Origin: Thermicanus aegyptius DSM 12793
Lineage (GTDB): Bacteria > Bacillota > Bacilli > Thermicanales > Thermicanaceae
Direction of reading: 5' to 3'
DNA length: 64,000 nucleotides
Assembly: GCF_000510645.1 (NCBI RefSeq)
Contig: NZ_KI783301.1
Coordinates: 955,873 to 1,019,872, forward strand
Of this stretch, positions 1-64,000 are shown piece after piece; positions within the stretch are counted from its first letter, which is position 1, and every line of letters starts with the position of its first letter. Below the pieces are notes generated by a model. That model ran no database searches. It was not told the origin of the DNA and was given only the letters and a program-made list of their open reading frames with translations. A program made the position numbers and the translations under genes.

Positions 1-500
1 TACGGCCGGAACGGATCATCGGCCTTCACTTTCTACATCCAGTGGCGAAGATTAACCTGGTGGAGATCATCCGGGGACTTCGGACCTCCGATGAGACCGT
101 GGCGAGAGCCAAAGAGTTTGTGGATCGCATTCAAAAAGTGGGAATTCAGGTGTATGAATCCCCAGGGTATGTGACCACCCGCCTCATCCTTACCTTGATC
201 AATGAAGCCGTCAATACCCTGATGGAGGGAGTCGCCAGTGCAGAAGAGATTGACGTGGCGATGAAAATTGGCTATGACTTCTCCAGGGGTCCTTTGGAGA
301 TGGCAGACCGTTTTGGGCTAGATTCGGTTCTCGCCGCCATGGAACGGCTCTTTCGGGAGTTTGGCGATCCCAAATTCCGTCCATCGCCGCTTCTGAGAAA
401 GTTGGTTCGAGCCGGTCAGTTGGGCGTTAAAACGGGAGAAGGCTTCTTCCGTTATACCGAAACCGGAGAACGGATCTCGAAACCCCTTGAGGAAGGATGA
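1..500 (+). CDS. 3-hydroxyacyl-CoA dehydrogenase, C-terminal part (5' end outside window)
   Basis: NAD-dependent 3-hydroxyacyl-CoA (probably 3-hydroxybutyryl-CoA) dehydrogenase, which interconverts 3-hydroxyacyl-CoA and 3-oxoacyl-CoA in fatty acid oxidation or butyrate-type metabolism. The reading frame is open from base 3, and its first residues include GLHFLHPVAK, the family's conserved HF-x-P-V motif with the catalytic His, followed by LVEIIRG. The all-helical C-terminal domain follows, with SPGYVTTRL, EEIDVAMKIGYDFSRGP and a terminal GVKTGEGFFRY. Only about 165 residues are present; the Rossmann NAD domain lies upstream of the window. The stop overlaps the start region of ackA, so the two are probably co-transcribed. 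The substrate chain length cannot be read from this part. Confidence 0.9.
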   Translation, partial: RPERIIGLHFLHPVAKINLVEIIRGLRTSDETVARAKEFVDRIQKVGIQVYESPGYVTTRLILTLINEAVNTLMEGVASAEEIDVAMKIGYDFSRGPLEMADRFGLDSVLAAMERLFREFGDPKFRPSPLLRKLVRAGQLGVKTGEGFFRYTETGERISKPLEEG

Positions 501-505
501 TGAGG

Positions 506-1759
506 ATGAAAGTGTTGGTCATCAATTCCGGCAGCTCTTCGTTAAAGTATCAGCTTTTTGACATGGAGAAGGAAATGGTTCTGGCAAAAGGCTTGGTGGA
601 ACGGATAGGCATGGAGACGGCTATTTTCTCCCATCAGCCATATTTCGGGGAAAAGGTGACGAAGGTAGGCCAGATCTTGGAACATAAAGAGGCGATCCGG
701 AAAGTGCTGGCATACCTTACCGACGAGAAGGTGGGCGTGATCAGCAATGTGGAGGAAATCTCCGCGGTTGGACACCGGGTAGTACATGGGGGTGAAGCGT
801 TCTCCGACGCCGCTTATCTTGATCCTGAAGTGATCCGCATCATCGAAAAAAACATCGAATTGGCTCCCCTCCATAATCCGGCCCACCTAAAGGGAATCTA
901 TGCGTTTCGTGAGTTGCTGGGCGGGGATTTTCCAATGGTTGCTGTATTTGATACCGCTTTCCATCAGACGATGCCGGAAGAAAGCTTCATGTATGCTTTA
1001 CCGATGGTTCTTTATAAGCGGCATAAGATTCGAAGGTACGGGTTTCATGGAACCTCCCATAAATTTGTAAGCCAGCGTCTTTCCGAGATCCTAGGCGAGT
1101 CCCTCGAGGGAAAGAAAGTGGTCTCCTGCCATATTGGAAATGGCGCCAGCATAACCGCTATCAAGGATGGCAAATCCTATGATACCAGCATGGGGATGAC
1201 TCCCTTGGAGGGATTGGTGATGGGAACTCGAAGCGGAGATATCGACCCGGCGGTGGTTCCCTTCGTTATGGCCAAAGAAGATTTAACCATCGGTGAGGTA
1301 AACTCCATGTTGAACAAACATAGCGGTCTATTAGGAATCTCCGGTTTAAGCTCCGATATGCGGGAGATTACCGCCGCCATGTTTGAAGGGCATCCAGGAG
1401 CTACCCTTGCTTTTAATCTATATATTCAACGGATTAAAAAATATATCGGGGCCTATGCCGCCGAGATGAACGGCATCGATGCCATCATATTTACAGGTGG
1501 CGTGGGAGAAAATTCGGAACTGGTAAGGAAAAGAGTGCTGGACGGTTTAACCTTTTTAGGGGTAGAATTAGATGATGCCTTAAACGAAGCGTCCAGTCCG
1601 AAAGAGCGGCGGATTACCACCGAGCGGTCCAAGGTGGCGGCTTATGTTATTCCCACCAATGAGGAATTGATGATCGCCCGGGAAACCCTCCGCGTAGTGA
1701 CGGAACGAAGGAAAGGAGAAAGAAAGAGTGACGAACATGCAAGTCAAGTTAGCCGATAG
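506..1759 (+). CDS. ackA: acetate kinase
   Basis: Acetate kinase converts acetate plus ATP to acetyl phosphate, or the reverse to make ATP in fermentation. The N-terminus MKVLVINSGSSSLKYQLFDM is the family's phosphate-binding signature, and HIGNGASITAI, a GTRSGDIDPA segment and TGGVGENSELVR near the C-terminus are the ASKHA-fold ATP-site motifs. I place the start at the ATG at 506, where AGGAAGG lies nine bases upstream; ATGs at 497 and 500 are too close to it. The protein is about 417 residues, slightly longer than usual because of a charged tail (ERRKGERKSDEHASQVSR) that overlaps the next gene. Butyrate kinase is less likely because its N-terminal signature differs. Confidence 0.95.
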   Translation: MKVLVINSGSSSLKYQLFDMEKEMVLAKGLVERIGMETAIFSHQPYFGEKVTKVGQILEHKEAIRKVLAYLTDEKVGVISNVEEISAVGHRVVHGGEAFSDAAYLDPEVIRIIEKNIELAPLHNPAHLKGIYAFRELLGGDFPMVAVFDTAFHQTMPEESFMYALPMVLYKRHKIRRYGFHGTSHKFVSQRLSEILGESLEGKKVVSCHIGNGASITAIKDGKSYDTSMGMTPLEGLVMGTRSGDIDPAVVPFVMAKEDLTIGEVNSMLNKHSGLLGISGLSSDMREITAAMFEGHPGATLAFNLYIQRIKKYIGAYAAEMNGIDAIIFTGGVGENSELVRKRVLDGLTFLGVELDDALNEASSPKERRITTERSKVAAYVIPTNEELMIARETLRVVTERRKGERKSDEHASQVSR

Positions 1760-2918
1760 GGTCTTAACCCTTTCTCCCTCTCCCACTTTAGCGATTACTG
1801 CCAAAGCAAAGCAGCTGAAAGCAGAAGGGCATGATGTCATCAGCCTGGGAGCCGGGGAACCTGATTTTAACACCCCTGCCCATATTATCGAGGCGGCTTA
1901 TGAGGCGATGAAGGAGGGCAAAACAAAGTATACCCCCTCCGGAGGCATTCCGGAGTTAAAAAAGGCGATTCAAAAAAAATTGGCAAAGGATCAAGGGTTG
2001 GAGTATGGACTAAATGAAATTCATGTAGCCGCAGGGGCGAAACATGCGCTTTACAATTTTTTTCAGGTCGTGGTAAATCCCGGCGATGAAGTTCTCATTC
2101 CCGTTCCTTACTGGGTTAGCTATCCGGAACAGGTGAAGCTGGCAGGGGGTGTTCCCGTCTATATTGAAGGAAAGGAAGAGAATGGGTTTAAAGTGACTGC
2201 GGACCAGGTAAAGGAGGCCATTACCGAGCGGACCAAGGCGATCATCATCAATTCGCCTTCCAATCCCACGGGCGCCGTCTATACGAGGGAGGAGTTGGAA
2301 GGGATCGGACGAGTGGCCATCGAACATCACCTCTGGATCGTATCCGATGAAATTTATGAGAAGCTGATTTATGAAGGGGAACATGTAAGCATCGCCTCGT
2401 TGGGTCCGGAGTTTAAAGAACATACCATTCTGTTTAACGGGGTCTCCAAACCCTATTCTATGACGGGTTGGCGGATCGGGTATGCGGCCGGGAATAAAGA
2501 GGTGCTGAAGGCCATGACCGACCTCTCCAGCCAGAGCGTCTCCAACCCGACCAGCATTAGCCAGTATGCCTCCATCGCCGCCCTGGAAGGAGACCAAACG
2601 CCGCTTCTTGAAATGAAGGCCGCATTTAAGGAGCGGCGGGACCGGCTGATTCCCCTCTTACGCCAGATTCCAGGCTTTCGCTGTGATGTACCTCACGGAG
2701 CTTTTTACATCTATCTGAATGTGGCCGAAGCGATGAAGAAGGCCGGCTTTACGGATGCAGATGCCTGGTCGGAGGCACTTCTGGAGAAGGAGAAGGTGGC
2801 TGTGGTCTCGGGGACCGGCTTCGGAACGAAGAACCATATCCGCATCTCTTATGCCACTTCGATGGCTGACCTGGAAGAAGCGGCCCGCAGGATGTACCGC
2901 TTTGTTACCGGAGGTTAA
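1728..2918 (+). CDS. aspB: aspartate aminotransferase (class I PLP aminotransferase)
   Basis: Pyridoxal-phosphate aminotransferase of the AspB (subgroup Ib) type, exchanging the amino group between aspartate and 2-oxoglutarate. Visible motifs are SLGAGEPDFNTP, the YTPSGGIPELKKAI substrate-side loop, NSPSNPTGAVY, SDEIYEKL and the PLP-lysine motif FNGVSKPYSMTGWR (Lys near residue 241). The GTG at 1728 is chosen because GAAAGGAG lies nine bases upstream; an ATG at 1737 is the alternative. It overlaps ackA by 32 bases, suggesting coupled translation. It is followed by asnS, as in Bacillus (aspB-asnS-dnaD), which supports a role in aspartate and asparagine supply. Confidence 0.92.
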   Translation: MTNMQVKLADRVLTLSPSPTLAITAKAKQLKAEGHDVISLGAGEPDFNTPAHIIEAAYEAMKEGKTKYTPSGGIPELKKAIQKKLAKDQGLEYGLNEIHVAAGAKHALYNFFQVVVNPGDEVLIPVPYWVSYPEQVKLAGGVPVYIEGKEENGFKVTADQVKEAITERTKAIIINSPSNPTGAVYTREELEGIGRVAIEHHLWIVSDEIYEKLIYEGEHVSIASLGPEFKEHTILFNGVSKPYSMTGWRIGYAAGNKEVLKAMTDLSSQSVSNPTSISQYASIAALEGDQTPLLEMKAAFKERRDRLIPLLRQIPGFRCDVPHGAFYIYLNVAEAMKKAGFTDADAWSEALLEKEKVAVVSGTGFGTKNHIRISYATSMADLEEAARRMYRFVTGG

Positions 2919-3036
2919 GCCGCCTCCTGAAGGAAATGCGCTTGGGGATGAAGACGGAATTCTGAATAGATCTCCGACGGACGAAGGTTTCATGGACAGG
3001 TAAAGAAAGGAGAGATCCCCTCGCTCGTCACATAGG

Positions 3037-3063
3037 GAACGTCTGATTGACGTTCTTTTTTTT
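3037..3063 (+). terminator. Rho-independent terminator after aspB
   Basis: A perfect 7-bp stem (GAACGTC at 3037-3043, GACGTTC at 3049-3055) with a 5-base loop is followed by eight T residues. It ends the ackA-aspB transcript and physically overlaps the asnS promoter. Confidence 0.85.
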
Positions 3064-3076
3064 GCTGGGGTATAAT
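3048..3076 (+). promoter_or_regulatory. sigma-A promoter of asnS
   Basis: TTGACG at 3048-3053 and TATAAT at 3071-3076 are separated by 17 bp, giving a predicted transcription start near 3083. The -35 box lies in the loop and 3' arm of the preceding terminator hairpin, so terminator and promoter share DNA. Confidence 0.85.
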
Positions 3077-3108
3077 GAATGGGACATCTAGTATTGGAGG
3101 GGCGAACT

Positions 3109-4398
3109 GTGAACGCAACCATAGGAACCATTTCCCATTATGAGGGTCAAGAGGTCCGTTTGGGCGCCTGGTTATATAACAAACGATCGAGCGGTAAGAT
3201 CCAATTTTTACAACTAAGGGACGGCACAGGCTTTATCCAAGGCGTCTTGGTGAAAAACGAGGTTTCGCCGGAGGTATGGGAGGCCGCCCAGACATTAACG
3301 CAAGAAAGTTCGCTATACATAACCGGAACCGTACGGAAAGAGGAGAGGGCTCCGAGCGGATATGAACTTTCGGTGCGCGATCTGGAAGTGATTCAGATCG
3401 CGGAAGAATATCCCATCGCCCTCAAGGAACACGGGACCGAATTCCTCATGGATCACCGCCATCTTTGGATCCGTACCCCGCGGCAGCGGGCAATCTTAAG
3501 GATTCGCGATGAGGTGATCCGTGCCACCTATGATTTCTTCCATGAACGGGGGTTCGTCAAGGTAGATCCGCCCATCCTCACCCCCACCACCGCCGAAGGG
3601 ACAACCAACCTTTTCCAAACCCAGTATTTTGATGAAGTGGCTTACCTTTCCCAAAGCGGTCAACTTTATATGGAAGCGGCCGCGATGGCGCTGGGACGAG
3701 TCTATTCCTTCGGCCCCACCTTCCGGGCGGAAAAATCGAAGACGAGAAAGCATCTGATTGAATTTTGGATGATTGAGCCGGAGATGGCCTTTGTGGAGCA
3801 TGAAGAGAGTATGAAAATACAGGAGGAATACGTTTCCTATCTGGTGGAGCGAGTCCTCGCCCGCTGTTCCTTGGAGCTTAAAACGTTGGAGCGGGATGTG
3901 AAGAAGTTGGAAGCGATTAAGCCTCCGTTTCCGAGGGTTACCTATGACGAGGCGATGAAGCGACTGAAAGAGAAGGGATTCGAGATCACCTGGGGGGAAG
4001 ATTTCGGCGCACCCCATGAGGTGGCCTTGGCGGAGGATCATGATCGGCCCATCTTCATCACCCACTGGCCGGTCGAGACGAAGGCGTTCTACATGAAACC
4101 GGACCCGACGCGGCCGGAGGTGGTCCTCTGCGCCGATCTGATCGCACCGGAGGGCTACGGGGAGATCATCGGAGGAAGCCAGAGGATCGATGACCCTGCC
4201 CTTTTGGAGGAGCGCTTTAGGGAACATCACCTCTCTCCAGAAAGCTACAAGTGGTACCTCGATCTTCGCCGTTACGGAAGCGTTCCTCACTCCGGTTTCG
4301 GATTAGGTCTGGAGCGGACGGTCGCCTGGATCGCCGGCGTCGAGCATGTGCGGGAGACCATCCCGTTCCCCCGTCTCTTGAATCGGCTTTATCCTTGA
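3109..4398 (+). CDS. asnS: asparaginyl-tRNA synthetase
   Basis: Class II aminoacyl-tRNA synthetase that charges tRNA-Asn. An N-terminal OB-fold anticodon-binding domain (about residues 1-110, [24 protein letters not shown]) is followed by the catalytic core with motif 2 ([21 protein letters not shown]) and motif 3 ([13 protein letters not shown]). The GTG at 3109 is preferred: GGAGGGG lies six bases upstream, whereas an in-frame ATG at 3079 precedes the predicted transcript start. That gives 429 residues, normal for the family. A direct AspB-AsnS neighbourhood is common in Bacilli. There is no T-box before it; control appears to be from a plain sigma-A promoter. Confidence 0.95.
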
Positions 4399-4400
4399 GA

Positions 4401-4513
4401 TTCTCCCTTTTCTCATCCGATTCTCATCTTCTTTTAAAAAAAGAATAAGCAGGGGTTCAAGTTCATTTCATCTTTCCTTCTTATAATGTGGAGTGTAAGG
4501 GAGAAACCTTACA
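4401..4513 (+). promoter_or_regulatory. promoter region of the PepSY gene with direct repeats and 5' hairpin
   Basis: TATAAT at 4482-4487 is a clear -10, but no good -35 lies 16-18 bp upstream, as expected for an activated promoter. Upstream are two exact TTCTCATC repeats (4410-4417 and 4421-4428) with an 11-bp period, plus a partial copy TTCTCCCT at 4401-4408; OmpR-family regulators typically bind such helical-turn repeats. The predicted mRNA begins with a 7-bp stem-loop (TGTAAGG 4494-4500, CCTTACA 4507-4513). Binding by the neighbouring response regulator is inference. Confidence 0.5.
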
Positions 4514-4539
4514 TACACCATTTGAGGGAGGAATGAAAG

Positions 4540-5067
4540 ATGAGAAAGAAATGGATTGCCCTTGCCCTGGGAGCCGCCCTGGTTGGTGGCGGGGTGGCCG
4601 CATCTCTGTATTCCGGAACCAATGCCTTTGCCGCCGGCGCCAATTCCAACGGAGCGGCTTCTCCTGCCACGCAAAGCCTAGTCCAACAGAAGGAGGAGGC
4701 GGAGAAATCCACACCTCAACAGGAAGCGAATGAGGCGGCTAGCCTGGTCAAAGAGGTGACCGTATCCCAGGATCAGGCGGTGCAGTCCGCGTTGGCCAAA
4801 GTACCCGGGACCGTCGTAAAGAGCCAATTAGATGATGAGAATGGGCTTGTGGTTTACAGCATTGAAGTAAAAAAGCAGGATGGAACTTCCGTTGACGTGA
4901 AGGTGGACGGAAAGACGGGACAGGTTGTGAAGACTGAGTCCGACGAGGGCAACGAAAAAGGAGTCGAAAAGGGAGAAGGGCAAGAGGGCGCCGAAACCGG
5001 CACGGCAGATCATGATCAGGTTCAGCATGAAGAACAAGGTGAACACCAAGGAGATAACGGGCAATAA
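4540..5067 (+). CDS. exported PepSY-domain protein
   Basis: A 175-residue exported protein. Residues 1-32 form a signal peptide or membrane anchor (MRKKW, a hydrophobic Ala/Gly/Val stretch, then a possible AFA cleavage site). A linker follows, then one PepSY domain (about residues 65-135, with VSQDQAVQSALAKVPGTV and VYSIEVKKQDGTSVDVKVDGKTGQVV). The C-terminal 35 residues are highly acidic and Glu/Gln/Gly-rich with several His. PepSY domains are thought to bind or inhibit proteins at the cell envelope. It lies directly upstream of a response regulator and sensor kinase, separated by a terminator, so it is a likely target or modulator of that system. GGAGG precedes the start at good spacing. 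Confidence 0.8.
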   Translation: MRKKWIALALGAALVGGGVAASLYSGTNAFAAGANSNGAASPATQSLVQQKEEAEKSTPQQEANEAASLVKEVTVSQDQAVQSALAKVPGTVVKSQLDDENGLVVYSIEVKKQDGTSVDVKVDGKTGQVVKTESDEGNEKGVEKGEGQEGAETGTADHDQVQHEEQGEHQGDNGQ

Positions 5068-5108
5068 CCTTTCGCCCTACAAGCGATAGGGAGCATTGAC
5101 AAAAGATT

Positions 5109-5137
5109 CCCTCCTGCAGTTGTAGGAGGGTTTTTTT
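5109..5137 (+). terminator. Rho-independent terminator after the PepSY gene
   Basis: CCCTCCT at 5109-5115 pairs with AGGAGGG at 5124-5130, followed by seven T residues. It separates the PepSY gene from the two-component genes. Confidence 0.85.
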
Positions 5138-5197
5138 CTACATAGAGATTCGTTACACTAAACACAGGAAGCCTGATAGAGATGAGAGGGAGATCCG

Positions 5198-5890
5198 ATG
5201 GAACCAAAGCGTGTCCTCATCATTGAAGATGAAAAGAATGTCTCCAGATTTATCCAGCTTGAATTGCAGCATGAAGGATATGAGCCGGAGGTTGTCCACG
5301 ATGGAAGAACAGGATTGGAACGAGCGATGGAAGAGGAGTGGGATCTTATCCTTCTTGATTTGATGTTGCCTGGATTAAACGGTTTGGAGATCTGCCGCCG
5401 CATTCGCGCGGTCAAATATACTCCGATCATCATGCTGACGGCGAGGGATGGGGTGATGGACCGGGTTGCCGGGCTGGAGAGCGGCGCTGATGATTACATC
5501 CCTAAGCCTTTTGCCATTGAGGAATTGCTGGCACGCATGAGAGCCCTCTTTCGTCGGGTGGAGGAGCTTCGTAAGGGAAACGAAGAGGAAAAAAGAATAC
5601 TTACCTTTCGGGATTTGATCATCGATCTGGACGGAGTGAGGGTAACCCGGAATGGAGAGGAGATTGAACTCACCAAGCGGGAATATGATCTGCTTGTTTA
5701 TCTTGTGGAAAATCGGGGGCGTGTCATCTCCAGAGAACAGCTGTTAAATGAGGTCTGGGGATATGAAGCCTTTATCGAAACCAATGTGGTGGATGTATAC
5801 ATTCGGTATCTCCGGAATAAGTTAGATCTTCCCCAGGAGGAGAGCTATATTCAGACCATTCGGGGGAAGGGATACGTGATGCGAAATTGA
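5198..5890 (+). CDS. OmpR-family response regulator
   Basis: Two-component response regulator of 230 residues. The receiver domain (1-120) shows the acidic pair EDE near residue 10, the phospho-acceptor Asp54 in LILLDLMLPG, the Thr of MLTARD and the Lys of YIPKPF. A winged-helix DNA-binding domain (about 135-230) shows LTKREYDLLVYLVENRGRVISREQLLNEVWGY and a terminal IRGKGYVM, typical of the OmpR/PhoB class. GAGAGGGAG precedes the ATG. It overlaps the kinase gene by four bases and should be activated by it. Its targets probably include the upstream PepSY gene, where 11-bp-spaced direct repeats occur. The family member cannot be named from sequence alone. Confidence 0.93.
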   Translation: MEPKRVLIIEDEKNVSRFIQLELQHEGYEPEVVHDGRTGLERAMEEEWDLILLDLMLPGLNGLEICRRIRAVKYTPIIMLTARDGVMDRVAGLESGADDYIPKPFAIEELLARMRALFRRVEELRKGNEEEKRILTFRDLIIDLDGVRVTRNGEEIELTKREYDLLVYLVENRGRVISREQLLNEVWGYEAFIETNVVDVYIRYLRNKLDLPQEESYIQTIRGKGYVMRN

Positions 5891-7356
5891 AAAGGATGAA
5901 ACGGTTCTTTCAATCCCTCCCCATTCGTTGGCAAATGACCTTTTGGGCTTTTTTGCTCCTTTTTTCGCTCTTCATATTTTATAACTTCGTACAGTTTTAT
6001 TTGCTTCAACGCTGGTTTTATCAGTTGGAGAGGGATGCCGCCAATGCAAAAGGGGAAGAGATCTTGTTTTTTCTCTCCCAACAAGGGGTAAAAGAACCAT
6101 CCGATCTTCAGCGGATCCGACCCCTTTTATACCGTTTCTTGGACGAGAACCAGACCGTAAAGATCATGAACCGTAAGGGAGAGATCCTTTTAACGTTACA
6201 GGAGAATGAGAATCAGATGAACGAGGGGGCTCAAATGAATCAAGAATCCTCCTTTTTCGATCTGTTCGATTGGTTAAGGGGAAAGGAAGAGGGGCTGGAT
6301 TTCTGGAATGGGGAGACTCATTTTTTGTCCATCCGCAGGAAGATCTCTCTCGGAAACGTCCAGGGAGTAGTAGAGATCATCAACCGGATGGACCGATATG
6401 ATCAGTTCATGAAACAATTTTTCCTCCTTATGTTGGGGGGGACGGGGATCGCCTCTCTTCTCAGCCTGTTAGGGGGGGCTTGGTTGGCCCGTAAGCTCCT
6501 TACCCCCATCCGTTCCTTGTCGGATGCGATGCAGCGGATCGGAAGAGGGGGATTTCACGAACGTGTTCCCGTGAAGGAGAATCACGATGAACTTTCCCGC
6601 CTCTCTATCGCCTTTAACCAGATGATGGACCGGGTGGAGGAATCTTTTCTAAAACAAAAGCAGTTTGTGGAAGATGCTTCCCATGAGCTGCGCACCCCGT
6701 TGGCTGCGATTGAGGGCCATCTCTCCCTTTTGGAGAGATGGGGAAAGGAAGAACCGGAGGTGCTGAATGAGTCGTTGAAAGCTTCCCTTTTCGAGACCAA
6801 ACGTTTAAAGAGATTGGTGAATGAGCTTTTGGAAGTAAGCCGTGCGGAAAGGGAGGGAGAGGAGGAATATTGGACGGATCCGCTCCCGATTTTGCAGCAA
6901 ATCGAACGGAATTTCCGCTCTCTTTATCCTGAGGTGACACTTCATACGGATTTGAAGGTGGAAGGAATCTGCCTTCCGGTAAGAGGCGAGCACCTCGAAC
7001 AGATTCTCTACATTTTTTTGGAGAATGCGGTGAAATATTCGGAGGATGAGAAGGAGGTATCATTAACCGCTTCCCTTGAAGGGGATCGATGCCTCATTTC
7101 GGTGTCGGACCGTGGCATTGGGATTGCAAAGGAAGATCTCCCTTATATCTTTGATCGATTTTACCGTGCCGATAAAGCACGCAGCAGCGCCAAAGGGGGA
7201 TATGGGTTAGGATTGGCCATCGCGAAACGCCTGGTGGAGAGAAGCGGAGGGAGCATTAAAGTGAACAGCCAACTATCCAAGGGGACCCGGATCGAAGTGG
7301 GCTGGAGATTTGAAAGGCAAAAAGGCAATCATTGCACATCTCCCCCGGGGAAATAA
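5887..7356 (+). CDS. membrane sensor histidine kinase
   Basis: Sensor kinase of 489 residues that would phosphorylate the preceding response regulator. Two membrane helices (about residues 17-40 and 180-200) flank an extracytoplasmic domain of about 140 residues. A HAMP segment follows, then HisKA with phospho-acceptor His266 in DASHELRTPLAAIEGHL, and an HATPase domain with the N box (FLENAVKYSED), G1 box (DRGIGIAKEDL), F box (IFDRFYRADKARS) and G2 box (GYGLGLAIAK). The TTG at 5887 overlaps the regulator's stop; ATG at 5896 is an equally good start. The sensed signal is unknown, though the PepSY neighbour suggests envelope or protein-quality sensing. Confidence 0.92.
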   Translation: MKRMKRFFQSLPIRWQMTFWAFLLLFSLFIFYNFVQFYLLQRWFYQLERDAANAKGEEILFFLSQQGVKEPSDLQRIRPLLYRFLDENQTVKIMNRKGEILLTLQENENQMNEGAQMNQESSFFDLFDWLRGKEEGLDFWNGETHFLSIRRKISLGNVQGVVEIINRMDRYDQFMKQFFLLMLGGTGIASLLSLLGGAWLARKLLTPIRSLSDAMQRIGRGGFHERVPVKENHDELSRLSIAFNQMMDRVEESFLKQKQFVEDASHELRTPLAAIEGHLSLLERWGKEEPEVLNESLKASLFETKRLKRLVNELLEVSRAEREGEEEYWTDPLPILQQIERNFRSLYPEVTLHTDLKVEGICLPVRGEHLEQILYIFLENAVKYSEDEKEVSLTASLEGDRCLISVSDRGIGIAKEDLPYIFDRFYRADKARSSAKGGYGLGLAIAKRLVERSGGSIKVNSQLSKGTRIEVGWRFERQKGNHCTSPPGK

Positions 7357-7372
7357 AATGGGAGATTCTGAG

Positions 7373-7398
7373 AAACCGAATGAGATCGGCTTTTTTCC
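7373..7398 (+). terminator. possible weak terminator after the kinase gene
   Basis: A short CCGA/TCGG stem with a six-base loop is followed by C and six T residues. The stem is only four base pairs, so the call is tentative. Confidence 0.35.
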
Positions 7399-7522
7399 AA
7401 GAGCCGGATGGGAATTAGTCTTTAAGAACATCGATATGGGGGAGGGGAAGTGTGGCGAATCTTCTCTTTCCCCTCTCTTTCTATTCAGGGTATAATGGAG
7501 AGGTGAGAGGTGAAAAACGAGG

Positions 7523-8251
7523 ATGGACGTATGGATCGACTGGCTTTTGGACGGCACCGTCTCCCTCCCGAAGATCTTTTTCAGGTATGCGAAGCGGATG
7601 GGACTGAACGACACCCAGTTCTTAATTTTGCTCCACATCATCGTTTTTGAGAAAGAGGGCAATTCTTTCCCCACATTTAAAGAACTGGAGGAGCGCATGG
7701 ATTTACCTGCCCTTCAGGTTCAGAAAGAGGTCTTCCAGTTAATGAAGGAAGGGTTTTTAAGTCTGGAGCAAGGGGTTGACCCTCTGGGCAAGGTGAATGA
7801 ACGGTATAACCTAAGACCCCTCTTTCAGAAGTTGCTTCGGACGTGGGAGGAGGAGCAAAAGCGGACGAAAGAGAACCTTTCTCCCGCAAATGGAATTGAT
7901 CTGTTCAGTCGTTTTGAACAAGCTTTTGGTCGCCCCATCTCTCCGATGGAAGCGGATCTCATGAGCCAATGGCTGGACAAGGATCATTATTCCCACGAAT
8001 TGATCATCGCCGCGTTGGAAGAGGCGACCCTCCTCGGCATCGCCAATATGAAGTATATTGACCGTATCCTCTTCGAATGGACGAGACAAGGAATAAAGAA
8101 CCGTGAGGAAGCCCGGGAATATGCGCTCCGCTTCCGGGAGAAGCAGTATGAACGGCTCCAAGGTGAGAAAAGGCAGAGGCAAGGGGCGGAGAGTTCCTCC
8201 CCCGAGATTCGCTTTCCCCAATTTAATTGGCTCAATACACCTTCCAACTAA
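7523..8251 (+). CDS. dnaD: DNA replication initiation protein DnaD
   Basis: DnaD family primosomal protein that remodels oriC DNA and helps load the replicative helicase in low-GC Gram-positive bacteria. The 242-residue protein has the winged-helix N-domain (LLDGTVSLPKIFFRYAKRMGLNDTQFLILLHI, FPTFKELEERMDL) and the C-terminal DnaB_2 domain (FEQAFGRPISPMEADLMSQWLDKDHYSHELIIAALEEA, IDRILFEWTRQGI), followed by a basic tail. An in-frame TGA at 7511 excludes an earlier start. A -10 TATAAT sits at 7491-7496 with a poor -35. In Bacillus dnaD follows asnS directly; here the PepSY and two-component genes lie between them and no nth gene follows. Confidence 0.92.
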   Translation: MDVWIDWLLDGTVSLPKIFFRYAKRMGLNDTQFLILLHIIVFEKEGNSFPTFKELEERMDLPALQVQKEVFQLMKEGFLSLEQGVDPLGKVNERYNLRPLFQKLLRTWEEEQKRTKENLSPANGIDLFSRFEQAFGRPISPMEADLMSQWLDKDHYSHELIIAALEEATLLGIANMKYIDRILFEWTRQGIKNREEAREYALRFREKQYERLQGEKRQRQGAESSSPEIRFPQFNWLNTPSN

Positions 8252-8460
8252 TTTTTCTAGAAAAAAGGCGTTCCCCCCATGTTTTTTTTCCGTAAGTATT
8301 GTATAATAATAAAAAATGGAAAGACGAATAAAGTGGGTGATGATCTTCTTTCGCGATGAATGGATGTTCATCCCGTATTGGAGTGTACCGTAGCATTTTT
8401 GTTTGAAAGAGAGCGTAAGCGAAAATCCTCGGGCAATCTAATGAAAAGAATTGAGGAGAT

Positions 8461-9057
8461 ATGATGCTTAAGCGGATAGCCACCGAATACAAGCGTGTAA
8501 GTCTGTGGCTAGAAGAAGAAGAATTGCAGGAATTGGTAGAACTGCTGCATGGAGAAGAGATCCGTTTACATGAGCAGGTTCTGGAGAATGGCGATTTGGA
8601 ATTTATGTTGTGCCGGGGAGCGGATGAGATCCGCCTGGTATTGGAGAAGAAAGAGGGGAAATACCATCTCTCTTCTTCCTGTGTTGTCCGGGATCGTACG
8701 CTAACCGATGTCATGCGAAAAGTGATGGCCCATTTTAAGGGGGAAGCATTGGTCTACCGTCTTTATCCTACGTTTAAGGTCGAGTATCAATATGAACGGG
8801 GGCAAGTCCTTGCCATTCGGGAGATTGCCGACGGAACCGAGAAGTTGATCTTTGAAAATCGGGATTTCTCCTTTATCTTAGAGAGAATCATGGAAAATAA
8901 AGCGGTTGAGCAGGAAATTGCAGAGATACGAGGTCGGGTAGATCACCTTTTGGATGAAAGGAACCGGGTAAATCCTCTTCAGGAATCGGATCAGATCGTT
9001 GCGATCGATAACCAACTCTCGCTTTCCTCCAAACGCCTATTCGAGCTGGAGGCATAA
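8461..9057 (+). CDS. conserved Bacillales hypothetical protein
   Basis: A 198-residue soluble protein of unknown function, acidic at the N-terminus (LWLEEEELQELVELLHGEE). A middle part, LTDVMRKVMAHFKGEALVYRLYPTFKVEYQYERGQV, resembles a conserved Bacillales/Paenibacillus family that databases sometimes label misleadingly as a peptide-synthetase module. The last 55 residues are probably coiled-coil (AVEQEIAEIRGRVDHLLDERN). No catalytic motif is visible. The 209-bp gap after dnaD holds an AT-rich stretch with a TATAAT at 8302-8307 that could serve as its promoter. GAGGAG precedes the ATG at 8461, which is close; ATG at 8464 is an alternative. Confidence 0.75.
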   Translation: MMLKRIATEYKRVSLWLEEEELQELVELLHGEEIRLHEQVLENGDLEFMLCRGADEIRLVLEKKEGKYHLSSSCVVRDRTLTDVMRKVMAHFKGEALVYRLYPTFKVEYQYERGQVLAIREIADGTEKLIFENRDFSFILERIMENKAVEQEIAEIRGRVDHLLDERNRVNPLQESDQIVAIDNQLSLSSKRLFELEA

Positions 9058-9076
9058 ATTTTTGGCGGCATAAAGA

Positions 9077-9103
9077 AAAACCGGGATGATCCCCGGTTTT
9101 TTT
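9077..9103 (+). terminator. Rho-independent terminator
   Basis: AACCGGG at 9079-9085 pairs with CCCGGTT at 9092-9098 and is followed by a run of T residues. It ends the hypothetical gene's transcript. Confidence 0.85.
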
Positions 9104-9419
9104 GTTAACTTCATAACAATAGATACAATTCGCATGCTGCTTTTTTCTGATTCATGCGCTGTGGTTTGCCTATTTTTTGCAATTTCTTGTCGATTAGGCC
9201 AGAATTCCTAGTTTTGGGTTCGGTTAAAATCGGTTTTTAAGAAAAATTCTTTTTTCTTAAAATCTATTGACATATCCATTACTGCACAATTATGATGAAA
9301 TTACATGGCTTTTAAAATTACATTAAAAAGAGGGGGATTGGGAAGTTCAGATGGTCATGGCAGTGCCAATCTTTTGGTAGAGAGTTGATTCCTATATGAA
9401 GAGCAGAGGCTGTAATCAT
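9104..9419 (+). other. AT-rich intergenic stretch at the edge of a decayed locus
   Basis: About 315 bp of clearly lower GC than the flanking genes, with several homopolymer runs. Apart from the promoter at 9267-9296 and a nine-codon ORF (MVMAVPIFW at 9351-9380) behind a G-rich run, I see no gene. Confidence 0.5.
9267..9296 (+). promoter_or_regulatory. sigma-A promoter before the broken lipoprotein gene
   Basis: TTGACA at 9267-9272, an 18-bp spacer and TATGAT at 9291-9296. This near-consensus promoter now drives genes that carry disabling mutations. Confidence 0.7.
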
Positions 9420-10001
9420 ATGAAGAAGAATGTTATCCTCCTTGCATCGCTGATGATCTTCGTATTTACCGGATGCGAAGCCGATCAGGGGAAAATCCAA
9501 ACCAATCCAGTTCAACAAAGGGATCAAGCACCCGTATTATCGTATCAAGCCTTCCGTCAATTGTTCGATGATATGGGGAGCTAATTGGTCATTCCTAACG
9601 CAGAAAAAGTTGAAAAGTCGGATGCGACCAATTTGGTAGCTATTGATCGAAGTTTTTCCTTCGGCACAAGGTCGATTCTTACATTGAACGGAGACCAAAC
9701 CGATCAAGAGACACAGGAGAGGATCGCTTATAAAGACGTTGACACAGGGACCATTATACTGATAGACCTCATTTACTTAAAATCGTATTTGGGAAATGAT
9801 ATGGTTTTCTGGCCTACTCAAGCACTTGAGATTTATGAAAAGGAACCCGTTCTAAAAAATTATGACGAAGCGATGGTCTCTTATCATAATGTGTTGGTGA
9901 AAGTATCGTTGATTTCTAAAGATAAACCTGTGGAGTTTCAAAAAAAGTATAACACCTTGAAAGCGGTCATTTCCTATCTGGACACCTATCCTTTGAAATG
10001 A
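9420..10001 (+). pseudogene. lipoprotein gene interrupted by an in-frame stop
   Basis: The first 54 codons from 9420 encode a lipoprotein signal (MKKNVILLASLMIFVFTGC, lipobox FTGC) and EADQGKIQTNPVQQRDQAP. A TAA at 9582-9584 ends this frame, but the same frame continues immediately for 138 codons (VIPNAEKVEKSDATNLVAIDRSF to VISYLDTYPLK) without another stop. The simplest reading is one gene of about 190 codons with a nonsense mutation. Reinitiation at the TTG right after the stop would give a protein lacking the signal. The family is not recognised. It lies upstream of other broken transport-related genes, so a role in the same lost export system is inferred. Confidence 0.65.
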
Positions 10002-10022
10002 ATAAATCACTTTGAGATCTTA

Positions 10023-10258
10023 ATGCGTATTGATATTACTGTGCTTTTATTGAATAGTGATAATAGCCAACATATTAATCAGGAAATATTAAAGAATTAC
10101 CTGAGAACATATCTTATGTCAATGAGCCATATCTTTTTAAACTCTGCAATATATATAAAACACCTACGGCGGTTCTTGTAAATATGAATGGTAAAATTGA
10201 ACATATAAATACTGTAAAGGATATTAGACATTTGAAATTCTTGTTATCTGATTATTGA
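10023..10258 (+). pseudogene. decayed redoxin-like gene remnant
   Basis: Frame one from ATG 10023 reads MRIDITVLLLNSDNSQHINQ and on to EILKNY. From about 10100 a second frame continues with PENISYVNEPYLFKLCNIY, then KTPTAVLVNMNGKIEHI up to a TGA at 10256-10258. The order short peptide, Y-x-x-x-x-T-P-T-x-x-L-V-x-x-x-G-K-I resembles the cis-Pro and C-terminal strands of thioredoxin or redoxin proteins. Frame change, loss of the N-terminal half and AT-rich composition indicate a remnant. The assignment rests on a short motif and is tentative. Confidence 0.4.
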
Positions 10259-10277
10259 AATTCTTGTTATCTGATTT
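10232..10277 (+). repeat. 23-bp tandem duplication
   Basis: The unit at 10232-10254 (TTGAAATTCTTGTTATCTGA plus three bases) is repeated at once at 10255-10277 with one difference in the last base. It lies at the 3' end of the redoxin-like remnant. Confidence 0.9.
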
Positions 10278-10337
10278 AGGAGTGATCAACAAATGTCCTG
10301 AGCATTCTCAGGCTTTGTAAGTGAGGGAGAAGATCAG

Positions 10338-12955
10338 ATGATCCGGATGGTTTGGCGGTCATGGTGGAGAAAGAAGGAGCGTTTCATTCTATTACTCGTA
10401 GGAGCCCTCATTATCAGTTCCGGTTTAAGTTACATGGTGGGACTGTCGGAGACCAATCGGGGAACCATTCTTGAAACCTGCAAAAGCGGTGGAAATCTTC
10501 TTACGATATCGTCGTCCGTCCCCCAGGGACACGAAGCACCACCGAGAATGAGAAATTGCTGGAACCCAATTATTTAAGCGGAATAACCGGTGGCATCAGC
10601 CTTTCGCAATATCAAAAAATCAAAGACATCCCGGACATAGAGGTGGCCGCTCCCATCGCGGTTATCGGGTATGCCCCTGTAAGCGTCAATCTCGGAAATC
10701 TCTATCAGAACCGTATCATAGACCGTAGGGAGCATGGAGTATATCGGTTCATCTCTTCTTTCATTTCCAATCCTCTGGATCGAAATCGGGTTGAACTGAA
10801 GAGTACATCCTATTTTACCAATGGTTGGTTTGGCGAACATAGTTCCTATTTCGATCCGGAGAACGCTACACAGTATGGCGTAGGGTCTTTTTCGGGAGAT
10901 CTTGGCAGCTTCAATTTTGTCTTGCTTGTGGGGATTGACCCGGTTCAGGAAGCGCGGCTTGTCGGCTTAGATCAAGCCACCCTCTCCACGGGAAAAAGCC
11001 GCTATTTTAATGAACAAGATCGAAGCCAAAAAAAAGAATTTCAATTGGGTGACCAGACCGTTACTGAGATCAAAATCCCCGTACTGCTCAGCAATCAGGC
11101 GTTCATTGAAAAAACCTACCAATATACCGTTGAGAAGTTGGATCTCCCATTTGATACACTTGAGGCAGCGAGAAAGACGATGGAACAGATTAAGACAAAG
11201 GGTGGGAAAAAGTATCTGGATACGATTAAAACCGTTGATCAACAAACGGTTTCGTACAATGCGGACCAGGTACATGAGGCTTTCTTGCGAAATCTGACGG
11301 GGGTTGATCCGAAAACGGGACAGGAAACCAAATTTGCCCAGAATAATTCTTTGACGTTGGTGAATTTAAAGGCAACACCCCTCAACTACGATGCCATCCC
11401 CAGTCCATTTCCCGATCGGTGGTCATTAGCCTTTCAAGTGACCCCGCCAAAGATCTCCGAAAAGGAGAAGGTATTGTACGATCAGGTATTCCGGGAAATG
11501 AAGGTCTACCCTGAGGAACCAAGGTTGGACCTGCAATGGATTGGCCTTTATGATCCGGAAAAACTTCAAATTTCAAAGGATCCCTTAACCCAGCTACCGA
11601 TGGAAACCTATCGTTCGGCTTATGCCCAATTGGTATTGGACGCTGAGGGAAAACCCGTAAATCCTCCGGAATGGGTGAAACCGGTCGATGATCCGTTGGG
11701 GCTATTGACTGGTCCGCCGACCCTGTTAACCACGTTAGACGCGGCGGGTCTGATCATGGGGGAAGAACCGATTTCCTCGATCCGCATTAAGGTAAAAGGG
11801 GTGGATAGCCTCAACGAGGAAAGCCAAAGGAAACTGGAACGGGTGGCGCGGGACATCGAGGGAAAAACGGGGCTAATTACCGATATTACTTTAGGTTCTT
11901 CTCCGCAACCCACCTTGGTTTTTGTGCCGAAAAACGGGAATACTCCTGCGTTGGGGTGGATGGAGCAATTATGGGTGAGGATCGGAGCGGCGATCGCGAT
12001 CTTCCATGAGACAAAATTGGGGTTTTCCGGTATTATAGCCGTCGTATTGCTGGTCGCGATTCTTTATGTGCTGGCGACTCACCTCGTTTCGGTTTTGGCG
12101 CGTAGAAAGGAGTTGGCCGTCCTGCTTGCTGTGGGCTGGCGGCCGACCCAACTCTTTAAGATGGTTTTCATGGAATCGGTCCTGTTAGGTTCTTTCGTCG
12201 CTTTGATCTCGTGGGCCATTGTAGGTTTATCGATTCTTCAGAGTGGCACATCCATCTCATGGCTCCGCTTCTTCCTCGTCGGTTTCCTCGGTTTCCTTGT
12301 CTATCTCTTCGGTGCCGTCTGGGGCGTCATTCTCATTGCGAAGATCTCCCCTTATGAAGCCATACGATCAGGAGAGATGAGGCCGCATGCCCGGAGGATT
12401 GTCCGAGCGCACCATCTTATGGGGATGGCCTTCAATCATCTTTGGGAGCGGTTTACCCGCAGCCTGTTATCCATTTTATCCATGGCGATCCCCACCACAT
12501 TGCTGGTCTTCTTTCTCTTTGTCACCGCCCATTTGCAAGGCATTCTCTACACGACCTGGTTGGGGCAGTATATCGCCGTGGAAATCGGTCCCGCTCACTA
12601 TATCGCCATGTTTTTTGCCTTGATCATCTCCGTGATGACCACCGCCGAGATCATGTGGCAGAACGTTTCCGAACGAAAACCGGAGATTGCCCTCCTTAAA
12701 GCGATCGGATGGCGTGATAGCTCCATACGAATCCTCGTTTTAATGGAAGGGGGATTGATCGGGTTGGTTGCGGGCGTAATCGGGGTTGGGCTCGGACTGC
12801 TGTTCATCGGCTGGATGTATCGCCAATTCCCTTGGGAAAACTTCTTGTTGCTGCTCTCCACAGGCTTGGTTCCGTTGGTGGTTGGATTCATCGGTTCGTT
12901 CTTTCCTGCGGAAATCGCGGTAAAGAACGATCCTTCGCAAGGTATGCGCGCTTAA
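10338..12955 (+). pseudogene. FtsX/MacB-type ABC permease with a single-base frameshift
   Basis: Large ABC permease of about 870 codons, split by one frameshift. Frame one (10338 on) gives MIRMVWRSWWRKKERFILLL and a first membrane helix up to TILET. At 10477-10478 only two C residues stand where three would keep the frame (ETLQKRW). The second frame is then open from there to 12955. The protein has a large external domain (to about residue 500) and two FtsX modules: one around ARRKELAVLLAVGWRPTQLF, the other around SERKPEIALLKAIGWRDSSI. Its ATPase follows 32 bp downstream. With this deletion only a 79-residue stub, or an N-terminally truncated protein from ATG 10556, can be made. A sequencing error is possible. 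Confidence 0.8.
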
Positions 12956-12987
12956 AAAAATGAGGAGAGACGAGGAGGGGAATCCCA

Positions 12988-13665
12988 TTGACGAATCTCG
13001 TGAAAGTGGAAAATTTGGAGAAAACCTATTCGGGGGATGGAGTGTCCACACGGGCACTCTCCTACGTAAACGTTACATTTCGCAAAGGAGAATTTACCGC
13101 GATCATTGGCCCGTCCGGTTCGGGGAAATCTACGTTGCTCAGCTTGATCGGCACTTTGGACCAACCTTCTTCCGGAACCATCTATTTCGACGATCTGGAA
13201 GTATCGAGGCTAAGAGGAAAAAAATTGGCCGATTTCCGCTTTGAAACTATCGGATTTGTGTTTCAGCAGTTTCACCTGCTTCCCACCTTAACGGCCATCG
13301 AAAACGTGATGGCGCCCCTGATAGGCCGGAGCGTTTCATTTAAGAAAAGAGAGCGGGCAGAAGAGTTGCTGGAGTTGGTTGGCTTATCTCATAAGCATCG
13401 TGCCTTGCCCTCACAGCTCTCCGGCGGGGAACAGCAAAGGGTGGCGGTCGCCCGCGCCTTGGTAAATCATCCCGAATGGTTGCTGGCCGATGAACCGACG
13501 GGGAATCTGGATACGAAAAACGGGGAAATCATCTTTAACCTGCTGTGTCGATTAAGAGAGGAACAAGGGTGTGGCATCATTTTTGTCACCCATGATTCTA
13601 AACTTGCCTCTCGCGCCGATCGAATTGTTGAGATGAGAGATGGCCAAATCATAGAGGAGCGATGA
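12988..13665 (+). CDS. ABC transporter ATP-binding protein (MacB/LolD-like)
   Basis: ATPase subunit of 225 residues for the upstream FtsX-type permease. Walker A is [13 protein letters not shown], the Q-loop [10 protein letters not shown], the signature [15 protein letters not shown], Walker [13 protein letters not shown] and the switch His is in FVTHD. All catalytic motifs are intact. The TTG at 12988 follows GAGGAGGGG at normal spacing. LolD/MacB-type ATPases usually drive efflux of peptides, lipoproteins or macrolides, or envelope signalling, rather than nutrient uptake. Because its partner is frameshifted, this gene may be functionless or on the way to decay. Confidence 0.88.
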
Positions 13666-13668
13666 AAG

Positions 13669-14015
13669 ATGCGATTTGATTACTTAAAAAGATCAATAAT
13701 ATTTCTTTGGAAATACGGTAAAAAGTGAGTAACAAAAAGTGAGTAACATTGATCTTCGTTTTGAGAATTATTGATGGTCTCCTTCCGATTGGTTTATTAT
13801 GGGTTACGAAAGAAATAATAGATAACGTGACACTCATTATTAAGGATGGTGCGTCATACGATTTAACTTTAATTTGGTTGCTGATCTTTCAGTTTATTTT
13901 AACTGTTATTATGTCATTAACTAGGAATGCCCAAGAGATTATAAATTCAAAGTTAGAGATATCTATTGAGTATGAAAAAAAGCGGAGTATCCTCGTTAAA
14001 GATGAAATCCTGTGA
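13669..14015 (+). pseudogene. truncated ABC exporter gene remnant
   Basis: ATG 13669 begins MRFDYLKRSIIFLWKYGKK and meets TGA at 13726. After a 14-bp tandem duplication the sense continues in another frame (LIFVLRIIDGLLPIGLLWVT then KEIIDNVTLIIKDG) to a stop at 14015. Removing one repeat copy joins both halves as KYGKK-stop-VTLIF, so the stop is probably a former Trp codon (TGG to TGA). The sequence resembles the first two membrane helices of fused ABC exporters (membrane domain plus ATPase, usually about 600 residues). Only about 110 codons survive. The AT-rich composition differs from neighbouring genes. Confidence 0.7.
13720..13747 (+). repeat. 14-bp tandem duplication
   Basis: AAAAAGTGAGTAAC occurs at 13720-13733 and again directly at 13734-13747. 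Its length is not a multiple of three and it breaks the exporter reading frame. Confidence 0.92.
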
Positions 14016-14045
14016 CTTGTTTACCAACATTTTTCCCCTCGCCTA

Positions 14046-14074
14046 TTGCAATCCAGGAGTAAACATGGTACATT
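14046..14074 (+). promoter_or_regulatory. sigma-A promoter of speH
   Basis: TTGCAA at 14046-14051, 17-bp spacer, TACATT at 14069-14074; predicted start near 14081. This leaves an untranslated leader of about 120 bases. Confidence 0.65.
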
Positions 14075-14093
14075 AATCATCGTTAGAATTAAA

Positions 14094-14193
14094 TAGGAAC
14101 CAGGATTCACTCAATGGTTGGGGAACTGGCTTATACCCCTGTAGTGAATGACGCAGGTCCTAGCGATTCATCATTATTTTGCTAGGAAGGGGG
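14094..14193 (+). promoter_or_regulatory. structured speH leader, candidate translational riboswitch
   Basis: Nested helices are visible. P1 pairs TAGG (14094-14097) and ACC (14099-14101) with GGTCCTA (14156-14162), leaving A14098 bulged. P2 pairs ATTCACT (14105-14111) with AGTGAAT (14143-14149). P3 pairs GGGG (14120-14123) with CCCC (14136-14139). CTGG in the P3 loop (14126-14129) is complementary to CCAG at 14100-14103. The 3' strand of P1 can instead form a perfect 7-bp helix, TCCTAGC (14158-14164) with GCTAGGA (14181-14187), which covers the start of the ribosome site. The two states exclude each other. I do not recognise it as a known class; a ligand is not identified. Confidence 0.6.
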
Positions 14194-14202
14194 AACCGAA
14201 AG

Positions 14203-14601
14203 ATGGAGTATTCTACTTTCGGCAGGCATGTTGCCATTGACACTTGGGGAGTTGATTACACCCTCTTAAACGATGCGGAATGGCTGAAACACCAACTGGT
14301 CGAAGCTGCAGAAATGGCAGGGGCTACCGTTCTGGGAGTGCAAGAGAGACAATTTGAACCACAGGGTGCGACGGTTCTCGTCCTGCTTTCTGAAAGCCAC
14401 ATTTCGATTCACACCTATCCGGAGAAGGGGTTTGCGGCGTTGGATTGCTATACCTGTGGCGAAACTGTAGATCCCCAAGTGGCGATTGATTACCTCGTAT
14501 CAGTCCTCAAACCGGAGAAGGTCTATGGGAAAAAAATAATTCGGGGTGCAGGGGAGATGGAAGTCACGGAAGCGGTCAAGGAACTTGCACCTGTACGATG
14601 A
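14203..14601 (+). CDS. speH: S-adenosylmethionine decarboxylase proenzyme
   Basis: Makes decarboxylated S-adenosylmethionine, the aminopropyl donor for spermidine. The 132-residue proenzyme is of the short prokaryotic type. It has GRHVAIDTWGVDYTLLNDAEWL at the N-terminus and the self-cleavage motif LLSESHISIHTYPEKGFAALDCYTCG, where the Ser before His becomes the pyruvoyl group. A homologous His and the Cys of YTCG are also present. ATG 14203 is chosen because AGGAAGGGGG ends ten bases upstream; a TTG at 14179 lies inside the leader structure. It is monocistronic, with its own promoter, leader and terminator. No speE or other polyamine gene is nearby. Confidence 0.95.
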   Translation: MEYSTFGRHVAIDTWGVDYTLLNDAEWLKHQLVEAAEMAGATVLGVQERQFEPQGATVLVLLSESHISIHTYPEKGFAALDCYTCGETVDPQVAIDYLVSVLKPEKVYGKKIIRGAGEMEVTEAVKELAPVR

Positions 14602-14623
14602 GCAAAGAAGAGTGAAGGAAACA

Positions 14624-14649
14624 GGGACCCTTGGTGAAGGGGTCCTTTT
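14624..14649 (+). terminator. Rho-independent terminator after speH
   Basis: GGACCC at 14625-14630 pairs with GGGTCC at 14640-14645, followed by TTTT. Confidence 0.8.
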
Positions 14650-14735
14650 CATTTATTCCTTTTTCTTCGATGGGATTCCTCCTCTTTCGACCTTTGTGGT
14701 AAAATAAAGCGGACAAGAGAGGGATGAGGAAAATT

Positions 14736-15515
14736 ATGGCGAACAACCTCTATAGACAGTTTGAAAAGGCAACGACAAAAATTCCGTATCAGTTTTATAA
14801 CCGCCGTCCCGGCATCGATTATGGATGGCTGGAAGTGGTGACGGGCAATATGTTTAGCGGTAAAAGCGAGCACCTCATCATGAGTTACTATGATATCCTG
14901 CAGGCGGATCAGTTCTATGTCCGTTCCGCGCAGCGAGAGGGGATGGAGGTTGCTTATCGCCGTGTGAAAGCCTATAAACATGCCGCCGATACCCGCTATG
15001 GAGAAGAGGATAAAATTGTTGCCCATAGCGGGCTATCCATGACCTGTCAAGCGGTACATAGTGTGAAAGAGCTGGTGGAAAGCATCGAGGGAGAAGGCAT
15101 TCATGTGGCCTTGGTGGATGAGGTACAATTCTTCCAGGAGAGGGATGACAAAGGGAGTTTTGAGATCGTAAAGGCTGCGCTTGCCCTCCTCAGGGAGAAG
15201 CGCTTCCTACTCTTTGCCGGTTTGGACAAGGACTTTCGGGGCATGCCCTTTGGTCCCATGGGAGAACTCCTTGCCATCGCCGATGCGAAGCCCTACTATG
15301 TGAGCACCTGTGCCGTCTGCGGGGCGCCGGCCACCCTGCCCCAGCGGCTGATCAATAATCGTCCGGCTCGCTTTGACGATCCGGTGGTGATGGTGGGCGC
15401 TTCCGAAACCTATGAGCCCCGTTGCCGCAGTTGCCACGAAATCGACATGGGTGAGGAAAAATCGGATGCCCGTGAAGGGCGAAGGAAAGGAAAGGAGCCA
15501 AAGTTTCGGTTATAG
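14736..15515 (+). CDS. tdk: thymidine kinase (type II)
   Basis: Phosphorylates thymidine to dTMP in the salvage pathway. The P-loop is VTGNMFSGKSE, the Walker-B-like segment is VALVDEVQFF, and the thymidine lasso region follows FAGLDKDFRGMPFG. Zinc ligands are CAVCGAP and CRSC. Type II enzymes are usually about 195 residues; this one is near 259 because of about 35 extra N-terminal residues (NNLYRQFEKATTKIPYQFYN and on) and a basic C-terminal tail (DAREGRRKGKEPKFRL). ATG 14736 has GAGG six bases upstream; ATG 14724 is an alternative. The extensions are unusual and could mark a subgroup. Confidence 0.88.
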   Translation: MANNLYRQFEKATTKIPYQFYNRRPGIDYGWLEVVTGNMFSGKSEHLIMSYYDILQADQFYVRSAQREGMEVAYRRVKAYKHAADTRYGEEDKIVAHSGLSMTCQAVHSVKELVESIEGEGIHVALVDEVQFFQERDDKGSFEIVKAALALLREKRFLLFAGLDKDFRGMPFGPMGELLAIADAKPYYVSTCAVCGAPATLPQRLINNRPARFDDPVVMVGASETYEPRCRSCHEIDMGEEKSDAREGRRKGKEPKFRL

Positions 15516-15581
15516 AAGGTTTTTTCCCTTCCTTTGTAGAAGTCATTGAAATATAGCTTTCTGAAGGAGGACAGGAAAAAG

Positions 15582-17396
15582 GTGGAGCGTGCAAAGCGGA
15601 AGAGACTTCCGAAACGGGAGGAATTGGAGGAAAAATATACGTGGGATTTAACCAGGATTTTTCCCAGTATCGAGGCGTGGGAGGATGCATTTAAGGAAGT
15701 GAAGGCTTCCTTGCCGGAGGTGGAGAAATTTAAAGGGAGACTGGGGGAAAGCGCCGGGAATCTCTTGGCGGCACTCCGGTTTCAAGATGAGATTTCGAAC
15801 AAGATGGGGAAGGTTTATACCTATGCCCATCTGAAACATGATGAGGATACGGGAAATTCGACGTTTCAGGATTTGTACGATCGGGCGGTCAGTCTCGATA
15901 TTGAATTGATGAGCGCCTTTTCCTTCCTCATTCCTGAGATTTTGGCGATTCCCGGTGAGCGGCTGGAAGAATTTTTACAAGCGGAAGAGGAACTTCGGCT
16001 TTATCGTCATTATCTGGATGATTTGAGCCGCCGTCGCACCCATACCCTCTCCCCGAACGAAGAATATATTCTGGCTCAGGTGAAGGAATTGGCCAACTCC
16101 CCGAGCAACATCTTTTCTATGCTGAACAATGCGGACCTCACCTTTCCCATGATTCATGATGAGGAAGGAGAAGAGGTGGAGTTGACAAAAGGACGTTATA
16201 TCCAGTTTTTGCAATCGAAGGATCGTCGTGTTCGCGAGGAGGCGTTTAAAACCCTTTATGAAACCTATGGAAAATTTAAGAATACGTGGGCGGCAGCCAT
16301 CCAAGGGGAGGTGAAGAAGAATATCTTCTTTGCCCGGGTTCGTAAGTTCCCCTCCGCTTTGGAGGCTTCCCTCCATCGAGACCATGTCCCCAAAGAGGTG
16401 TATGAGAACCTCATCGAGACGGTTCATCGAAATCTGGATCAGATGTACCGCTATGTGGCTCTTCGTAAGAAGTTTTTAGGTGTTGAAGAACTCCATATGT
16501 ATGATCTTTATGTTCCGATGGTGAAAGAGGTGGAGATGCGCTATTCCTTTGATGAGGCCGTCGATACGGTTCTAAAGGGATTAGCGCCCCTCGGAGAGGA
16601 ATATCTTCACCTCTTGCAAGAAGGAATCAAGTCCCGCTGGATCGATGTTTATGAGAATCAGGGCAAGCGCGCCGGCGCCTATTCGTCGGGAACGTACGGA
16701 ACCCCTCCTTATATTCTCTTAAATTACCAGGACGATCTGGAAAGTCTCTTTACCTTATCCCATGAATTGGGCCATTCGATGCATTCCTACTACTCCAGGA
16801 AATACCAGCCTTATATTTATGCCCGCTATTCCATCTTTGTGGCGGAGGTAGCCTCTACCTTAAATGAGGCGCTGATGAATCATTATCTTCTCCAGCGGAC
16901 GAAGAACAAGCGGGAGAGGATGTACCTGATTAACCACCATCTGGAGGACTTCAGGACGACGGTTTTTCGTCAGACCATGTTCGCTGAATTTGAGAAGTGG
17001 ATCCATGAGCAGGTAGAACGGGGAGAAGCCTTAAATCAGGAGAAGCTTTCCCGGTATTATTATGATTTGAATCGGAAATATTTCGGCGACGACATCGTGG
17101 TGGATCGGGAGATCGCCTATGAATGGACGAGAATCCCTCACTTTTACTATAATTTTTATGTTTATAAGTATGCGACGGGCTTCTCTGCGGCGACCACCCT
17201 CTCCCAGATGATTCTGCAAGAGGGAAAACCTGCCGTTGACCGCTATATCCAATTTCTCAAAATGGGAGGATCCGATTATCCGTTAAACGAGCTGAAAGAA
17301 GCGGGGGTCGACATGACGTCCCCCGAACCGATACAGAAAGCCCTGGATCTTTTTAAAAACCTGCTGGACCAATTGGAACAGCTCCTGGAGGAGTAG
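15582..17396 (+). CDS. pepF: oligoendopeptidase F
   Basis: Zinc metallopeptidase of family M3 that cleaves short peptides in the cytoplasm. The 604-residue protein carries the HEXXH motif in LSHELGHSMHSYYS, with the third ligand Glu in ASTLNEALMNHYLL. The N-terminal PepF domain begins YTWDLTRIFPSIEAWEDAF. The GTG at 15582 is chosen because AAGGAGG (15564-15570) lies 11 bases upstream; the TTG at 15546 has no ribosome site. In related Bacilli such enzymes can also act on signal peptides or peptide pheromones, but nothing here shows that. It is convergent with yggT and shares its terminator hairpin. Confidence 0.94.
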   Translation: MERAKRKRLPKREELEEKYTWDLTRIFPSIEAWEDAFKEVKASLPEVEKFKGRLGESAGNLLAALRFQDEISNKMGKVYTYAHLKHDEDTGNSTFQDLYDRAVSLDIELMSAFSFLIPEILAIPGERLEEFLQAEEELRLYRHYLDDLSRRRTHTLSPNEEYILAQVKELANSPSNIFSMLNNADLTFPMIHDEEGEEVELTKGRYIQFLQSKDRRVREEAFKTLYETYGKFKNTWAAAIQGEVKKNIFFARVRKFPSALEASLHRDHVPKEVYENLIETVHRNLDQMYRYVALRKKFLGVEELHMYDLYVPMVKEVEMRYSFDEAVDTVLKGLAPLGEEYLHLLQEGIKSRWIDVYENQGKRAGAYSSGTYGTPPYILLNYQDDLESLFTLSHELGHSMHSYYSRKYQPYIYARYSIFVAEVASTLNEALMNHYLLQRTKNKRERMYLINHHLEDFRTTVFRQTMFAEFEKWIHEQVERGEALNQEKLSRYYYDLNRKYFGDDIVVDREIAYEWTRIPHFYYNFYVYKYATGFSAATTLSQMILQEGKPAVDRYIQFLKMGGSDYPLNELKEAGVDMTSPEPIQKALDLFKNLLDQLEQLLEE

Positions 17397-17402
17397 AATG
17401 GT

Positions 17403-17441
17403 TAAGCAACCCCCGCCACATCCTGTGACGGGGGTTGCTTA
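17403..17441. terminator. long bidirectional hairpin between pepF and yggT
   Basis: TAAGCAACCCCCG (17403-17415) is perfectly complementary to CGGGGGTTGCTTA (17429-17441), and after one mismatch CACA and TGTG extend the stem. It begins seven bases after the pepF stop and reaches the yggT stop codon. No T-run follows on either side, so it may protect 3' ends rather than terminate by itself. Confidence 0.65.
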
Positions 17442-17720
17442 CGGAAGAATCCAAGATAAGATGGTAGCTAGACCTTGATAACCAAATGGATAAATAATAT
17501 ATTGGTACAGAAGGATGGCGAAAATAGGGGAAATATCGATCATGCCGATCGGTGGAATAAAACGGAAGAGACTTAAGTAAGGCTCCACCAGGTTCCCTAC
17601 CCACTGCCCGATTGCAGAATCACGCAGAGGGGGAATCCAAGAGGAGAGGATCCAAAAAATGATGGCAAAAAGGTAAGCTTCAAAGAGATATTGCGCGATG
17701 GTTAAAATGACGGCAGCCAT
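17439..17720 (-). CDS. yggT: YggT family membrane protein
   Basis: A 93-residue integral membrane protein with two YggT segments: a first hydrophobic helix (MAAVILTIAQYLFEAYLFAIIFWILSSW), a loop with the family's DPYLxxFRxxIPP-like pattern (VEPYLSLFRFIPPIGMIDISP), and a second helix (IFAILLYQYII). In Bacilli the family member YlmG lies in the division cluster and is linked to cell division or envelope work; here it stands alone. ATG at 17720 is preferred because AGAGGTG lies just upstream; an in-frame ATG at 17741 would add seven residues. Confidence 0.85.
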   Translation of the reverse strand: MAAVILTIAQYLFEAYLFAIIFWILSSWIPPLRDSAIGQWVGNLVEPYLSLFRFIPPIGMIDISPIFAILLYQYIIYPFGYQGLATILSWILP

Positions 17721-17814
17721 AAGACACCTCTTTTTAGTCATACAGATTAAACAGCCTTTTGTTTCCCTATTATACCATAGAATCGGCAGGGTGAAAGATG
17801 AAGTGGTTAAGTTC

Positions 17815-18498
17815 ATGAGTCAAGGGACAAGTAAAGATGCGATTTTGGTTACCGGAGGAGATCGGGAGATCGGCCAGTATAAAAAGGTGAAGGAGGCTTT
17901 TTCTCCTGCCCCTTATGTGATTGGGGTGGATGCGGGAGCCTTGTGGCTCTACGAAGCGGGGGAGAGGATCGACCTGGCGGTGGGCGATTTTGACTCCATC
18001 GGTGAAAAGGGATTTAGGCGTCTGCGCGAGGGAGGAGTCTCCGTCCTTCCTTTTCCCCCGGAGAAGGACTTTACGGATACGGAACTTGCCCTCGATCAGG
18101 CTTTGAGAGCGGGGGCTAAGCGCCTTCTCATTTATGCAGGATTGGGGACCCGTTTTGATCACAGCCTGGCAAATGTTCACCTTCTTTATCGGTGCAGGAT
18201 GGAGGGGGTAGAGGCTACCATCGTCGATCGCTGGAACCGGATCCACCTCATTAACGATGGGACCGATGTAAAGAGGGAATATCCTTTTCTCTCCCTTATT
18301 CCTTTTAGCGAGAAGGTGGAGGGGGTAACGCTCACCGGCTTTAAATACCCCCTCACGAATGCGACGCTGGTCTGGGGAAAGGGAATCGGCATCAGCAACG
18401 AGCTGATTGCCGATCACGGAGAGATTCGGTTAGCGAGAGGTTGGCTCCTCGTCATTGAGTCCCAAGACCAAGAGATCGATGAACCGTTCTCTTCTTAA
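17815..18498 (+). CDS. thiamine pyrophosphokinase
   Basis: Transfers pyrophosphate from ATP to thiamine to give thiamine diphosphate. The 227-residue protein shows the catalytic domain with VIGVDAGALWLYEAG, the key DFDSI in LAVGDFDSIGEKG, PPEKDFTDTELAL and the GLGTRFDHSLANVHLL motif. The C-terminal thiamine-binding beta domain follows (GVTLTGFKYPLTNATLVWGKGIGISNEL). The start is uncertain: ATG 17815 lacks a strong ribosome site, and in-frame GTGs at 17791 and 17803 sit behind a weaker purine run. It is divergent from yggT, and its end lies 17 bp from the convergent pseudouridine synthase gene. Confidence 0.9.
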   Translation: MSQGTSKDAILVTGGDREIGQYKKVKEAFSPAPYVIGVDAGALWLYEAGERIDLAVGDFDSIGEKGFRRLREGGVSVLPFPPEKDFTDTELALDQALRAGAKRLLIYAGLGTRFDHSLANVHLLYRCRMEGVEATIVDRWNRIHLINDGTDVKREYPFLSLIPFSEKVEGVTLTGFKYPLTNATLVWGKGIGISNELIADHGEIRLARGWLLVIESQDQEIDEPFSS

Positions 18499-18515
18499 GC
18501 ATTCTATCTTAATGA

Positions 18516-19241
18516 TTAGGAAGAATCTGCATCGGTGGAGCGGTCCGCCTCTAATCGGGACAGAATCGGGCGAAAAAGATCCCAAGGATGTAGGAGAGGC
18601 GGAAGGGAAGTTAAGGTGATCATCTCCTTGTTCGTAGGATGAAGAAAGGAAAGCCGGTAAGACCAGAGAGCGAGCCATTCCCCAGGCTTGTTTACTTTTG
18701 CTCCATATTTTTGATCCCCATAAAGGGGCGTTCCCATGGCCGCCATCTGTACCCGAATCTGATGGGGACGTCCTGTTATTAAGTGTACTCGTAGGAGGGA
18801 AAACCCATCCCTTTGATCGAGGACCTCATATTCCAAAATCGCCTCCTTTGCCTGCTTTACGGTGGAAGGGACGACGGAAACGGTGTTGGTTCGCTCATCT
18901 TTCAACAGGTGGTGAATGAGCCGGCCTTTCGGCTGGACTAAACTTCCACGGATGACGGCAAGGTATTCTTTCTGAAATTGATGAGTTCTGATCGATTCGG
19001 AGAGGCGGGAGGCGGCTTTTGAGGTTTTAGCGAAGATCATGCTTCCCCCCACCGGCCGATCGAGACGATGGACCAAGCCCAAAAATACATTTCCAGGCTT
19101 GTGGTATCTCTTTTTTAGATCTTCTTTTAACAGGGTGAGGAGGTCAGGATCGCCGCTTTCATCCCCTTGAGAAGGAATATTGATCGGTTTTACGACTCCC
19201 AGGAGGTGATTATCTTCGTAGAGGATTGTGATCTCCACCAC
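18516..19241 (-). CDS. RluA-family pseudouridine synthase
   Basis: Isomerises specific uridines to pseudouridine in rRNA or tRNA. The 241-residue protein lacks an S4 domain and consists of the catalytic core, with catalytic Asp in GLVHRLDRPVGGSMIFAKT, the ARLSE-type segment KAASRLSESI, and the LITGRPHQIRVQMAAMGTPLYGDQKYG motif. Its GTG start directly abuts the TAG stop of the methyltransferase gene upstream, so the two are an operon and translationally linked, an rRNA or tRNA modification pair. The exact target base is not predictable. It is close to the short YjbO/YlyB-like members. Confidence 0.9.
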   Translation of the reverse strand: MVEITILYEDNHLLGVVKPINIPSQGDESGDPDLLTLLKEDLKKRYHKPGNVFLGLVHRLDRPVGGSMIFAKTSKAASRLSESIRTHQFQKEYLAVIRGSLVQPKGRLIHHLLKDERTNTVSVVPSTVKQAKEAILEYEVLDQRDGFSLLRVHLITGRPHQIRVQMAAMGTPLYGDQKYGAKVNKPGEWLALWSYRLSFLHPTNKEMITLTSLPPLLHPWDLFRPILSRLEADRSTDADSS

Positions 19242-20114
19242 CTACACCTCTTCTTCCCAACGGGCCAGAATTCCGGCAGGGAGGACGAGGCGGGAGGCCT
19301 GAATGGGTAAGCCGATCTCCCCGCTGGTGATTTTTCCCCCATAGCGCATCGTCATCGTAAGCGTGAGGATGTTTTTAAGGACGGTGGGACTTAACCCCGT
19401 CGTGTAGGAATTGATGAGGAAGAAGAGGGGTTCATCGGATAAGATCTCCATACAGCTTAGAATGAATGGATAAAGATTCTCCTCCAACTTCCACATCTCT
19501 CCCTTGGGTCCCCTTCCATAGGAGGGAGGATCCATGATGATGGCGTCATATTTTCTCCCTCTCCTTATTTCCCGCTGTACGAATTTAAAGACATCGTCGA
19601 CAATAAACCGGACCGGCTTTTCCTCAAGGCCGGATAAGCGGAGATTCTCTTTTGCCCACCCAACCATCCCTTTGGCTGCGTCCACATGAACGACCTCGGC
19701 TCCGGCGTAAGCGGCGGCCAAGGTAGCCCCTCCGGTATAGGCGAAGAGATTCAGCACATGGATCGGTCGATTCGCCTTTCTAATTTTTTCGATGATCCAG
19801 TCCCAGTTGGCCGCCTGCTCCGGGAAGAGACCGGTATGTTTAAAATTGGTGGGCCGAATGTAAAAACGCATCTCCCCATAGGAAATGGTCCAACGTTCGG
19901 GGAGCCGTTTGCGAAACTCCCAGTGGCCCCCTCCTGTTTCGCTTCGGATATAATGAGCATCCGCCTTCTTCCACTTATTCGTTTCTTGTTCTAATGGCCA
20001 GATGATCTGTGGATCAGGACGGCGCAGGAGGACATCCCCCCACCTCTCTAAACGTTCCCCTGATCCCGTGTCGATCAGTTCATAATCCTTCCATTGATCC
20101 GCAATAAAAAGCAT
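19242..20114 (-). CDS. class I SAM-dependent methyltransferase (RlmI-like)
   Basis: A 290-residue methyltransferase. Motif I is VLNLFAYTGGATLAAAYAGA, the acidic residue ending strand 2 is in VVHVDAAKG, and motif IV is AIIMDPPSYGRG, the DPPxY pattern seen in RlmI/RlmL-type RNA base methyltransferases. The N-terminal part (RLERWGDVLLRRPDPQIIWP) is family-specific but lacks a PUA domain. Its coupling to a pseudouridine synthase supports an RNA target. The gene is divergent from the YjcZ array, with a 164-bp gap. Confidence 0.85.
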   Translation of the reverse strand: MLFIADQWKDYELIDTGSGERLERWGDVLLRRPDPQIIWPLEQETNKWKKADAHYIRSETGGGHWEFRKRLPERWTISYGEMRFYIRPTNFKHTGLFPEQAANWDWIIEKIRKANRPIHVLNLFAYTGGATLAAAYAGAEVVHVDAAKGMVGWAKENLRLSGLEEKPVRFIVDDVFKFVQREIRRGRKYDAIIMDPPSYGRGPKGEMWKLEENLYPFILSCMEILSDEPLFFLINSYTTGLSPTVLKNILTLTMTMRYGGKITSGEIGLPIQASRLVLPAGILARWEEEV

Positions 20115-20241
20115 CTTAATCCTCCACTCTTCCTAGCCCTCTTCTCAAACGGTTACCACTTTAGTATAACACGCTTTCCTTTCTCAACCACCCATTTTTT
20201 TATATATCGGACATTCACCGCTGCTGTGAGGACATGAAAAG

Positions 20242-20250
20242 CATAATGTA
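20242..20250 (+). promoter_or_regulatory. sporulation-type -10 motif before the YjcZ array
   Basis: CATAATGTA matches the sigma-K/sigma-E -10 pattern CATAnnnTA, 28 bp upstream of the first mini-gene. The -35 side is not convincing, so control by a mother-cell sigma factor is inference. Confidence 0.4.
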
Positions 20251-20278
20251 GAGTAGCTAAGGGAAAGGGGGTGAGCCG

Positions 20279-20401
20279 ATGGCAGTCGTAGCACCTGGAG
20301 TAGACGGAGGTTACTATGGTGGGGCCGGCTTTTTCGCCTTTGCGATTGTGATCTATGTATTGCTGGTCATCATTCTCCGTGCAGGATTCTGGGGTTATTA
20401 A
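20279..20401 (+). CDS. YjcZ-like tiny membrane protein 1
   Basis: Forty residues: a Gly/Val-rich head (MAVVAPGVDGGYYGG) and the family's fixed hydrophobic core FFAFAIVIYVLLVIILRAGF. This is the YjcZ/tiny-TM family found in spore-forming Bacilli and linked to sporulation; molecular function is unknown. A strong ribosome site (GGAAAGGGGGTGA) precedes ATG 20279. It is too short for routine ORF calling but belongs to a run of seven paralogues. Confidence 0.85.
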   Translation: MAVVAPGVDGGYYGGAGFFAFAIVIYVLLVIILRAGFWGY

Positions 20402-20494
20402 TAGACCCGGCCGGGGTTAACGGATGAGGTTAACTACCGGGACACTCCCTCGGCAAAGTAAAGCGAATATTGCTAAGACTGGCACCGGGTAAGG

Positions 20495-20572
20495 ATGGGT
20501 GGAAATTTCTTTGCCATTGCACTCGTCATCTATATCCTGTTGGTCATTATCCTGACTTCAGGATGGTTCTAA
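20495..20572 (+). CDS. YjcZ-like tiny membrane protein 2 (shortest copy)
   Basis: Only 25 residues: MGGNFFAIALVIYILLVIIL then TSGWF. It keeps the hydrophobic core but diverges from FAFAIVIYVLL, and an in-frame stop at 20474 blocks any longer N-terminus. AAGG directly abuts the ATG, so the ribosome site is poor. It may be a degenerating copy of the array or expressed by coupling. Confidence 0.6.
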   Translation: MGGNFFAIALVIYILLVIILTSGWF

Positions 20573-20613
20573 GGGAAAAGAGCATATAGTTCTGGGAAAG
20601 GAGGTTTTTTCAG

Positions 20614-20748
20614 ATGGCTTTTGCAGCAGCTCAGGCAGGCGCAGGGGGCGTTGGATACGGCGGCGGATATAACTTCTTCGCCTTCGCCATCGTCATCTAT
20701 GTTCTTCTGGTGATTATCCTTCGCACCGGTTTCTTTGGAGGGTATTAA
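20614..20748 (+). CDS. YjcZ-like tiny membrane protein 3
   Basis: Forty-four residues with an Ala/Gly head (MAFAAAQAGAGGVGYGGGYN) and the core FFAFAIVIYVLLVIILRTGF, ending FGGY. GGAAAGGAGG lies upstream at good spacing. CATATAGTT at 20583-20591 is close to the CATAnnnTA sporulation -10. A strong terminator follows, so copies 1-3 may form one transcript. Confidence 0.87.
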   Translation: MAFAAAQAGAGGVGYGGGYNFFAFAIVIYVLLVIILRTGFFGGY

Positions 20749-20759
20749 TCTTTAGAGCC

Positions 20760-20803
20760 CGATAAGCTGCCGATCCTTTGGATGGGCAGCTTATTGCTTT
20801 TTT
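20760..20803 (+). terminator. Rho-independent terminator inside the YjcZ array
   Basis: ATAAGCTGCC (20762-20771) pairs with GGCAGCTTAT (20785-20794); GATCC and GGAT extend the stem inward. A run of T residues follows at 20798-20803. Confidence 0.88.
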
Positions 20804-20856
20804 CGCCTATTTTACCTATATTTAGGTATTCGTACAACCCACATAAGGCTTCAATA

Positions 20857-20865
20857 CATATGGTA
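20857..20865 (+). promoter_or_regulatory. sporulation-type -10 motif before YjcZ copy 4
   Basis: CATATGGTA fits CATAnnnTA exactly, about 31 bp upstream of the GTG start and just after a terminator, where a new promoter is needed. Candidate AC-type -35 elements occur at 20837-20842, with imperfect spacing. Confidence 0.45.
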
Positions 20866-20896
20866 GAGTGAGTACAGATGATGGAGGTGAAAAGCC

Positions 20897-20995
20897 GTGC
20901 ATGAAGCTGCCGTCGGCGGATACAATTGGTTCGCTTTTGCCATCGTCATCTACGTCCTCCTCGTTATCATCTTGAATGCTGGCTTTGTGTATTAG
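20897..20995 (+). CDS. YjcZ-like tiny membrane protein 4
   Basis: Thirty-two residues from GTG 20897: head MHEAAVGGYN, core WFAFAIVIYVLLVIILNAGF, tail VY. GGAGGTG at 20884-20890 gives a good ribosome site. It begins the second half of the array, after the internal terminator. Confidence 0.85.
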   Translation: MHEAAVGGYNWFAFAIVIYVLLVIILNAGFVY

Positions 20996-21042
20996 AGACC
21001 CTCTCCCTTATTCGAGTCGCTGTTCCGAGGAGGTGACGAACC

Positions 21043-21174
21043 ATGGCATATGCATATGCAGGGGCAAATACCGGCTATCCATATGGGGTTGAAGGCGGAT
21101 GGTTTGCTTTCGCCGTCGTCATCTATGTCCTCCTTGTCATCATTTTAAAAGCCGGCTTCTTTGGACCTGCTTAA
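21043..21174 (+). CDS. YjcZ-like tiny membrane protein 5
   Basis: Forty-three residues: MAYAYAGANTGYPYGVEGGW, then the core FAFAVVIYVLLVIILKAGF and tail FGPA. GAGGAGGTGA precedes ATG 21043. The Lys after the hydrophobic core, instead of Arg, groups it with copies 6 and 7. Confidence 0.87.
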   Translation: MAYAYAGANTGYPYGVEGGWFAFAVVIYVLLVIILKAGFFGPA

Positions 21175-21213
21175 ATCGCGGTGTCTTAATTTCATAAGAA
21201 AGGAGGGATAGGT

Positions 21214-21360
21214 ATGGCAAACGCATATGCTGCTGCCGGTGCCGGAGCTGGGGCTCCGGTGGTAGGAGGCGGATACAACTGGTTCGCTTTCGCCATCGTG
21301 ATTTATGTTCTTTTGGTGATCATCCTGAAAGCCGGCCTCTTCGGACCTGTCGTTTACTAA
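21214..21360 (+). CDS. YjcZ-like tiny membrane protein 6
   Basis: Forty-eight residues, the longest copy: an Ala/Gly-rich head (MANAYAAAGAGAGAPVVGGG), the core WFAFAIVIYVLLVIILKAGL and tail FGPVVY. AAAGGAGGGATAGGT precedes ATG 21214. Head sequences vary among copies while the core is nearly fixed, which suggests that the membrane segment is the selected part. Confidence 0.88.
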   Translation: MANAYAAAGAGAGAPVVGGGYNWFAFAIVIYVLLVIILKAGLFGPVVY

Positions 21361-21400
21361 GAAGGAATAAGAGGGAAGCGGGGAAGAGGGGGTGACGGAT

Positions 21401-21514
21401 ATGTCCAATGTTGCGGCGCCTTATACCGGGGTTAGCTTTTTTGCCTTTGCGATTGTGATCTATGTTCTTTTGGTCATCATTTTAAAAGCCGGTCTGTTTG
21501 GACCTCTCTATTAG
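21401..21514 (+). CDS. YjcZ-like tiny membrane protein 7
   Basis: Thirty-seven residues: MSNVAAPYTGVS, core FFAFAIVIYVLLVIILKAGL, tail FGPLY. AAGAGGGGGTGA lies upstream of ATG 21401. It is the last of the seven paralogues; a strong terminator lies 84 bp downstream. Confidence 0.88.
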   Translation: MSNVAAPYTGVSFFAFAIVIYVLLVIILKAGLFGPLY

Positions 21515-21597
21515 GACCTGCTTAAAGCGGTTTATCGATTATGGTGTAAATAGGGCGTAAGGGGCCAAGGGAAGAGTTTGCCGAGGGTATCATTTTG

Positions 21598-21638
21598 AGG
21601 CGGGAGAACCTTGAATGGTTCGCCGCCTTTATTTTTTT
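21598..21638 (+). terminator. Rho-independent terminator ending the YjcZ array
   Basis: AGGCGG (21598-21603) pairs with CCGCCT (21623-21628) and AACC with GGTT inside, followed by ATTTTTTT. Confidence 0.85.
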
Positions 21639-21683
21639 GTTTAACCAGAGAAATGGGAGGATATCTTATGGAGGATGAGGTTT

Positions 21684-21770
21684 ATGCCAATTAATACAAT
21701 AAATGGGCTGGAAAGGAGAGAAGTGGCTGCGCTTATGATCGGACATCCAGACTTGCCGCGCCTTGATTGA
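21684..21770 (+). CDS. 28-codon upstream ORF coupled to nagZ
   Basis: ATG 21684, behind GGATGAGG, opens a 28-codon frame (MPINTINGLERREVAALMIG then HPDLPRLD). Its TGA at 21768-21770 overlaps the TTG start of nagZ (21767-21769). nagZ itself has no ribosome site, so coupled translation through this ORF is likely. No match to a known peptide is recognised; it may act only as a translational leader. Confidence 0.45.
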   Translation: MPINTINGLERREVAALMIGHPDLPRLD

Positions 21771-23032
21771 AAAAGTGGCGCTTATTCATCCTTCTCTTTC
21801 TCATCCCCTGCTTACCGATCGGGGCGTTTTCCGCTCCATCTGAGGGTGGTCAAACCCCCCCCTCTCCCAACCAACTCTTCCCTTCAGGTTTCTTTCCCCC
21901 TTCTTCATTGGAGACTGATTCCATCAAGAGGCGGATAGGAACAATGAGCCTTGAAGAAAAGATCGGTCAACTTCTGCTGGTGGGAATCGAAGGAACTGAA
22001 GTGGATGAAAAGACGAGGGATTTGCTCGGGAAATACCATGTGGGAGGATTCATCCTTTACGAACGCAATGTAAAGGGGGCTGAGCAGCTTCTTGCGTTAT
22101 TAAACCGATTGAAAGCACTGAACCACATGGAGAACGGAGAAAAGGCGATTCCCCTCTTTCTGTCCGTCGACGAGGAGGGAGGCAAGATTAGCCGAATGCC
22201 GAAAGAATTTACCCCTCTTCCTGCCAACCGGAAAATCGGGATGATAAATCGAGTAGATTTCTCTTACAAAATCGGAAGGATCATTGCCAAGGTGCTTTCC
22301 TCCTTCGGGTATAATATGGATTTTGCTCCTGTCTTAGACATAAACAGCAATCCGAAAAATCCCGTCATCGGTGATCGTTCCTTTGGAGATCAGGTAAAGG
22401 TGGTCACCACTCTCGGGGTAAAAACGATGGAGGGGATTCAGGCGGGAAAGGTGATCCCGGTGGTGAAGCACTTCCCCGGGCATGGCGATACCTCGGTTGA
22501 TTCCCACGACGAACTTCCCAGGGTTGGGAAAAGCCTTGAAGAATTAAAGACGTTTGAACTGCTGCCGTTTAAGAGGGCGATGGAGAATAAAGCGGATGCG
22601 GTGATGGTCTCCCACATTCTCTTGCCTGAGATTGATCCCGATTATCCTTCTTCCATGTCGAAAAAGGTGATTTTTCATCTTTTACGTCAAGCGCTCCATT
22701 TTGAAGGGGTGGTGATCACAGATGATATGACGATGGGGGCCATCGTAAAAAATTTTCCCATCGAAAAAGCGGCGGTTCAAGCTGTTTTAGCCGGAAGTGA
22801 TTTGATCCTGGTAGCCCATGGGCATAAGGAAGAGGTTAAGGTTTATGAAGCGTTAAAAAAGGCGGTAGAAGCGGGCATCCTATCCATTGAGCGGGTAGAT
22901 GAAAGCCTCTATCGCATTTTATCACTAAAAGAAAAATATCAACTCCGAGACTCTCCTATATCCCAAGTGGATGTGGATGGCATCAATCGGGAGATACAAA
23001 ACCTGCTGAAAAAATATCTTCCTTCCCCTTGA
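21767..23032 (+). CDS. nagZ: glycoside hydrolase family 3 beta-N-acetylhexosaminidase
   Basis: Removes N-acetylglucosamine from muropeptides during cell-wall turnover. The 421-residue protein has an N-terminal signal peptide (KKWRLFILLFLIPCLPIGAFS), so it is exported, as in Bacillus NagZ/YbbD. The catalytic domain shows IGQLLLVGIEG, SVDEEGGKISRMP, NMDFAPVLDIN and the hallmark KHFPGHGDTSVDSHDELP loop carrying the acid/base His-Asp dyad; the nucleophile Asp is in VVITDDMTMGAI. The C-terminal second domain of long Bacillus forms is absent. The start is a TTG with no visible ribosome site, overlapping the stop of a 28-codon ORF. It is followed by the T-box of proBA. Confidence 0.92.
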   Translation: MKKWRLFILLFLIPCLPIGAFSAPSEGGQTPPSPNQLFPSGFFPPSSLETDSIKRRIGTMSLEEKIGQLLLVGIEGTEVDEKTRDLLGKYHVGGFILYERNVKGAEQLLALLNRLKALNHMENGEKAIPLFLSVDEEGGKISRMPKEFTPLPANRKIGMINRVDFSYKIGRIIAKVLSSFGYNMDFAPVLDINSNPKNPVIGDRSFGDQVKVVTTLGVKTMEGIQAGKVIPVVKHFPGHGDTSVDSHDELPRVGKSLEELKTFELLPFKRAMENKADAVMVSHILLPEIDPDYPSSMSKKVIFHLLRQALHFEGVVITDDMTMGAIVKNFPIEKAAVQAVLAGSDLILVAHGHKEEVKVYEALKKAVEAGILSIERVDESLYRILSLKEKYQLRDSPISQVDVDGINREIQNLLKKYLPSP

Positions 23033-23061
23033 CATCCCCTTGGCCAGGGGATATATATAAT
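23029..23061 (+). promoter_or_regulatory. sigma-A promoter of the proBA T-box transcript
   Basis: TTGACA at 23029-23034 overlaps the nagZ stop codon. TATATA at 23052-23057 lies 17 bp downstream, with an overlapping TATAAT at 23056-23061. The spacer holds a CCCCT/AGGGG near-palindrome (23036-23050) of unknown meaning. Confidence 0.75.
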
Positions 23062-23064
23062 AGC

Positions 23065-23336
23065 AAAAGCCCATATTCTCCCCTCTTTTGGGGAAAGATG
23101 TCGCGATGAGAGAGGAAGAATCTGTGGAAGCGTTAAGAGAGCGGAATCCCCGGCTGAAAGATTCCGCCGCCTGAGCAGAGGTCCCGCCTCTTGAGCATCC
23201 TGCGATGAGCAGAACGACGGCCGGACGTTATCCCGGCGTTGAGAGGATGCGGCCCGATCCGGAGCAAGCCGCGTCAACGAAGGTGGTACCGCGGTAGACC
23301 ATTCGCCCTTCAGAAGGACGAATGGCCTTTTTTTTT
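23065..23336 (+). promoter_or_regulatory. T-box riboswitch controlling proBA, proline specifier CCC
   Basis: The T-box proper AAGGTGGTACCGCGG lies at 23280-23294 and is followed by a terminator: CCATTCG (23299-23305), CGAATGG (23319-23325) and a long T-run. Upstream is stem I, with the distal-loop motif GGCTGAAA at about 23153-23160. The base helix is GAGAGG with CCTCTT, and the internal loop on the 3' side is AGGTCCCG. CCC at 23183-23185 followed by a purine is the best specifier, reading proline, which fits the proBA genes. Uncharged tRNA-Pro would pair with it and prevent termination, so proline starvation turns on proline synthesis. Confidence 0.9.
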
Positions 23337-23390
23337 ATGAAGGATAACTAGGTTTTCAGAAAATGAGGGAGTAGGAAAGGAGTTTTTCGG

Positions 23391-24500
23391 ATGGTTTCGA
23401 GAATGGTGGTGAAAATAGGTTCCCACAGCGTGACGGATGAGAAAGGAGCCTTATCCGAAGGAAAAATGGAAGAATTGGTCAAGCAAATCACAGCCTTGCG
23501 TGATAAAGGGATTCAAGTCATCCTGGTTTCATCGGGGGCTGTTGCGGCCGGTTTAGGGGAATTAGGATGGAGGCGCTCCAACATTACGATTCCGGAAAAG
23601 CAGGCCGCCGCAGCTGTAGGCCAAGGCCTGCTGATCGAAAAATACAGAAGTTTGTTCGCGGCAAGGGGAATCCGCATTGCTCAGCTTCTTCTCACCCGTT
23701 CCGATACGGAAGATCGCAAACGGTTTATTCATATCCGAAATACATTGGAGACCTTGCTTCGCCATGGAGTTCTTCCCATCGTAAATGAGAATGATACGGT
23801 GACGGTAGAAGAGATTCGTTTTGGCGACAACGATACATTGGCCGGCCTCGTCACCCTGGTGACGGAGGCGGATCTTCTTGTTCTCATGACCGACATCGAT
23901 GCCCTCTATACCGCCAATCCCAGGATTCACAAGGAGGCGAAGCCCATCCCGGAAGTCTGGGAAATTACCCCTGAGCTGGTGAAGATGGCAGGAGGAGAGG
24001 GGAGTTCCGTGGGGACAGGGGGAATGAGGACCAAGCTGAATGCAGCCCGCATCGTCACCGAATCGGGGGTGGAAATGGTGATCATCTCAAGCTCCATTCC
24101 CGACGGATTAATTCGCATCGTCGAAGGGGAGCCTCTCGGGACTCGTTTTCACCCCCACCCCCGCTTTACCGGTAAGAAGTCTTGGATCGCTTACGGTACC
24201 CGGGTTCAGGGAAGCCTTACCCTTGACGATGGGGCGGTAGCAGCCCTTCAGAAGAGAGGACGGAGCCTCTTGTTCCCTGGAATCCTGAGCGTCGAAGGAG
24301 ATTTCCATGAAGGAGCCGTCGTATCCATGAAAAATCGGGAAGGGGAGGCGATTGGCAAAGGGATGGTTAGTTTTTCAAGTTACGATTTAAAAATTCTTCT
24401 GGAACGGGAACGTTCCGGTGAAAAGATTCAATCCCTCCATGAGGTGATCCATCGAGATGCGATGGTCATTTATGAATCGATCGAAGGATCGTCATCCTAG
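23391..24500 (+). CDS. proB: glutamate 5-kinase
   Basis: First enzyme of proline synthesis: phosphorylates glutamate to gamma-glutamyl phosphate. The 369-residue protein is the long form, with an amino-acid-kinase domain (VVKIGSHSVTD, LVSSGAVAAGLGELGW, VNENDTVTVEEIRFGDNDTLAGLVT, TDIDALYTANPR, VGTGGMRTKLNAARI) and a C-terminal PUA domain from about residue 275. ATG 23391 follows GGAAAGGAG; ATG 23403 is possible. It is co-transcribed with proA behind a proline-type T-box, so control is by tRNA-Pro charging, and by proline feedback as usual for the family. Confidence 0.96.
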   Translation: MVSRMVVKIGSHSVTDEKGALSEGKMEELVKQITALRDKGIQVILVSSGAVAAGLGELGWRRSNITIPEKQAAAAVGQGLLIEKYRSLFAARGIRIAQLLLTRSDTEDRKRFIHIRNTLETLLRHGVLPIVNENDTVTVEEIRFGDNDTLAGLVTLVTEADLLVLMTDIDALYTANPRIHKEAKPIPEVWEITPELVKMAGGEGSSVGTGGMRTKLNAARIVTESGVEMVIISSSIPDGLIRIVEGEPLGTRFHPHPRFTGKKSWIAYGTRVQGSLTLDDGAVAALQKRGRSLLFPGILSVEGDFHEGAVVSMKNREGEAIGKGMVSFSSYDLKILLERERSGEKIQSLHEVIHRDAMVIYESIEGSSS

Positions 24501-24544
24501 AGGGTGAGGCTTTCCAATTTTTATGCAGAAGGGGGAGTTAAAAG

Positions 24545-25825
24545 ATGGAGACGGATATTTTGAAAGAGAAAGTTTTGCATCGGGCCCGGTTGGCAAAAGA
24601 GGCTTCCAAGAAATTGGGGAGCCTTTCTTCCGTGGAGAAGAGGAAGGGGCTTCTCCTCATGGGTGAAGCCCTATGGAAACATAGGGAAGAGATCTATGAG
24701 GCCAACCGGATGGATCTACAAAGAGCCAAGGAAGCAGGGATGGCGGAAGGGCGTCAGGATCGCTTGCGCATAACCGAAGAGAGATTAAAGGGGATAATCC
24801 GGGGATTAGAGCAGGTGGCTGCTCTTCCTGATCCGGTAGGGGAGGTATTGGAACGCATCGAACGGCCAAACGGCTTACAGATCGAGAAAGTTCGGGTTCC
24901 ATTCGGCGTCATCGCGATGATTTACGAATCACGCCCAAACGTAACCGTAGATGCGGTTGCTCTGGCCTTAAAGACGGGGAATGCCGTCGTGCTGAAGGGG
25001 GGAAGAGAGGCGCTTCAGTCCAACTCGGCATTGGTTCATGTTTTGCGAGAGGGATTAAAAGGAACGGAGATTCCGTTGGAGGCGATCCAACTGATCGGTG
25101 AGACGGAACGGGAAGCGGTAGAGATTCTGATTCGGGCCAAAGGGCTGGTTGATCTCGCCATCCCCAGGGGGGGAGCCGGTTTAATTCAAATGGTGATTGA
25201 GCGCTCCCTCGTTCCCGTCATCGAAACGGGCGTTGGCAATTGTCACATTTATGTGGATCGTGCGGCAGATATGGATAAAGCGACGTCCATCCTTATCAAC
25301 GGGAAAACCCAGCGGCCTTCCGTGTGCAACGCAGCCGAGACCCTTTTGGTTCATCGGGAGATCGCGGAGCGGTGGCTGCCTTTGGCGGCTCGGGAACTTC
25401 ATCGGCGGGGAGTGGAGCTCAGGGGTTGTCCGGAGACGGTATCGATCTTAAATGAGGCCGGTTTTACAGAGGTGAAGGAGGCAACGGAAGAAGATTATGC
25501 CACCGAATTTCTTGATTTGATATTGGCTGTAAAAGTGGTGAATAGCGTCGAAGAAGCCGTTGAGCACATTGAAAAATACGGGACCAAACATTCGGAAGCC
25601 ATCGTTACCGAAGATGGGGAAGCTGCTCGCCTCTTCCTCAACCATGTAGATGCTGCCGCCGTTTACCATAATGCTTCCACCCGTTTTACCGACGGTTTCG
25701 AATTTGGTTTCGGAGCAGAGATGGGAATTTCTACCCAAAAACTTCATGCTCGGGGTCCCATGGGGTTGAAGGAATTAACCAGTTATAAATATATCATCCA
25801 TGGAAACGGTCAGATTCGGGAGTGA
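24545..25825 (+). CDS. proA: gamma-glutamyl phosphate reductase
   Basis: Second enzyme of proline synthesis: NADPH-dependent reduction of gamma-glutamyl phosphate to glutamate semialdehyde. The 426-residue aldehyde-dehydrogenase-fold protein has IAMIYESRPNVTVDAVALALKTGNAVVLKGG, IPRGGAGLIQMVIE, the catalytic Cys in QRPSVCNAAETLLVH, and the C-terminal DGFEFGFGAEMGISTQKLHARGPMGL signature. It lies 44 bp after proB with its own ribosome site (GAAGGGGG). proC is not in the window. Confidence 0.96.
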   Translation: METDILKEKVLHRARLAKEASKKLGSLSSVEKRKGLLLMGEALWKHREEIYEANRMDLQRAKEAGMAEGRQDRLRITEERLKGIIRGLEQVAALPDPVGEVLERIERPNGLQIEKVRVPFGVIAMIYESRPNVTVDAVALALKTGNAVVLKGGREALQSNSALVHVLREGLKGTEIPLEAIQLIGETEREAVEILIRAKGLVDLAIPRGGAGLIQMVIERSLVPVIETGVGNCHIYVDRAADMDKATSILINGKTQRPSVCNAAETLLVHREIAERWLPLAARELHRRGVELRGCPETVSILNEAGFTEVKEATEEDYATEFLDLILAVKVVNSVEEAVEHIEKYGTKHSEAIVTEDGEAARLFLNHVDAAAVYHNASTRFTDGFEFGFGAEMGISTQKLHARGPMGLKELTSYKYIIHGNGQIRE

Positions 25826-25840
25826 GAGGAACAATAACAC

Positions 25841-25875
25841 CCCTTCTTTCATCGTTGAAGAGAGGGGGTTTTCAG
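25841..25875 (+). terminator. Rho-independent terminator after proA
   Basis: A CCCC-TTCTTTC arm pairs with GAAGAG-AGGGG around a short loop (ATCGTT), followed by TTTT. Confidence 0.7.
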
Positions 25876-26028
25876 GTTTCAATATTTACCGTTATTGGGT
25901 GAACGGTGGTTCGTTCATTAAATCTCTTGAAGGTATCTTACACAGGACGGATCCGTTCCGGACGATCGAGAACAGCACAGATATTTTCCGGAGATGAAGG
26001 GGGATCAATCCTGGAACACATTCACCGA

Positions 26029-26074
26029 TTGACGGATCCGCTGGATGAGAGGTAAACTTTAGTACGTTACTAAA
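26029..26074 (+). promoter_or_regulatory. promoter and palindromic operator of the symporter gene
   Basis: TTGACG (26029-26034), an 18-bp spacer and TAAACT (26053-26058) form a sigma-A-like promoter. At the predicted start lies a perfect inverted repeat, TTTAGTA (26058-26064), CGT, TACTAAA (26068-26074). A repressor bound there would block transcription. The regulator is not identified. Confidence 0.55.
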
Positions 26075-26104
26075 ATGATTAAAGAAGAAAGGGGTAGACA
26101 TCCT

Positions 26105-27460
26105 TTGAAGAATAACCTCATTGAGGCTTTGGTTACCAACTGGGTGAGCATCGTTGTAACCATCGCAATGATTGCTCTTTTATACATTTTAGCCAAACAA
26201 CATGTAAAATTCGGAACACGCGTTCTGATCTCTTTGGGATTGGGAATTCTAGCCGGCATTTTCTTTCATCAATTTGATTTTGCTGTCGATAGTGTAAAGA
26301 CCGTTGGTCAGATTTTCGTCAATTTGATTAAAATGATCGTGATGCCCCTTGTTTTCACCGCCATCATCACCAGCATCATGACCATCTCTAATCCAAACCA
26401 ACTGCGGAAGATCGGTGTAAAAACGATTGGCCTCTTTCTACTGACCACAGGATTGGCCGCCATCATCGGAATCATCGTTTCTCTTCTTTTCCATCCCGGA
26501 ACAGGAGTGAACCTCTCCTTACCCGCCGATTTTAAGCAGCGGGAGATCCCCTCTTTCTGGCAGGTCATCTTAGACTTAACGCCCGTCAATCCCGTAAACG
26601 ATCTGGCACAGGGGAAAGTTGTCCCTGCCATCATCTTTGCCCTCTTTTTAGCGGTGGCGATGGTACAGGTAGGAGCAAAGAAACCGGAGGTGGTAGAGCC
26701 GGTCCGCCGTTTTTTTGAATCGTTTCTGCAAATAATGTACCAGGTAACCAAGTACATTATCCGTCTAACCCCTTATGGCGTCTATGCTTTGGTCGCTTCC
26801 ATGGCGGCCAGCTACGGCGCGGAGACGCTCATGCCCCTTATTAGTCTTATTGCCGCCACTTACGTCGCCCTCTTTTTACACTTTGTCATCGTATTTGGTG
26901 GAATGGTTTCATTATGGGGAAGAGTTAATCCGATCAAGTTTTTCCGTAAGATTTATCCCATGATGGTGGTTGCTTTTACCACCCGGAGCAGCTTCGCCAC
27001 CTTGCCCATTAACCTTGAAGTGATGGTAAAAAGGCTTCGGATCTCCGAGCGGATCGCAAGTTTCGTCGCACCTTTGGGGACAACCATGAATTATAACGGA
27101 TGCGGCGGAGTATGGCCCGCGGTCGTCGCCGTCTTTGTGGCAGAAGCGTATGGCGTACCCTTAGGGATCACCGATTATGTGGTTTTGGTCTTGGTAGCCA
27201 TGATCTCATCCGTGGGGGTCGCCGGCGTTCCGGGCCCCGCATCCATTTCAACGACGGTGGTTTTAACCGCTCTAGGACTCCCCCTCGAAGGATTGGGATT
27301 AGTTCTTGCCATCGACGCTCTGGTGGATATGGGAAGGACTCTGGTCAATCGGACGGGAGACCCGGTGATCGCACTGATTATTGCCCGTCAGGAAAAAGAA
27401 TTTGATCAGGAAGCGTTTGATCGGGATGAAGAGGATGAATTGGAGACCAGCATCGCTTAA
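26105..27460 (+). CDS. dicarboxylate/amino acid:cation symporter (DAACS family)
   Basis: Secondary transporter that couples uptake of glutamate, aspartate or a C4-dicarboxylate (or cystine) to sodium or protons. About 451 residues with eight membrane helices and two re-entrant loops. Family motifs include TTRSSFATLP, NYNGCGGVWPAVVAVFVA, VAGVPGPASISTTVVLTALGLP and DMGRTLVNRTGD. TTG 26105 is chosen because AAGAAAGGGG lies upstream and an earlier ATG (26075) is at the predicted transcript start; this also avoids a charged N-terminal extension. It ends in an acidic tail (DRDEEDELE). Substrate cannot be fixed from sequence; TcyP/GltP-like proteins are the nearest options. Confidence 0.88.
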   Translation: MKNNLIEALVTNWVSIVVTIAMIALLYILAKQHVKFGTRVLISLGLGILAGIFFHQFDFAVDSVKTVGQIFVNLIKMIVMPLVFTAIITSIMTISNPNQLRKIGVKTIGLFLLTTGLAAIIGIIVSLLFHPGTGVNLSLPADFKQREIPSFWQVILDLTPVNPVNDLAQGKVVPAIIFALFLAVAMVQVGAKKPEVVEPVRRFFESFLQIMYQVTKYIIRLTPYGVYALVASMAASYGAETLMPLISLIAATYVALFLHFVIVFGGMVSLWGRVNPIKFFRKIYPMMVVAFTTRSSFATLPINLEVMVKRLRISERIASFVAPLGTTMNYNGCGGVWPAVVAVFVAEAYGVPLGITDYVVLVLVAMISSVGVAGVPGPASISTTVVLTALGLPLEGLGLVLAIDALVDMGRTLVNRTGDPVIALIIARQEKEFDQEAFDRDEEDELETSIA

Positions 27461-27560
27461 AAAGCTTTCCTTTTTTCTAAGCAAAGGGTTACTCATTTCC
27501 ATTGTTTCTTTCCTCAATCAAGCCGCCTCCTGCCATGGGGATGAGAAAATAAGAAAACCA

Positions 27561-27586
27561 GGGCCAGGGTTTAACCTGGCCTTTTG
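27561..27586 (+). terminator. Rho-independent terminator after the symporter
   Basis: GGCCAGG (27562-27568) pairs with CCTGGCC (27575-27581), followed by TTTT. Confidence 0.85.
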
Positions 27587-27692
27587 ATATTGTTGAAATG
27601 AACAGAAAATTGATCTTGAATTAGGAAAGGATTTTTAGTATAATTGGATAAGAACTAATGTTTGTTAGTCGAATAGAAAGGAGGAAATGGAA

Positions 27693-28355
27693 TTGCAAGA
27701 GAAGCTCGATCTCATCCTACAAGAGATAACGAATCTGAAGGCGACCATGGCCACAAAGGAAGATCTGTTGAACCTTAAAGCGGCCACGCAGGAAGAGATT
27801 GCGAATCTTAAAGCGGCCACGCAGGAAGAGATTGCGAATCTGAAGGCGACCATGGCCACAAAGGAAGATCTGTTGAACCTTAAAGCGGCCACGCAGGAGG
27901 AGATTGCGAATCTTAAAGCGGCCACGCAGGAAGAGATTGCGAATCTTAAAGCGGCCACACAGGAAGAGATTGCGAATCTTAAAGCGGCCACACAGGAAGA
28001 GATTGCGAATCTTAAAGCGGCCACACAGGAAGAGATTGTGAATCTTAAAGCGACCACACAGGAAGAGATAACGAATCTGAAGGCGACCATGGCCACAAAG
28101 GCGGATATAACCGAGATCAGGGGAGATATAACCGAGATCAGGGGAGATATTACCGAGATCAAAAACCAGGTGAAAGACCTTCCTGCCATTCGTCAAGCTG
28201 TTTTAGAGTTGGCCGATCGTACCATTCATATTGAAAACGTAATGGCAACAAAAGAAGATATCGCCACATTGGCCTCTAAAGAGGACTTAAAATACTATGA
28301 TTATAAAATCGCTTCGTTGGAGCGGGAAATCTTTGAACTAAAATCCTCTAAATAA
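27693..28355 (+). CDS. hendecad-repeat coiled-coil protein
   Basis: About 220 residues, almost entirely alpha-helical coiled coil. The middle consists of 11-residue units of the type NLKAATQEEIA, interrupted twice by NLKATMATKEDLL, then 7-residue ITEIRGD units, and a terminal segment (LASKEDLKYYDYKIASLERE). Eleven-residue (hendecad) periodicity favours a nearly straight or right-handed coiled coil. No signal peptide or membrane segment is present. TTG 27693 is eight bases after AAAGGAGG, better than ATG 27687, which is two bases from it. Function is unknown; such proteins are often labelled as phage-tail-fibre or DUF1640-like hypotheticals. It has its own terminator. Confidence 0.7.
   Translation: MQEKLDLILQEITNLKATMATKEDLLNLKAATQEEIANLKAATQEEIANLKATMATKEDLLNLKAATQEEIANLKAATQEEIANLKAATQEEIANLKAATQEEIANLKAATQEEIVNLKATTQEEITNLKATMATKADITEIRGDITEIRGDITEIKNQVKDLPAIRQAVLELADRTIHIENVMATKEDIATLASKEDLKYYDYKIASLEREIFELKSSK
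27774..28076 (+). repeat. 33-bp coding tandem repeats
   Basis: Units of 33 bp (beginning CTTAAAGCGGCCACGCAGGA) recur in tandem, two copies then a 39-bp variant block, then seven more copies with few changes. The near identity at the DNA level, including synonymous sites, points to recent expansion. Confidence 0.9.
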
Positions 28356-28389
28356 AGGGAAAGAAGCGTGAATTTTTTATTCTAACTAT

Positions 28390-28419
28390 AAAAAGACTTC
28401 TGCAAAGCGGCAGAAGTCT
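28390..28419. terminator. terminator hairpin between convergent genes
   Basis: AGACTTCTGC (28394-28403) pairs perfectly with GCAGAAGTCT (28410-28419). On the minus strand it is followed by TTTT, so it chiefly terminates the 28483-28806 gene; on the plus strand the T-run is weak. Confidence 0.8.
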
Positions 28420-28482
28420 CATTTCATATCCGAACGGTCATGAGGTGATCCCATGAGCCATAAATGATGATGTCCTATTTTC

Positions 28483-28806
28483 CTATTTGCTGTAAAAAGG
28501 GGTTAAATGCTTCCCTTGAATGCGGAGATACCAGATGTTTAGTTCACCAATCCTCCGGGAGAGATCAACAATCTTCTCCATCCGTTCGAAGAAACCGTCA
28601 CCATCCTGTTCGGTCGATTGATCGTACAGTTTCGTGAAGGAATGCTCCAATTCGCGGATGCGATCCGGGATTTGCCCGCTGATCTGCTCGAGGCGATGGA
28701 GGAATTCATTCCTCTCCGTCTCACTCAGTTCCGCAACGGGCACATGAATTTCGGGGATCTCGATCCCAATTTCCCGATCATATCGGAATTCAAATGCTTT
28801 TTTCAT
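28483..28806 (-). CDS. hypothetical protein
   Basis: A 107-residue soluble protein, unrecognised. The N-terminal half is acidic (FRYDREIGIEIPEIHVPVAELS), and the middle is predicted helical (ERNEFLHRLEQISGQIPDRIRELEHSFTKLYDQ). GAGGTGATTGCGAC precedes the ATG at 28806, a good ribosome site, and the terminator lies downstream. No Cys and no catalytic pattern are visible. It is divergent from the radical SAM gene with a 138-bp gap. Confidence 0.65.
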   Translation of the reverse strand: MKKAFEFRYDREIGIEIPEIHVPVAELSETERNEFLHRLEQISGQIPDRIRELEHSFTKLYDQSTEQDGDGFFERMEKIVDLSRRIGELNIWYLRIQGKHLTPFYSK

Positions 28807-28944
28807 GTCGCAATCACCTCGATAAAAGAATTGTTATACATAAGACGTCCAAAATTCCCATGTTGTTATAGTATAGTTGTAACAGAGAACGGCCACTCCT
28901 GTCAAGGGGGTATTTTCTCATCTTTGCTTGAAGGAGGAACTGGT

Positions 28945-29778
28945 TTGAACATTCATGATAAAAATGCGAAAACGATTTTAACCCCTGCCGGAGGATATCT
29001 CAGTGGTTACTCCCATTCCCTCAATCCCTACATGGGATGCCCTTTTGCCTGTTCCTACTGCTATGTTCGCCAACTCCCCGTCTCCCTTTTTCGGGAAGAA
29101 CCTTGGGGTTCATGGATTGAAATAAAAAGGAATGCGGCTACGCTTCTTCCCGGAGAGATTCGGAAAGCGAGAAAGAAGGGGCCGGTTACCCTCTTTATGT
29201 CCTCGGCCACCGATCCGTATCAACCCTTGGAATATAAAGAAAGAATCACCCAAGCATTGATTCAGGCAATGCTGGAAGAGCCACCCGATTTTCTCTTTGT
29301 TCAGACCCGTTCCCCCCTCGTGGTACGCGACCTTCCCTTCTTTCGTCAATTCGGAGAAAGGATTCGGGTTAGTATGACGATCGAAACGGATCTAGAGAAT
29401 ATTAGGAAACATTTCACGCCAAAGGCACCCCCTTTACGAGCCCGACTTCGTGCCTTAAGAACACTAACCGAAGCAGGCATTCCCACTCAGGCAACCATTG
29501 CCCCAATGTTGCCTTTTAGTCGAAAGTTCCCTTCCATTCTTAAGGAAGTCACCCAGCGGGTGGCATTAGATGATTTCTTTATGGGAGATGGGGCAAGGGG
29601 AAAAAGGACGGAGCGATTGGGGATTCGAAAGTTATTTCATGAAATCCATCAAGAACGGTGGTTTGATCCGGAAGCCTGGAAGAAAGTTTACCCCCTTTTG
29701 AAGGAGGCGTTTCCTGAAATTACATTGCTCGTTTCCAAAAAAGGGTTCAAACCTGGCGGAAAAACGGTGCTTCATTGA
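28945..29778 (+). CDS. radical SAM protein (Rv2578c / spore-photolyase-like family)
   Basis: A 277-residue radical SAM protein. The iron-sulfur motif is CPFACSYCYVRQ, preceded by LSGYSHSLNPYMGC, a pattern shared with the Rv2578c family and with spore photoproduct lyase relatives. FMSSATDPYQPLE and VSMTIETDLENIRKHFTPKAPPL are further conserved segments, ending TIAPMLPFS. TTG 28945 follows AAGGAGG at eight bases; earlier frame extension upstream is non-coding and overlaps the opposite gene. Function is unproven: DNA repair or base modification is plausible, but a dedicated spore photolyase is longer and carries an extra Cys that I do not see in the expected C-terminal place. Confidence 0.85.
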   Translation: MNIHDKNAKTILTPAGGYLSGYSHSLNPYMGCPFACSYCYVRQLPVSLFREEPWGSWIEIKRNAATLLPGEIRKARKKGPVTLFMSSATDPYQPLEYKERITQALIQAMLEEPPDFLFVQTRSPLVVRDLPFFRQFGERIRVSMTIETDLENIRKHFTPKAPPLRARLRALRTLTEAGIPTQATIAPMLPFSRKFPSILKEVTQRVALDDFFMGDGARGKRTERLGIRKLFHEIHQERWFDPEAWKKVYPLLKEAFPEITLLVSKKGFKPGGKTVLH

Positions 29779-29828
29779 TTTTTCCCCCTATTTAAAGTAG
29801 AGTTAAGGAAGAAAGGGAGGCGAATCGA

Positions 29829-30236
29829 TTGAGGCAATTGTCCATCAGTCGCATAGAGTGGGTGGAGGAGGACGAGGAACTAACGGCTATCCTTCACATC
29901 GAAAATGGTGAGACGGAGATGGAAATTCTGTTGGAAGGTGCGACCCAGCTTGACCTTTCCTTCGCAGGGGGGGAGCTGGGGGAAATTCCTTACATTCAAT
30001 TTATCCTTCGAAGCGGGAATGGGGAAGTAGCCCTTCTCATCTCGGAGAAGGATTGGGAGCCTTTCTTAAATGAACCGGATTTTCTTCTCCTCGATTATGG
30101 AAAAGGTCGATTTAAAATGAAATTTTTACCTTCTTTATTTCTTCGCTTCATCGATGAACAGATAGAACAGGTCAATCGGGGGAAAAATTCAATTTTTTTA
30201 CGTGAAATTATTCACGTTTTTGCCGTTGAGGAATAA
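29829..30236 (+). CDS. hypothetical protein
   Basis: A 135-residue acidic soluble protein, not recognised. Beta-rich N-terminal half (ISRIEWVEEDEELTAILHIENGE, MEILLEGATQLDLSF), then VALLISEKDWEPFL and a helical end (SLFLRFIDEQIEQVNRG). TTG 29829 has GGGAGGCGA upstream. It sits between the radical SAM gene and pncB, 42 bp before pncB, so the three may be co-transcribed. Confidence 0.65.
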   Translation: MRQLSISRIEWVEEDEELTAILHIENGETEMEILLEGATQLDLSFAGGELGEIPYIQFILRSGNGEVALLISEKDWEPFLNEPDFLLLDYGKGRFKMKFLPSLFLRFIDEQIEQVNRGKNSIFLREIIHVFAVEE

Positions 30237-30278
30237 GGGAAGAAACATAGAAAGAAAAAGGGGAAAGAGGAGAGGGAC

Positions 30279-31736
30279 TTGAACGAGAACCTTACGTTGT
30301 TGACGGATTTTTATCAGCTCAATATGATGTATGCCCATTATAAACAGGGAAACCTGAAGAAGAAGGTAGTTTTTGACCTTTTTTTTCGTTCGATTCCTTG
30401 CCAGAATGGCTATGCGATCGCAGCCGGATTAGAACAAGCCGTTGAATATGTAAAATCATTGCATTTTACCGATGAAGACCTGGCTTACCTCCGCAAAGTG
30501 GGCCGTTACGATGATGGATTTCTCAAACTATTGGCCAATTTTCGCTTCACGGGTGATCTTTGGGCCATTCCGGAAGGGACCTTTGTTTTTCCCCATGAGC
30601 CTTTGATCCGGGTGGAGGCAAATATTTTAGAAGCCCATCTCCTTGAGACCGCGTTATTGAACATTATCAACCATCAAACCCTTATTGCGACAAAAGCAGC
30701 CCGGGTGGTTCACGCGGCGGGAACGGATCCGGTGCTAGAATTTGGTCTTCGCCGTGCCCAAGGGCCCGACGCCGGGGTGTATGGGGCGCGAGCCACCTAC
30801 ATTGCGGGAGTTAGTTCCACCTCCAATGTGTTGGCCGGGAAAAAATTTGGCATTCCGATTTCGGGAACCAATTCCCATGCTTACGTCTTAAGCTTCAGCA
30901 ACGAATTGGATTCATTCCGCTCGTATCTGGAGACGTTTCCTGATCAAGCCGTCTTAGTCGTCGACACATATGACACCTTATATTCCGGCGTACCCCATGC
31001 GATTACCGCTTTTAAAGAGCTTTTTGCCCGCCTGGGCAGGGAACCGAAAAGCTACGGAATTCGCCTCGACTCCGGTGATTTGGCCTATCTCTCCAAGGAG
31101 GCACGCAGGAAATTGGATGAGGCAGGCTTTAAAAACGCCAAAATCTTCGCCTCCGGCGATTTGGACGAGAATTTAATTCGGGACCTGAAGATGCAAGGGG
31201 CGAAGATCGATGCATGGGGAGTCGGGACGCATCTTATAACCTCTCGGGATTGTCCTTCCCTGGGGGGAGTCTACAAACTAAGCGCCGAAGAGGAAAAGGG
31301 GGTTTACCAACCTCGGATCAAGGTGAGCGAAAATCCGGATAAGATTACAAATCCCGGAGTGAAAAAGGTGGTTCGCTTCATCTCGGAAGAGACCGGGAAA
31401 GCTTTAGCCGACCTCATCATGTTGGCGGACGAAGAAAATCCGAAGGGGAATTATGAGATCTTCCATCCGATCTATACGATGAAGAGGAAGTGGTTGCGGC
31501 ACTATCGCATAGAAGAATTGCTTCTACCTATCTTTCGACAGGGGGAATTGGTTTACTCTCTCCCAACACTGGAAGAGATTCGGAAGCGGGTCGCAGAACA
31601 GGGAAAAATGTTCGCTCCTGAAATCTTGCGGCTTACGAATCCCCACGAGTACCACGTCGATTTATCCAAAAAACTTTGGGACTTGAAAAACGAATTGATC
31701 CAAAAGGCAAAAAGGGAAAGGGAAGTGGAGTCGTGA
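30279..31736 (+). CDS. pncB: nicotinate phosphoribosyltransferase
   Basis: Converts nicotinate and PRPP to nicotinate mononucleotide in NAD salvage. The 485-residue protein has LLTDFYQLNMMYAHYKQ, the LEFGLRRAQGPDAGVYGARATYIAG signature with the phosphorylatable-His-type active-site region, GTNSHAYVLSF, VDTYDTLYSG, IRLDSGDL, and GAKIDAWGVGTHL. TTG 30279 follows AAAGAGGAGAGG. It ends in a strong terminator. Length fits the longer Gram-positive PncB class. Confidence 0.94.
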   Translation: MNENLTLLTDFYQLNMMYAHYKQGNLKKKVVFDLFFRSIPCQNGYAIAAGLEQAVEYVKSLHFTDEDLAYLRKVGRYDDGFLKLLANFRFTGDLWAIPEGTFVFPHEPLIRVEANILEAHLLETALLNIINHQTLIATKAARVVHAAGTDPVLEFGLRRAQGPDAGVYGARATYIAGVSSTSNVLAGKKFGIPISGTNSHAYVLSFSNELDSFRSYLETFPDQAVLVVDTYDTLYSGVPHAITAFKELFARLGREPKSYGIRLDSGDLAYLSKEARRKLDEAGFKNAKIFASGDLDENLIRDLKMQGAKIDAWGVGTHLITSRDCPSLGGVYKLSAEEEKGVYQPRIKVSENPDKITNPGVKKVVRFISEETGKALADLIMLADEENPKGNYEIFHPIYTMKRKWLRHYRIEELLLPIFRQGELVYSLPTLEEIRKRVAEQGKMFAPEILRLTNPHEYHVDLSKKLWDLKNELIQKAKREREVES

Positions 31737-31814
31737 CGGGAGGGTCACTTCGTAGCATGGGTGGGCCGGAGGGAAATCATTCGTATAAATGATTCTCGCT
31801 TTCCGGGAAGAAAG

Positions 31815-31860
31815 AAGGCCGCCGTTCCGGATGTGAAAGTATGGAGCGGCGGCCTTTTAC
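31815..31860 (+). terminator. Rho-independent terminator after pncB
   Basis: GGCCGCCGTTCC (31817-31828) pairs perfectly with GGAGCGGCGGCC (31843-31854), followed by TTTTACTTTTC. Confidence 0.88.
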
Positions 31861-31876
31861 TTTTCTCCACTACATT

Positions 31877-31906
31877 AAAGGTGAAACTTGATAAAAGGTG
31901 AAACTT
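31877..31906 (+). repeat. short tandem duplication, 17-bp period
   Basis: AAAGGTGAAACTT occurs at 31877-31889 and at 31894-31906, the remnant of a 17-bp tandem duplication in the intergenic region. Confidence 0.85.
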
Positions 31907-31954
31907 CCTGATTTTTTTCGCCAAACAACGGCGAATGAAGTTTGTCCCCGGAGT

Positions 31955-33472
31955 TTATCCCAAGTGATAAAGCGCTTTATACTTTTTCTCCAGATAATCG
32001 GTTAAGTATCGGGCGTTTAACGGTTCCCCCGTGGCTTTGAGAATGATTTCGCGGGGGCGAAGCATTTTTCCGTATCGGTGAACCTTCTCCGTTAACCATT
32101 CCCGGACGAAACGGATCTCGCCGTTTCTGATTTTCTCCTCATAATCGGGATGCTCGATCCGCAATTGATGTTCCAATTGGGCTGCGTAAAGGTTACCCAA
32201 CGAATAGGAGGGAAAGTATCCAAAACTTCCTCCGGCCCAGTGGATGTCTTGCAGAACCCCTTCCGAATCCTTTTCCGGGACGATTCCTAAGTATTCTTTC
32301 ATCATCTCATTCCAGACACCGGGCAGTTCCGCCACCTGAAGCTCTCCGCTGATGAGTCGCTTTTCCAATTCGTAGCGAATCATGATGTGAAGGTTATAGG
32401 TCAACTCATCCGATTCGGTTCGAATGAGGGAGGGGATCGATTCGTTTACCGCAAAATGGAAATCCTCCACCTGTACCCCTTCCAATTGCCGGGGGAAGTA
32501 TCTCTTTAAATCATCGAAATACGCCTGCCAGAAGGGAAGGCTTCTTCCGATGATATTTTCGTAGAAACGAGACTGGGATTCGTGGATTCCCATTGAAGTA
32601 CCGTCGGCCAAATTGGTGCCGGTCAGTTTCGGGTCGATGTTTTGCTCATAGAGGGCATGCCCTCCTTCGTGGATCGCCCCGAAGATCGCTTCCCGGATGT
32701 CGTTTGGGTTATATCGGTTGGTCACCCGGACATCTTTGGGATTCAAGCCGATGGCGAAGGGATGAGCCGTACGATCCAGCCTGCCTGCTTCGAAATCATA
32801 TCCCATTTTATCGAGTATGAAGTGGCAAAAAGCTCTCTGTTGTTCGATGGGATAAGGCTGTTTTACGATCTCCACCTTTGGCTTTACAGGGGACGAAGTA
32901 ACCGCTTGAACCATGGGAACGATCTTTGCCCTTAGATTGGCGAAAAGCGGGTCCAGTTCCTTCACCGTGATTCCCGGTTCATATTGATCCAGCAGGGTAT
33001 CGTACGGGTGATCTTTATACCCCCAATATCCGATAAACTCCTTCTGAAATGCGACGATTTTCTCCAAATAGGGTTGAAGGAGGGAGAAATCCGAATTCTT
33101 CTTGGCATCTTCCCACACCGCCTCGGCTTGGGAGGTGAGAACGACAAAGGCTTGATGCCGTTCCGGGGGAATTTTCACGGCGAGGTCGTATTCCTTCTTC
33201 GCTTCCCGAACCATTGCCCGCGTCACTTCATCCATGTCGCCCCCCTCTACTTCCTCACCGAGCACATCCAGGTATTCCTTCATCTCGTCGGAAGTCGCCA
33301 TCCGAAAAACTTCGGAAGAGAGGGTACCGATTACCTGGGAACGCTGTTTCACCCCCTTCTTTGGTGCACCGGTCCTGAGATCCCAATAGATGAGACTGAT
33401 CGCTTCATTGTAATGTTTCATCTTTTTGACCAGCTCTTTAAAGGACTGAACGGTTTTCTCCAAAGTAGCCAA
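31955..33472 (-). CDS. carboxypeptidase Taq (M32) metallocarboxypeptidase
   Basis: Family M32 zinc carboxypeptidase that removes C-terminal residues with broad specificity; many family members are thermostable. The 505-residue protein has the metal motif AIHEGGHALYEQNID (HEXXH type), GTSMGIHESQSRFYENIIGRS with the third Glu ligand, DVRVTNRYNPNDIREAIFG and the HNLHIMIRYELE-like segment LTYNLHIMIRYELEKRL. The TTG at 33472 is chosen since GGAGGAG lies just upstream, removing a 28-residue non-conserved extension. It is divergent from an MFS gene. Confidence 0.93.
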   Translation of the reverse strand: MATLEKTVQSFKELVKKMKHYNEAISLIYWDLRTGAPKKGVKQRSQVIGTLSSEVFRMATSDEMKEYLDVLGEEVEGGDMDEVTRAMVREAKKEYDLAVKIPPERHQAFVVLTSQAEAVWEDAKKNSDFSLLQPYLEKIVAFQKEFIGYWGYKDHPYDTLLDQYEPGITVKELDPLFANLRAKIVPMVQAVTSSPVKPKVEIVKQPYPIEQQRAFCHFILDKMGYDFEAGRLDRTAHPFAIGLNPKDVRVTNRYNPNDIREAIFGAIHEGGHALYEQNIDPKLTGTNLADGTSMGIHESQSRFYENIIGRSLPFWQAYFDDLKRYFPRQLEGVQVEDFHFAVNESIPSLIRTESDELTYNLHIMIRYELEKRLISGELQVAELPGVWNEMMKEYLGIVPEKDSEGVLQDIHWAGGSFGYFPSYSLGNLYAAQLEHQLRIEHPDYEEKIRNGEIRFVREWLTEKVHRYGKMLRPREIILKATGEPLNARYLTDYLEKKYKALYHLG

Positions 33473-33681
33473 AAAAACTCCTCCTTTTCCATGAATTTCT
33501 TTTATTATACTGCAAGCGATGAAAATTAGAAAACGATAGAACTTTTTTTTCCTCATCGCATCAATACTTCATCTGATACATTATTAATAAAGTTAATCTT
33601 TTCACGTGCAATATTCTTTGACATGCGTTACAATGTTAGTTAGCCATGATGTGAACAGGAGAAAGAAGAGGAGATGGAATC

Positions 33682-34872
33682 ATGAAGAAAAAAATGGGGA
33701 TTATTATGGGAATCCTGATTACGACCTTTACCGGCTTCGGGATGATCATTCCCGTAATGCCCGTTCTCATCAGCGAAACCGTGGGAGATCCGGCAACCTC
33801 CAGTTCGGCCCCTTTTCACTTGGGAATGCTCCTGGCCCTCTACTCCGCCGTCTCCTTTTTTCTTTCCCCCATATGGGGGAGATTATCCGATCGATATGGA
33901 CGAAGGCCGATCATCTTAACCGGCTTAATCGGCTTTGGGGTAAGCTTCCTTCTTTTTGGCCTCTCTTCCGGGAATCTTTTTCTCATGTATCTTTCCCGCA
34001 TCTTGGGAGGCTTTTTCTCAGGTGCGACTACCGCGAGCGCAGTGGCCTATGTGGCCGATATTACCACCGATGAAGAGAGGACCAAATACATGGGTCTGGT
34101 CGGCATGTCCATCGGTCTGGGCTTCATCCTCGGTCCTGCCGTCGGTGGGATCGCAGGGCATCTCGATGCGGCGATTCCTTTCTTTATCGCCGCCGGGCTT
34201 TCCTTCATCACTTTTCTCTTCTCCATTCCTTATTTGACCGAGTCCCTTACGGCGGCGCGCCGCATGGAACTTGCAGGAGAGGGAACTTCCAGGTGGGCCG
34301 CCTTTACGGGCCCCTCCAAATACCTCTATATTCTTTCGTTTTTCGTCACCTTTACGTTGGCCGGCTTGGAGAGTACATTGCAATACTTTGAAGCGATAAA
34401 AATCAAAGCCGGGACTTTAGATATCGGGATCATGTTCATGATCAACGGGGTGGTCGGAGCATTCATTCAAGGGGGAGTGGTACGCCGGATCAAGAAGGGA
34501 AGCGAGCCCCGGTTTATTTTGTTGGGTTTATTGCTTTCCGCCCTGGGCTTCACCCTGATTAATTTTTCCATGGACTTTTGGACGGCGACCCTTTTTGTGG
34601 CCATCTTCGGGACAGGGAATGCCTTTCTCAGGCCGAATGTAACCTCCCTTATCACCCAGAAAACCACCGTAGGTCAAGGCGTGGCCTCCGGACTCAATTC
34701 ATCCATGGATAGCTTGGGAAGGATCGTAGGGCCCCTGCTTGGCTCCACCTTGTTTAGTGTGAACATCTATTATCCTTATATTTCCGGAGCCCTTCTCTCC
34801 ATTCTGGCCATCGGGCTGCTTTATGGTTTTTTGGCAAGCGATCGTCGGGTGAATGAGATAAAAACCGCCTAG
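33682..34872 (+). CDS. MFS drug efflux-type transporter (TetA-like)
   Basis: A 396-residue, 12-helix major facilitator. Motif A between helices 2 and 3 is GRLSDRYGRRPIIL, motif C of drug:H+ antiporters is in helix 5 (GLGFILGPAVGGIAG), and the N-terminus GFGMIIPVMPVLI resembles TetA and multidrug exporters. GAAGAGGAGATGG precedes ATG 33682. Upstream a TTGACA (33618-33623) and a TACAAT (33629-33634) occur but not at standard spacing to each other, so the promoter is uncertain. Substrate unknown. It is divergent from the M32 peptidase and convergent with thpR. Confidence 0.9.
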   Translation: MKKKMGIIMGILITTFTGFGMIIPVMPVLISETVGDPATSSSAPFHLGMLLALYSAVSFFLSPIWGRLSDRYGRRPIILTGLIGFGVSFLLFGLSSGNLFLMYLSRILGGFFSGATTASAVAYVADITTDEERTKYMGLVGMSIGLGFILGPAVGGIAGHLDAAIPFFIAAGLSFITFLFSIPYLTESLTAARRMELAGEGTSRWAAFTGPSKYLYILSFFVTFTLAGLESTLQYFEAIKIKAGTLDIGIMFMINGVVGAFIQGGVVRRIKKGSEPRFILLGLLLSALGFTLINFSMDFWTATLFVAIFGTGNAFLRPNVTSLITQKTTVGQGVASGLNSSMDSLGRIVGPLLGSTLFSVNIYYPYISGALLSILAIGLLYGFLASDRRVNEIKTA

Positions 34873-34892
34873 GAAGGTTTTGCGTTAATTTT

Positions 34893-35528
34893 TTATTGAT
34901 GAGGGGAAGAGGGACCTTTTAAGGGAAATCGGTCCAAGACCTCATACATGGGGGTTTGCCCAAAATGGGTTTTGTAAAGAATGATCTCGTTCACAAGGAA
35001 AGGCAAAGGCGCCTCTTTTGAAGCCGGAAAGGGAGGAATTCCCCTTTCCAGCTCATGAAGGGGTGGAAAGGGGGCCTCCCCTTCCATATAATGGCGGGCG
35101 AGGGTGAGATGGGGCCGGTACGGTCTCTCCTCCGGTTGAAATCCGATCTCTTCCATCGATTGAACCACCTTTTGCCGTAACGTGAAAAGCTGCTTGAACG
35201 AGTCCTCCACGCCATCCACAGCCCCCCACAAAACACGAGGCGCCTCTTTCTTTCCGAAAAAGCCTAACCCGGTAAGGAGAAGCGAAAAGGGAGGCTTCTC
35301 CTGGACGAGAAGGTGCAGTTTCTTACGAATCGATGGAAGAAGTTCTGCGGGGGTATCTCCGAGGAACTGAAGGGTGATGTGAAGGTCATCCCGATGGACC
35401 CATCGTTTGAAGGATATCTTCTTCTTAGCTTTTTCCATCCAGGAGGATATCAGGGGGCGCTGATCACTGGGAAAGGGGATGGCGATAAATACCCGTGCTT
35501 TATTTTCATGCAAAATCGATTCCCTCAT
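34893..35528 (-). CDS. thpR: RNA 2',3'-cyclic phosphodiesterase (2'-5' RNA ligase family)
   Basis: 2H phosphoesterase that opens 2',3'-cyclic phosphate ends of RNA. The 211-residue protein begins KARVFIAIPFPSDQRPL and has both HxTx motifs: HITLQFLGDTP and HLTLARHY. The C-terminal VNEIILYKTHFGQTPMYEVLDRFPL is also typical. ATG 35528 is taken; a later start near VFIAIPF is possible. It stands alone on the minus strand, its end 21 bp from the MFS gene. Confidence 0.88.
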   Translation of the reverse strand: MRESILHENKARVFIAIPFPSDQRPLISSWMEKAKKKISFKRWVHRDDLHITLQFLGDTPAELLPSIRKKLHLLVQEKPPFSLLLTGLGFFGKKEAPRVLWGAVDGVEDSFKQLFTLRQKVVQSMEEIGFQPEERPYRPHLTLARHYMEGEAPFPPLHELERGIPPFPASKEAPLPFLVNEIILYKTHFGQTPMYEVLDRFPLKGPSSPHQ

Positions 35529-35664
35529 TTCGAAAACGATTGATCTTCACTGATTTTTATCTTACCTTAAAATAGAATACCCTGCCAGCAGGAGTCGTTT
35601 TGGTAATGTTGATGAAAGACGATGCGATGGGAGTTCAAAAACATTGGAGGGCGGGGGGATCGTG

Positions 35665-36012
35665 ATGGAGAAGAAGGTTCTCATCGTTGAGGGAAAAACG
35701 GATCGGGATCGGTTGTTAGAAGTTTTGGATGAACCGGTTACCTTTGTTCTTACTTATGGGACATTAAGTCAGGAAAAGATCGAGGAATTGATCCTTCCCG
35801 TTGAGCAGGAAGAGGTTTATATTTTTGTGGATGCCGATGAAGCCGGGATGAAATTGCGAAAGGAATTAAAACAACTGCTTCCCAATGCGAAACATCTGTA
35901 CACCCGTAAGGGATATAGGGAGATTGCCGAGACGCCCCTTGATTATCTGGCTTGGATCTTGAAGGAAAATCACTTTCTCGTAAAATATGATGCTCCATTG
36001 TTGGAAGGATAG
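35665..36012 (+). CDS. small TOPRIM-domain protein
   Basis: A 115-residue protein that is essentially a single TOPRIM fold: KVLIVEGKTDRDRLLEVLD with the catalytic-type Glu, a TYGTLS turn, and the DxD motif in YIFVDADEAGMKLRKELK. TOPRIM domains occur in primases, topoisomerases, RecR, OLD nucleases and RNase M5; this is shorter than any of those and resembles the Bacillus small toprim hypotheticals. ATG 35665 follows GGAGGGCGGGGGG. It is 30 bp before the DUF423 gene, a likely operon. A nucleic-acid role is an inference. Confidence 0.8.
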   Translation: MEKKVLIVEGKTDRDRLLEVLDEPVTFVLTYGTLSQEKIEELILPVEQEEVYIFVDADEAGMKLRKELKQLLPNAKHLYTRKGYREIAETPLDYLAWILKENHFLVKYDAPLLEG

Positions 36013-36041
36013 ATAGTAAAAAAGAAAAAGGAGTTGAGTGT

Positions 36042-36410
36042 ATGAGATTTTTTCTATTTTTGGGGTCCATCCTCATGTTTTTTGCGGTGGCCCTCGGGGC
36101 GTTCGGCGCTCACGGATTGAAAGGAAAGATCCCGGATGATCTTCTGACCATCTACCAGACGGGAGTTCATTATCAGATGATCCATGGTTTGGGGATCATT
36201 TTGGTCGCCATCCTTTTGGGGCGCTTTACCGGAAATGGGCTTATCGGTGGGGCCGGATGGTCTTTTTTCATCGGCATTCTCCTCTTTTCAGGAAGCCTGT
36301 ATGCGATCGCTTTTACCGGAGTGAGAATTTTGGGCATGATTACCCCTTTTGGAGGTGTTGCCTTTCTCTTGGGTTGGCTTCTCTTAGGGATTGCAGCGCT
36401 AAGGGTTTAA
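36042..36410 (+). CDS. DUF423 membrane protein (YwdK-like)
   Basis: A 122-residue membrane protein with four hydrophobic helices. The family hallmark GAFGAHGLKGKIPDDLLTIYQTGVHYQMIHGLGII is present near the N-terminus, and TPFGGVAFLLGWLLLGIAAL at the end. Function is unknown for the family. AAAAGGAG precedes ATG 36042. Confidence 0.9.
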   Translation: MRFFLFLGSILMFFAVALGAFGAHGLKGKIPDDLLTIYQTGVHYQMIHGLGIILVAILLGRFTGNGLIGGAGWSFFIGILLFSGSLYAIAFTGVRILGMITPFGGVAFLLGWLLLGIAALRV

Positions 36411-36460
36411 ACGGGGCGGGTGAACTGAACATTTCCATGATGGCACATTCCTTCAGTGCG

Positions 36461-36503
36461 AAAAAAAAAGCCGATCTCCCGTCGTGGCAGGGAGCGTCGG
36501 CTT
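36461..36503 (-). terminator. Rho-independent terminator of the minus-strand MFS gene
   Basis: On the minus strand AAGCCGAC-GCTCCC pairs with GGGAGAT-CGGCTT, followed by nine T residues (A-run at 36461-36469 on the plus strand). Confidence 0.82.
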
Positions 36504-36553
36504 TCGTATGCTTAAAATGAGGAGACTGATTCGCAAAATCTTATCGGTGAACG

Positions 36554-37960
36554 TTACGATTTTCTATGAAAGACGGATTCCCCCCATTTTCGTTGGGAAC
36601 TACCGATCCAGGTTGAGGAGAGGGAGCGGATCTCAGCGAAAATGTTGCGATTGTTTGTCTCCCGCATGTAAAAGATAGCAACCATCGAAATCAGCAAAGT
36701 TCCCAGACTGATGAGAAAGGCGAGGCGATACGACTCGGGGGTGTATACGGGGGATCCGTTCAGCAATTGTCCGTCCCATCCCCGGTCCAAGATAAATCCG
36801 TAAAGGGTCTGCAAGAGGGCTGCTCCAAGAAAGCCGGCCATGTTGGCCGTCCCCATGGCAATGCCGGGAATTTTCGGATCGTTGACCTCTTTTGCCCAGA
36901 CCCATGTCAGGATGAAGCAGGAGGCGAAGAACCCGATCAGGAAACATAAGGGATATAGAAGAGAGAGGGGTAAGCCCAATACGGGGTAAAACGTAAGGAT
37001 CCCCCATGAAGTAGTAAAGATTCCCAAACATCCCAAATAGGCAGGTTTTCTCCTGCCCAGGCGGTCGGAAAAATATCCGACGGTAAGGCTGCCTGTCATG
37101 TGGCCGATCGTTGTGATGAGAAGAAGTGTGGCGGCGCTTTCTTTATCCATTTGAAAGACGTCCATAAAGTATGGAACCCCCCAAATGCTCTGGAACGTCA
37201 GGAAGGAACCAAATACCCCGAAATAGGCGAGACAAAGAATCAGGCTCCAACGGTTTGACAACACGAGGCGAAGGGCAGATCCTACTTCGCCCCAACTCTC
37301 CTTCTTCACCTCAACGGCGGATGTTCCTTCAGGCGAGGGAAGTCCCATTTCCTGAGGAGAATTTTTCATAAAGATCCAGGTTACGCCAACGGCCAACAAA
37401 GAGACAAGACCCATCACGATAAAGGCGAACCGCCAATCGACGAGGGAAACGAGAATGGCAAGGGGTGTTGCCGCCAAGACGGCTCCAGCGTTTCCGATGA
37501 GAACGGTAATTCCTGTTACCCTGGCGAATTCCCGCTGCCTAAACCAGGTGTTTTGGATTTTTAAGATGGAAATAAAAATAACGGAAACCCCTAAACTGAC
37601 CAAAAAACGGCCGATAAAGAGGAAAAGGGGAGATGGGGCGATAGCGAAAAGGAGGGAACCTATAAAAGCGGAGAACATTCCAAATGTAACCGTCTTCTTC
37701 GGCCCCCATGTATCGGCCAAAATCCCCGAAGGGATTTGCATCAGCATATACACATAGAAGTAGATGGCAGAGAGGGTGCCAACCATCGTCCCACTCATCT
37801 GGAAATCACGTTGCAGGTTAGAGGCGACCACATTGAGGGCTACACGGTGAAAGTAGACGATGAGGTAAGGGAGCGCGAGGGTACCGTAGACGATCCATTT
37901 CCACTGATCGATTCCGAGTTTCGGCTTAGGAGAAGTCCCCGTAGATATAGAGTGTGGCAT
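36554..37960 (-). CDS. MFS transporter (ACS/NarK-like)
   Basis: A 468-residue, 12-helix major facilitator. The N-terminus ALPYLIVYFHRVALNVVASNLQRDF and the motif A region MQIPSGILADTWGPKKTVTFG resemble the anion:cation symporter branch (sugar acid, glycerol-phosphate or phthalate type) rather than drug efflux. FLVSLGVSVIFISILKIQNTWFRQREFARVTG is the helix 4-5 region. The ATG at 37960 is used; ribosome site (GGCCGATGAAAA) is weak. The C-terminal tail is long and polar. Substrate unknown. Confidence 0.85.
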   Translation of the reverse strand: MPHSISTGTSPKPKLGIDQWKWIVYGTLALPYLIVYFHRVALNVVASNLQRDFQMSGTMVGTLSAIYFYVYMLMQIPSGILADTWGPKKTVTFGMFSAFIGSLLFAIAPSPLFLFIGRFLVSLGVSVIFISILKIQNTWFRQREFARVTGITVLIGNAGAVLAATPLAILVSLVDWRFAFIVMGLVSLLAVGVTWIFMKNSPQEMGLPSPEGTSAVEVKKESWGEVGSALRLVLSNRWSLILCLAYFGVFGSFLTFQSIWGVPYFMDVFQMDKESAATLLLITTIGHMTGSLTVGYFSDRLGRRKPAYLGCLGIFTTSWGILTFYPVLGLPLSLLYPLCFLIGFFASCFILTWVWAKEVNDPKIPGIAMGTANMAGFLGAALLQTLYGFILDRGWDGQLLNGSPVYTPESYRLAFLISLGTLLISMVAIFYMRETNNRNIFAEIRSLSSTWIGSSQRKWGESVFHRKS

Positions 37961-37997
37961 TTTTCATCGGCCCTTTCGATCACGATCATCCATTTCG

Positions 37998-38294
37998 CTA
38001 TGGATGATTGTTTTTTTTTAATCGCATCACGATATCGGGGAGAGCATACCCCGCTTGGATCAATTCCTGAAAGATCGCAAGCAGGGTTTCTTCTCCCTCG
38101 GAGGAGGCATCGAGAAGGCTGTCGTAGGTAACTTTCTCTTCACCATCTACTTTACTGGATAAATATATGAGAACCCCTTTCGCTCTCCAGGAAAGCCTGC
38201 GGTCATTAAGGATCCCCACATCTACCAAAGCAAAAGATTTTCGGTGAAGGGGTTCCGTAATCCCGAGGCTTTCTTCTCTCTTTCTTTTTCCCAT
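37998..38294 (-). CDS. small helix-turn-helix protein resembling replication-protein N-domains
   Basis: A 98-residue basic-to-neutral protein with the segment FALVDVGILNDRRLSWRAKGVLIYLSSKVDGEEKVTYDSLLDASSEGEETLLAIFQELIQAGYA. This LSWxAKGVLxYL pattern occurs in the N-terminal winged helix of plasmid and phage replication initiators and related HTH proteins, which are normally much longer. ATG 38294 follows AAAGGAGGAGG on the minus strand; the open frame upstream has no ribosome site. Function unknown; it may be a stand-alone regulator or a relic of a mobile element. Confidence 0.65.
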   Translation of the reverse strand: MGKRKREESLGITEPLHRKSFALVDVGILNDRRLSWRAKGVLIYLSSKVDGEEKVTYDSLLDASSEGEETLLAIFQELIQAGYALPDIVMRLKKNNHP

Positions 38295-38914
38295 GAGAGC
38301 CTCCTCCTTTCTCCTATTTGAGGTTGCAATGTAAGCGTTTAAAATTTTTTTTCCGGTAGGGTTATTCCATCTTCGACACCTCCTTAAGACACATTCCGCG
38401 TAGCACAGGAAAGTGTCCATTTCATTTTGTGTGACAACTGATATTGAGAAAAATTTCACATACTCTTATTCTAATCCCCCCTTATTCTAAAAATGAAGCC
38501 AGTGGAAAGTATTATGAGAAAAAATTCACAAGCCTGTGTTTAAACAAGAAGCGTGATTCAATTTTTGCTGGACTACGGTTCAGATGCAACGAGATGCGAA
38601 AAAAGAAGAGCAGCTTAGAACGAAATGGGGAATGGTAAAAGGCTTTTTTGCTCCGATTTTGAAGTATAAATTTTTTAGGCCATGATATGTGAATAAAATC
38701 ACATAAGATTTCAAAACGAACCTCTTTTGAGATCCATTATACTTCGAACGGGGAAAATTGGCAAGGTAGTTTAGCAATTTTTTCATGACTATGGCTCATG
38801 ATCCTTGTTGATGACAAAGAATAAGTTCATTAAAATAGCCGTAAGTAGAAATTTTAGAGTTTCAAAGGAAAGTCTTTCAATTTATGCAAAACGATCTGGA
38901 AAGGGAGTGTTTAA
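38295..38914. other. 620-bp region with no recognisable gene
   Basis: AT-rich sequence. TGAGAAAAATTTCACA near 38444-38459 and TGAGAAAAAATTCACA near 38516-38531 are imperfect repeats, and CTTATTCTAA occurs twice between them. Frames in all directions are short and unlike known proteins. It may hold the promoter for the S9 peptidase gene, but I cannot place it securely. Confidence 0.4.
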
Positions 38915-40933
38915 ATGCGTTCCACCACGGAAGAGAAGAAAAAGCGGGGGATGGTGCCTGAAGATCTGCTTAAAATGGCATGGATAAGAGATCCCCGGTT
39001 TTCTCCAGACGGGAAGAGGGTGCTCTACACAGTAAAGACCATCAATGAAGAAGGGGAGTATCAGTCCAATCTCTTTATGCTTAACGTAGAAACAGGTGAG
39101 GATTCTCCCTGGACCTATGGGAAAGGAATCGATGCATCCCCACGTTGGTCCCCCGACGGACAGAGCATCACGTTTCTCTCGAACCGTTCGGGCAAGATGC
39201 AGGTTTGGCTCATTTCCTCAGAGGGTGGTGAAGCCCGCCCTTTGACGCGTTTTACCAACGGAGTGAATCAGCATCTTTTTTCACCCGATGGTCGATTTGT
39301 CGCCGTGCTTGTATCCTTAAAGCCGGATGAACCGGGCCTCCTCGCAAATACCCCCCCTCGGGAAGAGAAGGATGCGAAAGAAAAGAAGGAAGATAAACCG
39401 ATGATCGTTGATCGGTTGAAATATAAATCGGATGATTTCGGTTTCCGAGATGAGAAACTTCAATATTTATATCTGGTCGATGTGAAGACGGGGGAGAGCA
39501 AACGGCTGACGGAGGGGGATGAATCGATCTCCTCTTTTACATGGGCACCGGATGGGAAACGGATCGCCTTTACGGCAAACCGTGCTTCAGATCCGGACCG
39601 CACATGGACCAATGATCTGTTTATCCTGGATATGGATACCCTTCACGTTTCAAAGCTCACGGATCAGGACGGTGTCTTCGGTTCCCTCGCCTGGTCGCCG
39701 GACGGCAAATGGATTGCTGCCTTGGGGCATAATCTGGAATATGCGGGAGCTACGTTGACAAAGGTTTGGCTTTTTGATCCCCTTACCGGAGAAAAGAGGG
39801 GATTGACGGAAAACTGGGATGTCGATGTTGAAGATGAGATGATTGGCGATATGCATGCCGACGCTCCCGCCCCTGGGCTTGTTTGGGCGACGGATGGGAG
39901 AGGTCTCTATTTTCGGGCTTCCCGGGAGGGAAACGTCTCCCTTTTTTATACCACTTTGGAGGGGATGATTACTCCCGTCGCCGATGGAACCTTCCACATT
40001 TACGGGTTCTCCCTTGATGAAACACATCAAAGGGCGGTTCTGGCAGTGAGTCGGCCTACGGAGATCGGAGATCTTTATCTTCTTCGGCTTTCAACGGGGG
40101 AGTGGAAACGGTTAACGAATAAAAATGAGGAGCTCATGTCTCAACTCACCCTTTCCACACCGGAGGAATTCCGGTTTGATGCAAAGGATGGTTGGATCAT
40201 TCAGGGTTGGTTGATGAAGCCGGTCGACTTCAAGCCGGAAGAGAAATATCCGCTAATCCTTGAGATTCACGGCGGACCTCACGCGATGTATGGAAATACC
40301 TTTTTCCATGAAATGCAGGTTCTTGCGGCAAAAGGATATGCGGTTCTTTATACCAATCCCCGGGGCAGCCATGGGTATGGACAAACCTTCGTCCATGCCG
40401 TCTGCGGCGATTACGGGGGGATGGATTACGAGGATCTGATGGCCGGTGTGGACGAGGCGTTACGACGCTTTACCTTCATCGATAAAGACCGCCTGGGGGT
40501 GACGGGAGGAAGCTACGGTGGCTTTATGACGAATTGGATCGTGGGGCATACGAATCGGTTTAAGGCAGCGGTCACACAGCGCTCCATCTCCAATTGGATG
40601 AGCTTTTATGGGGTAAGCGATATCGGCTATTTCTTCACAGAGTGGGAGATAGGTTTTCCTCTTTTCGACCATCCGGAAAAGCTCTGGGAGCATTCTCCCC
40701 TGAAATATGTGAAGAATATGGAGACACCCCTTCTTATCCTGCATAGCGAGAGGGATTATCGGTGTCCCATTGAACAGGGCGAACAGCTTTATGTGGCTTT
40801 GAAACATTTAAACAAAGTGACGCGATTCGTCCGGTTTCCTGACTCAAACCATAACCTTTCCCGAACCGGAAAGCCTAGCTTACGCATTGAACGCCTGCAT
40901 CATATCGTGGATTGGTTTGGGAAATACATGTAA
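38915..40933 (+). CDS. S9 family prolyl oligopeptidase / acylaminoacyl peptidase
   Basis: Cytoplasmic serine peptidase of 672 residues acting on short peptides. The N-terminal two thirds is a beta-propeller with repeated SPDGK-type blades (RFSPDGKRVLYTV, RWSPDGQSITFLSN, TWAPDGKRIAFTAN, AWSPDGKWIAALG). The C-terminal alpha/beta hydrolase begins near DGWIIQGWLMKPVDF. The catalytic triad reads Ser533 (TGGSYGGFMTNW), Asp614 (SERDYRCPIEQGEQ) and His646 (DSNHNLSR). GGAAAGGGAG precedes ATG 38915. A YuxL-like housekeeping peptidase is the likely equivalent in Bacillus. Confidence 0.93.
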   Translation: MRSTTEEKKKRGMVPEDLLKMAWIRDPRFSPDGKRVLYTVKTINEEGEYQSNLFMLNVETGEDSPWTYGKGIDASPRWSPDGQSITFLSNRSGKMQVWLISSEGGEARPLTRFTNGVNQHLFSPDGRFVAVLVSLKPDEPGLLANTPPREEKDAKEKKEDKPMIVDRLKYKSDDFGFRDEKLQYLYLVDVKTGESKRLTEGDESISSFTWAPDGKRIAFTANRASDPDRTWTNDLFILDMDTLHVSKLTDQDGVFGSLAWSPDGKWIAALGHNLEYAGATLTKVWLFDPLTGEKRGLTENWDVDVEDEMIGDMHADAPAPGLVWATDGRGLYFRASREGNVSLFYTTLEGMITPVADGTFHIYGFSLDETHQRAVLAVSRPTEIGDLYLLRLSTGEWKRLTNKNEELMSQLTLSTPEEFRFDAKDGWIIQGWLMKPVDFKPEEKYPLILEIHGGPHAMYGNTFFHEMQVLAAKGYAVLYTNPRGSHGYGQTFVHAVCGDYGGMDYEDLMAGVDEALRRFTFIDKDRLGVTGGSYGGFMTNWIVGHTNRFKAAVTQRSISNWMSFYGVSDIGYFFTEWEIGFPLFDHPEKLWEHSPLKYVKNMETPLLILHSERDYRCPIEQGEQLYVALKHLNKVTRFVRFPDSNHNLSRTGKPSLRIERLHHIVDWFGKYM

Positions 40934-41097
40934 ACAATATTCTCTATGAAAAAAACGCAAAATAATGTGATCGGACGTTTCTCTCTTTTGAGATGAAGCG
41001 CTTTTGAAAGAGAAGATGGAGAGCGGTATGTGATAAGATGAGGGGGAATCAAATGATGCCGTAACCGATCTTGGCGGCACATCGATGGAGGATAACG

Positions 41098-42342
41098 ATG
41101 GATATTCACCAACAAAGGGATATACAGGACATGGAAGATCGATTCGTGGGGGAAAGAACGGTGGAAAGGGATGGGGAAAAACTTTGGACCAAGGATTTTA
41201 TTACCGTTACCCTGGCCAATCTCTTCCTTTTCTTCAGCTTTCAAATGCTGATTCCCACTTTGCCCGCCTACGTCCAGGCAAAAGGTGGGAACGACCTGGC
41301 GGTTGGTATGGTGATCGCCCTTTTTACCGTTTCCGCGTTAATTACCCGTCCTTTCGCAGGTAACGCTTTAGACCGAATCGGGAGAAAGGGGGTCCTCTAC
41401 GCAGGGCTTCTCCTCTTCACGCTGTCGGCGTTCGGATATGTCTGGACGGCGACCGTCTTTCTCATCCTCTTCCTCCGTTTTGTGCACGGCATCGGTTGGG
41501 GGATGACGACCACTTCTTTCGGGACCATCGTTTCCGATTTGATCCCGGCGAAGCGAAGAGGGGAGGGAATGGGTTATTTCGGGTTATCTTCCACCTTTGC
41601 CATGGCTTTAGCTCCTCTGCTCGGTCTCTGGATCATGAATGAACGGGGTTTTTCCTTTCTTTTTCTCCTCTCCACAGGGCTAGCCGTCACCGCCTTTCTT
41701 ATATCCCTTCCCATTCGAGAGACGAAAGGAAAGGGACCTGTGGGTGGAGTCAAGGGACTCATCGAGCCGCAAGCCCTTTTTCCTTCGCTTTTAATCATGC
41801 TCTTTGCTTTAACGTATGGCGGGGTGGTGGGGTTTATTACCCTCTTCGGGAAAGAGGTAGGAATTGCTAACGTGGGAGGTTTTTTTCTCTTTAATGCGCT
41901 CATGGTCATGTTGGTACGCCCGGTTTCAGGAGTCCTGTATGACAAAAGGGGGGCTGGATGGGTTCTCATTCCCGGTACGATCTCGGCGGTCATAGGCCTT
42001 CTTCTCCTCTCTTACACCCATTCCACAGGAATGCTCTATCTCTCCGCCTTTTTCTACGGGATCGGTTTCGGGACGATCCAGCCATCGTTACAGGCATGGA
42101 CCATCTCCCGAGTACCCCCGGGAAGGAGGGGAACGGCAAACGGAACTTTCTTTTCTTCTTTTGATCTTGGCATTGGACTTGGGTCGGTTTTATTGGGGAT
42201 GGTGGCCGGTTGGTTCAGCTATGGAATGATGTATCGATTTTCCATTGTCTTCCTCCTTCTGTTTTTGGTTCTCTATGCGGGTTATGGGCTGGGGAAGAGG
42301 TCTCAAAGGGAGAAAGGGGAAAAAAATGCGCAAGGTTTATGA
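41098..42342 (+). CDS. MFS transporter
   Basis: A 414-residue, 12-helix major facilitator. The N-terminal 30 residues are polar and charged before helix 1 (ITVTLANLFLFFSFQMLIPTLPAYV). Motif A is AGNALDRIGRKGVLYAG, and a conserved GRRGTANGTFFSSFDLGIGLGSVLLG lies in the C-half, as in quinolone/arabinose-efflux-type exporters of Bacilli. ATG 41098 has GGAGGA upstream; an earlier TTG lacks one. It overlaps the next gene by 17 bp, so the two are translationally linked; the partner is a metal- or cobalamin-binding protein, which hints at a related cargo but does not prove it. Confidence 0.86.
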   Translation: MDIHQQRDIQDMEDRFVGERTVERDGEKLWTKDFITVTLANLFLFFSFQMLIPTLPAYVQAKGGNDLAVGMVIALFTVSALITRPFAGNALDRIGRKGVLYAGLLLFTLSAFGYVWTATVFLILFLRFVHGIGWGMTTTSFGTIVSDLIPAKRRGEGMGYFGLSSTFAMALAPLLGLWIMNERGFSFLFLLSTGLAVTAFLISLPIRETKGKGPVGGVKGLIEPQALFPSLLIMLFALTYGGVVGFITLFGKEVGIANVGGFFLFNALMVMLVRPVSGVLYDKRGAGWVLIPGTISAVIGLLLLSYTHSTGMLYLSAFFYGIGFGTIQPSLQAWTISRVPPGRRGTANGTFFSSFDLGIGLGSVLLGMVAGWFSYGMMYRFSIVFLLLFLVLYAGYGLGKRSQREKGEKNAQGL

Positions 42343-43162
42343 TCATCTGGAGCGCCTTGTAGAGATTCCTGAGAATCCGGAAAGGATCGTTTCGCTCGTT
42401 CCTTCCATTACAGAGACTCTGTTCGCCTTCGGGCTCGAGGGAAGAATCGCAGGGAGGACCCGCTACTGCATCGCTCCTCCTGAAGCCAAGGAAGTGCCTG
42501 TGGTAGGAGGGACAAAGGATGTGAAAGCGGAGAAGATCCTCTCTTTGCGGCCCGATCTCATCTTGGCGGAGAAGGAAGAGACGCCGAGGGAGCTGGTGGA
42601 ACGCTTGGAAAAAGAGGTTCCCCTTTATGTGGCCGATGTGGAGAATTTTGAAGAGGGAATCCGCTTGATCCGGGATTTGGGTGAGATCACCGGGAAGAGG
42701 GAGCGGGCAGAGGAGATTCTCTCTGCTTTGGAGAAGGAATATGCTCGCTTCCGAGAAGAGAGGGAAGGGATTGGGCGGAAAGTTTTTGAACGTGGAAAAA
42801 GAGGGCAGGAGTCTTTGACGGTCGCTTATTTAATCTGGAGGAAGCCCAATATGGCCGCAGGTTCTTCCACCTTTATCGATGCCATGCTCCGGCAGATGGG
42901 GCTTAAGAATGTTTTCGCCGGGAGACAGCGTTATCCTGTGGTGTCGGAGGCGGAGCTTCAGGCGGCCAAACCGGATCTCCTCTTTCTCAGTTCGGAGCCA
43001 TACCCCTTTTCCCCGAAGCACCGAGAAGAATTTCAACGCATGCTGCCCGATTCAAGGATCCACTTTGTGGACGGAGCCATTTTTAGCTGGTACGGGGTGC
43101 GGATGTTGCAAGCCCCTTCCTATTTTATCCGTCTGCTGTCGGAAATCGTCAACCCTCTTTAG
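42326..43162 (+). CDS. cobalamin/metal-binding receptor-like protein without signal peptide
   Basis: A 278-residue protein of the helical-backbone (BtuF/FhuD) receptor fold: ERIVSLVPSITETLFAFGLEGRIAGRTRYC, KAEKILSLRPDLILAEKEETPRELVERLE, a long central helix, and AGSSTFIDAMLRQMGLKNVFAG, as in cobalamin-binding proteins. Unlike ABC-linked members it has no signal peptide or lipobox; it begins MRKVYDHLERLVEIPENPE behind GGGAGAAAGGGG. No ABC permease or ATPase is adjacent; instead it overlaps an MFS gene. A cytoplasmic corrinoid- or metal-binding role is possible. Confidence 0.8.
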   Translation: MRKVYDHLERLVEIPENPERIVSLVPSITETLFAFGLEGRIAGRTRYCIAPPEAKEVPVVGGTKDVKAEKILSLRPDLILAEKEETPRELVERLEKEVPLYVADVENFEEGIRLIRDLGEITGKRERAEEILSALEKEYARFREEREGIGRKVFERGKRGQESLTVAYLIWRKPNMAAGSSTFIDAMLRQMGLKNVFAGRQRYPVVSEAELQAAKPDLLFLSSEPYPFSPKHREEFQRMLPDSRIHFVDGAIFSWYGVRMLQAPSYFIRLLSEIVNPL

Positions 43163-44268
43163 ATGTAGTTTAAGCCTGCGGTGTAGGGGAAAGGGATAAG
43201 CTCGAAGAGGTTTCGGACTCTTTTTTCCTCCTCCCATTCTTTCGAAGCGTCGAACAATTCCTCTAGCTTCTCTCTTTGCCCGGAAGGAATGAGGTTAAAA
43301 TAGGGTTTCAATTGCTCGTTCAGGACTTCCAGATTTAGGATTTTCACCGTCCCCTGATTTGGCTCCTCGGCATATGGAATGGAGGACATCAGCCGATGGA
43401 GCTCCTTCTCATGTTTCGGTATGGGAATATCAAGGATAGTTTCTTTCTCCGCTCTGACGGCATGAGCCATCAGGGCGACCACTGCATGGGGATTCCCAGC
43501 CCATTCAATGGCGAGCAGTTTTTCCGGGTTTATGGGTGTATCGCTGAGGAAACTTTCTTCCTTGGAATCGACTTCCCTTTTTCTGGGAGGGTCTCCCGAT
43601 TTCTTTGGAACCCCCACGACCAGATACCCTTCTAACCTCCCGTTCTTTTCCGCCACCCATATCTGGTGACGCATCTTCACACAGCTGGCAAAAGCCTCCT
43701 GTTCCAAGAGAGTGGACAGATCGAAGAGGCTCTGTGCGTAAGCCACCTCCCGTCTGTCGGCGAGGAGAGCCATCTCGAGGATGTCGGTACTCTTCCTTTC
43801 TCGGATGAGGTACCCTGAATGGATGGTGGAGGGTAAAGAACGAAGGAGGTCGGGAGGGAGGCGGTATCTTCTCACGTTGCCAAAAGGATGGCACCCGATG
43901 CGCCGATAGAGGGGGAGGGTTCCGGAAACCAGCAGGAGGGAGGCTTGGGCTTCTTTGGCGTAAACGACCACTTCCTCCAGTAAGCGGCTTGCATATCCTC
44001 TCCCTCGATAGAGGGGATCGGTGCAAACGGAACCGAGGGAGAAGATTTTTAGTTTTGCTTCTCCCACTTTGACCACGCCGGGAACAAGTCCCATAAAGGA
44101 GACCAGTTTGCCGTTTTCATACACTCCAAAGGAATGGCTTTCCAACGGAGGATGAAAGATCTGGGGAAACGCCTTTCCCATGGAGATTTGTTCCCTATCC
44201 CGGAACACCCGGTCGGCCAAGAGAACGGCTTCTTCCAGCTGACTTTTTGTTAAGCGGGAAAGCTTCAT
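43159..44268 (-). CDS. GNAT acetyltransferase (Eis-like)
   Basis: A 369-residue protein whose N-terminal half is a GNAT acetyltransferase: FGVYENGKLVSFMGLVPG, SLGSVCTDPLYRGRGYASRLLEEV with the acetyl-CoA R-G-x-G-x-A loop, and LLLVSGTLPLYRRIGCHPFG. The second half (LAIEWAGNPHAVVALMAHAV) suggests a second GNAT-like domain and a C-terminal sterol-carrier-like part as in Eis proteins. ATG 44268 follows AAGGAGGTT at seven bases; the 45 residues upstream lack conservation. Its end overlaps the preceding convergent gene by four bases. Substrate unknown. Confidence 0.85.
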   Translation of the reverse strand: MKLSRLTKSQLEEAVLLADRVFRDREQISMGKAFPQIFHPPLESHSFGVYENGKLVSFMGLVPGVVKVGEAKLKIFSLGSVCTDPLYRGRGYASRLLEEVVVYAKEAQASLLLVSGTLPLYRRIGCHPFGNVRRYRLPPDLLRSLPSTIHSGYLIRERKSTDILEMALLADRREVAYAQSLFDLSTLLEQEAFASCVKMRHQIWVAEKNGRLEGYLVVGVPKKSGDPPRKREVDSKEESFLSDTPINPEKLLAIEWAGNPHAVVALMAHAVRAEKETILDIPIPKHEKELHRLMSSIPYAEEPNQGTVKILNLEVLNEQLKPYFNLIPSGQREKLEELFDASKEWEEEKRVRNLFELIPFPYTAGLNYI

Positions 44269-44935
44269 TTGCGAACCTCCTTGCGTTTTGCGTGAAATCA
44301 TCCGTTCAAAACGGTATATCTTTTCTTGATCACTTCTACCTACTCCGATGAATAGATCGGTATGAAAAATCTTGATGAATCGAGGATGTTTTTTCTCTTC
44401 CATTCTTCGATTCTATCGGCTCATTTCCTTTTGTGGCTCATTCCCGATCCACTTCATAGCCAATTTCCCAGATACGAGATTGGACGTTCATATTATTGCA
44501 TTCTATAATGGGATCAGGAGGTACGTCTTGGAATTAAGACCATAATATCAAAAAAAAACGTTAGAATAAATGAGGCGAAAAGGTTGATGCGGAAATGGAA
44601 TGGGAACGATCAGAATTCCTTCGGAAAGAGTGATTTTTTATGCCCGATCCAATGGTTGGAACAGACGGTGATTTATCGATTGAATCTCCGTTGAGAAAGA
44701 TTCTGCAAAAATAGATAACGTGCTCGAAATCACCGGAGATAAAGGCGTACGACATGGAATCGGCTGCTTTGAATCGTGTGAAATCGGCGCGGTCTATCGA
44801 TGGGACAGTCCTAGCATCTGAAATGAGTGACTGGAAATCGTGTACGAAAGAAAGATGGTAAAATCATGTTTACGGGGATGGACAAGCATATAATCAAGAT
44901 GAACATACAATGGAGATGAAGAAGGAGATGGATCG
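44269..44935. other. 667-bp region with no recognisable gene
   Basis: No frame resembles a known protein and stops are frequent. A TATAAT at 44889-44894 preceded by CA may belong to the promoter of the flavin reductase gene, though the -35 side is weak. It may contain decayed coding DNA. Confidence 0.4.
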
Positions 44936-45568
44936 ATGTTAACAAGGCAGATGGGGATTTTCCCGTATGGATATCCAAGCCAGATTGCCATCATCACCGT
45001 GGAGTGGGGAGGGAGAAAGAACATGATGGCCGCAGGGTGGCACTCCATGCTCTCCATGAATCCTCCCCTTTATGGGGTGGCCGTTTCAGAAGAGCGCTAT
45101 TCCTACTCGATGATCCGTAAGGCGGAAGCCTTTGCCGTCCACTTCCTCCCTGCCGAAAAGATCGAGTGGATCGAGCTGGCCGGCAGGAATTCGGGGCGTG
45201 AGGCAGATAAGTTTCAAAAAGCGAGCATCCCCTCCGAACCAGGAGCCGAAACGGGGATGCCCATCATTCCTCTGGCTCATGTTGCCTATGAATGCAGGGT
45301 AAAAGAAGTTTACCCCCTTGGAGATCATCACTGGTTTGTGGGGGAGATTCTAGCCGCGTATAAGGATGAAGAGAAGCTGGATCCTATGGGATTTCCCGTA
45401 TGGGAGAACGTGACGCTTCCCCTGTACCTTGGGAAAGATATGGAAAGGAATAAGGATCGTTACATTCTATTAAATAAGGAAAGGAACGAGGTGGAATGGG
45501 ATGCGATCCCCGATCAACGCAACGTACGGGAGGCTGTTCCTCATTCCTCCGGATCTTCCGCATTGTAG
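44936..45568 (+). CDS. flavin reductase-like (DIM6/NTAB) domain protein
   Basis: A 210-residue FMN-binding split-barrel protein: PSQIAIITVEWGGRKNMMAAGWHSMLSMNPPLYGVAVSEERYSYSMI, followed by EAFAVHFLPAEKIEWIELAGRNSGREADKF, is the standard flavin reductase core. A dimeric NAD(P)H:FMN reductase or an FMN-dependent redox role is expected. GAAGGAGATGG precedes ATG 44936. The last 28 bases overlap the opposite-strand DUF3905 gene. Confidence 0.88.
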   Translation: MLTRQMGIFPYGYPSQIAIITVEWGGRKNMMAAGWHSMLSMNPPLYGVAVSEERYSYSMIRKAEAFAVHFLPAEKIEWIELAGRNSGREADKFQKASIPSEPGAETGMPIIPLAHVAYECRVKEVYPLGDHHWFVGEILAAYKDEEKLDPMGFPVWENVTLPLYLGKDMERNKDRYILLNKERNEVEWDAIPDQRNVREAVPHSSGSSAL

Positions 45569-45867
45569 CTTACATCATGGGTTGGGTGCATAAAAGGAAC
45601 CCCTTGGGGAGGGAGACCCTGTTCGCGCAATTCCTGATTCGCTGCAGTTCTCCAGCCGATGTCTCGGGTAGGATGAACCCACTCATCGCCTGCCATGATG
45701 GCGGGATCCATCTCGGTGCTCCAATGATGTAAAGGAGAATTGGGGGAGTTGTAGAAGTTGTCGCCAATGACAACGCCGTACTCATTCACGAAAGGAGCAT
45801 GTGGATCCTTTCTTTTTTTTGCGGTCTTCCCATCCTGACCGGGATGATGGTTTTGATATGACGACAT
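45541..45867 (-). CDS. DUF3905-like Bacillales protein
   Basis: A 108-residue polar protein. The central block FVNEYGVVIGDNFYNSPNSPLHHWSTEMDPAIMAGDEWVHPTRDIGW and the end PPQGVPFMHPTHDVSY match my memory of the DUF3905 family, small proteins of spore-forming Bacilli with unknown function. ATG 45867 has GGAAGGGAAG upstream; an earlier ATG pair at 45897-45900 has none. It is convergent with, and overlaps by 28 bp, the flavin reductase gene. Confidence 0.65.
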   Translation of the reverse strand: MSSYQNHHPGQDGKTAKKRKDPHAPFVNEYGVVIGDNFYNSPNSPLHHWSTEMDPAIMAGDEWVHPTRDIGWRTAANQELREQGLPPQGVPFMHPTHDVSYNAEDPEE

Positions 45868-46041
45868 ATTATATTCTTCCCTTCCTTTTCGATTCATCAA
45901 TTCATTCTTTAGTCTATTTATTCTAAGGGATTTTATGCTTTAAGGGTTAGTTTGAAAAGACCTTGCTTAATAAATATTAAAATGATATCATAATGATGTA
46001 AGAGGATCTCACCATTTTCGAAGAAGAAAGAAGGGTTTCCC

Positions 46042-46926
46042 ATGAAAGAAAAAGAAGCATGGAGAGTAAATGGTTTCTTGGGGCTTCTCCTCTTTTTCAT
46101 TTTGGTCATCGCAGGGGCTTTGATCTTATGGAAGGGAATTCGATTTGCGATGGATGAAGAGGTGACCATGGCGGTATTGGGAATTGTTTTAGGCATTCTA
46201 ATCATCTTCGTTGGTCTCTTTATTGCCACGGGCCTTTTCATCGTGCAGCCCAATCATGGGGTTGTCCTCACCTTTTTTGGGAAATACATCGGCAGTGTAA
46301 GGGAAGCAGGTTTTTATCTGAGCATCCCCCTTTCTGCTCGGAAAAAAGTTTCCTTAAGGGTGCGAAACTTTAACAGCGCCAAGTTGAAGGTGAACGATCA
46401 GCAGGGAAACCCCATCGAGATTGCTGCGGTGATCGTCTTTAAGGTGGTCGATACGGCGAAGGCACTTTTTGACGTAGATAACTACGAGGAGTTCGTGGAG
46501 ATTCAGAGCGAGACGGCCATCCGACATATCGCCAGCCTCTACCCCTATGATCTCTTTGAAGAGGAAGGTTTCTCCCTCAGGGGCAATACCGACGAGATCG
46601 CCGCTGAACTGGGGAAGGATCTTCAAAAAAGGCTTGCGGTGGCTGGGGTGGAAGTGATGGAGGCTCGTCTTACCCATTTGGCCTATGCGACGGAAATTGC
46701 CGGGGCCATGTTGCAACGGCAACAAGCCGCAGCCATTCTGGCGGCTCGCCAGAAAATCGTGGAAGGGGCGGTGGGCATGGTGCAAATGGTGATTCGCCAG
46801 CTAGAAGCCGATGGGATGGTGGAATTGGACGAGGAGCGGAAGGCGGCGATGGTGAACAACTTAATGGTGGCCATCGTTTCCGAACGAGGAGCCCAACCGG
46901 TTATTAATGCAGGCACTCTTTATTAG
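46042..46926 (+). CDS. SPFH/Band 7 domain membrane protein
   Basis: A 294-residue protein with two N-terminal membrane helices (about residues 12-32 and 45-66). An SPFH domain follows: VQPNHGVVLTFFGKYIGSVREAGFYLSIPL, VNDQQGNPIEIAAVIVFKVVDTAKALFDVDNYEEFVEIQSETAIRHIAS. The C-terminal helix contains AYATEIAGAMLQRQQAAAILAARQKIVEGAVGMV, as in stomatin-like scaffolds that form oligomers at the membrane. ATG 46042 follows GAAAGAAGGG. The next gene, a ribbon-helix-helix protein, starts 11 bp downstream; this SPFH plus Arc-type pair is seen in many bacteria. Confidence 0.9.
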   Translation: MKEKEAWRVNGFLGLLLFFILVIAGALILWKGIRFAMDEEVTMAVLGIVLGILIIFVGLFIATGLFIVQPNHGVVLTFFGKYIGSVREAGFYLSIPLSARKKVSLRVRNFNSAKLKVNDQQGNPIEIAAVIVFKVVDTAKALFDVDNYEEFVEIQSETAIRHIASLYPYDLFEEEGFSLRGNTDEIAAELGKDLQKRLAVAGVEVMEARLTHLAYATEIAGAMLQRQQAAAILAARQKIVEGAVGMVQMVIRQLEADGMVELDEERKAAMVNNLMVAIVSERGAQPVINAGTLY

Positions 46927-46937
46927 AGGTAAGGAAG

Positions 46938-47129
46938 ATGGCAGGAAAGAAACAGTTTCCGCTCCGCTTAGATCCGTCCATCTACGAGGCTATTGAGAAG
47001 TGGGCCACCGATGAATTTCGCAGCGTCAATGCTCATATCGAATATCTGCTGCGGGAGAGTTTGAGGCGAGAGGGGAGACTGAAGGAAAAGCGGGGGACAC
47101 CGGATCAAAGAGAGAAGAAAGATCCGTAG
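46938..47129 (+). CDS. Arc-type ribbon-helix-helix protein
   Basis: A 63-residue protein with a ribbon-helix-helix fold: KQFPLRLDPSIYEAIEKWATDEFRSVNAHIEYLLRESLRREG, followed by a charged tail. Such proteins bind DNA as dimers through the beta-ribbon (QFPLRLD). It probably autoregulates or partners the SPFH gene 11 bp upstream. No toxin-like gene accompanies it, so an antitoxin role is not supported. GAGGTAAGGAAG precedes the ATG. Confidence 0.85.
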   Translation: MAGKKQFPLRLDPSIYEAIEKWATDEFRSVNAHIEYLLRESLRREGRLKEKRGTPDQREKKDP

Positions 47130-47177
47130 GTTACAGTTAATGGGATGAGAAGTGAACGATATGATAAGCGGGAATGG

Positions 47178-47207
47178 GCGACAGATCGTAATGCGACAGA
47201 TCGTAAT
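47178..47207 (+). repeat. 15-bp perfect tandem duplication
   Basis: GCGACAGATCGTAAT is present at 47178-47192 and directly repeated at 47193-47207. Confidence 0.92.
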
Positions 47208-47327
47208 AGAAAAGGATGGAGAAGTTTGCATCAAAAAAAGAGGATTGGCGCGATGGATCGGCAGTGAGTAAAATAAAAATGGAGTAGACAGATATTACTA
47301 TAAATACTAGATAAATCATGAAAACAG

Positions 47328-47359
47328 CCCCCTTTTATCGGATGATGAGGGGGTTTTTA
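47328..47359 (+). terminator. probable Rho-independent terminator
   Basis: CCCCC (47328-47332) pairs with GGGGG (47349-47353), with an adjacent T-A pair, followed by TTTTTAT. It probably ends the SPFH/RHH transcript. Confidence 0.65.
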
Positions 47360-47491
47360 TTATGAACAAGTTGAAAAAGGAAGTCTTCGGTTGCCGGACG
47401 CATCATCGAATAAATCGGCGGAAATAAGGGAGAATTCACTTTTTTTAAGAGTGGGAATGATGACAGATTTATGTCCTTTCCTCGAATTTGA

Positions 47492-47520
47492 TTGACGCCT
47501 ATACGGGGGAGGGTGATAAT
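47492..47520 (+). promoter_or_regulatory. sigma-A promoter of tatA
   Basis: TTGACG (47492-47497), exactly 17 bp, GATAAT (47515-47520). Predicted start near 47527, 36 bp before the tatA ATG. Confidence 0.75.
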
Positions 47521-47562
47521 GAAAGTGACGGAACCGTATTTGCGACCAGGGAGGTGATATCG

Positions 47563-47748
47563 ATGCCATTTCAAAATATCGGGATTCCAGGTTTGATTTT
47601 GCTCCTTATTCTTGCATTAATTATTTTTGGACCCAATAAACTGCCTGAGCTGGGGCGTGCCTTCGGAAAGACCATCAGGGAGTTTAAAACGGCGACGAAT
47701 GAGATGTTCAATGAGAAATCCGATAAAGAGGCCGAGCATAAGGCGTGA
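47563..47748 (+). CDS. tatA: twin-arginine translocase subunit TatA
   Basis: A 61-residue Tat pore component: a short N-terminus, one membrane helix ([16 protein letters not shown]), the conserved [21 protein letters not shown] hinge and amphipathic helix, and a charged tail. GGGAGGTGAT precedes ATG 47563. It has its own promoter and terminator and lies directly before a hydrogenase whose small subunit needs Tat export, so a dedicated or supplementary TatA for this enzyme is likely. No tatC is in the window. Confidence 0.93.
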
Positions 47749-47778
47749 TCAGCATAGGAGGCATAATCACGTTTTTTT
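47743..47778 (+). terminator. Rho-independent terminator after tatA
   Basis: CGTGAT (47744-47749, overlapping the stop) pairs with ATCACG (47766-47771), followed by seven T residues. Confidence 0.7.
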
Positions 47779-47830
47779 ATCTTTCTTATTGAATTCGTTG
47801 AACTCAGAAAACGCTTACACCATTTCTTAC

Positions 47831-47933
47831 ACCCCCATGGGTATAATGAAGGGGGTTCTTAAAAGTTTTATGACATAAAACGGAGTTTCATAGATTTTTC
47901 GTTGTGATTGGATTAGCATGGTTTTGTAATCCA
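47831..47933 (+). promoter_or_regulatory. hydrogenase operon promoter region with operator-like palindromes
   Basis: TATAAT at 47842-47847 is framed by an inverted repeat, ACCCCC (47831-47836) and GGGGGT (47851-47856). Downstream is a perfect 17-bp palindrome, GTTTTATG-A-CATAAAAC (47865-47881), in the 7-1-7 arrangement (extended to 8-1-8) often used by Fur-family regulators. A further leader hairpin is TGGATTA (47909-47915) with TAATCCA (47927-47933). The -35 box is not evident. Regulator identity is open. Confidence 0.55.
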
Positions 47934-47959
47934 TTTTCCTTTTAAGAGGAGATGATGAT

Positions 47960-49027
47960 ATGGGGTCTAAGACGATTTATGAGGAGGCGTTGCAACGGGG
48001 GGTATCGCGACGCGACTTCCTCAAGATGTGTACGGCGCTTGCCGCCACCATGGGGCTTGATGTTTCCATGTCCGGCAACGTGGTAAAGGCCATGGAGAGC
48101 ACACCACGGGTGCCCGTCATCTGGATGCAGTTTCAGGATTGTACGGGTTGTTCCGAATCGTTCATTCGGACCACCCATCCGAAGCTCGAAAGCATCTTGT
48201 TCGACATGATCTCCCTGGAGTATACCGAAGTTTTGTCGGCCGCCTCAGGTCTCCAGGTGGAAGAGGCGCGTCAGAACGTGTTAAAAAATCATTATGGGGA
48301 ATATGTACTGGTAACGGAGGGAAGCATCCCGGAAAGTTACCAGTACCTCACCATTGGGGGGCATTCAGGACGGGAGCTCTTTGAAGAAGCGGCAAAGGGG
48401 GCAAAGGCGATCATCACCTATGGAAGTTGCGCTTCCTGGGGAGGGATTCCGGCCGCCTATCCGAACCCGACGAAAGCCCATCCGGTCACCGATTTTGTTT
48501 CGGGAAAACCTGTTATTCGCGTTCCCGGATGCCCTCCCATCGCAGAAGTGATGACGGGGGTGATCGCCCATATCATTACATTCGGGGCGATTCCGGAACT
48601 GGACCAGAGTGGTAGGCCGAAAGCTTTCTATCGTCATCGGATTCATGACAAGTGCAACCGGCGGGCGTATTTCGATGCGGGGCTTTTTGCCGAATCCTTT
48701 GATGATGAAGGGGCAAGGCAAGGATACTGCCTTTATAAACTAGGTTGCAAAGGGCCAACAACCTACAATGCCTGTGCGGAAGTACGGTGGAATGGGGGGA
48801 CCAGTTTCCCCATACTCTCGGGGAATCCCTGCATTGGGTGTTCCGAAGAGAATTTCTGGGATAATGGTCCTTTCTATGTGAGAAGGGCGAAGGTTCCCGG
48901 TACCCAGACCACCATCAATCCTGAGACAATCGGCGTCGCTGCTGCGGCGGTAACGGCGGCGGGGGTAGCCGTTCATGCCACGGCGACGGTGATCGCCAAG
49001 AAACGCAAAGGACAATCTGGAGAATGA
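47960..49027 (+). CDS. hyaA: [NiFe] uptake hydrogenase small subunit, group 1
   Basis: Electron-transfer subunit of a membrane-bound H2-oxidising hydrogenase. A Tat signal (SRRDFLKMCTALAATMGL) sends the folded complex across the membrane. Iron-sulfur ligands include FQDCTGCSESF and YGSCASWGG (proximal), HDKCNRRAYFDAG (distal) and NACAEVRWNGGTSFPILSGNPCIGCSEENFWD. The C-terminal hydrophobic helix (TIGVAAAAVTAAGVAVHATATVIA) with basic end anchors it to the cytochrome b. Both positions that carry the extra cysteines of oxygen-tolerant enzymes are Gly here (CTGC, SWGG). Length is 355 residues. The ATG at 47960 follows AAGAGGAGATGATG; it may start at this codon. Confidence 0.95.
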   Translation: MGSKTIYEEALQRGVSRRDFLKMCTALAATMGLDVSMSGNVVKAMESTPRVPVIWMQFQDCTGCSESFIRTTHPKLESILFDMISLEYTEVLSAASGLQVEEARQNVLKNHYGEYVLVTEGSIPESYQYLTIGGHSGRELFEEAAKGAKAIITYGSCASWGGIPAAYPNPTKAHPVTDFVSGKPVIRVPGCPPIAEVMTGVIAHIITFGAIPELDQSGRPKAFYRHRIHDKCNRRAYFDAGLFAESFDDEGARQGYCLYKLGCKGPTTYNACAEVRWNGGTSFPILSGNPCIGCSEENFWDNGPFYVRRAKVPGTQTTINPETIGVAAAAVTAAGVAVHATATVIAKKRKGQSGE

Positions 49028-49041
49028 ATGAGGTGAATTGA

Positions 49042-50757
49042 ATGGCGGAACGTATTGTTGTCGATCCGGTAACCCGTATTGAAGGACATTTACGCATTGA
49101 AGCCGATATTCAGGATAAACAGATTAAGAGCGCTTATAGTTCGGGGACGGCGGTTCGGGGGATTGAGCTGATTGTACGAGACCGGGATCCCCGTGATGTG
49201 TGGGCGTATGTGCAGAGGATCTGCGGGGTTTGTACCACCGTTCATGCCTTGGCCTCCATCCGCTCGGTGGAGGATGCGCTGGATATCCGCATCCCAAGGA
49301 ATGCCCACCTGATTCGGGACATCATGAATGCCACCACGTTTGTCCATGACCATGTGGTTCATTTTTACCACCTGCATGCGTTGGATTGGGTCGATGTGGT
49401 GAGCGCCTTAAAAGCGGATCCCAACGAGACAAGCAGAATCGCCCAATCCATCTCCAGCTATCCGAAGTCTTCTCCAGGTTACTTTAAAGATGTCCAGGCG
49501 AAGGTACAACGGGTGGTGGATAGCGGCCAGCTAGGAATTTTTGCCAACGGCTATTGGGGACACCCTGCGTATAAGCTTCCTCCGGAAGTAAATCTTCTAG
49601 CTGTGGCCCATTACTTGGATGCACTGGAGTGGCAAAAAGAGGTGGTGAAGATTCACACCATCTTTGGCGGAAAGAACCCCCATCCCCATTATGTAGTGGG
49701 GGGAATGGCGACTCCGATCGATATTAATGTGGATAACAGCATTCATGCGGAACGGCTGATGCATGTAGATCGGTTGATCAATGAAGCCGTCGATTTCGTC
49801 AATCAAGTTTATATTCCCGATCTGTTGGCCATCGGTTCCTTCTATAAGGATTGGACCTATGGCGGAGGGTTAAACAATTATCTCTCCTTTGGCGATTTCT
49901 CCACAGGCGACATCCGCGATGTGGATAAATACCGGGTTCCCCGTGGGGTAATTGTCGATGGAAACATGAATGAAATTCTGGACGTCGACCCCAAAGATGT
50001 AGAGCAAATCAAAGAATATATCGACCATTCCTGGTACTCCTATGATGGGAAACCGGGCGGGGGCAAGCACCCGTGGGAAGGGGAGACCACCTTTAATTAC
50101 ACCGGACCCCAGGCTCCCTATAAGAACTTGAATACGGAAGAAAAGTACAGTTGGCTTAAATCGCCCCGTTGGAAGGATAAGCCGATGGAGACGGGACCGC
50201 TCGCCCGCATTCTGATCGGCTATGCCGCAGGACGTGATGATTTCAAGCAAATTGTGGATGACACCTTAAAACAATTAAATATTCCTCTTTCCGCCATGCG
50301 ATCCGCTTTAGGGCGCACCGTCGCTCGGGGGCTTGAGACGAAACTGATCGCCGGCTGGATGCGGGAAGATATGAATGAACTTCTCGCCAACATCAAGAAT
50401 GGAGATATGGTCACCTTTAACCGTTCCAAATGGGAGCCGGAGACCTGGCCGCAGAATGCCAAAGGAGTGGGATGGATGGAAGCGCCACGGGGTTCTTTGG
50501 GACACTGGATTGAAATTGAGAACGGCAAGGTGAAGAATTACCAAGCGGTCGTTCCAACGACGTGGAATGCCTCTCCCAGGGATCATAACAATAACATCGG
50601 CGCCTATGAAGCTTCCTTGAATGGGCTTCCGTTGGCCGATCCTGCGCAGCCCCTCGAGATCTTACGGGTGGTTCATTCCTTTGACCCCTGCCTAGCCTGT
50701 GCGGTGCACTTGACGGATACGGAAAAGAAAGAAATGATGGAAATCCGTTTAAGTTAG
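49042..50757 (+). CDS. hyaB: [NiFe] uptake hydrogenase large subunit, group 1
   Basis: Catalytic subunit holding the NiFe(CN)2CO site. The N-terminal nickel motif is RICGVCTTVHALASIRSVEDAL (L1/L2 RxCGxC) and the C-terminal motif DPCLACAVH. The 15 residues after that His (LTDTEKKEMMEIRLS) would be cut off by the maturation protease encoded downstream. RIEGHLRIEAD at the start and GAYEASLNGLPLADPAQPLEILRVVHSFDPC near the end are group 1 hallmarks. Length 571 residues. It follows hyaA by 14 bp in one operon; without its own signal it is exported with the small subunit. Confidence 0.96.
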   Translation: MAERIVVDPVTRIEGHLRIEADIQDKQIKSAYSSGTAVRGIELIVRDRDPRDVWAYVQRICGVCTTVHALASIRSVEDALDIRIPRNAHLIRDIMNATTFVHDHVVHFYHLHALDWVDVVSALKADPNETSRIAQSISSYPKSSPGYFKDVQAKVQRVVDSGQLGIFANGYWGHPAYKLPPEVNLLAVAHYLDALEWQKEVVKIHTIFGGKNPHPHYVVGGMATPIDINVDNSIHAERLMHVDRLINEAVDFVNQVYIPDLLAIGSFYKDWTYGGGLNNYLSFGDFSTGDIRDVDKYRVPRGVIVDGNMNEILDVDPKDVEQIKEYIDHSWYSYDGKPGGGKHPWEGETTFNYTGPQAPYKNLNTEEKYSWLKSPRWKDKPMETGPLARILIGYAAGRDDFKQIVDDTLKQLNIPLSAMRSALGRTVARGLETKLIAGWMREDMNELLANIKNGDMVTFNRSKWEPETWPQNAKGVGWMEAPRGSLGHWIEIENGKVKNYQAVVPTTWNASPRDHNNNIGAYEASLNGLPLADPAQPLEILRVVHSFDPCLACAVHLTDTEKKEMMEIRLS

Positions 50758-50767
50758 GAGGATGGAT

Positions 50768-51547
50768 ATGGCTGAGATTACACCGGATATTCAGGCGCCC
50801 CCTGGTTCCCTTCCAACTCCAACACGGCTTGAGAAACGGCCGAAAGGGCGACCTGCCAAAGTGGTGCCGCTTCATGGCGATACGGTGAAGGTATTGGTGT
50901 GGGAATTGCCCATCCGTATCTTTCACTGGATCAATGCCTTGGCGATCATCGTGTTGATGGCGACAGGAATTTATATCGGCAATCCATTTGTCAGCCCCAC
51001 GGTGCCGGAAGAGGCTTCTTACTCTTACCTGATGGGTTGGGTGCGGATCATTCACTTCGTAGCCGCCTTTATTTTCACCCTCAACTGGCTCTTCCGCCTA
51101 TATTGGATCCTATGGGGGAATCGGTATTCCGTAGCGAACCCCCTTAAGAAGTCTTTTTGGACGGGTCTTTATGAGACGTTGAAGTTCTATCTCTTCTTGA
51201 AGAATAAGAAACCCCATTACCTAGGGCATAATCCCATGGCACAGCTTACCTACTGGCTCCTCGGGGTGGCCTCCCTGGTGATGGTGTTGACCGGTTTTTA
51301 TATGTTCTTTGAGCCGCAGCCGGAGTCATTCCTTGGTTCCTTGTTTGCCTGGGTTCCCTATCTGTTTGGGAACAGTTTCCTCATCCGCTCTTGGCATCAT
51401 CTCGTCGCTTGGTTTTTTATGATCTTCTTGATTGCTCATGTTTACTTGGCCATCCGGGAAGATTACCTTTCCCGCAATGGGACGATGTCCTCCATCTTTA
51501 CAGGGTATAAGATCGAGCCGAAAGATCACGTGACAGGAGAGGATTGA
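50768..51547 (+). CDS. hyaC: hydrogenase cytochrome b subunit
   Basis: Di-haem membrane cytochrome b that passes electrons from the small subunit to quinone. The 259-residue protein has a 40-residue cytoplasmic leader, then four helices with candidate haem ligands in RIFHWINALAIIVLMATG, RIIHFVAAFIFTLNWLFR and SWHHLVAWFFMIFLIAHVYLAI. ATG 50768 is six bases after TTAGGAGG; ATG 50762 is too close. The segment WLLGVASLVMVLTGFYMFFEP matches the Ni/Fe-hydrogenase b-type cytochrome family. Confidence 0.93.
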   Translation: MAEITPDIQAPPGSLPTPTRLEKRPKGRPAKVVPLHGDTVKVLVWELPIRIFHWINALAIIVLMATGIYIGNPFVSPTVPEEASYSYLMGWVRIIHFVAAFIFTLNWLFRLYWILWGNRYSVANPLKKSFWTGLYETLKFYLFLKNKKPHYLGHNPMAQLTYWLLGVASLVMVLTGFYMFFEPQPESFLGSLFAWVPYLFGNSFLIRSWHHLVAWFFMIFLIAHVYLAIREDYLSRNGTMSSIFTGYKIEPKDHVTGED

Positions 51548-51548
51548 G

Positions 51549-52073
51549 ATGGTGGAACCTCTTCGTAAGAAACCGATGATCACCATCCTCGGCATCGGAA
51601 ATACCCTTTATTCCGACGAAGGGGTAGGCGTTCACGCCCTGCCCCTTTTGGAGGAAGCTTTCGCAGGGTACGATAACGTGGAGTTGGTGGAAGGTTCTAC
51701 CGATGGGATAAAGCTGCTGGGTCCGGTGGAGTCCGCGGATTATCTCATTGTGATCGATGCGATTAATGCGGGGAAAGAGGGAGGAAGCCTTATCTTTTTA
51801 TACGATGATGAGATTCCGGCCTATTATGGAATTAAGATGTCGATCCATCAAGTAACCTTCCAGGAAGTTTTGTTTGCCGCCAAATTGCGGGAAGCTTATC
51901 CGAATAAGATCGTCATGATTGGCGTACAGCCCGTATCGTTGGAATTGGGTGTGGAACTTTCAGAGAAGGTGAGAGAATCCCTTCCTCATTTAGTGGCTAA
52001 GGTAAAAGAGCAGGTGGATGCCTGGATGAAAGAGGAAATGCTCGTATCTCAAAAAGGAACGGATCGGCGATGA
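51549..52073 (+). CDS. hyaD: hydrogenase maturation protease
   Basis: Endopeptidase that removes the C-terminal peptide of the large subunit after nickel insertion. The 174-residue protein has the family pattern ITILGIGNTLYSDEGVGVHALPLLEE with a nickel-sensing Glu, VELVEGSTDGIKLLGPVESADYLIVIDAINAG with the Asp, and SIHQVTFQEVLF with the His. A fourth segment is VMIGVQPVSLELGVELS. It starts one base after the hyaC stop and overlaps the next gene by four bases. Confidence 0.94.
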   Translation: MVEPLRKKPMITILGIGNTLYSDEGVGVHALPLLEEAFAGYDNVELVEGSTDGIKLLGPVESADYLIVIDAINAGKEGGSLIFLYDDEIPAYYGIKMSIHQVTFQEVLFAAKLREAYPNKIVMIGVQPVSLELGVELSEKVRESLPHLVAKVKEQVDAWMKEEMLVSQKGTDRR

Positions 52074-52498
52074 ACCGACTGGAGTTTTTGCGCGAGCTGA
52101 AAAAGAGCCTGATCGATACGGTAAAAGAGGTAAGTCTCCCATTTCTAGAGGAGGATGCTAAGAAAATCGAGGAGACGGTAGATCGGCTGATCGGGGTCAC
52201 TTGGGTTTCCACAGGGATTCGTGGAAAACTTGAAGGGGAGCAAGTGGAGTCGGTGCGGTTGGGGAAAAAGGAGTTTTTTCTCTACAAAAAGAATAAAGAA
52301 GAAACGAGAGGAGTGGAGAATCGCTGCCCGGAATGCGGTAGCCTTCTCCATTATCTCTCTTATCGGCGGCGATTGAAATGTCTCTCCTGTGACAAGGACT
52401 TCCATTTGGATACGGAGGAAGGTGAGCTACACTTAACTCCGGCTCCTATGAAGCAGGAGGAGGAAATCTGGTTCATCGGGGTGAAAAAAGATGCATGA
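52070..52498 (+). CDS. unrecognised zinc-ribbon protein of the hydrogenase operon
   Basis: A 142-residue cytoplasmic protein I cannot assign. The first half is helical and charged (MNRLEFLRELKKSLIDTVKE, EDAKKIEETVDRLIG). The second half has a four-cysteine ribbon, NRCPECGSLLHYLSY then RRRLKCLSCDKDFHLD, as in zinc ribbons or rubredoxin-like sites, and ends with a short acidic part. It overlaps hyaD by four bases and hypA by eight, so it is translated with maturation genes. It is not HypC, HoxV/HupK or HupJ by any motif I see. A role in cofactor or iron-sulfur handling is inference. Confidence 0.75.
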   Translation: MNRLEFLRELKKSLIDTVKEVSLPFLEEDAKKIEETVDRLIGVTWVSTGIRGKLEGEQVESVRLGKKEFFLYKKNKEETRGVENRCPECGSLLHYLSYRRRLKCLSCDKDFHLDTEEGELHLTPAPMKQEEEIWFIGVKKDA

Positions 52499-52841
52499 AT
52501 TGGCGTTGATGGGCGATATCCTTTCCCTCGTGGAGAAGGATGTGAAGGAACGAAACTTTACCAAGGTAAACCAGATTCATCTGATTGTCGGTGATCTCTC
52601 CAATGCGATGCCGGATGCTTTGGAGATGGCTTTCGAAATTTACCGGGCTTCCGGCATTCCCTTTCTGACGGAAGACTCAAAGCTGGTGATCGAGCGGGAA
52701 GAGGCTAAAGCCCGCTGTGTGCTCTGCAATGAGGAGTATATCCCCGACCAGCGTCTCGCCCTCTGTCCCCACTGCGGAATGCCGACGGGGAAGATCATCT
52801 CCGGAGAAACATTACAGGTAAGATCATATGAAGGGAGTTAA
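52491..52841 (+). CDS. hypA: hydrogenase nickel incorporation protein HypA
   Basis: Nickel metallochaperone that delivers nickel to the large-subunit precursor with HypB. The 116-residue protein begins MHELALMGDIL, the nickel-binding Met-His-Glu, and has the structural zinc site CVLCNEEY and CPHCGMP. It overlaps the preceding gene by eight bases and precedes hypB by five. Confidence 0.95.
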   Translation: MHELALMGDILSLVEKDVKERNFTKVNQIHLIVGDLSNAMPDALEMAFEIYRASGIPFLTEDSKLVIEREEAKARCVLCNEEYIPDQRLALCPHCGMPTGKIISGETLQVRSYEGS

Positions 52842-52846
52842 ATGCC

Positions 52847-53527
52847 ATGGAAATCATCTTAACCGAAGATGTCCTTTCGAATAACAATGAAGCGGCTCGC
52901 TTTAACCGGGATCTTTTTCGCAAGAAAAACACGCTTACAATTAACATCATGAGTTCACCGGGCTCAGGGAAAACGACTCTCTTGGAAAAAACGGTGGCGG
53001 ATTTGGCAGGGAAATATCGAATCGGAGTGATTGAGGGGGATTTGGCGACGCAAAAGGATGCGGACAGGATCCGGGCGGCCGGTGCGAAGGCGGTACAGAT
53101 TAATACCAACGGCACCTGTCACTTGGATGCCCGGATGGTGGCAAAAGTTTTGCCGGAGTTCCAAGACGACGAGTATGACCTCATCTTCATCGAAAATGTG
53201 GGGAATCTCATCTGCCCCTCCAGCTATGATTTGGGACAAGGCCGCAACATTACCATGTTGAGCGTCCCGGAGGGAAACGATAAGATCTTAAAATATCCTG
53301 TCATGTACCAGAGAACGGAATTGGTTCTCCTGAATAAGATTGATCTCATCGATCTCCTCGATTTTAGCATCGAAGAGGCGATTGAGGACCTGAAGAATAT
53401 TAATCCCTCCTCCCGGCTCATTCCGGTTTCCGCCAGGAAAGGAACCAATCTGGAAGAATGGTATGCCTGGATCGACAAGGCGTATGAGGAATGGACCAAG
53501 GCCCAAAAGGAGTTGGAAACAAAGTAA
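52847..53527 (+). CDS. hypB: hydrogenase nickel incorporation GTPase HypB
   Basis: GTPase that drives nickel insertion. The 226-residue protein has the P-loop INIMSSPGSGKTTLLE, GVIEGDLATQKDADRIRAAG, the metal site TNGTCHLDARMV (conserved Cys-His), FIENVGNLICPSSYDLGQ and LLNKIDLIDLL. Unlike many HypB proteins there is no His-rich N-terminal nickel store; a His-rich protein appears further downstream at 58853. The start is at ATG 52847, behind AAGGGAG. Confidence 0.95.
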   Translation: MEIILTEDVLSNNNEAARFNRDLFRKKNTLTINIMSSPGSGKTTLLEKTVADLAGKYRIGVIEGDLATQKDADRIRAAGAKAVQINTNGTCHLDARMVAKVLPEFQDDEYDLIFIENVGNLICPSSYDLGQGRNITMLSVPEGNDKILKYPVMYQRTELVLLNKIDLIDLLDFSIEEAIEDLKNINPSSRLIPVSARKGTNLEEWYAWIDKAYEEWTKAQKELETK

Positions 53528-53564
53528 AGATCGAAAGAGATCTAGATGATCCGAAGGAGAAGCG

Positions 53565-55898
53565 ATGAATAAGAACCAAATGGCGGACCACCCCATTCAT
53601 CACAGGAAAGACTCTGTAAAAGTAACGGTAAAAGGACGGGTGCAAGGCGTAGGATTTCGCCCCTTTATCTATCGCCTTGCGGAGAGACATGGGATACGAG
53701 GTACGGTCCAAAACAACATGGATGGGGTATTTATCCATGCGGAAGGGAAAGGGGAGGCGATCCGGTCGTTCCTGGCGGCGATCCGGGAAGAAGCTCCCCG
53801 CTTATCTAAGATCCATGAAATAAGGGTGGAACCTGAAGCATGGAAGGGATATAAAGAATTTACCATTATACCCAGTGAACGGGAGGGAAAGTCTTCCCTC
53901 GTGATTCCCGTCGACTCGGCCGTCTGTGAGGAATGCCTGAAGGAGATGCGGGATCCGGAGAATTTCCGTTACCGCTACCCTTTTATTAACTGCACCCAGT
54001 GTGGTCCCCGGTATACGATTATTGAAGCATTGCCATATGATCGCCCCTATACCTCCATGAAGCGCTTTATCATGTGTGAGGCATGTGAAAGGGAATATAA
54101 AGATCCGTTAAACCGTCGCCATCATGCCCAGCCCAATGCGTGTCCAGCCTGTGGTCCCCGTTTGGAATTGGTCGATTTGGGGGGGACTCCTTTGCCAGGG
54201 GACCCCATCGAGGAGGCGAAGCAACTTCTACGGGGGGGAAAGATCATCGCGGTGAAGGGGATCGGCGGGTATCATTTGGCCTGTGACGCCACTGAGGAAG
54301 AGGCGGTCGCACGTCTCAGAAGGAGAAAGAACCGGCCAAAACGCCCCTTAGCCATCATGGCGGCAAACCTTGCTGCAGTTCATCAAATCTGCGAGGTTTC
54401 GGAAAGGGAGGAAAAGCTTCTTTCTTCACCGGAAGCACCGATTCTCATTCTCAGGAAAAAAGAGAAGAGCTCCCTTGCTCCATCCATCGCACCGGGGATG
54501 GCGACCGTCGGGGTGATGCTTCCCTACACCCCCCTTCACCACCTCCTCTTGGAAGAGAAAGGACTTCCCTATCTGGTGATGACCAGCGCCAATCCCTCCG
54601 GCCTCCCCATCCTCTACCGGGATGAAGAGGCCCTCGCCTATATGGAGGGGATCGCCGATTTCATCTTATGGAATAACCGGCCGATTCTTCATCCCCTGGA
54701 TGATTCCGTTGTTCGCCTGGTTGACGGTAGAACCGACTTCCTCCGGCGTTCCCGGGGATATGTTCCCGATCCCCTCTTTACGGAAGCTCCGGTCCATGGA
54801 ATCGTGGCTTTAGGAGGAGAGCAAAAGAACACCTTTGCCATCGGCAGGTATGGCCAGATCTTTATCGGCCCCCACATCGGGGATATGGAGAATCTGGAGG
54901 TGATCGATCACTTTAAGCGGGAGTTTCAGCACCTGATGAAATGGATGGGCATTGCTCCGGAAGCGATTGCCGTCGATCTTCATCCCCAATTTAGCAATCG
55001 TAAAATAGCGGAGGAAATCGTAGAGAATGAGGATCACGCAAAGATCATCCCGGTCCAGCATCATCATGCCCACATGGCTTCCTGCATGGGGGAGAACGGG
55101 ATGAAGGAATCTTCTTTTGGCCTCATTTTAGACGGAACAGGCTACGGGGAGGATGGGAAGATTTGGGGTTTTGAGTTTTTTTACGGAGATTATGCCCATG
55201 TGAAGCGACTGGCCCACCTTCGCTATACGCCGCTGCCAGGGGGAGAAAAGGCGATTCGGGAACCTTGGCGCAATGCGGTGGGGATGCTTGTGGACCTCTT
55301 CGGAGAGGAGGGGGAGGAATGGGCGAAACGGCTCTTTCCGGAGAGGGTGAAAGAGATCCCGGTACTGGTCAACATGGTGAAAAAGGCATACAATACCCCC
55401 TTGGCCGGCACATGCGGACGTCTCTTTGATGCGGTAAGCGCCATTTTAGGGATTTGTCCCGTTTCCACCTATGACGGAGAGGCCGCCATACTCCTTTCGG
55501 AAGCGATCGATGCGGATGATGTGTATCCATCCTATCCTTACTCCATTCACTGGAAGGGGGAGATCGCAGAATTAGATATGGCTCCAACGATTGCTTCCAT
55601 TGTAAAAGACCGCTTTTACGGGAAACCGGTCGGGGAAGTGATCGGACGATTTCACGAAACCATCGTTTCAGCAAGCATTGAACTTATTACGACGTTATCG
55701 GATCATCACCCCTCTTACCTCAAGAATCTCGTCTTATCCGGCGGGAGTTTTCACAATCCTTATCTGATCACTCAGTTACAGAAGAGGATGAAAGAATTAG
55801 GTTTTCAGGTTTTTACCCATCATCAACTTCCTACAAACGATGGAGGATTATCCTATGGGCAGCTCATGGTGGCTGCCCACCGAAGGAGGAAAATGTAA
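53565..55898 (+). CDS. hypF: carbamoyltransferase HypF
   Basis: Makes the thiocarbamate on HypE from carbamoyl phosphate, the source of the cyanide ligands. The 777-residue protein shows all domains in order: acylphosphatase (VKGRVQGVGFRPFIYRLAE), two zinc fingers (CEECLKEM to CTQCGPRY, CEACEREY to CPACGPRL), a YrdC-like domain (AVKGIGGYHLACDATEEEAV) and a Kae1-like domain with VQHHHAHMASCMGENG and SGGSFHNPYL. The gene lies 37 bp after hypB and overlaps hypC by one base. Confidence 0.96.
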   Translation: MNKNQMADHPIHHRKDSVKVTVKGRVQGVGFRPFIYRLAERHGIRGTVQNNMDGVFIHAEGKGEAIRSFLAAIREEAPRLSKIHEIRVEPEAWKGYKEFTIIPSEREGKSSLVIPVDSAVCEECLKEMRDPENFRYRYPFINCTQCGPRYTIIEALPYDRPYTSMKRFIMCEACEREYKDPLNRRHHAQPNACPACGPRLELVDLGGTPLPGDPIEEAKQLLRGGKIIAVKGIGGYHLACDATEEEAVARLRRRKNRPKRPLAIMAANLAAVHQICEVSEREEKLLSSPEAPILILRKKEKSSLAPSIAPGMATVGVMLPYTPLHHLLLEEKGLPYLVMTSANPSGLPILYRDEEALAYMEGIADFILWNNRPILHPLDDSVVRLVDGRTDFLRRSRGYVPDPLFTEAPVHGIVALGGEQKNTFAIGRYGQIFIGPHIGDMENLEVIDHFKREFQHLMKWMGIAPEAIAVDLHPQFSNRKIAEEIVENEDHAKIIPVQHHHAHMASCMGENGMKESSFGLILDGTGYGEDGKIWGFEFFYGDYAHVKRLAHLRYTPLPGGEKAIREPWRNAVGMLVDLFGEEGEEWAKRLFPERVKEIPVLVNMVKKAYNTPLAGTCGRLFDAVSAILGICPVSTYDGEAAILLSEAIDADDVYPSYPYSIHWKGEIAELDMAPTIASIVKDRFYGKPVGEVIGRFHETIVSASIELITTLSDHHPSYLKNLVLSGGSFHNPYLITQLQKRMKELGFQVFTHHQLPTNDGGLSYGQLMVAAHRRRKM

Positions 55899-56122
55899 TG
55901 TGTGTTGGAGTACCGGCAAAGGTATTGGAGCGTGATGAATTTACAGCGAAGGTAGATGTTTTAGGTTCCCAAATGACGGTGGGCATTCTCCTCGTCCCTG
56001 ATGTGCAAGTGGGAGATTATGTCCTCGTCCATGCGGGGCAGGCTCTCCAGATCGTGGATGAAATGTTTGCTGTGGTCAGCATCGAAGAATGGAGGAAGCT
56101 GGTTGATGGAACCCATTCTTAA
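55898..56122 (+). CDS. hypC: hydrogenase assembly chaperone HypC
   Basis: A 74-residue chaperone that works with HypD to build and hand over the Fe(CN)2CO unit. It begins MCVGVPAKVLERDEF; Cys2 is the essential ligand. GDYVLVHAGQALQIVDE is the conserved second motif. The start overlaps the hypF stop and the end overlaps hypD by 17 bases, indicating tight coupling. Confidence 0.95.
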   Translation: MCVGVPAKVLERDEFTAKVDVLGSQMTVGILLVPDVQVGDYVLVHAGQALQIVDEMFAVVSIEEWRKLVDGTHS

Positions 56123-57212
56123 AGAAGTTCAGGATGCCGGCCTGGGCCAATCGCTTCTCCGGGAAGTGATCCGCCTGGCGGATCGTTTTAAGGAAAAATA
56201 CGGGCATCCGCCGGCCTATATGGAGGTGTGTGGATCCCATACCCATGCCTTGGCCCGGACGGGAATTAAACGGGCGTTAAAAGATCACGTCCGACTTATT
56301 TCCGGGCCCGGTTGTCCGGTCTGCGTTACCGATCAGAAGACGATCGACGCCATGATCGCCTTAACGGAGGGAGAAAACCGCATCATCTGTACCTTCGGGG
56401 ATATGCTGCGTATCCCAGGATCCAAGGGTTCCCTCCTGAAGGCGAAGACGGAGGGAAAGGACATTCGCGTTGTCTATTCCCCTTCCGATTCGGTTCGCAT
56501 TGCTAAAGAAAATCCCGATAATGAGGTGATTTTTCTCGGAGTTGGTTTTGAAACCACCATCCCGGTTTTGGGGATTGCCTTAAAAGAGGCATGGGAGGAT
56601 GGCGTAAAAAATTTTAGCATGTGGGTTACGACCAAACTGGTGGAACCGGTCGTCCGTTACTTGCTGGATAGCGGAGAGGCCAAGCTGGACGGATTTCTCC
56701 TCCCTGGGCATGTTTCCGTCGTCTTGGGAAAGAATCAATACAGCTATTTGGTCGATGAGTACGGGGTTCCTGGGGTGATCTCCGGTTTTGAGATGAATGA
56801 GATGTTAAGTTCCATTTATCTTCTAATTGAATTAGGATTAAAAGAAGAGGCGAAGATTATCAATAATTATAAATCGGTGGTAAAGGATGAAGGAAATCCC
56901 CAAGCCCTCACCATCATGGAGACCTTTTTTACGCCGAACGATGAAGCCTGGCGGGGGATCGGTGTGATTCCTAAAAGCGGGCTGGATATCCGGGAGGAAT
57001 ATCGTTCCCTGAATGCGAAAATCCGCTTTCCCGTTACGGTGGGAGAACCGATCAAAACCAAATGCCGCTGCGGTGAAATCATCCGGGGATTGGTAGGCCC
57101 TGAGGATTGTCCTCTGTTTGGGAAGGCATGTACCCCGATGAAGCCCATTGGTCCTTGTATGGTCTCTTCGGAGGGGAGCTGTTCCGCCCATTATAAATAT
57201 CTGCGGGAATAG
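56106..57212 (+). CDS. hypD: hydrogenase formation protein HypD
   Basis: Iron-sulfur scaffold on which the Fe(CN)2CO centre is assembled. The 368-residue protein has YMEVCGSHTHALARTGI, SGPGCPVCVT with the redox cysteines, FGDMLRIPGS, GVGFETTIP and a C-terminal cysteine cluster (KCRCGEIIRGL, DCPLFGKACTP, MVSSEGSCSAHYKY) for the [4Fe-4S] cluster. ATG 56106 lies inside hypC, with GAGGAAGCTGG upstream. Confidence 0.95.
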   Translation: MEPILKEVQDAGLGQSLLREVIRLADRFKEKYGHPPAYMEVCGSHTHALARTGIKRALKDHVRLISGPGCPVCVTDQKTIDAMIALTEGENRIICTFGDMLRIPGSKGSLLKAKTEGKDIRVVYSPSDSVRIAKENPDNEVIFLGVGFETTIPVLGIALKEAWEDGVKNFSMWVTTKLVEPVVRYLLDSGEAKLDGFLLPGHVSVVLGKNQYSYLVDEYGVPGVISGFEMNEMLSSIYLLIELGLKEEAKIINNYKSVVKDEGNPQALTIMETFFTPNDEAWRGIGVIPKSGLDIREEYRSLNAKIRFPVTVGEPIKTKCRCGEIIRGLVGPEDCPLFGKACTPMKPIGPCMVSSEGSCSAHYKYLRE

Positions 57213-57233
57213 AGACGGTGAGGAGGAGGAGAG

Positions 57234-58238
57234 ATGAAGGAGCGGATTAGCCTGGAACATGGTGAAGGCGGGGAATTAACCCATCGCCTGATCCGGGAAC
57301 TTTTTGTGGAACATTTTGGACATCACGACCAGGCAAGACTGGATGCTGCGCTGTTAACGCTTCCTGCGGGCAAGATTGCCTATACAACCGATACGTTTGT
57401 GGTGAGCCCTCCGTTTTTTCAAGGTGGGAATATTGGAAAGATCGCCGTTGCCGGTACGGTAAACGACCTGGCCGTAAGCGGGGCCCATCCCCTCTATATC
57501 ACCTGTGGATATATTATTGAGGAAGGATTTCCCCTGGATGCGCTCCGCACCATCGTAGAAACGATGGCAGAAGAGGCGAAGAAGAGCGGAGTTCGCATCG
57601 TGGGGGGAGATACCAAAGTGGTGGAGAAGGGAAGCGCCGACGGCATCTTCATCAACACCGCAGGGATCGGAGTGATTCCTCCAGGGGAGGAACTTCATCC
57701 TGAAGAAATGGAAGAAGGAGATGCGGTGATCGTTTCAGGAACGGTAGGCGATCATGGGGTGGCCATCCTGGCCGCCCGGGGTGAGTTGGGAATTACAACC
57801 GAGATGAAGAGTGATTGCACCTCCCTCTATCCCCTGATTTCTAACGTGCGTAAGGCAAGCCAAGGCATTCGCATGATGCGGGATCCGACCCGGGGAGGGT
57901 TAGCCACCACCCTGGTGGAAATCTGCGAGGATTTTCATGTCACCATGGAAATCGAAGAAAATGCCATTCCCGTTAAACGGGAAGTAAGCGGAGCATGCGA
58001 TATCTTAGGGTTAGATCCCCTCTATCTGGCCAATGAAGGAAAGGTGATCCTCATCGTCCGAAAAGGGGAGGAAGAGAAAGTTCTACAAGCCCTGCGGGAA
58101 ACGGAGGAAGGAAGGGAGGCTGCCCTCATCGGCCGCGTAACCCGTAGGGGAGAGGGAAAGCTTTTCCTCCGCATGCCGCTCGGATCTACGCGGAGAATCT
58201 ACCGCCTCTCCGGCATGCAGCTTCCTCGCATTTGTTAA
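57234..58238 (+). CDS. hypE: hydrogenase expression/formation protein HypE
   Basis: Dehydrates the thiocarbamate on its C-terminal cysteine to a thiocyanate that supplies CN to HypC-HypD iron. The 334-residue PurM-fold protein has ISLEHGEGGELTHRLI, TDTFVVSPPFFQGGNIGKIAVAGTVNDLAVSGA, GGDTKVVEKG and MMRDPTRGGLATTLVEIC, and ends LPRIC, with the functional C-terminal Cys in place. AGGAGGAGAG precedes ATG 57234. It is the last hyp gene of the operon. Confidence 0.96.
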   Translation: MKERISLEHGEGGELTHRLIRELFVEHFGHHDQARLDAALLTLPAGKIAYTTDTFVVSPPFFQGGNIGKIAVAGTVNDLAVSGAHPLYITCGYIIEEGFPLDALRTIVETMAEEAKKSGVRIVGGDTKVVEKGSADGIFINTAGIGVIPPGEELHPEEMEEGDAVIVSGTVGDHGVAILAARGELGITTEMKSDCTSLYPLISNVRKASQGIRMMRDPTRGGLATTLVEICEDFHVTMEIEENAIPVKREVSGACDILGLDPLYLANEGKVILIVRKGEEEKVLQALRETEEGREAALIGRVTRRGEGKLFLRMPLGSTRRIYRLSGMQLPRIC

Positions 58239-58251
58239 AAAGAAGGAAATC

Positions 58252-58310
58252 AGCCCCTCCCTGTCGAAGAGGATGAAAATCGGCGAATGATCATTCTTGA
58301 AGGAGGGGCT
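58252..58310 (+). promoter_or_regulatory. long-range hairpin covering the ribosome site of the next gene
   Basis: AGCCCCTCC (58252-58260) is perfectly complementary to GGAGGGGCT (58302-58310), which contains the ribosome site of the acetyltransferase at 58314 and is followed by TTTT. The pairing could end transcription after hypE or shut off translation of the next gene; the 41-base loop makes simple termination less certain. Confidence 0.5.
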
Positions 58311-58313
58311 TTT

Positions 58314-58856
58314 ATGTATGCGGGAGAGAAAGTGCGTTTGCGGGCTTACCGAAGGGAAGATCTTCCCCTCGCCCAGCAGTATCTAAACAATTATGAGGTT
58401 CGAAAATATTTGGCTCCGGATATTCCCTATCCATATACCTTTGAGGACGAAATCAAATGGTACGAGAGCCAATCGGCCAATCGTGAGATCTATAGTTTTG
58501 CCATCGAAACGCTGGAAGAGGAGAGGTATATCGGCAGCTGCGGGATCAACAAGGTGGATTGGAAGAACCGCGTCGCTGAGGTGGGGATTTTTATCGGCGA
58601 TCCGCACTTTTTGGGGAAAGGATTCGGTACCGATGCCATGAGGGTGTTGATCCGTTTCGCCTTTCGAGAGATGAACATGAACAAAGTATCCCTTACGACC
58701 TACTCTTTCAATCAACGGGCGATAAAAAGTTACGAGAAATGCGGGTTTAAGCGGGAGGGGGTTTTGCGCCAAGAGATTTTCCGCAACGGAGCGTATCATG
58801 ATAAAATCGTGATGGGTTTATTACGGGAAGAATATGAAGGGAGCGTTCAATCATGA
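58314..58856 (+). CDS. GNAT acetyltransferase (RimJ/RimL-like)
   Basis: A 180-residue acetyltransferase: VRLRAYRREDLPLAQQYLNNYEVRKYL, YSFAIETLEEERYIGSCGINKVDWKNRVAEVGIFIGDPHFLGKGFGTDAMRVLIRFAF with the acetyl-CoA loop G-K-G-F-G-T, and NQRAIKSYEKCGFKREGVLRQEI. Such proteins acetylate ribosomal or other protein N-termini, or small amines. ATG 58314 follows GAAGGAGGGG. It overlaps the next gene by four bases, so it is coupled to the NifX-like gene. Confidence 0.9.
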   Translation: MYAGEKVRLRAYRREDLPLAQQYLNNYEVRKYLAPDIPYPYTFEDEIKWYESQSANREIYSFAIETLEEERYIGSCGINKVDWKNRVAEVGIFIGDPHFLGKGFGTDAMRVLIRFAFREMNMNKVSLTTYSFNQRAIKSYEKCGFKREGVLRQEIFRNGAYHDKIVMGLLREEYEGSVQS

Positions 58857-59260
58857 AAGTAGCCGTGGCGGTATTGCCCAACGGGATGGTTAATGCCCAT
58901 TTTGGCCGGGCCAATCGAATCGCTTTCGCGGTGGTTGAGGAAAAAGAAATCAAAGAGTGGACGGAGGAAGAGGCTCCCTTTGCCGCTACGCATGGGGAAG
59001 ACTCCCACGATCATCATCCCTACGACCATGATGATCATCCCCACGAGCATCAGCATGGTCATGGGCATCATTCTGCCAATCACCAGGAGATCATTAAAAA
59101 TTACCTGGTGGATCACGGCGTTGATCTCCTCTTGGTCGATCATGCAGGCCCGGGTCTAAAGAGGGTTCTCCAGGAAACGAAGATTAAAGTGGTGACGGGA
59201 GCTCGGGGAAGAGCGAGGGAGGTCGTGCAAGCCGTCATCGATCAGGGATTTACCGAATAA
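58853..59260 (+). CDS. NifX/NifB-like (DUF, dinitrogenase iron-molybdenum cofactor fold) protein with His-rich insert
   Basis: A 135-residue protein of the dinitrogenase iron-molybdenum cofactor-binding fold: MKVAVAVLPNGMVNAHFGRANRIAFAVVEE at the start and YLVDHGVDLLLVDHAGPGLKRVLQETKIKVVTGARG at the end. Between them is an insert of about 35 residues with 16 or so His and several Asp (from SHDHHPYDHDDHPHEH to GHGHHSANHQ), suited to bind nickel, zinc or iron. Placement behind hypE and the lack of a His-rich arm in HypB suggest a metal store or cofactor carrier for hydrogenase. No nitrogenase genes are present. Confidence 0.8.
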   Translation: MKVAVAVLPNGMVNAHFGRANRIAFAVVEEKEIKEWTEEEAPFAATHGEDSHDHHPYDHDDHPHEHQHGHGHHSANHQEIIKNYLVDHGVDLLLVDHAGPGLKRVLQETKIKVVTGARGRAREVVQAVIDQGFTE

Positions 59261-59327
59261 ACTCTTTGTGACTGTTCAATTTCCGCAGTTCAGGATAAAA
59301 TAAGAGGTAGAAAGGAGAGTGACCGCC

Positions 59328-59690
59328 TTGTCTTTATCCGACGAGCTGATGAATGTAGCTCCCATCCATTTTAGCGGAGTAGAAGAGGAGAGCGAACAGC
59401 AGGAGATCATCGAAGCCCTGATGGAAGTAGAAGATCCCGAAATCGGGATGGACATTATAAATCTCGGTCTTGTGTATGAGATCCATGTGGATGAGGAAAA
59501 AAGGGTGAGAATTCTCATGACCCTCACCGCGATTGGTTGCCCCCTGGCCGGAACCATCTCCGAAGATGTAAAAAAAGCGCTCATGAAATTAGGCCGGTAT
59601 AGCGATGTCTTCGTGGAGTTGGTTTGGAATCCTCCCTGGGATAAAGAAAGAATGTCCAATATGGCCAAGATGATGTTGGGCATTCGCTAA
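59328..59690 (+). CDS. DUF59/MIP18-family iron-sulfur assembly protein
   Basis: A 120-residue metal-sulfur cluster assembly factor of the PaaD/SufT type: QQEIIEALMEVEDPEIGMDIINLGLVYEIHVDEEKRVRILMTLTAIGCPLAGTISEDVKKAL, with the conserved DPE and the functional Cys in TAIGCPLAG. A late VELVWNPPWDKERMS is also standard. TTG 59328 is ten bases after AAAGGAG; GTG 59319 is too close. It helps mature [Fe-S] proteins, possibly the hydrogenase small subunit. It lies 67 bp after the NifX-like gene. Confidence 0.9.
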   Translation: MSLSDELMNVAPIHFSGVEEESEQQEIIEALMEVEDPEIGMDIINLGLVYEIHVDEEKRVRILMTLTAIGCPLAGTISEDVKKALMKLGRYSDVFVELVWNPPWDKERMSNMAKMMLGIR

Positions 59691-59695
59691 ATCTA

Positions 59696-59736
59696 AAAAG
59701 ACTCCCCTCCAATCAAGAAGGCGGGAGTCTTTTTGT
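59696..59736. terminator. bidirectional Rho-independent terminator
   Basis: AAAAGACTCCC (59696-59706) pairs with GGGAGTCTTTT (59723-59733) and runs into T residues; the A-run on the other side serves the minus-strand yqfQ-like gene. Confidence 0.85.
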
Positions 59737-59745
59737 TTTCTTTAT

Positions 59746-60492
59746 CTACCCCTGGATTCCCCGTCTTACTCCGCCCTTTCCTTTCATCTGAATCAAAGGA
59801 TTGGCTGCTCCGGCTTTCCTCTTTTTTCTTTTCACGGAGGCGGGTTTCACGGAGACCTTCTTCTTTTTCTTTCGTTTTTTCGTATAGCGGGCAGGGACCG
59901 GTTCCTCTTTCTGCTCATCCTGCTTTACGTTGGGGGGATTCTCCGTTTGGTTCTCCCCTCCCTCTCCATCCCCTTCTTCTGCAGGAGCCAATAAAGAAAG
60001 GAGAGAATTCACATCAACATTTTTCATGATCTGATTTAAATTTCCGGCGATGGTTCCCAGTTGGTTAATGGTTTGGGCGATCTTCTGAATGTTGGACAAG
60101 GTGGTACGGAATGTATTGAACCCGTTTATCACTTTTCCGATATCGACCGATCTCAAAAGATTAAAGAGATCGCCGAGACCCGCATTGCCCGCACCTGGTG
60201 CGGAAGGTGCCCCAAAACCGGGTAATCCTGGAGTTCCACCAGGTGATGTCCCGAAATTAAATAATCCTCCCGGTTTACCTGGAGATCCCATTCCCGGGAA
60301 TCCACCGCCAGGTTTCGAGCCGAACAATCCACCCCCTTGGGGAGGGAGGGCCTGTGGGCGGTTAAAGCCGGGAAACCCACCCGGAAGCCCACCTAAGCCT
60401 GGATATCCGCCGGCTCGGCCTGGACCTAGAGGGGGATTGTTTTTCGGCATGAGAAAGTTAAGCAAGCCTCCAAGAAAATTATTGCCAGGCAT
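59746..60492 (-). CDS. YqfQ/VrrA-like Gly-Pro-rich protein
   Basis: A 248-residue low-complexity protein. The N-terminal 110 residues are Gly/Pro-rich (PGLGGLPGGFPGFNRP, GGGLFGSKPGGGFPGMG), followed by a helical hydrophobic segment (VINGFNTFRTTLSNIQKIAQTINQLGTIAGNLNQIMKNVDVNSLLSLL), an acidic linker, and a strongly basic tail (RYTKKRKKKKKVSVKPASVKRKKRK). This order matches the YqfQ family of Bacilli (VrrA in B. anthracis), linked to the spore or cell surface. ATG 60492 follows GAGGAGGAAAAC. No signal peptide is seen. Confidence 0.7.
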   Translation of the reverse strand: MPGNNFLGGLLNFLMPKNNPPLGPGRAGGYPGLGGLPGGFPGFNRPQALPPQGGGLFGSKPGGGFPGMGSPGKPGGLFNFGTSPGGTPGLPGFGAPSAPGAGNAGLGDLFNLLRSVDIGKVINGFNTFRTTLSNIQKIAQTINQLGTIAGNLNQIMKNVDVNSLLSLLAPAEEGDGEGGENQTENPPNVKQDEQKEEPVPARYTKKRKKKKKVSVKPASVKRKKRKAGAANPLIQMKGKGGVRRGIQG

Positions 60493-60703
60493 CGTTTTCC
60501 TCCTCATTCTCCATCACGTATTCAGGATGCCAGCCTGGTATGGGGCGATGGAAGATGCGCTGTCCCTGAATCGTTTCCTACTTAATTACTTTATGCAGGG
60601 AAAATAGGACCTGTACGCCCAAGTCGGTTTCTTTTCGCCTAACTCTGTTCTATTTGTCCCAAAGAGGAATAAAATGGGGAAGAGGAGAAGGGATGGAGGC
60701 TTG

Positions 60704-61042
60704 ATGATGAAAAAGAGGATTCCCTTTTTTCTGGCGCTTGCCGTTTTAAGCAACGCATATCTCATCTTTCTCATCCTAAAACCTGCATGGGAACAGATTC
60801 GGCACCAGGTGGAAGAATCGGGCGCTCTTTTTGCCACGGTCAGCGAACCGCTTTACCACGATTATTATTTCGACTATCGGTATGAAGGGGTGAGAGAGGA
60901 GAGGGATTGGAATGTGGAGGTGTATCAAGAGGTGAAGGTCCTCCTCGATGAAAATGGGAAAAAAATCGCCGAAATCCCCACGGGGAAGATGGAATATATT
61001 CGGATTTACCGTGATAGGTCCATTTCTCCGCCGTTATCATAG
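60704..61042 (+). CDS. small membrane-anchored hypothetical protein
   Basis: A 112-residue protein with one N-terminal membrane helix (RIPFFLALAVLSNAYLIFLIL), then an acidic extracellular or cytoplasmic domain rich in Tyr (EPLYHDYYFDYRYEGVREERDWNVEVYQEVKVLLDENGKKI). Unrecognised. GGAGG (60695-60699) suits ATG 60707 slightly better than ATG 60704. Another in-frame ATG at 60674 has no ribosome site. Confidence 0.65.
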   Translation: MMKKRIPFFLALAVLSNAYLIFLILKPAWEQIRHQVEESGALFATVSEPLYHDYYFDYRYEGVREERDWNVEVYQEVKVLLDENGKKIAEIPTGKMEYIRIYRDRSISPPLS

Positions 61043-61082
61043 AAGGTGATGCAATAAAACCTTATCGGTAATTTACGATCTT

Positions 61083-61118
61083 TTAGTAAACCAAAAAATA
61101 TTAATTTATAGTTGACAA
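61083..61118 (+). promoter_or_regulatory. candidate BirA operator overlapping the bioY -35 box
   Basis: Left half TAGTAAACC (61084-61092) and right half AGTTGACAA (61110-61118) match the BirA consensus TTGTAAACC and GGTTTACAA at eight and seven of nine positions, with a 17-bp spacer. The right half contains TTGACA (61112-61117), the bioY -35. Biotin-loaded BirA would thus repress the transporter. Confidence 0.6.
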
Positions 61119-61144
61119 AATAACTCCCATCCCGTAGGCTGGTA

Positions 61145-61174
61145 GTAAAGAATCCTTTCCAAAGGATTCTTTAC
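61145..61174 (+). promoter_or_regulatory. perfect 14-bp inverted repeat in the bioY leader
   Basis: GTAAAGAATCCTTT (61145-61158), two C residues, then AAAGGATTCTTTAC (61161-61174) are exact complements. In RNA this is a strong hairpin just upstream of the ribosome site GGGAGGAGAGGG; there is no T-run, so it is not a terminator. Confidence 0.85.
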
Positions 61175-61199
61175 AAAGACTCGGGAGGAGAGGGTTGTC

Positions 61200-61775
61200 G
61201 TGCGTTTTCGGACCGTTGAGATGGCCTACGTGGCTTTATTCGTCGCTTTATCGGTAGTGAGCATTTACCTGGTGCGAATTCTTCCCCCTGTGATGGTCCT
61301 GGGGGTAAGCGTGCCGATCAGTCTTATGCCCATGATCTCCGCATTGGCGGGAGCTCTCCTGGGTGGGCGCCTGGGCGTTATGGCCATGTTTCTCTATCTA
61401 CTTCTTGGCCTGATAGGGCTCCCTGTGTATGCGGAGGGGACAGGTGGTTTGATTTACATCGTCAGCCCCACCTTCGGTTTCATTCTCGGTTATCTCTTGT
61501 CTGCCTATGTGAGCGCTTGGTTGGTCCGTCGGAAGAAAAGCCTTTTCCGCTTTCAGCTCGGGATGGTGGTCTCCCTGCTTCCCCTGTACGCGGTAGGAAT
61601 TCTTTATATGTGGGCGATCTTAGGATTTTATCTCCATAAAGAGGCCTCTCTTATCTACATTGCCCTGGGGATGATTCCCTACTTCATCAAGGATGTGGCG
61701 GTCAATCTTCTCTTTGCCGTCGTCGCGTATGGGGTGACGAAACGGGTAAATCTCGCCGCTCCACGAGTCGGCTGA
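61200..61775 (+). CDS. bioY: biotin transporter BioY (ECF S component)
   Basis: Membrane protein of 191 residues with six helices that captures biotin for the ECF transport module. The start is VEMAYVALFVALSVVSIYL; typical BioY motifs are PISLMPMISALAGALLGGRLGVMAMFLYLLLGLIGLPVYAEGTGGLIYIVSPTFGFILGYL. GTG 61200 follows GGAGGAGAGG. No EcfA or EcfT gene is here; it probably uses a shared energising module or works alone. A BirA-like site overlaps its promoter. Confidence 0.92.
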   Translation: MRFRTVEMAYVALFVALSVVSIYLVRILPPVMVLGVSVPISLMPMISALAGALLGGRLGVMAMFLYLLLGLIGLPVYAEGTGGLIYIVSPTFGFILGYLLSAYVSAWLVRRKKSLFRFQLGMVVSLLPLYAVGILYMWAILGFYLHKEASLIYIALGMIPYFIKDVAVNLLFAVVAYGVTKRVNLAAPRVG

Positions 61776-61826
61776 ATGGGTATGCATATGATGAACGGTA
61801 TGCATTCAACTCCCAAAACCGATCGG

Positions 61827-61907
61827 TTGATCCTCTTCGCTTGACACGTTATAATACAAAAAGAGTTTCTGATGGAAGGGTCCTGTTTCCTCTAGAACGG
61901 GACCCTT
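61827..61907 (+). promoter_or_regulatory. argS promoter and leader hairpin
   Basis: TTGATC (61827-61832), 17 bp, TATAAT (61850-61855); predicted start near 61862. The leader folds with AAGGGTCC (61876-61883) paired to GGACCCTT (61900-61907) and an inner GTTT/GAAC helix. It resembles a terminator without a full T-run; no T-box sequence is present. Confidence 0.65.
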
Positions 61908-61936
61908 GTGCGTGCCAGGGAAAAGGAGGCCCCCTC

Positions 61937-63616
61937 ATGTTAGAATCCTACATTTCATCAATCTTGGCAGAGAAGCTATCTCTTTCGAAGGAAGAGATTT
62001 CATCCCTTTTGGAGATCCCCCCCAATCCCGGCCTGGGAGATCTCGCCTTCCCTGTCTTTTCGTTGGCCAAAATAGAGCGAAAGGCCCCTCATCTTATCGC
62101 TAAAGAGGTGGCGGAAAAGATGACGGGGGGACCCGTTCGGGCAGTCGCCACGGGGGGATATGTGAACTTTTTTTTCGACCGCTCCTTCTTCGCGGTAAAA
62201 GCGCTGGAAGAAGCGATGAAGCCTGATTTCGGCAAAGAAGATCTAGGGAAAGGAAAACGTGTCATCATCGACATGTCCTCTCCCAATATCGCAAAGCCCT
62301 TCGGCATCGGCCACCTTCGTTCCACCATGATCGGAAACGCCTTGTATCATGCCTATAAGGCGCTCGGATATGATGCGGTACGGGTAAATCACCTGGGGGA
62401 TTGGGGCACCCAGTTCGGCAAGCAGATCGTGGCCTATAAGCGCTGGGGAGATGAAGTGAAGATCGCCCAAAATCCCATCAAATCTTACTTGGAGCTTTAT
62501 GTCCGCTTCCATGAAGAGGCGGAAAATAATCCGGAACTGGAAGAAGAGGCGAGAGCCTGGTTTAAGAAATTGGAAGATGGGGATGAGGAAGCCCGATCCT
62601 TATGGCAGAGATTCATTCAGGAGAGCCTAAAAGAGTTTAAACGCATGTATGAACGGTTGCATGTCGATTTTGACTATTATATGGGGGAGAGTTTCTACAA
62701 CGACAAGATGGATGCCGTCGTCCGGGAGCTTAGAGAGAAGGGACTCCTCGAAGAAAGCGAGGGGGCGCAGGTGGTATCCCTGGATGACCGTGATATGCCC
62801 CCCTGCATCATCCTGAAGTCGGATGGCAGTACCATCTACGCAACCCGTGATCTGGCGACCGCCATCTATCGCCATGATGTGTTGAAGGGAGACCTCCTCC
62901 TCTATGTGGTGGGAGCGGAACAGTCCCTTCATTTCAAACAAGTTTTTGCCGTGTTGGAGAAGATGGGCCGGGAGTGGGCGAAGGTTTGCATCCATGTTCC
63001 CTTTGGCTTGATGCGTTTTGCCGGAAAGAAGATGTCTACCCGGAAGGGAAGGGTGGTCTTCTTGGAGGAGGTTCTGGATGAGGCGGTAGAACGGGCACGG
63101 GAAATCATTGAAGAGAAGAATCCCTCCCTTCCCGATAAAGAGAGGGTGGCCGAAGCGGTGGGAATCGGTGCCATTATCTTTGGGGATCTGAAGAATAACC
63201 GCATCCACGAGGTCGATTTCTCCCTGGAGGAGGCGTTAAATTTTGATGGAGAGACGGGCCCCTATGTCCAATATACGTACGCCCGGACGCAAAGCGTGCT
63301 GGAGAAGGCCGGGGAAGTCCCCACAGGGATTACGGAGGGAAAGAGCCTGACCCGGGATGTAGCGTGGGAATTATTGAAAGAAATTCTTGGGTTTCCCAAG
63401 GCATTAAAACTTACCGTGGAACGAAACGAACCTTCGGTGCTTGCCCGTTACCTCCTGAATCTAGCGAAAGTATATAATCGTTTTTATCACCAGGAAAGAA
63501 TCCTTTCGGAAGAAGAGGAGGAACGGAAGGTGAAATTGGCCCTGACCCAAATAACAGGAAGGATTTTAAAAGAATCTTTGGAGATTTTGGGCCTGCAAAC
63601 CCCTAGCAAAATCTAA
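61937..63616 (+). CDS. argS: arginyl-tRNA synthetase
   Basis: Class I synthetase that charges tRNA-Arg. The 559-residue protein has the HIGH-type motif SSPNIAKPFGIGHLRSTMIGN, VNHLGDWGTQFGKQI, YVVGAEQSLHFKQVF, the KMSKS-type motif KKMSTRKGRVV, and a DALR anticodon domain (GPYVQYTYARTQSVLEKAG). The N-terminal Add1 domain is present. ATG 61937 follows AAAAGGAGG; the long open frame upstream lies before or in the leader and is not translated. Confidence 0.96.
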   Translation: MLESYISSILAEKLSLSKEEISSLLEIPPNPGLGDLAFPVFSLAKIERKAPHLIAKEVAEKMTGGPVRAVATGGYVNFFFDRSFFAVKALEEAMKPDFGKEDLGKGKRVIIDMSSPNIAKPFGIGHLRSTMIGNALYHAYKALGYDAVRVNHLGDWGTQFGKQIVAYKRWGDEVKIAQNPIKSYLELYVRFHEEAENNPELEEEARAWFKKLEDGDEEARSLWQRFIQESLKEFKRMYERLHVDFDYYMGESFYNDKMDAVVRELREKGLLEESEGAQVVSLDDRDMPPCIILKSDGSTIYATRDLATAIYRHDVLKGDLLLYVVGAEQSLHFKQVFAVLEKMGREWAKVCIHVPFGLMRFAGKKMSTRKGRVVFLEEVLDEAVERAREIIEEKNPSLPDKERVAEAVGIGAIIFGDLKNNRIHEVDFSLEEALNFDGETGPYVQYTYARTQSVLEKAGEVPTGITEGKSLTRDVAWELLKEILGFPKALKLTVERNEPSVLARYLLNLAKVYNRFYHQERILSEEEEERKVKLALTQITGRILKESLEILGLQTPSKI

Positions 63617-63740
63617 ACCATTCATGTAAAAAAACCTTCAATCCTTTTTCCCGGTTCTCCCTATTGACCCCGGAAGGGAAAAGTGGTTCTATTGTATTTG
63701 TAATGCTTTTTAAGATGTTTCTACATGGAGGTGAGCCGGG

Positions 63741-64000
63741 TTGAAACGGATCAAGATGTACATTAAGAAGGAGATCCAGACCCCTTTTTACGTGGCGGAG
63801 ATTGAGAAAAAAAGGGAAAAGTTCCTTCAGGAGGGGTATGAATCGGTATTTGATGATGCAATGGCGATGGGGCTTACCTTGGATGTGAAGGATCGGGTGG
63901 AGCTTCTAAAAGAAGTAGAAAGCGTCACACATCTCCATGTGTCCGGCATCGATTACTTCTTTAATCAGGATCTGGATGCCTATTGGGAGGAAACGGCTCA
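63741..64000 (+). CDS. hypothetical protein, 3' end outside window
   Basis: Eighty-six residues from TTG 63741 (behind GGAGGTGAG) are open to the window end: LKRIKMYIKKEIQTPFYVAE, EKKREKFLQEGYESVFDDAM, and HLHVSGIDYFFNQDLDAYWE. No known motif is recognised. A TTGACC at 63664-63669 might be its -35, with an unclear -10. Genome context after argS would decide its identity. Confidence 0.6.
   Translation, partial: MKRIKMYIKKEIQTPFYVAEIEKKREKFLQEGYESVFDDAMAMGLTLDVKDRVELLKEVESVTHLHVSGIDYFFNQDLDAYWEETA

Follow-up and report, generated by a model that had tools for sequence, protein, structure and literature searches.

The window, a 64,000-nucleotide stretch of the Thermicanus aegyptius DSM 12793 genome, carries speH (14203-14601, + strand), whose 132-aa product is an AdoMet decarboxylase (AdoMetDC; TIGR03330, 138 bits against a cut-off of 75.65; PF02675, E=3e-35). 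Upstream of the gene, the sequence predicts a probable sigma-A promoter, TTGCAA-17-TACATT (14046-14074, +), with an extended -10 element (TG at 14066-14067) and a transcript start at about 14081; the same TTGCAA / TGnTAT arrangement also lies just 5' of the aptamer in most homologous leaders. An intrinsic-terminator-like hairpin was recognized in the sequence 3' of speH (14623-14647, +), so that the unit is probably monocistronic, and this was the only such signal, none being present ahead of the gene. Further upstream, a short open reading frame of 88 aa (13749-14015, +) looks by eye like the N-terminal part of the membrane domain of an ABC exporter; it had no Pfam or NCBIfam match and is probably a truncated gene, because it breaks off shortly before the speH promoter. 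The T. aegyptius genome contains two PF02675 matches but one copy of the leader RNA described below.

The Shine-Dalgarno (SD) sequence of speH, UAGGAAGGGGG (14183-14193, +), has its core AAGGGGG at 14187-14193, 9 nt before the ATG at 14203. The start codon itself is enclosed by a hairpin, CCGAAAG/CUUUCGG (14196-14202 with 14216-14222, +), which is kept, with G-U variants, in speH-type leaders; none was seen in SpeD-type leaders.

A conserved fold in the speH leader

Between promoter and ribosome site, the leader can adopt an aptamer-like fold of three nested helices. P1 (14094-14162, +) pairs UAGGA(A)CC at 14094-14101, with A14099 bulged, to GGUCCUA at 14156-14162, and P2 (14105-14149, +) is a perfect 7-bp helix of AUUCACU (14105-14111) with AGUGAAU (14143-14149). 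They are separated by the internal loop L1 (14102-14155, +), AGG at 14102-14104 opposite GACGCA at 14150-14155, which is highly conserved in lineages with a GGAACC-type P1. The P3 domain (14112-14142, +) consists in the window of GGGG (14120-14123) and CCCC (14136-14139) plus the loop. In other lineages the near-invariant CUUAAAGGGUURGGACCUC-N3-GGACUAACUUUCCCCCGUGG stands where the window has this domain; the window leader thus combines a diverged form of P3 with the conserved form of P1, L1 and P2. In one homologue the apical loop of P3 measures roughly 55 nt instead of the usual 3 nt; insertions are thus tolerated here, and the loop probably does not belong to the core. Many speD leaders also have a conserved stretch, about CGTGAACTTC(TT), directly 3' of the -10 box, which in these Bacillaceae-type loci may be part of the RNA 5' end or a DNA operator.

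Folded as a single sequence, the window leader was no better than shuffled sequence (z of -0.47 and -0.68), and the claim of a structure therefore rests on comparison with homologues. Seventeen close homologues analysed with RNAalifold gave almost no covariation; this alignment is uninformative because it is too conserved in sequence, and diverged homologues are needed. In an alignment of 83 homologous aptamers, 88.4% of the cells of P1-P3 (24 pairs) were paired. Both-sided changes affected 15 of the 24 pairs, compared with 8.9 +/- 1.5 in shuffled alignments, and 77 cells, compared with 26.8, with none of 500 shuffles reaching either value; sliding the 3' partners gave at most 13 pairs and 50 cells with such changes. 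These shuffles preserve column composition and ignore the relatedness of the sequences, so that the results are not probabilities, but chance is an unlikely source of the signal because many distinct pair types occur across some 40 families. P2 contributed both-sided changes in 5 of its 7 pairs, its pairs 4, 5 and 6 forming in 64, 63 and 60 of 65 CCCCC-core leaders (shuffled maxima 50, 51 and 48), and P3 in 8 of 10 pairs across the family. At position 7/80 of P1, a bulged A with G was found in 58 distinct sequences and a U-A pair in 20, always coupled; SpeD-type leaders have a P1 of different sequence.

The initial annotation had proposed P1 with its bulged A, the 7-bp P2 and a 4-bp P3 from the letters of the window, and all three lie where it placed them and covary among the 83 homologues. 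Its additional pseudoknot between a loop CTGG and CCAG has to be abandoned, as CTGG was found in only 7 of the 83 loops. Homologous leaders show many compensatory changes, and we regard it as near certain that the leader is a conserved regulatory RNA.

Two segments complementary to the ribosome site

A second helix, UCCUAGC (14158-14164) with GCUAGGA (14181-14187; 14158-14187, +), is part of the minimum-energy fold of the unliganded RNA and is exclusive with P1, the strand UCCUA at 14158-14162 being common to both, as the initial annotation had pointed out. Its arms covary: across speH-type leaders, matched arms yielded -15.06 kcal/mol and arms swapped between species -12.62 kcal/mol (0/2000 permutations), and the upper stem alone -2.84 and -1.06 kcal/mol, respectively. 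The further proposal that this helix occludes the speH ribosome site holds for the 5' half of UAGGAAGGGGG (UAGGA), which is all that the helix covers, and fails for the GGGGG half. The latter can instead be covered by a C-tract (14136-14139, +), a second anti-SD segment able to pair with GGGG of 14189-14193. The C-tract had gone unnoticed in the initial annotation and is an important part of the element. Judging from complementarity, the two segments together would cover the ribosome site, and in the window the aptamer fold would capture both. Two exclusive states with an SD-blocking platform, also put forward at the outset, are conserved in the speH lineages. In SpeD-type leaders UCCUAGC/GCUAGGA is absent and another hairpin takes its place; the C-tract and GGGGG are kept.

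By sequence, both the UCCU segment and the C-tract are complementary to the SD, and in some lineages C-tract and SD appear to have changed together. A GGGGG Shine-Dalgarno was present in all 65 CCCCC-core leaders, compared with 19 of 366 background genes, the latter being genes that flank the leader loci. Where the tract reads CUCCUC, the SD was of the matching GGAG type in 14 of 14 cases (3 of 67 for CCCC tracts); in the clearest, the site AGAGAGGAGA lacks GGGGG and pairs fully with its own UCUCCUC. The CUCCUC change may reflect few evolutionary events. Pairing energy between C-tract and SD was not specific to matched pairs (-12.41 versus -12.59 when permuted), since C-rich tracts and G-rich SDs pair in every combination; the support therefore lies in the background contrast and the CUCCUC change, not in a general covariation signal.

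Distribution and gene association

A DNA search with the leader gave matches of 70-87% identity in 21 of 60 relatives, the window's own genome not counted. R1, a covariance model built on the complete leader and used at E<=0.001, matched 151 of the 399 Bacilli genomes sampled, and R2, an aptamer-only model built from the 83 sequences and used at E<=0.01, matched 263 of the 399, in 109 of 145 genera and, by hand count, 43 families. Carriers include Aneurinibacillus, Brevibacillus, Tepidibacillus, Vulcanibacillus, Sulfoacidibacillus and Ferroacidibacillus. In one genome a second, weak match (E=0.0095) looks like chance.

The RNA is closely tied to a single gene. PF02675 was present in 293 of the 399 Bacilli genomes, and a hand comparison found gene and RNA together in 262, the gene without the RNA in 31 and the RNA alone in 1, where it lies 17 bases from a contig end; the metabolic association is thus consistent in 262 of 263 RNA-bearing Bacilli genomes. 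Among the 31 RNA-less genomes, 18 had only weak PF02675 matches, and several of the other 13 have AdoMetDC directly behind another gene, apparently in operons. At all loci whose downstream gene was read (roughly 75) that gene encodes AdoMetDC, and no other downstream gene was found among them. Outside Bacilli the RNA occurred in three genomes, again ahead of AdoMetDC. Phage records gave no match and plasmid records a single one, also upstream of speD: in Anoxybacillus amylolyticus the RNA lies on a plasmid with the order gapB-type GAPDH, speD, then nrdR. The housekeeping cluster there (NZ_CP015439.1), mutM-coaE-GAPDH-speD-nrdR, is on a 258-kb replicon annotated as a plasmid. In four genomes two AdoMetDC genes were seen, each with its own RNA copy, and the copies within a genome differ in sequence version.

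A proposed switch and its alternatives

A conserved fold, covariation, an alternative helix, C-tract/SD complementarity and an exclusive gene association all emerge from the comparison of sequences, and we infer from this pattern a switch, a metabolite as its effector, the likely metabolite and the sign of control. The leader would fold either as an aptamer-like rod (P1-L1-P2-L2-P3) or as a blocked form, with GCUAGGA paired to UCCUAGC and the GGGGG of the ribosome site paired to the C-tract. The aptamer fold of the window would hide both anti-SD segments, UCCUA in P1 and CCCC in P3, leaving the site exposed (ON). Since the two site-blocking strands are precisely those taken up by P1 and P3 in the window, aptamer formation should open the site, and the simplest reading is a leader that is off by default and on when the aptamer is stabilized.

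Under a nearest-neighbour model, which leaves out pseudoknots and tertiary structure, the blocked form of the unliganded window RNA reached -47.3 kcal/mol and the P1+P2 aptamer -37.1 kcal/mol, with a probability of 0.000 for P1 and 0.972 for the SD helix. With the aptamer some 10 kcal/mol less stable, something would have to stabilize it, and a small molecule of the SAM/polyamine pathway probably stabilizes one of the two folds. On balance, we consider it reasonably probable that the leader is a cis-acting RNA switch that controls AdoMet decarboxylase at the level of translation, is stabilized by a metabolite and, most simply, is blocked by default. That the RNA senses a metabolite of some kind is likely.

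The association with a single gene argues for a compound specific to this step, that is SAM, decarboxylated SAM (dcSAM) or spermidine. SAM, the substrate, would fit ON control and is the candidate we favour, followed by dcSAM or spermidine, either of which would need OFF logic. dcSAM is a product of AdoMet decarboxylase alone, and we know of no riboswitch for it. It is conceivable, if rather improbable, that the leaders form a widespread new single-enzyme riboswitch class that either senses dcSAM or holds two separable sensing modules, in the latter case P1/L1, which speH-type leaders keep, and the L2/P3 core, which SpeD-type leaders keep, some lineages having both.

The most serious competitor to default blocking reverses the sign. 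P3 of intact-core lineages leaves the C-tract unused, so that the SD could stay paired to it while the aptamer is folded: the aptamer would offer the CCCCC of L2 to the GGGGG of the SD as a pseudoknot, ligand would block translation as product feedback by dcSAM or spermidine, and the anti-aptamer would be the hairpin UCCUAGC/GCUAGGA, whose end lies immediately 5' of AGGGGG. Ligand binding blocks translation in preQ1-II, SAM-III and SAM-II riboswitches, and product feedback is the usual logic for biosynthetic genes; in the intact-core lineages the P3 model does leave CCCCC unpaired, and the SD there is always GGGGG. However, P3 itself can use the C-tract in the window and in lineages whose P3 is GGGUGG/CCGCCC or AGGA/UCCU, and there the competition between P1 and the SD helix makes the aptamer favour an open site. 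We give this OFF arrangement roughly the standing of a one-in-four outsider.

Binding of the leader by a protein, either AdoMet decarboxylase itself or another RNA-binding protein, would explain the one-gene association simply as autoregulation, and the B. subtilis speD-gapB region, which may hold the leader, is enriched with Hfq (PMC3574147). Yet metabolite aptamers typically combine a compact fold with long internal-loop sequence that is near-invariant, as here, and the RNA core is common to both types of leader even though SpeD and SpeH proteins visibly differ in sequence, which makes a protein effector improbable. Slightly less credible still is a static structure that has no specific effector and merely reduces or adjusts translation, or else responds to temperature or Mg2+; the unliganded fold does strongly block the SD, but an SD-blocking helix alone needs no near-invariant core such as CUUAAAGGGUURGGACCUC...GGACUAAC, which spans some 40 families. 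Control by a leader peptide, as in speFL or polyamine-responsive uORFs, is largely refuted and very improbable: the 23-codon ATG frame of the window (14114-14185, +), which crosses the aptamer and stops in the SD hairpin, at the TAG within GCTAGGA, has no conserved start codon or frame, a frame through the core being open in 0, 16 and 2 of 65 leaders for the three frames, and no conserved upstream reading frame was found in them.

Relation to known systems

The initial annotation had recognized no known SAM, SMK, ykkC or preQ1 class, and Rfam 15 agreed: the window leader had no match at the gathering threshold or even at E<=10, and nine relatives, several with a better-conserved core and SpeD types among them, gave nothing relevant at E<=1. 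The covariance models of SAM-III/SMK, SAM-II, SAM-V, SAM-VI and preQ1 in Rfam 15 did not match, nor did the SAM-I four-stem fold, at the same relaxed thresholds. Together with the compensatory changes and the exclusive states, these results support its reading of the leader as a putative translational riboswitch. The most fitting description of the leader RNA is a candidate orphan riboswitch with a structure that defines a new class.

In the openly readable main texts searched, the one trace found was a line in a table of Hfq co-immunoprecipitation from B. subtilis, which lists a stretch of the speD-gapB intergenic region as 'Unknown or speD leader region' (PMC3574147); a prior description elsewhere is possible. 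That region is possibly the same leader, with the gene neighbours of the RNA-carrying Anoxybacillus amylolyticus locus, but it is listed only as an enriched stretch of 79 nt, with neither structure nor function (PMC3574147). The main texts of three comparative screens (PMC8632094, PMC11109978, PMC6429828) contain no such motif, nor speD, speH or spermidine.

In the majority of gene-bearing Bacilli, Bacillaceae included, the element would place conserved control on the step that commits the aminopropyl donor to spermidine synthesis, and it offers an explanation for the unusual GGGGG ribosome site of AdoMetDC genes. Absent from Rfam 15, it is a candidate, open to direct testing, for a new RNA that senses a polyamine or a derivative of SAM.

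With SAM-III (the SMK box) and other SD-sequestering SAM and preQ1 riboswitches, the leader would share, by analogy, an anti-SD output, and it has a SAM-using gene downstream; it differs from these classes in its helices and core and in its gene, which is speD/speH rather than metK or queuosine genes. The spermidine riboswitch already described, a four-stem variant of SAM-I, is rare, with 13 known examples, and works through transcription termination (Salvail et al. 2023, PMC10853860). Like the leader described here, it is a cis-acting element of Bacillota found upstream of polyamine genes including speD (PMC10853860); unlike it, the present leader forms a single irregular P1-P2-P3 rod with a predicted translational platform and occurs in hundreds of genomes.
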